A stretch of 23,647 nucleotides of DNA, taken from positions 1 through 23,647 of the forward strand of contig SVRU01000042.1 of NCBI GenBank assembly GCA_015064665.1, given 5' to 3'. Each line of letters starts with the position of its first letter. The stretch's first letter is position 1. The position numbers and the translations under genes were made by a program. The notes below the pieces were generated by a model. The model was not told the DNA's origin. It was given only the letters and a program-made list of their open reading frames with translations, and searched no databases. Positions 1 through 23,647 of this stretch are shown here, in pieces. This DNA is from Oscillospiraceae bacterium. Its GTDB lineage: Bacteria; Bacillota_A; Clostridia; Oscillospirales; CAG-272.

Positions 1-56
1 AAGCGTCTGAATTGTATGACACCTTGCGAGTATTATTTCGCCACCGCTGCGTGACG

Positions 57-88
57 AAAAATCTCCCCCTGCTGCGCAGCAGGGGGAG
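57..88 (-). terminator. Intrinsic terminator of the InlB-repeat lipoprotein gene
   Basis: Positions 63-88 form a perfect 26-bp palindrome (CTCCCCCTGCT, GCGC loop, then its complement). Read on the minus strand it is followed by ATTTTTC (57-62), giving an 11-bp GC-rich stem with a T run. It lies about 95 bases downstream of the lipoprotein stop. A GC-rich palindrome of this kind could also be a dispersed repeat used as a terminator. The rest of 1-183 shows no gene. Confidence 0.65.
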
Positions 89-183
89 TAGAAAGAATCT
101 TATTCAATTAACAAATTCTTTTTGTTTTTTACGCTGTCTACTTGACAGGGGGCACATTAAAATAATCTCGGCAAAGCCTTTTA

Positions 184-1926
184 TTATGGACTAACCGGCG
201 GAAGCCAGGGTTGCCATTTTGCTTTTAACACGATATCGGAGGTGACCGTCATCGTTTCAAAATCCCAAGCCGTATCTGTTCCGCTGATGTACCAATGCTT
301 AAAACGGAATCTTGAACTTTTGTACGGCTCATCGGGCTCGGGAATAAGCTCTCCCTCGCCAAGTATTATAGGACTTACTCCGCTGCCGCCGTCAGAATCA
401 AAGGTGACGGTGTATGCCTTCAGCCATTTTGCCGTCAAAGTTGCGTTTTGCGTGAGCGGGGCAGTGAAGTCCCAAGGGGTTCCATCCGAAAGACACCAAC
501 CGCGGAAAACGTAACCTTCTTTCGTCGGATCTATCGGCTTTGGAATTATGCTGTTTATATCGAACACGAAGTTTTTGGGGGCTGTTCCGCTATCGGTGAC
601 GAAGGTTACCGTAACGGTTTGGATCCATTTGGCAACGAGCGTTATCGACTTCGTTACCTTCGTCGTGTTAAAATCCCAAAGCTTTCCGTCAAGGAACCAA
701 CCGTCAAAGCGGTAATTTTCTCTCGGAGGTACTCCGGGGTCGGTTGCAAGTCCGCCGCCGGCGACGTACTGGGGTGCAACGTTCTCGCCACCGTTTGAAT
801 CAAACGTAACGGTGTAGGTAACGGAAATCTGCTCCCATTTTGCATCAAGCGTTATGTCGGAGGTTGGAATATCGGAATTGAAATTCCATTCGGTATCTCC
901 TAAATACCAGCCTGTAAAGCGTAGGTTCTCTTTTGCCGCAGGGTCGGCTTGCTTGGGAACTGTTTCACCCTCCTCAACCGAAATGGAGTGAGAGACGTTT
1001 CCGTCACGGAAGGTTACTTTATATATGTTTTTCCATTTTGCAACAAGTGTGATGTCTTCAGTTATTGGGGTGCTGAAATCCCATCTCGTATCTCCGTTAA
1101 ACCAACCGAGAAGCTCTCCAAGTTGCGCTCTGTCGGGTTTTGCCGGCTCTTTTGCCATCTCTCCGACAGCAACGTATTGAGGTGCAACAGGTGACGCACC
1201 GTTTGAATCAAACGTTACCGTAAAGGTCGGAATATCCTCCCATTTTGCAACGAGAATAACGTCGGAGGTTATAACGTTTGCGGTGAAATCCCATTTGACG
1301 TCTCCGTGATACCAGCCGAGAAACTTGGAGTTCGTTTTCGTCGGATTTTGCGGTGCATCTGCCATCGAGCCTTCCACTCTGTATTGAGTTGCTACGCTCG
1401 TTCCGCCGTTCGAGTCAAAGGAAACCGTGTACGTGGGATAATCCTCCCATCTTGCCTTGAGAGTCACAAAATCGATTACGCGTTTCGTTGCAAAATCCCA
1501 TTTGTTTTCTCCGTCAAACCAACCGACAAATTTTTTGTTTTCTTTTGTGGGGACAGTCGGTTCTGTAGCAAAGTCGCCCGAGCTTACGGATTGTTCCTCA
1601 ACGGAGCTTCCGCCGTCCGAGTCAAACTTTACGATGAATTTGATTCGCGCCCATTTTGCAGAGAGGGTTATTGAGTCGGTAACTCTGTCTGTGTCGAAAT
1701 CCCACTTATCCTCACCGTTATACCAACCAAGAAAGGAATAACCGGCTCTGGTGGGAACGCGAGGCTCGACAAGTAATTCGTTATCTGCTACCGCGCGGGA
1801 TTGATATTCCTCCGCACCGTTTGAATCGAATGAAACCGCGTGATATTTTGTTTTTTCTTTGCCGCATGCCGTGACCAGCAAGAGCATACAGAAAAGAGCG
1901 GTTAATGCTAAAAAAAATCTTTTCAT
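184..1926 (-). CDS. Lipoprotein built of eight InlB/Flg_new-type beta repeats
   Basis: This is a 580-residue surface lipoprotein. A signal peptide (MKRFF, hydrophobic core) ends in the lipobox LVTAC with the lipidated Cys at residue 21. Almost the whole mature chain is eight tandem repeats of about 66-70 residues, each following the pattern V(T/S)FDSNGG...P..P...F.GWY.G...WDF......T..ITL.AKW. This matches the Listeria-Bacteroides/InlB B repeat family (Flg_new), small beta-grasp modules of cell-surface proteins. Repeats 5 and 7 are the most diverged. There is no LPXTG anchor and no separate enzymatic or binding domain; the chain ends soon after the last repeat (WQPWLPPVSP). The start is supported by GGAGA at 1931-1935 and a promoter at 1966-1994. 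Family recognition is firm. An adhesive or spacer role is inferred, and the ligand is unknown. Confidence 0.85.
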   Translation of the reverse strand: MKRFFLALTALFCMLLLVTACGKEKTKYHAVSFDSNGAEEYQSRAVADNELLVEPRVPTRAGYSFLGWYNGEDKWDFDTDRVTDSITLSAKWARIKFIVKFDSDGGSSVEEQSVSSGDFATEPTVPTKENKKFVGWFDGENKWDFATKRVIDFVTLKARWEDYPTYTVSFDSNGGTSVATQYRVEGSMADAPQNPTKTNSKFLGWYHGDVKWDFTANVITSDVILVAKWEDIPTFTVTFDSNGASPVAPQYVAVGEMAKEPAKPDRAQLGELLGWFNGDTRWDFSTPITEDITLVAKWKNIYKVTFRDGNVSHSISVEEGETVPKQADPAAKENLRFTGWYLGDTEWNFNSDIPTSDITLDAKWEQISVTYTVTFDSNGGENVAPQYVAGGGLATDPGVPPRENYRFDGWFLDGKLWDFNTTKVTKSITLVAKWIQTVTVTFVTDSGTAPKNFVFDINSIIPKPIDPTKEGYVFRGWCLSDGTPWDFTAPLTQNATLTAKWLKAYTVTFDSDGGSGVSPIILGEGELIPEPDEPYKSSRFRFKHWYISGTDTAWDFETMTVTSDIVLKAKWQPWLPPVSP

Positions 1927-1965
1927 ATAATCTCCGTTTTATTTCAAATCGGTCTATTACTGTAT

Positions 1966-1994
1966 ATTTTACAACATTTAAGGCTTATTTTCAA
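1966..1994 (-). promoter_or_regulatory. Sigma-A promoter of the InlB-repeat lipoprotein
   Basis: Read on the minus strand, TTGAAA (1989-1994) and TAAAAT (1966-1971) are separated by exactly 17 bases. The expected start of transcription is about 1959, leaving a leader of roughly 33 bases before the ATG at 1926. It diverges from the mscL promoter about 65 bases away. Confidence 0.6.
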
Positions 1995-2057
1995 GTATAA
2001 TTTGTAAAAAACACGCACGAGGGGCACAAAATGTATCCGAATATTTGTTTTTTTGGC

Positions 2058-2086
2058 TTGAAAAATGAAAAAATATGTGCTAATAT
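2058..2086 (+). promoter_or_regulatory. Sigma-A promoter of mscL
   Basis: TTGAAA (2058-2063), a 17-base spacer, then an extended -10, TGcTAATAT (TAATAT at 2081-2086). Transcription should begin near 2093. An upstream in-frame ATG at 2065 would lie inside this promoter, so the site also supports translation starting at 2116. Confidence 0.65.
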
Positions 2087-2115
2087 ATATGTATAAATCA
2101 ATTTTTGGAGGAAAC

Positions 2116-2724
2116 ATGAAAAAGTTTTTTGCTGAATTTAAAAAATTCATAACACGCGGCAACGTAGTTGATATGGCTGTCGGTGTTATCGTAGGTAGCT
2201 CGTTTACCGCCATTGTAAACGGTCTTAGTAATTTCGTTCTCAAGCCCCTTATCAACTGGCTTTTGTCGCTTATACTTGGCGCGAATGCTCTCGATAAGGT
2301 TTATACCTTCCTTGTTAAAGCGTTTGTGCTTGATGCAAACGGCAATCCTACTACCGAAATTGACCTTGCAAAGTCAATTTACATAGATTGGGGTTCGTTT
2401 ATAAACGCCGTTATCAATTTCTTCCTTGTGGCGTTCGTTCTGTTTAGTATCGTTAAGATAATTAACAAGGTTCGCGAGGGCGGAAAAAAGCTTGAACTTG
2501 ATGCAATCAACGGCCGTCCCTGCAAGGCAGACCGCAAGGAAATGAAGAAACGCGGAATTAAATTCTCTGATTCCGATGCAGTTGCTGCATATTTTGAGGA
2601 AAAGGCTCAGAAGGAAGCGGCAGCCAAGGAAGCCGCAGCAGAAAAGGCGAGAAAAGATAGAGAAGCAAATCCCACGACCGAAGATCTTCTCAAGCAGATA
2701 AGAGACTTGCTTCAGCAGAAGTAA
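2116..2724 (+). CDS. mscL: Large-conductance mechanosensitive channel MscL
   Basis: MscL is a pentameric inner-membrane channel that opens under high membrane tension and releases solutes during hypo-osmotic shock. The N-terminus has the family signature: amphipathic helix (MKKFFAEFKKFITRGN), then the pore-lining helix TM1 with VVDMAVGVIVGSSFTAIVN. A periplasmic loop of about 40 residues follows, then TM2 (INAVINFFLVAFVLFSIVKI) and a C-terminal helix ending PTTEDLLKQIRDLL, the usual cytoplasmic bundle motif. At 202 residues it is longer than typical MscL (about 130-150). The extra length is mainly a charged, Ala/Lys/Glu-rich segment after TM2 that probably forms a longer coiled coil. The ATG at 2116 is preferred over 2065: GGAGG lies at 2107-2111, the family N-terminus begins there, and 2065 falls inside the promoter. 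It is monocistronic, with its own promoter and terminator. Confidence 0.95.
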   Translation: MKKFFAEFKKFITRGNVVDMAVGVIVGSSFTAIVNGLSNFVLKPLINWLLSLILGANALDKVYTFLVKAFVLDANGNPTTEIDLAKSIYIDWGSFINAVINFFLVAFVLFSIVKIINKVREGGKKLELDAINGRPCKADRKEMKKRGIKFSDSDAVAAYFEEKAQKEAAAKEAAAEKARKDREANPTTEDLLKQIRDLLQQK

Positions 2725-2730
2725 TAGAAA

Positions 2731-2775
2731 AATTAAGCAACGGCGCTGTTTTTAAACGCCGTTGCTTAATTTTTT
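2731..2775 (+). terminator. Intrinsic terminator of mscL
   Basis: A perfect 15-bp stem (AATTAAGCAACGGCG at 2731-2745, complement at 2757-2771) with an 11-base loop, followed by more T (2772-2775). It starts six bases after the mscL stop codon. The A-rich 5' flank means it could also work in reverse. Confidence 0.9.
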
Positions 2776-2793
2776 GACGGCTATTTTTTAATA

Positions 2794-2822
2794 TTGACAT
2801 TTTTCGACAAATAGAATATAAT
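2794..2822 (+). promoter_or_regulatory. Perfect-consensus sigma-A promoter of the 762-residue secreted protein
   Basis: TTGACA (2794-2799), exactly 17 bases, then TATAAT (2817-2822). Both hexamers match the housekeeping consensus fully. Transcription should begin near 2829, giving a leader of about 60 AT-rich bases before the ATG at 2890. Confidence 0.8.
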
Positions 2823-2889
2823 ATATTAACTGCAAACAGACTGAATAGAGAATAATATAGAATAATATACAGAAGGCTAAGGATAACAA

Positions 2890-5178
2890 ATGAAAAAACG
2901 ATTGACGGTTTTATTTATTATCATCATATCACTATGTTCGTTCGTAACCGTTGTTGCAAGCGCGCAGCTTGCACCGCCGACCTCGACTCAGTACGGTGTA
3001 GGTAATATCGATTTTGAAGATGAAAGCGTGGCTTCAAATTATTACTCCGCCGGAAAAAGCGGAGCATTTAATGTCAGCGGATTTAGTGCAGTAAACGGAA
3101 ATCACACTAAAATAAGCGTGATATACGGCGATGATAACAATTATCTTCAGTTCAACGATAACGGCGCGCCAACCGGCATTTATTCCAAAAACGCATATTG
3201 GGAGCTTCTTACGGGACCCGTGCTTCAGTATGATGAAGGACTCGGATATTACACCGACGGATTTTCCGCTTCACAATACGATTTCTTCGTTATGGAATTT
3301 GACCTCACGTCTGACAGCTATCTTTATACCTATGAAACGGCTGATTCTACAGTTGGAATGACGACTGACGTCTCCTCGATACCCGAGGGCGCAGAAATTA
3401 CGGGAACGAAGCTCGCGTATACCGAGAATATGAAATTGTCAAACGTGATAGAAACCGCTGGCGGAGCCGAGCTGGATTCTTACGTGCAGTATTTGAATTC
3501 TCTCATGCTCGTATCCGACGTGAGCGATTGGTACGTGTATGCAGGCTTGGGGGACGATCTCGTCAATACGGGCGCAAAGCTTACGCGCGAAATTTCTGCT
3601 TGGAATCATTTTACGGTAATAGTTGAAATTGTGAGGGTGGGCTATGACGGTTTTCGTCTTGAACAGCATACGTTTCTTAATGGAGAACATATAGACACCT
3701 CCTGCCTCGGTTCAGAAACCGATTGCTTTTCGGAATTGTCAAGCAAAACGTATAGGATAGAGCTTCCCAACTCTCAGATTACCGACAAAAGAAAGCTGTA
3801 TTCCTTCGGCGTAGATAACCTGAGTATAAATTACTATATGCGCAGCGGTTCAAATTACGAAACCGCCTATTCATCGGACGGATTTGGCCTTGAGGACTAT
3901 TTCGGAGCGAAGGATACCTCAGTCGGAATCTATAACTGTACGGATATAGTATATAACAATTCGTACGTGTCCGAAAGTCCGATGGCATACGTTGACGGTG
4001 AGCCTTATTATTCTATGACTTCAGCTCTTTCTGCGGTTCGTGAGGAATCCGTCGTTCGTCTTGTGAGAGGACTTGACAACTACCGTCCAACCGTAAACAG
4101 CCTAACTGTAATCACTGACGGTGCGGAGTTTTCGCTAAGCGGGGATTGTATCGAATATTCGGTGCAAAAGTCCGCGAGCGAGGGAATCGATACTTATACC
4201 GTTTCCTACGTCGGCTCAAACGGTGATTCCGGCGGGGACGTAAACGAGCTTTACTCAGCGGTGTTTGCGGGAGCAAAATATAATCTCACAACCACGACGG
4301 GCTTCGTCGGAAATTTTTACGTTAAGGTTCCGAGTGCCGACGCGGATTATGAAATTGACGTCAGCGAGGGAAGCGGATGCTCGGGAATAACCGAGATCGA
4401 AGGAGAAAGCTATTATAAGTTCAGCTCCGAATCAGCGGTCGGAAACGTTACAGCAGAGATGATTTTCAGCATAAAGGTTACCGTCGGCGGTAAAACCGAA
4501 ACACTCGAAGCGCAATATACGACCGATAGTTATTTTCTGTCGGCGATGCAGCTGTTGACGCAAAAAGCTAATCCCACCGAGGATGAAAAAATGCAGAAAA
4601 GGCTCGTTATGGATGCAACGAGATACGCCAACGAGCTTTATAAGTATGTTAATTCAGTGTCTTTGGGATATGAAAAGTATGAAGAAATTCTTTCAAACGG
4701 GGATTATGCCGCAAATCTTACCTCTTACGGCGAGCTTGATATAGACGGAGATGCTGAGATAGATTTCAGCGGTATTTCGTCGGTTGTCACAGGCTTCGGT
4801 TTTGCGGTGAACGACGGTTACAGTGTATCATACGTGTTATACGTTGCCGATGAAACCGTAAATCCGGAAAGAATAAAGGTTACGTATAAGAGCATCATGG
4901 GCGAAAACAGGGAAAACGCAATCGAACCAACCTTAAGAGAATATCAAAGCGGTGAGGAAACCTTGTATTATTTTGCCTGCTCGGATATGCCCATTTATGA
5001 AATGGTTGCTCCTCAGCAGGTGACCGTAACCTTCGGCGGCGAGACGAGCGGAAACGCGTATTTCACGCTCCCGCTGTATATAGCTAATCAAACCGACGGA
5101 GAGGCGGTCGCACTTGCGAAAGCAATGTACGCATACGCGAGGGCATCCTATTCTTTCAAAATTTCCGAAGCAAATTAA
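2890..5178 (+). CDS. Large secreted protein of unknown function with a signal peptide
   Basis: I do not recognise a named family for this 762-residue protein. It begins with a clear Sec signal peptide (MKKR, hydrophobic LTVLFIIIISLCSFVTVV, likely cleavage after ASA). There is no lipobox, LPXTG motif or C-terminal membrane anchor, so it is probably released or held non-covalently. The first 300 or so residues are beta-rich (NIDFED..., LQFNDNG, FFVMEFDLTS, WNHFTVIVEIV, HTFLNGEHID) and resemble a LamG/concanavalin-like jelly roll, as in carbohydrate- or adhesin-related modules. A Gly/Ser-rich middle follows. A helical segment near residues 545-600 (LSAMQLLTQKANPTEDEKMQ) precedes a final beta-rich region. 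AAGGA at 2879-2883 supports the start. It has its own consensus promoter and no operon partners. The LamG idea is a weak pattern-based inference; no catalytic motif was found. Confidence 0.8.
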   Translation: MKKRLTVLFIIIISLCSFVTVVASAQLAPPTSTQYGVGNIDFEDESVASNYYSAGKSGAFNVSGFSAVNGNHTKISVIYGDDNNYLQFNDNGAPTGIYSKNAYWELLTGPVLQYDEGLGYYTDGFSASQYDFFVMEFDLTSDSYLYTYETADSTVGMTTDVSSIPEGAEITGTKLAYTENMKLSNVIETAGGAELDSYVQYLNSLMLVSDVSDWYVYAGLGDDLVNTGAKLTREISAWNHFTVIVEIVRVGYDGFRLEQHTFLNGEHIDTSCLGSETDCFSELSSKTYRIELPNSQITDKRKLYSFGVDNLSINYYMRSGSNYETAYSSDGFGLEDYFGAKDTSVGIYNCTDIVYNNSYVSESPMAYVDGEPYYSMTSALSAVREESVVRLVRGLDNYRPTVNSLTVITDGAEFSLSGDCIEYSVQKSASEGIDTYTVSYVGSNGDSGGDVNELYSAVFAGAKYNLTTTTGFVGNFYVKVPSADADYEIDVSEGSGCSGITEIEGESYYKFSSESAVGNVTAEMIFSIKVTVGGKTETLEAQYTTDSYFLSAMQLLTQKANPTEDEKMQKRLVMDATRYANELYKYVNSVSLGYEKYEEILSNGDYAANLTSYGELDIDGDAEIDFSGISSVVTGFGFAVNDGYSVSYVLYVADETVNPERIKVTYKSIMGENRENAIEPTLREYQSGEETLYYFACSDMPIYEMVAPQQVTVTFGGETSGNAYFTLPLYIANQTDGEAVALAKAMYAYARASYSFKISEAN

Positions 5179-5193
5179 AGTTATAAAAAGTAC

Positions 5194-5234
5194 AAAAAGG
5201 GAGCAAGGACGGTTTTTCGTGTCCTCGCTCCCTT
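5194..5234 (-). terminator. Intrinsic terminator of the mglBAC operon
   Basis: On the minus strand a 12-bp stem with one mismatch (arms 5221-5232 and 5199-5210, 10-base loop) is followed by TTTTTGTACTTTTT. The T run is on the minus-strand side, so it mainly serves mglC. The plus-strand gene ending at 5178 may use the hairpin only weakly. Confidence 0.85.
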
Positions 5235-5265
5235 GCGTTACGCACGGCGTGTCTTATGGCACGTC

Positions 5266-6402
5266 TTATTTTTTGGCAAGATATTTTCTCATATCTACGG
5301 CACAGGCGAGAAGAATAATAAGTCCCTTTATAATATAAAGCAAATTCTGGTCTATCGAAATGAAGTTCAGTCCTACGAAAATTATTTGCAAGAGCAAAAC
5401 TCCGATGACTATTCCTCCGATTTTTCCCGTACCGCCAACAAATGAAACACCGCCTATAACGCATGCTGCAATCGCGTCGCTTTCATAGTTAAGACCGGTA
5501 TACGAAGCAATTGAGCCTATTCTTGCGCCCTCAATAAAGCCCGTTATGCCGTACATAATTCCCGCAAAGGCAAAAACGAGCAGAATCGTTTTAAAAACGT
5601 TAACTCCCGAAACGTTAGCCGCTTCTTCGTTTGAACCCACGGCAAACATGTTTTTTCCAAACACCGTTTTGTTCCATATGAACCACGTAATAACCGTTAT
5701 GATAACGGAATACAGTATATATTTCGGTACGGCTATACCGTTAATTTTGAACAGAGGACCGCTTATAAAATTCACGTAGGAGGGGTCAAGACCCGAAAGA
5801 GTCTGTCCGCCGTTATCCCCTATCTGCAGATACAGAAGAACTATACCGAATAAAATAAGCTGAGTCGACAGGGTCACGATAAAGGGATGAAGCTTGAATT
5901 TGGCTACGAAAAATCCGTTTACAAGACCTATCAGAGCGCCCGCTGCCATGACCGCAAGTAAAACAAGCGGAATCGGCAAAGCATCTATGGCGGGGAACAT
6001 TTTGTTTACGTACGAAGAGGATTGCAAAAGCGAGGCGGCAATACACGCGGTAAGACCGACCGCGCGTCCTGCCGAAATATCGGTTCCCGAAAGAACTATC
6101 GCTCCGCCTATTCCAAGCGCAATGGGTAATCTCGCCGCGGTAAGCGAAATTACATTGACAACAGATGCCGTTGAAACGAAACGCGGCTCCATAATTGCTA
6201 TTACGATAACTGCCGTTATAATAATGATATACATTGCGTTGTTAAGCACGAAATCCGAAACGATGGAAAATTTCTCTGCGGTGTCCTTATCTTTGAAATT
6301 CGAAAAACGGCTGTATAAATTTTTTGGCAGAGCTTTGATTTTAGCCGCCGTTCTGCTGTAAAACGCATCGTTTCTATTGTTATTAGTCTGATTATCTGAC
6401 AT
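5266..6402 (-). CDS. mglC: Galactose/methyl-galactoside ABC transporter permease MglC
   Basis: This is the membrane permease of a ribose/galactose-class ABC importer (BPD_transp_2 family), 378 residues. A cytoplasmic N-terminal tail of about 45 residues precedes several hydrophobic segments. Motifs close to MglC are visible: ALGIGGAIVLSGTDISAGRAVGL (family TDLSAGR), LIGLVNGFFVAKFKLHPFIVTL, FIWNKTVFGKNMFAVGSNEEA followed by VSGVNV, and SDAIAACVIGGVSFVGGTG. It is the last gene of the operon and starts 23 bases after the mglA stop. AAGGA lies upstream (about 6415-6418), with somewhat long spacing. Monomer specificity follows from similarity to MglC and from the neighbouring MglB-type binding protein; other hexoses or pentoses cannot be excluded. 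Confidence 0.93.
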   Translation of the reverse strand: MSDNQTNNNRNDAFYSRTAAKIKALPKNLYSRFSNFKDKDTAEKFSIVSDFVLNNAMYIIIITAVIVIAIMEPRFVSTASVVNVISLTAARLPIALGIGGAIVLSGTDISAGRAVGLTACIAASLLQSSSYVNKMFPAIDALPIPLVLLAVMAAGALIGLVNGFFVAKFKLHPFIVTLSTQLILFGIVLLYLQIGDNGGQTLSGLDPSYVNFISGPLFKINGIAVPKYILYSVIITVITWFIWNKTVFGKNMFAVGSNEEAANVSGVNVFKTILLVFAFAGIMYGITGFIEGARIGSIASYTGLNYESDAIAACVIGGVSFVGGTGKIGGIVIGVLLLQIIFVGLNFISIDQNLLYIIKGLIILLACAVDMRKYLAKK

Positions 6403-6425
6403 TTAAAGTTGCATCCTTTCGGGTT

Positions 6426-7946
6426 TTAAGCAAATTTTGATGCAAGCTGCATAATTTTTTCCTGCGTAAGCTCTTTACGATCGAGCTCTCCAGCGACTCT
6501 TCCGCCCGACATCACGATTATTCTGTCGCATATTCCCATGAGTTCCGCCATCTCGGATGAAACAACAATTATTCCCTTGTCAGACTTTGCAAGCTCGATT
6601 ATCAACTTGTATATTTCATATTTTGCTCCAACGTCAATACCTCTTGTCGGTTCGTCAAGCAAAAGTATTTTCGGCTTGGTCAGAAGCCATCTGCCGAGTA
6701 TAATCTTTTGTTGATTTCCGCCTGACAGAGATGCTATGCGAACCTTGTTTGACGGAGTTTTTACTCGCATTGACGATATGCACCAATCTGTTGCGGAGTT
6801 TATCTTTTTGTCGGAGAGCAGGGGACCCGTGCGATATTTTTTGATGCTGGATATCGTAGCGTTGTGGCTTATTGACAGAATGCCGAATATGCCGCTTTGC
6901 CGTCTTTCCTCGGTCAGAAGGGCAAAACCGTTTTTGATGGATTCTATAGGAGTGCGGTTGGATATTTCCTTGCCTTCAAGTCTTATCACACCTTCTGATT
7001 TGCGGCGGACGCCGAAAAGCGTTTCTAAAAGCTCGGTTCTTCCCGAGCCGTCAAGACCTGCTATGCCGAGTATTTCACCGCGCCTGAGATTAAAGCTTGC
7101 CCGGCTCAGCCTTGAGTATTTTCCGCTCAGGTTTTCTACAGTCAGCATAATATCCCGAGGATCGTTTTGCTTTTCGGGATAGCGCTCCTTTATTTCGCGC
7201 CCGACCATAAGCTTAATAATTTCGTCGGTAGTCAGCTCATCGGCAGGTTTTGTTGCTACGTGCCTGCCGTCGCGCATTATTGTGACCTCGTCGGATATGC
7301 GCAGAATCTCCTCCATTTTGTGTGATATATAAACTATTGCGCAACCGCGTTTTTTCAGCATTTCTATAATTTCAAAAAGCTTTTCTGCTTCGGTGTCGTT
7401 AAGCGACGAGGTCGGCTCGTCAAAAACGATTAATCCCGCATTGCAGGAAACTGCTTTCGCAATTTCCACCATTTGCCTTTTTGAAACCGAAAGTCTGCTC
7501 ATTTTTTCTCTCGGGTCGGTGGAGATTTTCAGCTCGTCAAATATTTTTTTGGTCATCTCGTAGCTTTTTTTCTCACTCGTAAGAGGTAAAAACCTTGATA
7601 TTTTAGGAAATCGTCCAAGCCACATATTGTCCATGACCGAAAGCTTCAATGCCTGATTCAGTTCCTGATGAACCATAGCCACGCCGTGATCAAGGGCGTC
7701 CTTTGCGCCCGAAAATTCAACCTCTTTACCTTCAAGGAATATTTTGCCGCTATCTTTTTTATAAACTCCGAAAAGGCATTTCATAAGAGTTGATTTTCCG
7801 GCACCGTTCTCTCCCATAAGAGCGTGTACCTCCCCGCGCTTCAGCGTAAGCGAAACTCTATCCAAAGCCTTAACTCCCGGGAAACTTTTGCTTATGCTTT
7901 CCATTACGATAAAGTCGGCGGAGTTTGCTTTATTTTCAGTCGGCAT
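6426..7946 (-). CDS. mglA: Galactose/methyl-galactoside ABC transporter ATPase MglA (two ATP-binding domains)
   Basis: This cytoplasmic ATPase has two fused ABC domains and drives sugar import through MglC. Domain 1 has Walker A GENGAGKST (residues 45-53), a degenerate signature LSVSKRQMVEIAKA, and Walker B LIVFDEPTSSL. Domain 2 has the atypical Walker A GLDGSGRTE normal for this subfamily, signature LSGGNQQKIILGRWL, and Walker B ILLLDEPTRGID. About 506 residues is the usual length. The ATG at 7946 is chosen; a GTG two codons earlier (7952) is also possible. Either start overlaps the mglB stop (7936), which suggests translational coupling; no strong Shine-Dalgarno is seen. It sits in the middle of the mglB-mglA-mglC operon. 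Confidence 0.94.
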   Translation of the reverse strand: MPTENKANSADFIVMESISKSFPGVKALDRVSLTLKRGEVHALMGENGAGKSTLMKCLFGVYKKDSGKIFLEGKEVEFSGAKDALDHGVAMVHQELNQALKLSVMDNMWLGRFPKISRFLPLTSEKKSYEMTKKIFDELKISTDPREKMSRLSVSKRQMVEIAKAVSCNAGLIVFDEPTSSLNDTEAEKLFEIIEMLKKRGCAIVYISHKMEEILRISDEVTIMRDGRHVATKPADELTTDEIIKLMVGREIKERYPEKQNDPRDIMLTVENLSGKYSRLSRASFNLRRGEILGIAGLDGSGRTELLETLFGVRRKSEGVIRLEGKEISNRTPIESIKNGFALLTEERRQSGIFGILSISHNATISSIKKYRTGPLLSDKKINSATDWCISSMRVKTPSNKVRIASLSGGNQQKIILGRWLLTKPKILLLDEPTRGIDVGAKYEIYKLIIELAKSDKGIIVVSSEMAELMGICDRIIVMSGGRVAGELDRKELTQEKIMQLASKFA

Positions 7947-9000
7947 CGTCACCGGTATAAGCAGAATAAGGAATATTTACGCGCCATTTTCCAACCGCGT
8001 ATTCGTCATCGATATTCATAAAAATATCGTTTCCGCCAATGAAATTGTTTGCGATAGTTACTATTGCTTCTGCCATTCCCTCGGCATCCTGCTTTATCGT
8101 TCCCGCCATAACGCCGGCGTTGATTTTGTTCTTTGCGGCATCGGTGGCGTCTACTCCGAAAACGGGAATGGTTTTAGCTCCGCTTTTATTGTATCCCGCT
8201 TCGTTAAGGGCGGCAATTGCGCCAAGCGCCATCTCGTCGTTATTTGCAATAACCAGCTCTACCATGTTTTTATTGGCTTCGCTGTACGCCGACAGAATAG
8301 TTTTCATATGATTGTTTGCCGCGGCATTAGACCAGTTTCCGTCCTGGTCGACGAGATATCCGTTAGGATTTCTCTGATCGTAAAAATAAAGCTTCGGCTT
8401 TCCGTTTTCTTCGAGTATTTTGTTTGCATCCTCCACCGCATAGCGCGTTCTTGCCTCTGCCTCGGCGTTTCCTTGCTGACCTTTAAAAAGGCAGTAGGAT
8501 ATTTTTCCGTCGCCGTTAAGGTCGATTTTACTATAGTTTTCAAGGACGTATTCGCCTATAAGCTTGCCCTGCATATGTCCTGCCATTTCGTAATCCGTTC
8601 CTACGAAAATGCACTTGTCATAGCTTTCCACAACGCTCTGGCTGACCGAACGGTTAAAGAAAATAAGCGGAACGTTTGCCGCTTTTGCCTTTTCCACAAT
8701 CGTTCTTGCGGCATCGTCCGAGCCGGTGTCAACAACGTTCACGATGAGCATTTTCGTGCCCTTTGAAATTGCGGTATCGATTTGCTCGGTTTGCGTGGTC
8801 TGATTGCTGTTGGCATCGTAGTTGTGGTAATCCAGTCCGGATTTTTTGAGTATTTCGTTCATTTCTGCACGAACACCCGAGATGTAGGTGTCACTGTAAG
8901 TGTAATAAAAAACAGAAACCTCCTCTGCGCCTCTGCCGCAGGAAACGAATGAAGTCAGTGCCGCGGCAAGTATTAATAACAGTAATATAGTCTTCTTCAT
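7936..9000 (-). CDS. mglB: Galactose/glucose-binding lipoprotein MglB
   Basis: This is the extracytoplasmic solute-binding protein of the importer, tethered as a lipoprotein: signal peptide MKKTILLLLILAAALTSF, lipobox FVSC with Cys21. The periplasmic-binding-protein fold is typical, with family segments VIANNDEMALGAIAAL and GVDATDAAKNKINAGVMAGT. An EF-hand-like calcium loop DLNGDGKIS followed by KGQQGNAEAEART closely parallels the Ca2+ site of E. coli galactose/glucose-binding protein, which favours galactose/glucose over ribose. The start at 9000 has AGGAG at 9006-9010 and begins the signal peptide; an upstream in-frame start at 9039 would put 13 residues before it and has no such support. 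About 354 residues. It is the first gene of the operon. Confidence 0.93.
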   Translation of the reverse strand: MKKTILLLLILAAALTSFVSCGRGAEEVSVFYYTYSDTYISGVRAEMNEILKKSGLDYHNYDANSNQTTQTEQIDTAISKGTKMLIVNVVDTGSDDAARTIVEKAKAANVPLIFFNRSVSQSVVESYDKCIFVGTDYEMAGHMQGKLIGEYVLENYSKIDLNGDGKISYCLFKGQQGNAEAEARTRYAVEDANKILEENGKPKLYFYDQRNPNGYLVDQDGNWSNAAANNHMKTILSAYSEANKNMVELVIANNDEMALGAIAALNEAGYNKSGAKTIPVFGVDATDAAKNKINAGVMAGTIKQDAEGMAEAIVTIANNFIGGNDIFMNIDDEYAVGKWRVNIPYSAYTGDDAD

Positions 9001-9029
9001 AAGAACTCCTTTTTTGTTTGTTAGCGTTA

Positions 9030-9058
9030 TTTTTAGCAAAAATTGTGAATATATTCAC
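9030..9058 (-). promoter_or_regulatory. Tentative promoter of the mglBAC operon
   Basis: On the minus strand an extended -10, TGcTAAAAA (hexamer 9030-9035), lies 17 bases from a poor -35, GTGAAT (9053-9058). A weak -35 would fit an activated or repressed sugar operon. This is only the best candidate in the 9001-9132 intergenic region; transcription start mapping would be needed. Confidence 0.3.
9045..9058. promoter_or_regulatory. 14-bp perfect palindrome, possible operator between mglB and the FAD dehydrogenase
   Basis: GTGAATATATTCAC is a perfect palindrome. It is placed between divergent genes and overlaps the tentative mgl -35 region. It ends about 17 bases before the -35 of the opposite promoter. 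No regulator gene lies beside it, so the binding protein is unknown. Confidence 0.4.
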
Positions 9059-9075
9059 CGAAAATAAATTTACCC

Positions 9076-9104
9076 TTGCAAAAATTCCTTGATAATGTTA
9101 AAAT
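9076..9104 (+). promoter_or_regulatory. Promoter of the FAD-dependent dehydrogenase
   Basis: TTGCAA (9076-9081), 17 bases, then TAAAAT (9099-9104) with an extended TGt. The expected start is near 9111, leaving a leader of about 20 bases with AGAGGAAG just before the ATG at 9133. Confidence 0.55.
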
Positions 9105-9132
9105 ATAATCACAAAATTTAAGAGGAAGTTTT

Positions 9133-10707
9133 ATGATAAAGACCGATGTCAGAGTTCCTATCGGATACAGCAAGGAGGATATCAAGGCGGCTGTTGCGTT
9201 GCATATTCCCGTAAAAACCGATGAAATCAAGGAACTGAGGATAATAAAGAGGACTCTTGATCTTGGTGACAAGAGTGATATAGCGTATAAAATGACGGTT
9301 GCACTTTCGCTTGATTCCGAAAGGGAAGCAGGACTTCTGAAGATGAGAAAAAAGGTTTTCTTAGCCGAGGAGTATTGCTTTTCCGTTCCGAAATCCGCGC
9401 TTTCAAGCCGTCCGATTGTAGTAGGAAGCGGTCCGTGCGGTCTTTTTGCCGCGTTGGTTTTAGCCGAGGGCGGCGCGCGACCGACAGTAATTGAACGCGG
9501 TCTTTCGGTTGATGAGCGACGCGAAAGGGTCGAGCTTTTTCGCAAATTTTCGATTCTCGATACCGAGTGTAACGTTCAGTTTGGCGAGGGCGGTGCGGGA
9601 ACCTATTCCGACGGTAAGCTAAAGTCAGGCGCCCCCGATAAATACAAAATGAAGGTTCTTTCCGAATTCGTCGAGGCGGGGGCTGATGAAGAGATACTTT
9701 ATTCGTCTGCGGCGCATCTCGGCACGGATAGGCTTTCGGAGATGGTTAAGAAAATAAGAGAGAAAATTATTTCTCTGGGTGGTGAATTTGTTTTTTCCGC
9801 AAGACTCACCGATTTAAAAATCAAAAATTCAGCGATTGACGGAATCGTATACGAAAAAGACGGGGAGCTTCATGAAATCCGTGCGGATAAGGTAATTCTT
9901 GCAACGGGTCACAGCGCGACCGACGTTTTTTCAATGCTTCAAAGGCATTCCGTGCCGATGGAAGCCAAAGGATTTGGAATCGGAGTCAGAATTGAGCATC
10001 CGCGTGAGCATATCAACCGTCTTGTATATGGCGGTGCCGCACCGAAAGATATAGAGACGGCAAGCTACAGGCTTGTAACTCATTTAAAAAACGGGCGAAG
10101 CGTGTATAGCTTTTGTATGTGTCCCGGCGGAACGGTGGTTGCCGCCGCATCTGAGGAGGGCGGAATCGTAACGAACGGAATGAGTGAATATCTTCGAGAC
10201 GGAGAAAACTCAAACGCGGCGTTTCTTGTGTCTGTAACTCCCACGGATTTTGCTTCTGACTCGGCGCTGGCGGGTCTTGAGCTTCAGCGAAAAATTGAAA
10301 AAGCCGCGTATTCTTTAACCTCCGCATACAAAGCTCCCGCAGTCACAATGCGCGATTTTGCAGATAAAAACAAAGCGACGGGCTTCGGCTCTGTCAATCC
10401 TAGCTATCCTATCGGAGTTGAGCCGATTTCCCCCGAAGAATATCTTCCGCCATTCGTCACAGAATCTCTTAGGGAATCAATCAAGGATTTTGAAGCGTGG
10501 ATGCCCGGATTCTATATGGATGATGCCGTTCTCACGGGTCCTGAAACGAGAACCACCTCACCCGTGCGTGTTTTAAGAGATGAAAAATACGAAGCGCTTA
10601 CAATCAAAGGTCTGTATCCTCTCGGAGAAGGGGCGGGCTATACCGGCGGAATAGTATCCTCCGCGGTTGACGGCATCAAATGCGCCGAGGTTTTGCTTCA
10701 AAGCTAA
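9133..10707 (+). CDS. COG2509-type FAD/NAD(P)-dependent dehydrogenase
   Basis: This 524-residue cytoplasmic flavoprotein resembles the 'uncharacterised FAD-dependent dehydrogenase' group (COG2509). After an N-terminal region of about 90 residues it has a Rossmann FAD-binding motif (IVVGSGPCG, with GxGxxG at residues 98-103) followed by the acidic strand end VIER. The group's hallmark NVQFGEGGAGTYSDGKL spans about 148-163. A second dinucleotide-type stretch, DKVILATGHSATDVF, lies mid-protein. The C-terminal ETRTTSPVRVLR and YPLGEGAGYTGGIVSSAVDG complete the FAD site. The substrate of the family is not established, so no reaction is assigned. AGAGGAAG at 9121-9128 supports the start. It is divergent from mglB and transcribed alone, with a promoter at 9076-9104 and a terminator at 10712-10763. 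Confidence 0.9.
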   Translation: MIKTDVRVPIGYSKEDIKAAVALHIPVKTDEIKELRIIKRTLDLGDKSDIAYKMTVALSLDSEREAGLLKMRKKVFLAEEYCFSVPKSALSSRPIVVGSGPCGLFAALVLAEGGARPTVIERGLSVDERRERVELFRKFSILDTECNVQFGEGGAGTYSDGKLKSGAPDKYKMKVLSEFVEAGADEEILYSSAAHLGTDRLSEMVKKIREKIISLGGEFVFSARLTDLKIKNSAIDGIVYEKDGELHEIRADKVILATGHSATDVFSMLQRHSVPMEAKGFGIGVRIEHPREHINRLVYGGAAPKDIETASYRLVTHLKNGRSVYSFCMCPGGTVVAAASEEGGIVTNGMSEYLRDGENSNAAFLVSVTPTDFASDSALAGLELQRKIEKAAYSLTSAYKAPAVTMRDFADKNKATGFGSVNPSYPIGVEPISPEEYLPPFVTESLRESIKDFEAWMPGFYMDDAVLTGPETRTTSPVRVLRDEKYEALTIKGLYPLGEGAGYTGGIVSSAVDGIKCAEVLLQS

Positions 10708-10711
10708 ACAA

Positions 10712-10763
10712 AATAGAAAAAGAAGATTTTGCTTTTTAAGCAGCAAAATCTTCTTTTTCTATT
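10712..10763. terminator. Bidirectional terminator between the FAD dehydrogenase and the AraC gene
   Basis: A perfect 22-bp inverted repeat (10712-10733 and 10742-10763) with an 8-base loop. The right arm is T-rich on the plus strand, and the A-rich left arm gives a T-rich tail on the minus strand. It lies between converging genes and can end both transcripts. Confidence 0.8.
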
Positions 10764-10797
10764 CAATAATTAAATAAATATTTTATGTTGATACTGC

Positions 10798-11601
10798 TTA
10801 CAGATTCCTTGTTCTGTTTCTGTAAGCGCGAGGCGAAAGTCCATATTTTTGCTTGAATCTTCTTGAGAAGTAAAACTGGTCGGAAAATCCGAGCCGTTCG
10901 CTGATTTCCAAAAAAGAAAGATTTGTATTCATTATAAGGTGCGAAGCCTCTGACAGAAGAACGCTATACAAATATTCCTGTATTGACATTGACAGCTCTT
11001 TTCTGAATTGCTTTGTAAGTTTGCTTTTTGAAACGAATGAATTTGTTGCTATTTCGCTTGTAGTTAATTTTGCAGAGAGATTTGCCGAAATGTATTTTAC
11101 GGCATTGAAAACACATTCGGAAATAAACGTTTCTTCAATGGATATGCCGCTTACTGTCAGAATTTGAAGAACAGCCTCATATATGTACCGCTTTACCGTC
11201 AGTATACTTAATAAATCATTGGAATTATCAAAAAGATTAAATAAAATATCGGGAACTTTTTCTGCACGGACGGTCAGCGGTTCTTTTAAATGGCGAAGTA
11301 TATCAAGCCTGTCAAGCCCTGTGAGCTGTATGTGAAAATAAATATGCTCCATATGATCTTCGCAATAATATTCAAAATTATAACCCGCAGGGATCAAATA
11401 CCAGTTTCCGCTAGACAGCTTCAGCGTTTTGTTTTTGTTTTGAATAACGCAACCGCCCCTGTGAACGTAGTAGAGATAAGAAAAAGTTCTGTTTATTGAT
11501 TCGCCCTTCCACCTTGGCGAAATTTTTGCATGTCCGTATGTAAGCAGGGTCAGTGTGATTTGATTAGCTTTTTCACAAAGGTTGGTATTCTTTATATTCA
11601 T
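10798..11601 (-). CDS. AraC-family transcriptional regulator (rhamnosidase operon)
   Basis: A 267-residue regulator with an N-terminal cupin-type sensing domain (ISPRWKGESINRTFSYLYYV, GNWYLIPAGYNFEYY) and a C-terminal double helix-turn-helix of the AraC/XylS family (SKSKLTKQFRKELSMSIQEY, then LSFLEISERLGFSDQFYFSR and the closing FKQKYGLSPRAYR). The ATG at 11601 is preferred: GGAGA is seven bases upstream (11609-11613), whereas the in-frame ATG at 11628 lacks a ribosome site. It is divergent from the SGNH/rhamnosidase operon, and its promoter overlaps that operon's promoter. By the usual arrangement of AraC regulators it probably controls those genes in response to a sugar, perhaps rhamnose or a rhamnoside; the ligand is inferred, not seen. 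Confidence 0.9.
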   Translation of the reverse strand: MNIKNTNLCEKANQITLTLLTYGHAKISPRWKGESINRTFSYLYYVHRGGCVIQNKNKTLKLSSGNWYLIPAGYNFEYYCEDHMEHIYFHIQLTGLDRLDILRHLKEPLTVRAEKVPDILFNLFDNSNDLLSILTVKRYIYEAVLQILTVSGISIEETFISECVFNAVKYISANLSAKLTTSEIATNSFVSKSKLTKQFRKELSMSIQEYLYSVLLSEASHLIMNTNLSFLEISERLGFSDQFYFSRRFKQKYGLSPRAYRNRTRNL

Positions 11602-11635
11602 ACTCAAATCTCCATATTTTATACTCATTCTTTAC

Positions 11636-11664
11636 TTGTCGCTTTGTGGATGCTTTGGTACAAT
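11636..11664 (+). promoter_or_regulatory. Promoter of the SGNH esterase/rhamnosidase operon
   Basis: TTGTCG (11636-11641), 17 bases, then extended -10 TGgTACAAT (TACAAT at 11659-11664). The weak -35 with a good -10 fits activator dependence. It faces the AraC promoter, so the two RNA polymerase footprints overlap. Confidence 0.5.
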
Positions 11665-11674
11665 GTAATTACAT
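11663..11674. promoter_or_regulatory. 12-bp palindrome between the facing -10 boxes
   Basis: ATGTAATTACAT is a perfect palindrome that includes the last bases of the operon -10 and the whole AraC -10. A protein bound here would block both promoters. It may simply reflect AT-rich promoter composition. Confidence 0.35.
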
Positions 11675-11696
11675 AATATCATATCGCAAATGTAAA
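11668..11696 (-). promoter_or_regulatory. Promoter of the AraC regulator gene
   Basis: On the minus strand TTTACA (11691-11696), 17 bases, then TGTAAT (11668-11673); each hexamer differs from consensus at one position. Transcription should start near 11661 and run leftwards. Confidence 0.5.
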
Positions 11697-11711
11697 ATCA
11701 AGAGAGGTAAT

Positions 11712-12434
11712 ATGAGAATAGTAGAAAAGATAGTTAAAAAGCAGAATGATAACCATAATCCCGGAGTGACTGTAGCATTTCTCGGTGACAGCGTAACTCA
11801 AGGATGCTTCGAGGTTTATAAGAAAACCGAGAATTCAATTGAAACGGTATTTGACAAAAGCTTTGCTTATCATAAGTATTTTGCCGAAATTTTTGAATTT
11901 TTATGCCCGAAAGTTCCGGTTAATATTATCAATGCGGGGGTGAGCGGAGCAAGCGCACCGTTCGGACTAGAAAATATTGACGAATTCGTTCTGAAGCACA
12001 ATCCCGATCTTACCGTGGTTTGCTTTGGGCTAAATGATGCCACTCGCGGAGCTGAAAATTTAAAGAATTATACCGACGCATTATCCGAAATATTTGATAA
12101 GCTTGCATCAAACAACTCTGAAATCATATTCATGACACCTAATATGGCTTGCACGGAAATCAGCCCTCATATAACCGACGCGGTCATAAAAAGCTGTGCG
12201 GAAAAATGTGCTAATGTGCAGAGGGGCGGAATCCTTGACCTTTATATCGAATCGGCAATAAAGCTGTGCAAAGAGAAAAACGTTGTGGTTTGTGACTGCT
12301 ATAAAAAGTGGAAAACGCTTTATAATGCGGGTATCAATACAACAGAACTTCTTTCAAACAAGATAAACCACCCAACAAGAGAGATGAACCGTATGTTTGC
12401 GTATTCTCTCGTTGAAACCATTTTTAACAACTGA
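11712..12434 (+). CDS. SGNH/GDSL-family hydrolase, probable carbohydrate esterase 1
   Basis: A 240-residue cytoplasmic SGNH hydrolase, a family that removes acetyl or other acyl groups from carbohydrates or lipids. Block I is FLGDSVTQG with nucleophile Ser27, block II has the glycine of NAGVSGAS, block III is FGLND with Asn108, and block V is NHPT with His220. The Asp normally three residues before the catalytic His is Lys here (K-I-N-H), so the triad is incomplete, as in some SGNH dyad enzymes. AGAGAGGT at 11701-11708 fixes the start at 11712; an upstream in-frame ATG at 11646 lies inside the promoter. It is the first gene of a four-gene operon with a second esterase and a rhamnosidase, so deacylation of imported rhamnosyl oligosaccharides is the likely job. 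No signal peptide is seen. Confidence 0.85.
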   Translation: MRIVEKIVKKQNDNHNPGVTVAFLGDSVTQGCFEVYKKTENSIETVFDKSFAYHKYFAEIFEFLCPKVPVNIINAGVSGASAPFGLENIDEFVLKHNPDLTVVCFGLNDATRGAENLKNYTDALSEIFDKLASNNSEIIFMTPNMACTEISPHITDAVIKSCAEKCANVQRGGILDLYIESAIKLCKEKNVVVCDCYKKWKTLYNAGINTTELLSNKINHPTREMNRMFAYSLVETIFNN

Positions 12435-12443
12435 TAAGCAGCT

Positions 12444-13112
12444 ATGGATTTAAAGGATTTGAGGGCGGCTTTTCTCGGTGACTCTATTACAGAGGGGGTC
12501 GGTGCATCTTCTCGCGAAAACAGTTATCCTGCGATTTTAGCCGCAAATACAGGTATTAAATCTTTAAATTACGGTTTGAGCGGAACACGTATTGCTCGTC
12601 AGAAAAAAACCTACGGTAATCACGTGGAGTGGGATAGGAATTTTATTTCAAGAGTTGACGAAATAGCTGACGATGCCAAGGTTATTGTTGTTTGCGGTTC
12701 GATAAACGATTATATGCACGGTGATGCCGAACTGGGTTGCTTTGATGACCGTAACGAATATAGCTTTTTCGGCGCGATGCATATCCTGCTTGATAGGCTT
12801 ATTAAAAGGTTTCCCGAGGCGCACATTGTTTTTATGACACCTCCTCGTTTTGTAGGAGATTTATCACCTGAGTATGCATACATAAACAAAGGTCACAAAT
12901 TCAGCGAATATCTTCGTGCTGTCAAAGAGGTGTGCGATCATTATTCGGTTCCTGTATTTGATTTATATTTGGAATCGGGACTTGATTCAAACATAACCGA
13001 GTTGAGAGAACGTTTCTATTCGGACGGCGTTCATCTTAACGATAACGGTTATAAAAGAGTGGCGGAAAAGCTGGAAGAATTTTTGAGAAAATTACCGTGC
13101 AAGGAGAAATAA
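12444..13112 (+). CDS. SGNH/GDSL-family hydrolase, probable carbohydrate esterase 2
   Basis: A 222-residue SGNH hydrolase with a complete set of blocks: LGDSITEG with nucleophile Ser14, GLSG (block II), GSINDY with Asn88, and DGVH with Asp194 and His197. It starts nine bases after the previous gene and its stop is one base before the rhamnosidase, so it is cotranscribed. The ribosome site is weak, suggesting coupled translation. No signal peptide is seen, so it should act on intracellular oligosaccharides. It is distinct from the first esterase in sequence and keeps the full Ser-Asp-His triad, so the two may remove different acyl groups or positions. The acetyl-rhamnoside substrate is inferred from the neighbouring GH78 enzyme. 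Confidence 0.88.
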   Translation: MDLKDLRAAFLGDSITEGVGASSRENSYPAILAANTGIKSLNYGLSGTRIARQKKTYGNHVEWDRNFISRVDEIADDAKVIVVCGSINDYMHGDAELGCFDDRNEYSFFGAMHILLDRLIKRFPEAHIVFMTPPRFVGDLSPEYAYINKGHKFSEYLRAVKEVCDHYSVPVFDLYLESGLDSNITELRERFYSDGVHLNDNGYKRVAEKLEEFLRKLPCKEK

Positions 13113-13113
13113 T

Positions 13114-15300
13114 ATGGTTTTTGAAAATGCCGTTTTTATAAAGCCCGACATACCTTTTTGCAGTGAATTCAAAACCGAAAATACCGCACCGATGTTCAGA
13201 AAAAAATTTAATTTGAAGGAATTCAAAACCGCAAGGCTCTGTATATGCGGACTTGGATATGCATATTGCTATCTAAACGGAAAAAGGATGTCGGAGGATT
13301 TGTTTTGCGCGCCCGTGAGCAATTATAATAAGACGCTGTGGTATAACGAATACGACGTATCACACCTTCTTAAAGAAGGGGAAAATACCGTTGCGGTCAT
13401 ATGCGGCAACGGATTTTACAATGAAACCATTCCTACAAACTGGAAATTTCACGAAGCAAGCTGGAGAGATAATCCCAAATTCATATTCGAGCTTAAAACA
13501 GACGGCAAGACCGTTCTGGTGAGCGACGGCACGTGGAAATGCAATCCGAGGAGCCCGATATATTTCAATCAGCTCCGTATGGGAGAGTATTACGATGCGA
13601 ATATTATCGGTGAGGATTGGATAAATCCCGAATACTCTGATGCCGATTGGGGATATGCAACTGAAGATAACGCTGCACCGTCCGGAGTGTTCAGAAGGTG
13701 TGAATGCGAGCCGATAAGAGAGGATAAGGTTTATAAACCGAAAAAATCCGTAAAAATCAATGACAATACCTGTGTTTACGATTTCGGTCAGAATATATCG
13801 GGATATGTCCGTCTTAAAGTTAAAGGAAGAAAGGGCGACGTTATATCGCTTCGCTATTCCGAGTGCGTCGGTGAAGATAATCTTCCCGCATATTACGGAA
13901 TGGATAAATATTATCTTGAGTCGGGCTTCCAAACGGACAAGGTCACCTCGTCGGGCGAGCCGATTGAGTGGTCGCCGAGATTTGCATACCACGGATTCAG
14001 ATATATAGAAGCAAGCGGCACGGATTACTGTGATAATCTTGATATATCCGCCGTGTTCGTTCATCAAGACGTAAAACGCCGCACCGAATTTGAATGCTCC
14101 GATGAATACGTAAACAGACTTTTTCAAGCCGGAGTTATGTCGTCGTACTCGAATATGTTTTACATGCTTACCGACTGTCCTACGCGTGAAAAATTCGGTT
14201 GGACAAACGACGCGCAAAGCTCGTGCGAGCAAATGCTCACAAATTTCCAAACCGAAAAACTGCTTGAAAAGTGGCATCGGGATATCAAGGATGCCATGAG
14301 GGAAAACGGTGAGCTTCCCGGAATTATACCGACTGCGGGATGGGGATATCATTGGGGCAACGGTCCTGTTTCGGACGGAATCCTCTTTGAAATTCCATAC
14401 AGAATTTATCTGCACACGGCAAACGCCGAGCCTTTAAAAAACAGCCTTGAATATTTTGACAGATATTTAAATTACCTCGAAACAAGAAAAAATGAAAAAG
14501 GATTTGTTGATTTCGGTCTTGACGACTGGGCGGCGCCGGGACAGGCAAAGCTTGTTGAGGTCGAATTTATAAATGCCGTGCTTATGTACTCGTTTTACAA
14601 AACGACCGCTCTCGCGGCAAAGCTTTGCGATAGCGGCAGGGAAGAGGAGTATCTAAAGCAGGCGGAGGACTTAAAACTCGCCGTAAAGGAAAGATATATA
14701 GACCGAGAGGGATTATGTAGGATAAACGAGCAATGCTCGGTTGCGATGCTTATATATTACGGTATTTACGACGACCTTGCCCCGCTCAAAAATCAGCTTG
14801 AAAAGCTAATGAAGCAAAACAATTATCATTTGAAATGCGGAATGGTTGGAATGCGAAGACTCTTACACGCTCTTACCAGGTGCGGTCTTTCGGAGTATGC
14901 TCTTAAGCTCTTGAAAGCCGAAGGATATCCCGGTTATAAGGAATGGATGGACCGCGATGCAACTACTCTTTGGGAAAAGTGGGATATTAATACTAATTCC
15001 GACTCTAAAAATCACCATATGTATTCCGATTTTATGTCGTGGCTGGTAAAAACCTTGGGCGGTATAAAGCCGGATGAAGAGAGGTGCGGAGAGCTTGAAT
15101 TGCTTTTTGAACCGATTTTCATTGACGGAATAAATTACGTAAAGCTGAATTATGAGGCGGCATGCGGCAAGATAAGCGTCGCTTGGAAAAGAGAAAACGG
15201 CGTGATAAGTCTCCGATTAGAGAAAGACGAAAACCTAAAAATCAAGTATAACGGTGAATACGTAAAAGAAAAAATAAACGAATGGAGTATAACGCTATGA
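13114..15300 (+). CDS. Alpha-L-rhamnosidase, glycoside hydrolase family 78
   Basis: A 728-residue inverting glycosidase that releases terminal L-rhamnose. The N-terminal beta-sandwich carries family segments (YLNGKRMSEDLFCAPVSNYN, GNGFYNE), then the Bac_rhamnosid core with VYDFGQNISGYVRLKV. The (alpha/alpha)6 barrel has the catalytic signature TDCPTREKFGWTNDAQ; Glu359 (in DCPTRE) is the likely general acid. A second motif, ATTLWEKWD, has Glu621 as the likely base. A short C-terminal beta domain follows. It is shorter than many GH78 enzymes (about 900 or more residues), lacking extra binding modules. No signal peptide is present, so it works in the cytoplasm on imported glycosides. AAGGAG at 13101-13106 lies inside the end of the preceding gene, and its stop overlaps the next start (ATGA at 15297). 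Likely substrates are rhamnogalacturonan fragments or plant rhamnosides. Confidence 0.92.
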   Translation: MVFENAVFIKPDIPFCSEFKTENTAPMFRKKFNLKEFKTARLCICGLGYAYCYLNGKRMSEDLFCAPVSNYNKTLWYNEYDVSHLLKEGENTVAVICGNGFYNETIPTNWKFHEASWRDNPKFIFELKTDGKTVLVSDGTWKCNPRSPIYFNQLRMGEYYDANIIGEDWINPEYSDADWGYATEDNAAPSGVFRRCECEPIREDKVYKPKKSVKINDNTCVYDFGQNISGYVRLKVKGRKGDVISLRYSECVGEDNLPAYYGMDKYYLESGFQTDKVTSSGEPIEWSPRFAYHGFRYIEASGTDYCDNLDISAVFVHQDVKRRTEFECSDEYVNRLFQAGVMSSYSNMFYMLTDCPTREKFGWTNDAQSSCEQMLTNFQTEKLLEKWHRDIKDAMRENGELPGIIPTAGWGYHWGNGPVSDGILFEIPYRIYLHTANAEPLKNSLEYFDRYLNYLETRKNEKGFVDFGLDDWAAPGQAKLVEVEFINAVLMYSFYKTTALAAKLCDSGREEEYLKQAEDLKLAVKERYIDREGLCRINEQCSVAMLIYYGIYDDLAPLKNQLEKLMKQNNYHLKCGMVGMRRLLHALTRCGLSEYALKLLKAEGYPGYKEWMDRDATTLWEKWDINTNSDSKNHHMYSDFMSWLVKTLGGIKPDEERCGELELLFEPIFIDGINYVKLNYEAACGKISVAWKRENGVISLRLEKDENLKIKYNGEYVKEKINEWSITL

Positions 15301-15869
15301 AACTTGTAAAAGACAAAGAAATTTTAGTTGGTGCCGATTTTGCGGGCTATCCTCTCAAGGAGGCGGTTTGTGAGCATCTGAGAAACAAGGGCTGGAAGAT
15401 TACCGACGTCGGAGTCCGCGCGGATTCCGATCCCGAAAACACCGACCTTATGTTTCACCGAGTGGGCTTAAGAGCAGGTGCGATGATATCCGAGGGTGAG
15501 TTTGAAAGAGCCCTTCTGTTTTGCGGAACGGGTATGGGAATACACATTGCCGCAAGCAAATGCCCACACGTTCACGCGGGCGTTGTTGAAAGCGTTCCCG
15601 CGGCACTTCGAGCAATTACGGGAAACGGTGTCAACGTTCTTGCAATGGGCGCGTTCTACGTCGCTCCCAAAATGGGATGCGATATAGCAGACGCCTATCT
15701 GAATGCCGAGCTCGGCTCGGGATACGAGTGGTGGTATAACTTCTATGAATTCCACAAATTAGCAATTGACGAGCTTGAAGCCTTTGATTACGAGGAATAT
15801 AAGAAAAACGGCTTCAAGGTAAACAAGCTCGGAGATTATCCCCTAAAGCTTGAAACCAAGCCTGAGTGA
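15297..15869 (+). CDS. RpiB/LacA/LacB-family sugar-phosphate isomerase-like protein
   Basis: A 190-residue member of the RpiB/LacAB fold, whose members interconvert aldose and ketose phosphates. The N-terminus VGADFAGYPLKEAVCEHL and the loop LLFCGTGMGIHIAASK are diagnostic; Cys76 matches the usual catalytic Cys. The later segment departs from RpiB: instead of the normal R..H..NDANVL helix it reads RAITGNGVNVLAMG, so the usual His is missing, and a tail of about 40 residues is added. The sugar is therefore uncertain and may not be ribose 5-phosphate. The start at 15297 overlaps the rhamnosidase stop by four bases (ATGA), with GGAG at 15284-15287. It is the last gene of the operon, which implies a role in metabolising the released sugar. 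Canonical rhamnose enzymes (RhaA, RhaB, RhaD) are not in the window. Confidence 0.8.
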   Translation: MKLVKDKEILVGADFAGYPLKEAVCEHLRNKGWKITDVGVRADSDPENTDLMFHRVGLRAGAMISEGEFERALLFCGTGMGIHIAASKCPHVHAGVVESVPAALRAITGNGVNVLAMGAFYVAPKMGCDIADAYLNAELGSGYEWWYNFYEFHKLAIDELEAFDYEEYKKNGFKVNKLGDYPLKLETKPE

Positions 15870-15894
15870 TATTGACCGAAACGCCGGATACACA

Positions 15895-15929
15895 AAAAGA
15901 GCGGAGAATTGTGAAATCTCCGCTCTTTT
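15895..15929. terminator. Bidirectional terminator between the rhamnosidase operon and larA
   Basis: A 13-bp perfect stem (AAAAGAGCGGAGA at 15895-15907, complement at 15917-15929) with a 9-base loop. T tails occur on both strands. It separates converging transcripts. Confidence 0.88.
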
Positions 15930-15980
15930 CTGCGTTAATATTACAGTTTGAGAATAAAAACGGTGAAATATTCTTTGTTT

Positions 15981-17258
15981 TCACCCTTTTTTCACTATAA
16001 CGGATATGCCATCGGGTATAGCCGTGACGGTCGGATTTTCTTTTCCGAGCATTTTTTTTGCAATCTCCAGCGCCTCTTCAATTGAGTGTGCAGGGGTCAT
16101 GTGCATCTTTTTCACCGTTTCGTCGGGGATTTCGGAAACGTATATAACCTTTACCTTCTCCAGAATTCTGAGAAGTATCTGCGTTTGCCATTGGTCGGGA
16201 AGCGTTTCGCATCTCTTCTGAAGCGAAAAGGCTTTCATGGTTTTTGAGATATCCTCTTCGTCTGCAAGTTGGTGATAGAGGTCGTCGCCGCCTATTCCGT
16301 CGTCTGATTTTGCGAGCATTATAATTACTCCCCCATCCTTTACCGTGGCTTCTGCCGCGGTCATACCCTTTACCGCTTGATATACGTTCTGGTCAAGAGG
16401 ATATCCGCCGTTCGTGGATATCGCGATATCGGCAGGGCAGGATTTGACCTCGCAAAGCTTTGAAAGAAATTCCGTGCCTTTAAGATGCGCTTTGACCGTG
16501 TCGCCCGCTACAGCGTAAATGACCTCTTTTTTAGCATTCAGCACAACGTTAACGATAAACGCAAGCTTTGCCTTGTTTGCCGCCCAAAGCATATCATTGT
16601 GAATAGGGTTTCCGTCAAGTATTCCCGTTCTTGACGAGGGGTGGCTTATAAATTCGAAGCAGTGATTTCCAAGCACGGTTTTTCTTGCCGAAATTCCGGG
16701 AAGAACGCTTTTTCTTCCTCCCGAGAAGCCCGCAAAGAAATGCGGCTCGATAAATCCCTCCGAAACCAAAAGATCGGCGTTGTATGCAATCGAATTTATG
16801 ATACAAGGCTCGCCCGACGGGAGAGTGCCTATGTTAACAAGCTTATCTTCCTCGTCGCAATCGTGTACGTATATATTTTCGTTTTCAACGATCTCTTCTC
16901 CGAATTTTGATATAAGCTCGTCTTTTCTCGTTGCTCTGTGGCAGCCGGTTGCGATCAAAATTGTTATTTTTGCATCAGGATTTGTTCGTCTTATTTCCTC
17001 CAGCATAAGCGGCATTATGATTTTGCTCGGAACGGGTCGCGTGTGGTCGCTTGCAATTATCACAATATTGCTTTTTCCCTTTGCCAGATCTGAGAGCCTC
17101 GGGGAGTTTATCGGGTTTTCGAGAGCTGCTTTTACGATTTCGGTTTCCGAAAGCTCGGTTTTGTAGTTATGAATCGAGGATCCAAGAACGGATATAAGGT
17201 TTTCACCGAAGGTGTAATCAAGCTTTTCTTTTCCGTAGGGGAAATAAACCGTTTGCAT
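15981..17258 (-). CDS. larA: LarA-family nickel-pincer racemase/epimerase
   Basis: A 425-residue homologue of lactate racemase LarA, which uses the nickel-pincer nucleotide (NPN) cofactor to invert 2-hydroxy acids. Signature segments are SDHTRPVP and ATGCHRATRKDEL. The residues known in Lactiplantibacillus plantarum LarA are all present, offset by one: His107 and His173 (catalytic, numbers 108 and 174 there), Lys183 (cofactor tether, 184) in FAGFSGGRKS, and His199 (nickel ligand, 200). The cofactor-synthesis genes larB, larC and larE are not in the window. The LarA superfamily also contains malate, phenyllactate and sugar-acid (gluconate 2-epimerase) members, so lactate is not assured. GAGGAAT at 17264-17270 supports the start. 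It diverges from the amidohydrolase operon and may share its regulatory element. Rhamnose breakdown can yield L-lactate, one possible link. Confidence 0.88.
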   Translation of the reverse strand: MQTVYFPYGKEKLDYTFGENLISVLGSSIHNYKTELSETEIVKAALENPINSPRLSDLAKGKSNIVIIASDHTRPVPSKIIMPLMLEEIRRTNPDAKITILIATGCHRATRKDELISKFGEEIVENENIYVHDCDEEDKLVNIGTLPSGEPCIINSIAYNADLLVSEGFIEPHFFAGFSGGRKSVLPGISARKTVLGNHCFEFISHPSSRTGILDGNPIHNDMLWAANKAKLAFIVNVVLNAKKEVIYAVAGDTVKAHLKGTEFLSKLCEVKSCPADIAISTNGGYPLDQNVYQAVKGMTAAEATVKDGGVIIMLAKSDDGIGGDDLYHQLADEEDISKTMKAFSLQKRCETLPDQWQTQILLRILEKVKVIYVSEIPDETVKKMHMTPAHSIEEALEIAKKMLGKENPTVTAIPDGISVIVKKG

Positions 17259-17293
17259 TTTTTATTCCTCGCGTTCTTTAATTTAGTGAAAAC

Positions 17294-17322
17294 ATTATAG
17301 CATATTCTTTTAAAAAACGCAA
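17294..17322 (-). promoter_or_regulatory. Promoter of the larA homologue
   Basis: On the minus strand TTGCGT (17317-17322), 17 bases, then the perfect extended -10 TGcTATAAT (TATAAT at 17294-17299). Start near 17287. The weaker -35 leaves room for control from the element at 17351-17370. Confidence 0.6.
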
Positions 17323-17350
17323 TAGACTTCTGTTTAAAGTTCATTCCAAG

Positions 17351-17370
17351 AGCAATATTATCCTAAAAAA
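17351..17370 (+). promoter_or_regulatory. Shared upstream element, copy 1 (AGCAA-N4-ATCCTAAAAAA)
   Basis: This 20-base element begins 34 bases before the -35 start of the amidohydrolase operon and about 29 bases upstream of the divergent larA -35. An identical core occurs at 20264-20283 at the same distance from the next promoter, and a reversed near-copy lies at 21771-21790. The position, centred near -60, suits an AraC-type activator site. The A tract could alternatively be an UP element. Confidence 0.6.
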
Positions 17371-17384
17371 AAGCACAAAAGTAG

Positions 17385-17413
17385 TTGAAAAAGGCGAATA
17401 TCTGTGCTAAAAT
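17385..17413 (+). promoter_or_regulatory. Promoter of the triple amidohydrolase operon
   Basis: TTGAAA (17385-17390), 17 bases, then extended -10 TGcTAAAAT (TAAAAT at 17408-17413). The surrounding TGTGcTAAAATAAA is repeated with one change at the DegT promoter. Start near 17420. Confidence 0.75.
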
Positions 17414-17430
17414 AAAAGCGCAATGACACA

Positions 17431-17443
17431 GCGCGCGTCGCGC
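17431..17443 (+). promoter_or_regulatory. GC-only hairpin in the amidohydrolase leader
   Basis: GCGCG, CGT loop, CGCGC: a small perfect hairpin just before AAGGAG (17446-17451). In an otherwise AT-rich leader it stands out. It might act as an operator or as an mRNA 5' stabiliser; no direct evidence distinguishes these. Confidence 0.35.
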
Positions 17444-17457
17444 GTAAGGAGCTTTTT

Positions 17458-18354
17458 ATGGAACAGATCAGAAAAATCGACGTACACGCTCATGCTTCTA
17501 TATTCTCGGACATTGCTCCGGGACACAGCAGAAAGCATAGTGAATACAGCTGGCTCAGCCCGGAACAGCTTATAGATTTTTACGATAAGCTTAATATTGA
17601 AAAGGGCGTGCTTCTTCCGATGCCTGCACCCGAAGGTCTTCTCAGTACGGTGTCGAGCGAGGAATGTAACTATATTGCAACTCTTCACCCCGACAGATTC
17701 GTTTGGAGCTGCTGCGTTGACCCCAGAGCTTTCACAAACACAAGCGATGCCGACCTTGGATATGCCCTTGAGCATTACGTTGCCCGCGGTGCAAGAAGTG
17801 TCGGCGAGGTTACCGCTAATATTTATCTTGACGACCCGAGAGCCATGAACCTTTTCGGATTCTGTAACGAAATGGGACTTGCCGTAACTATGCATTACGC
17901 TACCGAGGTTGGAAGATCCTACGGCCTTGTTGACGATTACGGTCTTCCAAGACTTGAAAAGGTCTTGAAAACCTATCCTAATCTCAAAATATTCGGTCAC
18001 TCACAGCGCTTCTGGTGCGAAATGGGTGACAATGCAAAGGATAGCTCATATCCTACAGGACCCGTCAAGAACGGAAAAATTCCCGAGCTTATGCGCAAAT
18101 ATCCTAACCTTTATTGCGAATTTTCAAACGACAGCGGCTCAAGAGCTCTTATGCGCGACCGTGAGCACGCCGCTAAATTCATAGAGGAATTCTCCGACAG
18201 AATTATGTATGCTTGCGATATTTGCTCAACTCGTGATAAGTTTATGTTTGCTTTTGATGAATTCCTTACGTCAATGCGCGAGAGTGGCGAGATAAGCGAG
18301 GAGAACTACCGTAAGCTCGTCCGTGAAAACGCTGTGAGAATTCTCAAACTGTAA
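17458..18354 (+). CDS. Amidohydrolase-family (COG2159-like) TIM-barrel metal enzyme, paralogue 1
   Basis: A 298-residue metal-dependent hydrolase or decarboxylase of the amidohydrolase-2 type. Putative metal and catalytic residues are His10 and His12 (DVHAH), Glu117 (GEV), His146 (TMHYAT), His181 (GHSQ) and Asp254 (YACDIC), in the order expected for the superfamily. Family relatives include ACMSD-type decarboxylases and lactonases, so the reaction cannot be named. It is the most diverged of three tandem paralogues but keeps their conserved block SNDSGSRALMRDREHAAKF and the C-terminus EFLTSMRESGE. AAGGAG at 17446-17451 supports the start. It leads an operon with the next two genes (27- and 19-base gaps). 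Leucine codons are mostly CTT/CTC, suggesting strong expression. No signal peptide: cytoplasmic. Confidence 0.88.
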   Translation: MEQIRKIDVHAHASIFSDIAPGHSRKHSEYSWLSPEQLIDFYDKLNIEKGVLLPMPAPEGLLSTVSSEECNYIATLHPDRFVWSCCVDPRAFTNTSDADLGYALEHYVARGARSVGEVTANIYLDDPRAMNLFGFCNEMGLAVTMHYATEVGRSYGLVDDYGLPRLEKVLKTYPNLKIFGHSQRFWCEMGDNAKDSSYPTGPVKNGKIPELMRKYPNLYCEFSNDSGSRALMRDREHAAKFIEEFSDRIMYACDICSTRDKFMFAFDEFLTSMRESGEISEENYRKLVRENAVRILKL

Positions 18355-18381
18355 AAATATTTTCCTGTAGAGGAGGTTATT

Positions 18382-19317
18382 ATGGAGTCTGTAAAGAAGA
18401 TTGATGTGCATGCTCATGCACACGCATTTCAGCAGTTTATTCCGCCCATGGTGAGAGGACCTAAGCTTATCTCTCCCGAGGAGCTTATTGCTTGGTATGA
18501 TAAATTGAATATTGAGTTTGGTATTCTTCAGCCGGTCGTTGCTCCCGAGGCTCAGCCTGTCACTATTTCAAACGAAAACGTTATTTACACAGTTCAAAAA
18601 TATCCCGAAAGATTTATATGGTTCTGCAACGTAGATGCAAGAGCTGTCAATAACAGACCGGACAGTAATCTCGGATACGTTCTTGAGCATTACAAGGCTA
18701 TGGGCGCAAAGGGATTTGGGGAGCTTACAACCCATCTTCCCATTGATGACCCCAAGATGCAAAATCTTTTCGGATACTGTCAGGAGCTTGATCTTCCAAT
18801 CACTATACACGTCTCAACGGTTGATGACGGAGATTACGGAATAATTGACGAGCTTGGACTTCCGAAGCTTGAAAAGCTTCTCAAATCCTTCCCAAAGCTT
18901 AAAATAATCGGTCACTCACAGGCATTCTGGCGTGAGATGGGGGATAATCCCGTAAGCGACGGCAGAATTATAGGTAACTATCCTACGGGAAAGGTTCGGG
19001 AGGGAAGAGTTCCCGAGCTTCTCAGAAGATACGAGAATCTTTATGCAGACCTTTCTAATGACAGCGGCTCAAGATCCTTGATGCGTGACCGTGAGCACGC
19101 GGCAAAATTTATGGAGGAATTCTCCGATAAATTGATGTATGCCTGCGATATATGCTCTAACGTTGATGCATTTATGATACCGTTTGACGAGTTCCTTACG
19201 TCAATGCGCGAGAGCAGCGAGCTTAGTGACAAAAACTACCGCAAGATTGTACGCGAAAATGCAATAAGAATACTTAATCTTGAGGATATGGTTGAAAAAT
19301 CATCCTCAAAAAAATGA
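18382..19317 (+). CDS. Amidohydrolase-family (COG2159-like) TIM-barrel metal enzyme, paralogue 2
   Basis: A 311-residue paralogue of the gene before it and especially of the gene after it, with which it shares long identical stretches such as GFGELTTHLPIDDPKMQNLF. The putative metal residues are retained: His10/His12 in DVHAH, Glu in GFGEL, His in TIHVST, His in IGHSQ, Asp in YACDIC. An insertion, VSDGRIIGN, before the YPTGKV loop and a charged Ser/Lys tail set it apart. GAGGAGGT about ten bases upstream gives a strong start. Three retained copies with intact motifs argue for division of labour (related substrates, or a hetero-oligomer) or gene dosage, not decay. The reaction is unknown. Confidence 0.88.
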   Translation: MESVKKIDVHAHAHAFQQFIPPMVRGPKLISPEELIAWYDKLNIEFGILQPVVAPEAQPVTISNENVIYTVQKYPERFIWFCNVDARAVNNRPDSNLGYVLEHYKAMGAKGFGELTTHLPIDDPKMQNLFGYCQELDLPITIHVSTVDDGDYGIIDELGLPKLEKLLKSFPKLKIIGHSQAFWREMGDNPVSDGRIIGNYPTGKVREGRVPELLRRYENLYADLSNDSGSRSLMRDREHAAKFMEEFSDKLMYACDICSNVDAFMIPFDEFLTSMRESSELSDKNYRKIVRENAIRILNLEDMVEKSSSKK

Positions 19318-19336
19318 TATTAAGGAGTAAGGCAAT

Positions 19337-20245
19337 ATGTTAGAACCAATCAAAAAGATAGACGTGCACGCGCACGGCACAGCGTTTGCTCAGTATACGC
19401 CCAAATTTCGCAACGGCACAACCTGGCCAACTGCCGAGGATCTTATTCATTTTTATGATTTGCTGAATATCGAGCTTGGTGTTTTGCAGCCACTCGTAGC
19501 GCCTGAGGCGCTGAACTTTACAATGACCAACGAAAACTGCAAGTTCATGGTTGATCAGCATCCCGAAAGATTTACCTGGTTTTGTAATGTAGATGCAAGA
19601 GCTATAAAAAATTCACCTGACTCCGATCTCGGCAGTCTTCTTGAGCATTATATGTCACTCGGAGCAAAGGGCTTCGGCGAGCTTACTACCCACTTACCCA
19701 TTGACGACCCTAAAATGCAGAATCTTTTCGGATACTGTCAGGAGCTTGGACTTCCCGTTACCATACATATGTCCACCAAGATAGACGGTGAGTACGGAAT
19801 AATGGATGAGGTTGGACTTCCTAAGCTTGAAAAACTTCTTAAAACCCATCCCAAACTTAAAATTATAGGTCACTCTCAGTCCTTCTGGCGCGAAATAGGA
19901 GATAATCCCGTTGGCTCTTATCCCACAGGACCTGTAAAGAACGGAAGAATTCCCGTTCTTCTCCGTGAATACGAAAATCTTTACGCAGACCTCTCAAACG
20001 ACAGCGGCTCCAGAGCATTGATGCGTGACCGTGAGCATGCGGCAAGATTTATGGAGGAGTTTTCTGATAAGCTTATGTACGCCTGCGATATCTGCTCGCC
20101 TTCTAATAGCTTTATGATTCCGTTTGACGAATTTTTGACCTCAATGCGCGAGAGCGGAGAGCTCAGCGATAAAAATTACCGCAAGATAGTCCGCGAAAAC
20201 GCTATCAGAATTCTTAAGCTTGAGGATCTTGTTGGTAAAAATTGA
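19337..20245 (+). CDS. Amidohydrolase-family (COG2159-like) TIM-barrel metal enzyme, paralogue 3
   Basis: A 302-residue third tandem copy. Metal-site motifs are again complete: His11/His13 (DVHAH), Glu in GFGEL, His in TIHMST, IGHSQ, and YACDIC. It is closest to paralogue 2 and probably the product of the most recent duplication in the array. AAGGAG lies about ten bases upstream. The largest differences among the three copies are in the early substrate-facing loop after DVHAH and in the segment after CDIC, the places expected to set specificity. No strong terminator follows; 132 bases later a separate promoter drives the DegT-type gene, so readthrough into it is possible. Confidence 0.88.
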   Translation: MLEPIKKIDVHAHGTAFAQYTPKFRNGTTWPTAEDLIHFYDLLNIELGVLQPLVAPEALNFTMTNENCKFMVDQHPERFTWFCNVDARAIKNSPDSDLGSLLEHYMSLGAKGFGELTTHLPIDDPKMQNLFGYCQELGLPVTIHMSTKIDGEYGIMDEVGLPKLEKLLKTHPKLKIIGHSQSFWREIGDNPVGSYPTGPVKNGRIPVLLREYENLYADLSNDSGSRALMRDREHAARFMEEFSDKLMYACDICSPSNSFMIPFDEFLTSMRESGELSDKNYRKIVRENAIRILKLEDLVGKN

Positions 20246-20263
20246 TAATTTCTGCATGAAAAA

Positions 20264-20283
20264 AGCAAAAAAATCCTAAAAAA
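20264..20283 (+). promoter_or_regulatory. Shared upstream element, copy 2 (AGCAA-N4-ATCCTAAAAAA)
   Basis: All 16 defined positions are identical to copy 1 at 17351-17370, and the distance to the -35 box is the same (34 bases start to start). Outside the element and the promoter boxes the two upstream regions differ considerably, which argues for functional conservation over recent duplication of the whole region. Confidence 0.6.
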
Positions 20284-20297
20284 TAACAATATATCAT

Positions 20298-20326
20298 TTG
20301 AATTTATTTAATTTATGTGATAAAAT
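20298..20326 (+). promoter_or_regulatory. Promoter of the DegT-type aminotransferase gene
   Basis: TTGAAT (20298-20303), 17 bases, then extended -10 TGaTAAAAT (TAAAAT at 20321-20326). Start near 20333, leaving a leader of about 45 bases. Confidence 0.75.
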
Positions 20327-20363
20327 AAATTCGAAATCAAACAACGTAACGATTATAATTTAA

Positions 20364-20377
20364 AAGGAGATATACAT
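20364..20377 (+). promoter_or_regulatory. Very strong ribosome binding site of the DegT-type gene
   Basis: AAGGAGATATACAT directly precedes the ATG. Including the ATG, 17 bases are identical to the phage T7 gene 10 leader familiar from pET vectors. The flanking bases differ and all surroundings are native-looking, so it reads as a natural optimal Shine-Dalgarno. Confidence 0.85.
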
Positions 20378-21721
20378 ATGTCAAAACTTGCACTTCTTGG
20401 CGGTTCCAAGGTATTTGAGGAACCAATTCCGAAGGACGTACACAAATGGCTCTTTAAGTGGCCTATAATCGGTGAAGAGGATGAGCAGGCGGCTCTCCAG
20501 GTTATAAGAGATAACTCTTATTCAAGAAGCGATATTTCAGAAAAATTTGAACAGGAATTTTGCGAATGGATCGGTGCTAAACACGGTCTTGTATTCTGTA
20601 ACGGAACTATGTCCTTGCACGCTGCAATGTTTGCTGTCGGACTTGGTGTAGGCGATGAGATAATCTGCCCCACAAAGACCTATTGGGCAAGCATTACTTC
20701 TGCATTCAATTTTGGTGCTACCCCTGTATTCTGTAACGTTGGCGAGGATCTTAATATGGATCCCGATGATCTTGAAAGATGCATCTCCCCCAAGACCAAG
20801 GCAATTATGGTAGTTCATTATTCGGGTCTTCCTTGCGATATGGACAGAATAATGGCTTTTGCTAAAAAACATAACATTAAGGTTATTGAGGACGTATCGC
20901 ATGCACAAGGCGGTCTTTACAAGGGCAGAAGACTTGGAACAATCGGCGACGTTGGCGCTATGTCTATGATGAGCGGAAAGTCATTTGCTGCGGGTGAACT
21001 TGGTATCCTTATTACAAATGAGAAAAAGTATCACGAGAGAGCTATTGCTTTTGCTCATTACGACAGAAACAATCCCGAGAACATAACTGATGACGAGGAG
21101 CTTAAAGGTTATACCGGTCTTCCTATGGGCGGTCTTAAGGGAAGAGCTAACCAGCTTTGCGTTGCTCTTGCACGCGTTCAGCTTAAGTACTATGATGAAA
21201 GATGTGCCGAGATCCGCCGCGCTATGAACTATTTCTGCGATCTCGTTGAGGGAACACCTGGTATTATCGTAATCAGAGCTAACGAAGAGGAAGGCTCTAA
21301 CATGGCGGGCTGGTATTCTCCTCACTTTGGATACAGACCTGAGGAGCTTGGCGGTCTTTCTGTTGAGCGCTTTGTTGAGGCTGTTCGCGCAGAGGGCGTT
21401 GGCTGTCATGCGGGTGCAAACTTCTGCCTCCACACACATAGACTCTTCAAGGATTGCGACGTGTTCCATACAGGCAAGCCGACGAGAATCGCGTTTGCTG
21501 ACCGTGACGTTCGTGAGCTTGATGCAGCTTGTGACCTCTCTCTTACCCGATACTGCTTCTCTATTCCTTGGTTCAAACACTTTGATAAGGAATGGATTGA
21601 AAAGTATGCTTCCGTATATCGCAAGGTAGCTGAAAACTACAAGGATCTTCTTCCCGGTGATACCAACAGAGTCCTTGAGGGCAGATGGTACGGAATGGAA
21701 AACGATAAGGCTGCAAGATAA
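20378..21721 (+). CDS. DegT/DnrJ/EryC1/StrS-family PLP-dependent aminotransferase
   Basis: A 447-residue fold-type I PLP enzyme of the sugar-aminotransferase family. It opens with LALLGGSKVFEEPIP, typical of the family. NGTMSLHAAMFAVGLGVGDE forms the cofactor phosphate region, EDVSHAQGGLYKGRRLGTIGD carries Asp172, which contacts the pyridine nitrogen, and MSGKSFAAGELG holds Lys201, the Schiff-base lysine. Presence of Lys, not the His of DegT-type dehydratases, indicates transamination. Members act on keto sugars, cyclitols or related ketones; the substrate here is unknown. It has its own promoter, an optimal ribosome site and strongly biased codons (leucine almost always CTT/CTC), suggesting abundant protein and a catabolic or central role, not a minor biosynthetic one. 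The matching upstream element ties it to the amidohydrolase operon. No nucleotide-sugar genes surround it. Confidence 0.92.
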   Translation: MSKLALLGGSKVFEEPIPKDVHKWLFKWPIIGEEDEQAALQVIRDNSYSRSDISEKFEQEFCEWIGAKHGLVFCNGTMSLHAAMFAVGLGVGDEIICPTKTYWASITSAFNFGATPVFCNVGEDLNMDPDDLERCISPKTKAIMVVHYSGLPCDMDRIMAFAKKHNIKVIEDVSHAQGGLYKGRRLGTIGDVGAMSMMSGKSFAAGELGILITNEKKYHERAIAFAHYDRNNPENITDDEELKGYTGLPMGGLKGRANQLCVALARVQLKYYDERCAEIRRAMNYFCDLVEGTPGIIVIRANEEEGSNMAGWYSPHFGYRPEELGGLSVERFVEAVRAEGVGCHAGANFCLHTHRLFKDCDVFHTGKPTRIAFADRDVRELDAACDLSLTRYCFSIPWFKHFDKEWIEKYASVYRKVAENYKDLLPGDTNRVLEGRWYGMENDKAAR

Positions 21722-21742
21722 TCGGTTTTTACTAGTGTCTAT

Positions 21743-21776
21743 AAAGAGCAGGCAACTCGCTTGTCTGCTCTTTTTT
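21743..21776 (+). terminator. Intrinsic terminator of the DegT-type gene
   Basis: A 13-bp stem with one G-U pair (21743-21755 and 21761-21773), a 5-base loop and a T run to 21776. The T run also forms the first bases of the reversed regulatory element copy at 21771-21790. Confidence 0.85.
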
Positions 21777-21790
21777 AGGATAAATTTGCA
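21771..21790 (-). promoter_or_regulatory. Shared regulatory element, copy 3 (reverse orientation, one mismatch)
   Basis: The plus strand reads TTTTTTAGGAT-N4-TTGCA, the reverse complement of AGCAA-N4-ATCCTAAAAAA except for one end base. It lies 26 bases before the start codon of the AraC gene, where binding could give autoregulation. Six of its bases coincide with the terminator T run, so only the remaining bases are independent evidence. Confidence 0.45.
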
Positions 21791-21816
21791 CATTCAAATG
21801 CAGATGTGGTGATATT

Positions 21817-22683
21817 ATGAAGAAATCAAACGTATATTTTTTTAACGAACCTTTTCATATATCAATACGCCCGTATAAAGAGTCTGTTGTTAAGTATCAA
21901 AGCGATACAGCACGTATTTTGCATGAGGCGATAGAGATAAAATGTTTTTACGAAGGGAAATCTACTTTGCTGATAGAGTCAGATAAGATAGAAGTATCAG
22001 CCGGTGACATAGTAGTCGTCAACCCTTACGAGTTTCATCAAACGCTTGATGACGGAGGCGAAAACAGGGGAAAGTATCATCTTTTTATGGTTGAGCTTGA
22101 TTTTTTCTCCGGACTGAAAAACGTGGATATGGATCTGCGCCATTTCGTTTGCGAAAACAGAACTTCATTCAAAAACTACTATAAGCAAAATGGGGTTATG
22201 TTCAACATTTTATCCAAGGTTGTGAAAGAGCATGAAATTTCAGATGAATCCACCCGTCTTGCTATTTTTGGGCTTATGGCTGAATTTTTCGCGCAGCTTT
22301 TAAGATGCGGAAGAAACGAGGAACGTGAGCCAACAGACGATTCCGCTCATTATCAGAGTATAATTGCGCCTGCAATTGAAATGATCAGGGAAAGATATGC
22401 TGAATCGATCAGTCTTGAGGAGCTTGCCGAAGTCTGCAGTATCAGCAAGTTTCATTTTTGCCGTATCTTCAAAAAGGTTACGGAAATGAGCGTTATTCAG
22501 TACGTAAACAGCTACCGTCTTAAGATAGCCAATACCATGATAATAAACACGAATAAGCAAATAAGTGAAATTGCAAGCCTTTGCGGTTATGATGACGTAA
22601 GCTATTTTTGCAGAATTTACAAAAAGCATTTCGGCTGTACTCCCAAAAAGGCAAAGCTTGATAATTCTAACGTGAAGCCCTGA
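21817..22683 (+). CDS. AraC-family transcriptional regulator (amidohydrolase/DegT cluster)
   Basis: A 288-residue regulator. The N-terminal cupin-like domain (LHEAIEIKCFYEGKSTLLIE, AGDIVVVNPYEFHQTLDDGG) senses a ligand; the C-terminal AraC/XylS double helix-turn-helix is complete (SLEELAEVCSISKFHFCRIF, then ISEIASLCGYDDVSYFCRIY and the closing HFGCTPKKAK). The only ribosome site is a modest GGTGA a few bases upstream. No promoter with a usable start site is visible between the DegT terminator and the ATG, so expression may depend on readthrough or a weak promoter. Codon use is ordinary, unlike the enzyme genes before it. The element found upstream of the amidohydrolase operon, DegT and this gene makes it the best candidate for the local regulator. 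Confidence 0.9.
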   Translation: MKKSNVYFFNEPFHISIRPYKESVVKYQSDTARILHEAIEIKCFYEGKSTLLIESDKIEVSAGDIVVVNPYEFHQTLDDGGENRGKYHLFMVELDFFSGLKNVDMDLRHFVCENRTSFKNYYKQNGVMFNILSKVVKEHEISDESTRLAIFGLMAEFFAQLLRCGRNEEREPTDDSAHYQSIIAPAIEMIRERYAESISLEELAEVCSISKFHFCRIFKKVTEMSVIQYVNSYRLKIANTMIINTNKQISEIASLCGYDDVSYFCRIYKKHFGCTPKKAKLDNSNVKP

Positions 22684-22720
22684 TCCGTGTGAAAAATCCT
22701 TTCTTCTCCGCCAAAAAAAG

Positions 22721-22757
22721 AAAAATACGGCAACTCATTTGAGTATGCCGTATTTTT
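22721..22757. terminator. Bidirectional terminator after the second AraC gene
   Basis: AAAAATACGGCA (22721-22732) pairs with its complement at 22746-22757. The inner stem ACTC/GAGT and a four-base loop complete the hairpin, with one bulged A. It is T-tailed on both strands. The bases from 22758 to 22907 show no gene or clear signal. Confidence 0.88.
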
Positions 22758-22907
22758 GTGAAGAGGCGATAAAAAATATATTTTCGCTCGTTTTTGTTTA
22801 GATTTGAACCGACGTGTTTGAATCACATCGAAATGCAATTGCTTCTATAGCATTCGTAACGGTAAAACGATGATATCTAAAAGATTTAGGGGATTAGAGT
22901 CTAAAAA

Positions 22908-23225
22908 TTATTTTATTTCCTCACGAGTTCCATCATTATGAACTAATATCACGATAAATGAATTTGAGTACTTATCATTGTATGCATGCTTAGCTTTTTT
23001 GAAAATTCTGACAATACTGTCCCACTCACTTTTATATTTTTTTTGGACTTCCTCAAACGCAAAAAGCTCTATATAAGATGGATCGCCCAACATATCTGTA
23101 AGACAATCCCATAACGCGTCGGTGTTTCCTCCATAATAGTCGGGAAAATCCAAATCACGTTTTAATACCTCGTGGATTTCGATGTAGTACTTAACTTTTG
23201 AAAAGTCAACTGTGTATTTTTCCAT
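22908..23225 (-). CDS. Barstar-family ribonuclease inhibitor (immunity protein)
   Basis: A 105-residue protein of the barstar family, small alpha/beta proteins that bind and block a cognate secreted ribonuclease. The family signature FPDYYGGNTDALWDCL is plain at residues 27-42, followed by the helix and edge strand SNSFIVILVHN. Length is typical (about 90-110). AAGGTG about six bases upstream of the ATG serves as ribosome site. It lies 17 bases after a stop codon of an upstream same-strand reading frame, so it was probably the second gene of a toxin-immunity pair. No barnase-like sequence is recognisable in the visible upstream part. It may be an orphan or protect against a different nuclease. 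Confidence 0.9.
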   Translation of the reverse strand: MEKYTVDFSKVKYYIEIHEVLKRDLDFPDYYGGNTDALWDCLTDMLGDPSYIELFAFEEVQKKYKSEWDSIVRIFKKAKHAYNDKYSNSFIVILVHNDGTREEIK

Positions 23226-23242
23226 CTTGTCACCTTACTTTG

Positions 23243-23359
23243 TTATTTCATAGTTTCGCTTTTAAAAAGAGCGTCAGGGAATCCGGGGTCTTGACGAATC
23301 CATTTACCATTGTTTTTTATCGCCCTTTTATGGGTAATAACTGTAATTTTGATACAAAA
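23243..23359 (-). other. In-frame continuation after a TGA, possible C-terminus of a broken gene
   Basis: After the TGA at 23360-23362 the same frame stays open for 38 codons and ends with TAA at 23243-23245, just before the barstar ribosome site. The translation (for example KNNGKWIRQDPGFPDALF) looks protein-like, while the other two frames are closed. This suggests the upstream gene once ran to 23243 and was cut by a nonsense mutation; chance openness cannot be excluded. Confidence 0.4.
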
Positions 23360-23647
23360 TCAATCGAAATCAAAAGAGCTATACCCTTGCAAATGCATGC
23401 TATTGAGTACGCTGATCCACAATTCTTCTTGGCTTGGATCGGCATGAAATGTGATTTTTGGATTGGTATGAAAGGTTATCTTCCAACCATCTGATTTCGT
23501 TCGATCACAAATGTATTTCAGCTTTGACTTTTTAACAGATTTGCTTTTACACCAGCTCTTATAAGCTTCATAATAATTGATATTTGTAGAAGTTCCTTCG
23601 TTGTCAACATATAAAATTCCGGCTTGGTCAATTTTTTGAATGTTAGA
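23360..23647 (-). CDS. Partial hypothetical protein, 5' end beyond the window
   Basis: Ninety-five codons enter from the right edge and stop at TGA 23360-23362. The visible part (SNIQKIDQAGILYVDNEGTS... SDGWKITFHTNPKITFHADP... ending GYSSFDFD) is Lys-rich at first and beta-rich later. I do not recognise a family; barnase motifs are not seen. It is in line with the barstar gene downstream, so it could be the toxin partner or another immunity protein. Start, full length and any secretion domain lie outside the window. Confidence 0.55.
   Translation of the reverse strand, partial: SNIQKIDQAGILYVDNEGTSTNINYYEAYKSWCKSKSVKKSKLKYICDRTKSDGWKITFHTNPKITFHADPSQEELWISVLNSMHLQGYSSFDFD

Follow-up and report, generated by a model that had tools for sequence, protein, structure and literature searches.

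To our knowledge, for most AraC-family regulators in uncultured gut Clostridia the site, the set of targets and the inducer have yet to be identified. The question raised by the present locus is whether a short sequence, repeated upstream of an amidohydrolase operon and a DegT gene, is the binding site of the AraC-family protein encoded beside them at 21817. The window, that is the whole stretch of DNA analysed, comprises 23,647 nt, and the features discussed are collected in Table 1. As judged from sequence, the short site common to the two genes most likely serves this neighbouring regulator.

Table 1. Positions of operator, promoter and gene features in the window
Feature	Position	Strand	Remark
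larA-type gene	15981..17258	-	divergent from amidohydrolase operon
Copy 1, upstream half-site AGCAATATTATCCTAAA	17351..17367	+	predicted operator of amidohydrolase promoter; top match of 39-bp and 17-bp models
Copy 1, candidate downstream half-site AGCACAAAAGTAGTTGA	17372..17388	+	+21 nt, overlaps -35, degenerate
Amidohydrolase operon promoter, TTGAAA-17-TAAAAT	17385..17413	+	TG before -10; consensus match
Amidohydrolase 1 (PF04909)	17458..18354	+	
Amidohydrolase 2 (PF04909)	18382..19317	+	74% identical to amidohydrolase 3
Amidohydrolase 3 (PF04909)	19337..20245	+	
Copy 2, upstream half-site AGCAAAAAAATCCTAAA	20264..20280	+	predicted operator of DegT promoter; third-best 39-bp match
Copy 2, candidate downstream half-site AACAATATATCATTTGA	20285..20301	+	overlaps -35, degenerate
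DegT gene promoter, TTGAAT-17-TAAAAT	20298..20326	+	TG before -10; consensus match
DegT/DnrJ/EryC1/StrS-family aminotransferase gene	20378..21721	+	
Terminator hairpin and T run after DegT gene	21745..21776	+	overlaps copy 3
Copy 3, inverted candidate operator	21752..21790	-	second-best 39-bp window match (16.0)
AraC-family regulator gene	21817..22683	+	proposed binder of the sites

Copies of the element and their promoters

Within the window, the pattern AGCAA-N4-ATCCTAAAAAA was found without mismatch at 17351-17370 (+) and 20264-20283 (+) and with one mismatch at 21790-21771 (-), which reproduces the two exact copies and the reversed third copy of the original prediction. When up to three mismatches were allowed, four matches were present against a mean of 0.79 in shuffled sequence, and at least four were reached by one of 100 window shuffles. 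Given the positions of the two promoters, copies 1 and 2 each start 34 nt 5' of the -35 element, the spacing that had been proposed. The extended -10 said to be shared by both promoters is likewise present, with TG preceding each -10, and the flanks of the two copies differ as described. Both copies are embedded in a common context, TGTGnTAAAATAAA.

The composition of the element had to be revised. The four bases taken as unspecified are conserved instead (TATT in copy 1), the A6 tail counted as part of the motif is variable in relatives, where the part kept is AGCAATATT[G/A]TCC[A/T]A, and what had been read as a single 20-bp element is a tandem site in relatives, the downstream half of which was missed. 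In the window, AGCA at 17372 and AACA at 20285 are located exactly 21 nt from the start of the respective first half-site, and beyond these letters the downstream half-sites are degenerate; that of copy 1 lies in the same position as in relatives, yet differs at three nearly fixed positions. The arrangement AGC-N7-TCC, representing two boxes one helical turn apart, is present in both window copies and in most relatives.

A 39-bp operator model was built from 20 relative sites in other genomes with the window excluded, using seeds chosen by eye after the window had already been seen. Applied to the window, this model ranked copy 1 (21.1), copy 3 and copy 2 (13.4) as the top three matches, followed by a score of 7.5 at 17072(-) inside the larA coding sequence. 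Because nothing else in the window scored above 7.5, neither the rhamnosidase operon nor the ABC transporter genes are predicted to be targets. A 17-bp model of the first half-site placed copy 1 first (22.6), the site at 17072(-) inside larA second (18.7), and copies 2 and 3 third and fourth (13.0 and 11.3), with only copy 1 exceeding all 100 random copies (best 19.7). Addition of the second half changed the score of copy 1 from 22.6 to 21.1 and that of copy 2 from 13.0 to 13.4, and with a model of the second half alone neither downstream half-site was among its eight best window matches.

As originally noted, copy 3 overlaps the terminator T run and is separated by 26 nt from the ATG of the AraC gene. 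It is oriented away from the AraC gene, with its second half inside the terminator hairpin. The AraC gene may be autoregulated through copy 3; the DegT terminator could form half of an inverted operator, and expression of the AraC gene could thereby be tied to its own protein. Copy 1 might also control the divergent larA-type gene.

Sites in related clusters and genomes

Relatives of the 21817 protein with 29-45% identity adjoin the same amidohydrolase and DegT genes, upstream of which the site AGCAATATTGTCCAA-N6-RKCAA-N7-CATTGA was found. This site is a direct repeat with a 21-bp period that extends into the -35 element; the period was 21 in 22 of the 24 collected sites and 20 in the remaining two (L038 and L070). 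The motif search upstream of related clusters, advised in the original prediction, was performed with each locus and its kin removed from the 39-bp model, and a score of at least 13 was obtained within 250 nt upstream at 19 of 27 loci carrying the AraC gene with an amidohydrolase or DegT gene. At four of the 27 (L044, L046, L053 and L074) the site search found none at or above threshold. Four loci that were never in the model, L041, L042, L043 and L045, scored 30.6, 14.6, 29.4 and 19.2, and in a genome drawn later (G1131) a site between the AraC and DegT genes scored 33.9, with the next best match in the contig at 3.0. The commonest upstream 8-mer was AGCAATAT, present at 11 of the 27 loci compared with at most 7 in control draws. 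The -35 element starts +34 or +35 from the first half-site in all 30 promoters examined, and the -10 passed in all 30 as against 28.8% of 20,000 AT-rich controls given the same free fit.

Among the matches listed in the genome searches, all AraC relatives were at most 45% identical, and protein clusters with 69-74% identity exist. Searches for closer relatives gave 2 of 121 among genomes related to G489 (at 1e-50), 3 of 117 among genomes related to G178 and 1 of 255 in the class of G001 (at 1e-40). The plasmid collection gave a single match, covering 2% of the query.

The half-site AGCAATATTRTCCNA with one mismatch allowed gave 43 matches in 24 whole genomes, no commoner than its backward control (45). 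Of its 12 exact matches, eight were at AraC clusters and two preceded Peptidase_M55 genes; one, in G659, was 68 nt before a relative of the DegT gene without a second half-site, and one (G752:C34) was in apparent coding sequence. Across 394 genomes, the two-half pattern with up to two mismatches matched 25 times, in 22 of them, compared with seven matches for the backward pattern. It was present in 12 of 14 AraC-bearing genomes and 10 of 380 others (Fisher 2.3e-15); in 11 of the 14 the site was on the AraC contig (Fisher 1.5e-13). Because some of these genomes had served to define the pattern, the association is in part circular. In a set of 67 genomes, a looser pattern with up to three mismatches matched 43 (85 matches against 32 backward). 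Restricted to two mismatches, it was present in four of nine AraC-bearing genomes compared with two of 58 others (Fisher 0.002), the four consisting of one in the model (G084), two seen before (G178 and G243) and one new (G1131), and was absent from the AraC-bearing G257, G287, G193, G189 and G190.

Eight further pattern or model matches (L148-L155) were located near other genes, those at L149, L151 and L153 being near other AraC genes, and these eight may represent binding sites for other members of the AraC family.

The candidate regulator and alternative readings

The 21817 protein has an AraC fold, with two C-terminal helix-turn-helix units recognised by PF00165 (78.1 bits, cut-off 26.6) and PF12833 and also present in the structure model and Foldseek comparison. 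The model (mean pLDDT 85.9, pTM 0.59) has a beta-rich N-terminal domain similar to the cupin-type regulatory domains of AraC, RhaR and BgaR; PF02311 was absent from the 21817 protein in the domain search and present in its relative P0003. The E. coli AraC equivalog model PRK10572 gave 62.1 bits, under its cut-off of 208. Among the genes under the candidate operators, amidohydrolase 3 has an HxH motif, two further His and an Asp that are invariant or nearly so across 14 relatives. The amidohydrolase fold resembles amidohydrolase-2 proteins and ACMSD-type decarboxylases, and a PDB sequence search at 0.001 gave zero matches. The DegT protein was under every NCBIfam cut-off listed.

The proposal of a conserved site common to the amidohydrolase operon and DegT gene, with the 21817 protein as its simplest binder, is supported by other genomes and by the AraC-type layout. 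We consider it about 80% probable that the element forms the upstream half of a tandem operator of AraC type, bound by a dimer of the 21817 protein, which activates the amidohydrolase and DegT promoters. The mechanism we infer, comprising binding, dimerisation, activation and an inducer, would involve an operator fused to a sigma-A promoter, with the dimer seated on a pair of direct-repeat half-sites spaced by 21 bp. The two helix-turn-helix units would read each half-site through an A-box (GCAA) and a B-box (TCC or TGC), and the bound protein, overlapping the -35 element through the promoter-proximal half, would aid RNA polymerase in starting transcription of the amidohydrolase operon and DegT gene. 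The trigger would be sensing of a pathway metabolite by the cupin domain.

The reading we favour, although unproven, is activation by the 21817 protein, and the same operator and protein might instead act in repression, with the -35 half-site blocking RNA polymerase until release by an inducer. The overlap of the proximal half with the -35 element would suit a repressor, as would several strong hexamers (e.g. TTGACA-17-TATAAT in L048 and L050), but many other -35 boxes are weak, and tandem AraC-family sites upstream of promoters in Caldicellulosiruptor are read as activator sites in the accessible part of PMC8579813; repression is considered improbable. A different regulator, for example a global factor or the AraC protein from the gene at 10798, might bind the site; in favour of this are a half-site grammar common to AraC-family proteins and the similar sites at L149, L151 and L153. 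This reading is less probable still, given that the conserved neighbour adjoining the site in relatives is of the 21817 type. Of 33 loci, just two (L040 and L079) had the 10798-type protein as best match, at 27-28% identity.

The suggestion that the A tracts act as UP elements, with the common letters being mere AT-rich promoter-strengthening sequence, fits the window copies, which end in A runs with good promoters just downstream. However, the relatives keep AGCAATATTGTCC while the A-run positions vary over 20 relative sites and are not the conserved part, and this very improbable reading was rejected because of that variation. The agreement of the two forward copies in spacing and in every specified base could also reflect chance or a promoter fragment recently duplicated within the window, but this reading carries as little weight: duplication was rejected because the flanks differ and the same element is present in distant relatives, at loci whose AraC protein is only 29-45% identical.

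Beyond activation at this locus, it is somewhat better than an even chance that several groups of gut Clostridia possess an undescribed regulon, and with it an uncharacterised pathway, marked by the operator-promoter module, which spans about 64 bp and is nearly fixed in its geometry. The module would precede the lead gene of the cluster, be it amidohydrolase, DegT, Gfo/Idh or AraC itself, as well as unlinked Peptidase_M55 and lipoprotein genes, and therefore the site, rather than annotation alone, would define the pathway. A description of the regulon was not found in the literature search. As a searchable sequence, the 39-bp operator would turn an orphan neighbourhood (amidohydrolase, DegT aminotransferase, Gfo/Idh dehydrogenase, Peptidase_M55 and LarA) into one testable pathway and supply a reporter for an inducer hunt, and it illustrates an AraC operator still recognisable across regulators just ~40% identical.

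Comparison with known AraC-type operators

At the araBAD promoter of E. coli, the second AraC half-site overlaps the -35 element. The accessible part of PMC4514859 gives the E. coli AraC half-site as TAGC-N7-TCCATA, in agreement with AGC-N7-TCCA here, and a second, TAGC-N7-ACCTGA, near the -35 element. In contrast, the 21817 protein is distant from E. coli AraC (62.1 against 208 bits with PRK10572) and its predicted targets are not arabinose genes. According to the same portion of that source, XylS at Pm and MekR at PmekA each use a pair of directly repeated half-sites whose period is 21 bp, as here, although the letters differ (TGCA-N6-GGNTA and CACC-N5-CTTCAA). It also describes two similar 15-bp blocks for MtlR at PmtlE of Pseudomonas fluorescens, which lie upstream of the -35 element at -72 to -58 and at -50 to -36; a poly-A tract adjoins the first block, resembling the element described here, whereas the blocks are 22 bp apart and serve mannitol genes (PMC4514859, accessible part). 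Predicted AraC-family rhamnose regulators of Bacillales, Bacteroides and Enterococcus differ from the present system in having motifs called unique and rhamnose targets.

Half-sites at the cluster promoters

The original prediction of two exact forward copies of a 20-bp element and one reversed copy with a single mismatch was confirmed, as was the 34-nt distance from the start of each forward copy to the -35 of its promoter. In relatives, a longer element, AGCAATATTGTCCAA-N6-RKCAA-N7-CATTGA, was found in many loci upstream of the cluster genes. Twenty-four sites were collected, with motif seeds picked by eye after the window had been seen, and 20 were used once two sites with 20-bp spacing and two near-duplicates were dropped. 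The leading AGCAA bases are retained in 18–20 of these 20 sites, and all 20 have a T at 7 and a C at 12, with positions counted from 0. Base counts over the same sites also redraw the proposed motif: the four bases following AGCAA, given as unspecified (TATT in copy 1), are conserved, whereas its A6 tail is not, A occupying the six positions that match the A-run of copy 1 in 6–13 of 20. Within the second half, CAA and CATTG are each present in 18–20 of 20 sites; the second half of copy 1 carries C, G and T against A, C and A in 19–20 of 20.

Half-sites and promoters in the window
Feature	Position	Strand	Remark
Copy 1	17351	+	amidohydrolase operon
AGCA	17372	+	exactly 21 nt past first half-site of copy 1, extends into -35
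Promoter TTGAAA-17-TAAAAT	17385	+	copy 1 begins 34 nt before -35; TG precedes -10
Copy 2	20264	+	DegT gene
AACA	20285	+	exactly 21 nt past first half-site of copy 2, extends into -35
Promoter TTGAAT-17-TAAAAT	20298	+	copy 2 begins 34 nt before -35; TG precedes -10
Copy 3	21790-21771	-	near AraC gene

Thirty promoters were compared (24 collected sites, four further loci and the two window promoters). The best-fit -35 starts 35 nt from the first half-site start in 27 and 34 nt in three, including both window promoters, where TTGA is one base closer than in most relatives. All 30 have a -10 with at least 4/6 matching bases, a test passed by 28.8% of 20,000 AT-rich control 90-mers under the same free fit and by 4.2% at a fixed -10 position.

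Scores in the window and in relatives

A 39-bp model of both half-sites was built from the 20 relative sites, with the window excluded. Its three best window matches were copies 1, 3 and 2 (21.1, 16.0 and 13.4) and the fourth scored 7.5; the best score per random first-order copy (n = 100) averaged 6.4 (sd 3.1, maximum 15.3). Across 2 million random intergenic-like positions 21.1 and 16.0 were never reached, and 13.4 was reached by 1.5 per million. A 17-bp model of the first half alone gave copies 1, 2 and 3 scores of 22.6, 13.0 and 11.3 (ranks 1, 3 and 4), and neither window site was among the eight best matches to the second half alone. The weight of the window scores resides in the first half, which counts against the 39-bp result there.

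An unseeded 8-mer count over 27 loci, with near-duplicates and loci without AraC omitted, returned AGCAATAT as the commonest word upstream of the AraC, amidohydrolase and DegT genes, in 11 loci versus at most seven for the best word across 50 control draws. With each locus and its close kin left out of the model, 19 of 27 loci scored at least 13 within 250 nt upstream. Among the eight below 13, the site precedes the Gfo/Idh-type gene of the cluster instead in L043 and L079–L081; in L044, L046, L053 and L074 it was found neither within 250 nt upstream at this score nor before such a gene. Loci never in the model scored 30.6 (L041), 14.6 (L042), 29.4 (L043) and 19.2 (L045). A later draw of 255 genomes yielded one AraC-bearing genome, G1131, whose site begins where the AraC match has its 3' end and lies ~110 nt ahead of the DegT match. 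This site scores 33.9, the next best score in the 5.5-kb contig being 3.0. Scanning 680 kb of relative loci gave 39 distinct sites at 12 or above and none with the reversed matrix. This result speaks to specificity alone, as many of these sites had gone into the model or had come from the pattern searches, and a few low scorers lie inside coding sequence. A half-site identical to copy 1 over 15 nt lies at L116:2399 (G659:C34), 68 nt upstream of a DegT relative (57%); it has no second half, and a promoter-like stretch lies upstream of it.

The gene cluster and similar sites elsewhere

Pfam identifies three amidohydrolases (PF04909), a DegT-family aminotransferase, an AraC-family regulator and a LarA-type protein in the window, the last above the NCBIfam lactate racemase cut-off (613 versus 460 bits). 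The three amidohydrolases are tandem paralogues (17458–20245; 60–74% identity to the third); relatives have one to four, with four in a row in L080. Elsewhere in the window, a very long minus-strand terminator-like hairpin (20 pairs counted, 10714–10761) adjoins an AraC gene at 10798, and 184–1926 (-) encodes a secreted-looking protein of repeated G-W-Y/W-D-F...AKW units, presumably an InlB-type repeat protein. An ABC transporter-like set (permease, ATPase and binding-protein-like ORFs) occupies 5266–9039 (-), for which the 39-bp scan of the window gave no operator match.

When genomes were searched with the AraC protein, matches came from 15 of 295 in the family of G001 (at 1e-30) and 14 of 394 in its order, 5 of 301 in the family of G002 and 4 of 21 in that of G003 (at 1e-45). 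The nearest AraC relatives are 69–74% identical. The three closest named relatives come from MAGs labelled as a Clostridia, a Clostridiales and an Oscillospiraceae bacterium. One AraC relative (G712:C92:3490-4257) has one TAA reported inside the matched stretch. AraC at 30% identity or more accompanies an amidohydrolase or DegT at 36% or more in 27 of 33 stretches examined; the prevailing gene order is AraC, amidohydrolase, DegT. A Gfo/Idh-type gene lies within the cluster in L002 and L043 by Pfam, and in further clusters as judged by likeness of protein starts; L078 additionally carries LarA (69% identical).

Two-half sites, sought with a pattern written in part from genomes later searched with it, also precede Peptidase_M55 genes in G730 (gene identified by Pfam) and in G845, on contigs separate from that of the cluster. 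No AraC-like match lies within the 14 kb examined around the former; the latter has one at 25% identity. In L002 an M55 gene follows AraC-amidohydrolase-DegT, and G090 has a site upstream of a gene for a putative lipoprotein with no Pfam match. Similar sites stand before an oxidoreductase-like gene pair (L148 and L149), a dehydrogenase transcribed divergently from an AraC gene (L151) and an ABC transporter located after an AraC fragment (L153); those of L148–L155 are possibly operators of other AraC-family proteins sharing the same grammar. No earlier description of the exact operator words or of the AraC-amidohydrolase-DegT cluster was found in the open-access literature. Given the degenerate second half-sites of the window, the probability of an undescribed gut-Clostridia regulon was lowered to roughly 0.55.

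Possible autoregulation, proposed mechanism and known systems

Copy 3 is the second-best 39-bp match, but it points the opposite way to the AraC gene, and a terminator hairpin and T tract supply its second half and A-run. Its first-half score is reached by ~4 in 100,000 random intergenic positions, hence a chance of ~1% over the 95-nt gap on both strands. Since a forward site precedes the AraC gene itself in L040, L042 and L082, autoregulation is plausible in the family; for the window it is a candidate only.

The regulator encoded at 21817..22683 (+) has an AraC-type double-HTH domain (Pfam) and a modelled N-terminal domain that is cupin-like (mean pLDDT 85.9, pTM 0.59), with structural matches. 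As a dimer, it would occupy two half-sites, the nearer touching the -35, and would act as an activator. A dimeric activator on two half-sites is the best reading, for which we infer binding, activation and an inducer. An activator role is assigned to tandem AraC-family sites upstream of promoters in PMC8579813, and direct repeats with 21-bp periodicity are predicted for AraC-family rhamnose regulators in PMC3870299. The E. coli AraC site TAGC-N7-TCCATA given in PMC4514859 agrees with the half-site AGC-N7-TCCA seen here. In the same paper XylS and MekR sites share a 21-bp period, and MtlR requires a pair of similar blocks, spaced 22 bp apart, on the upstream side of its -35.
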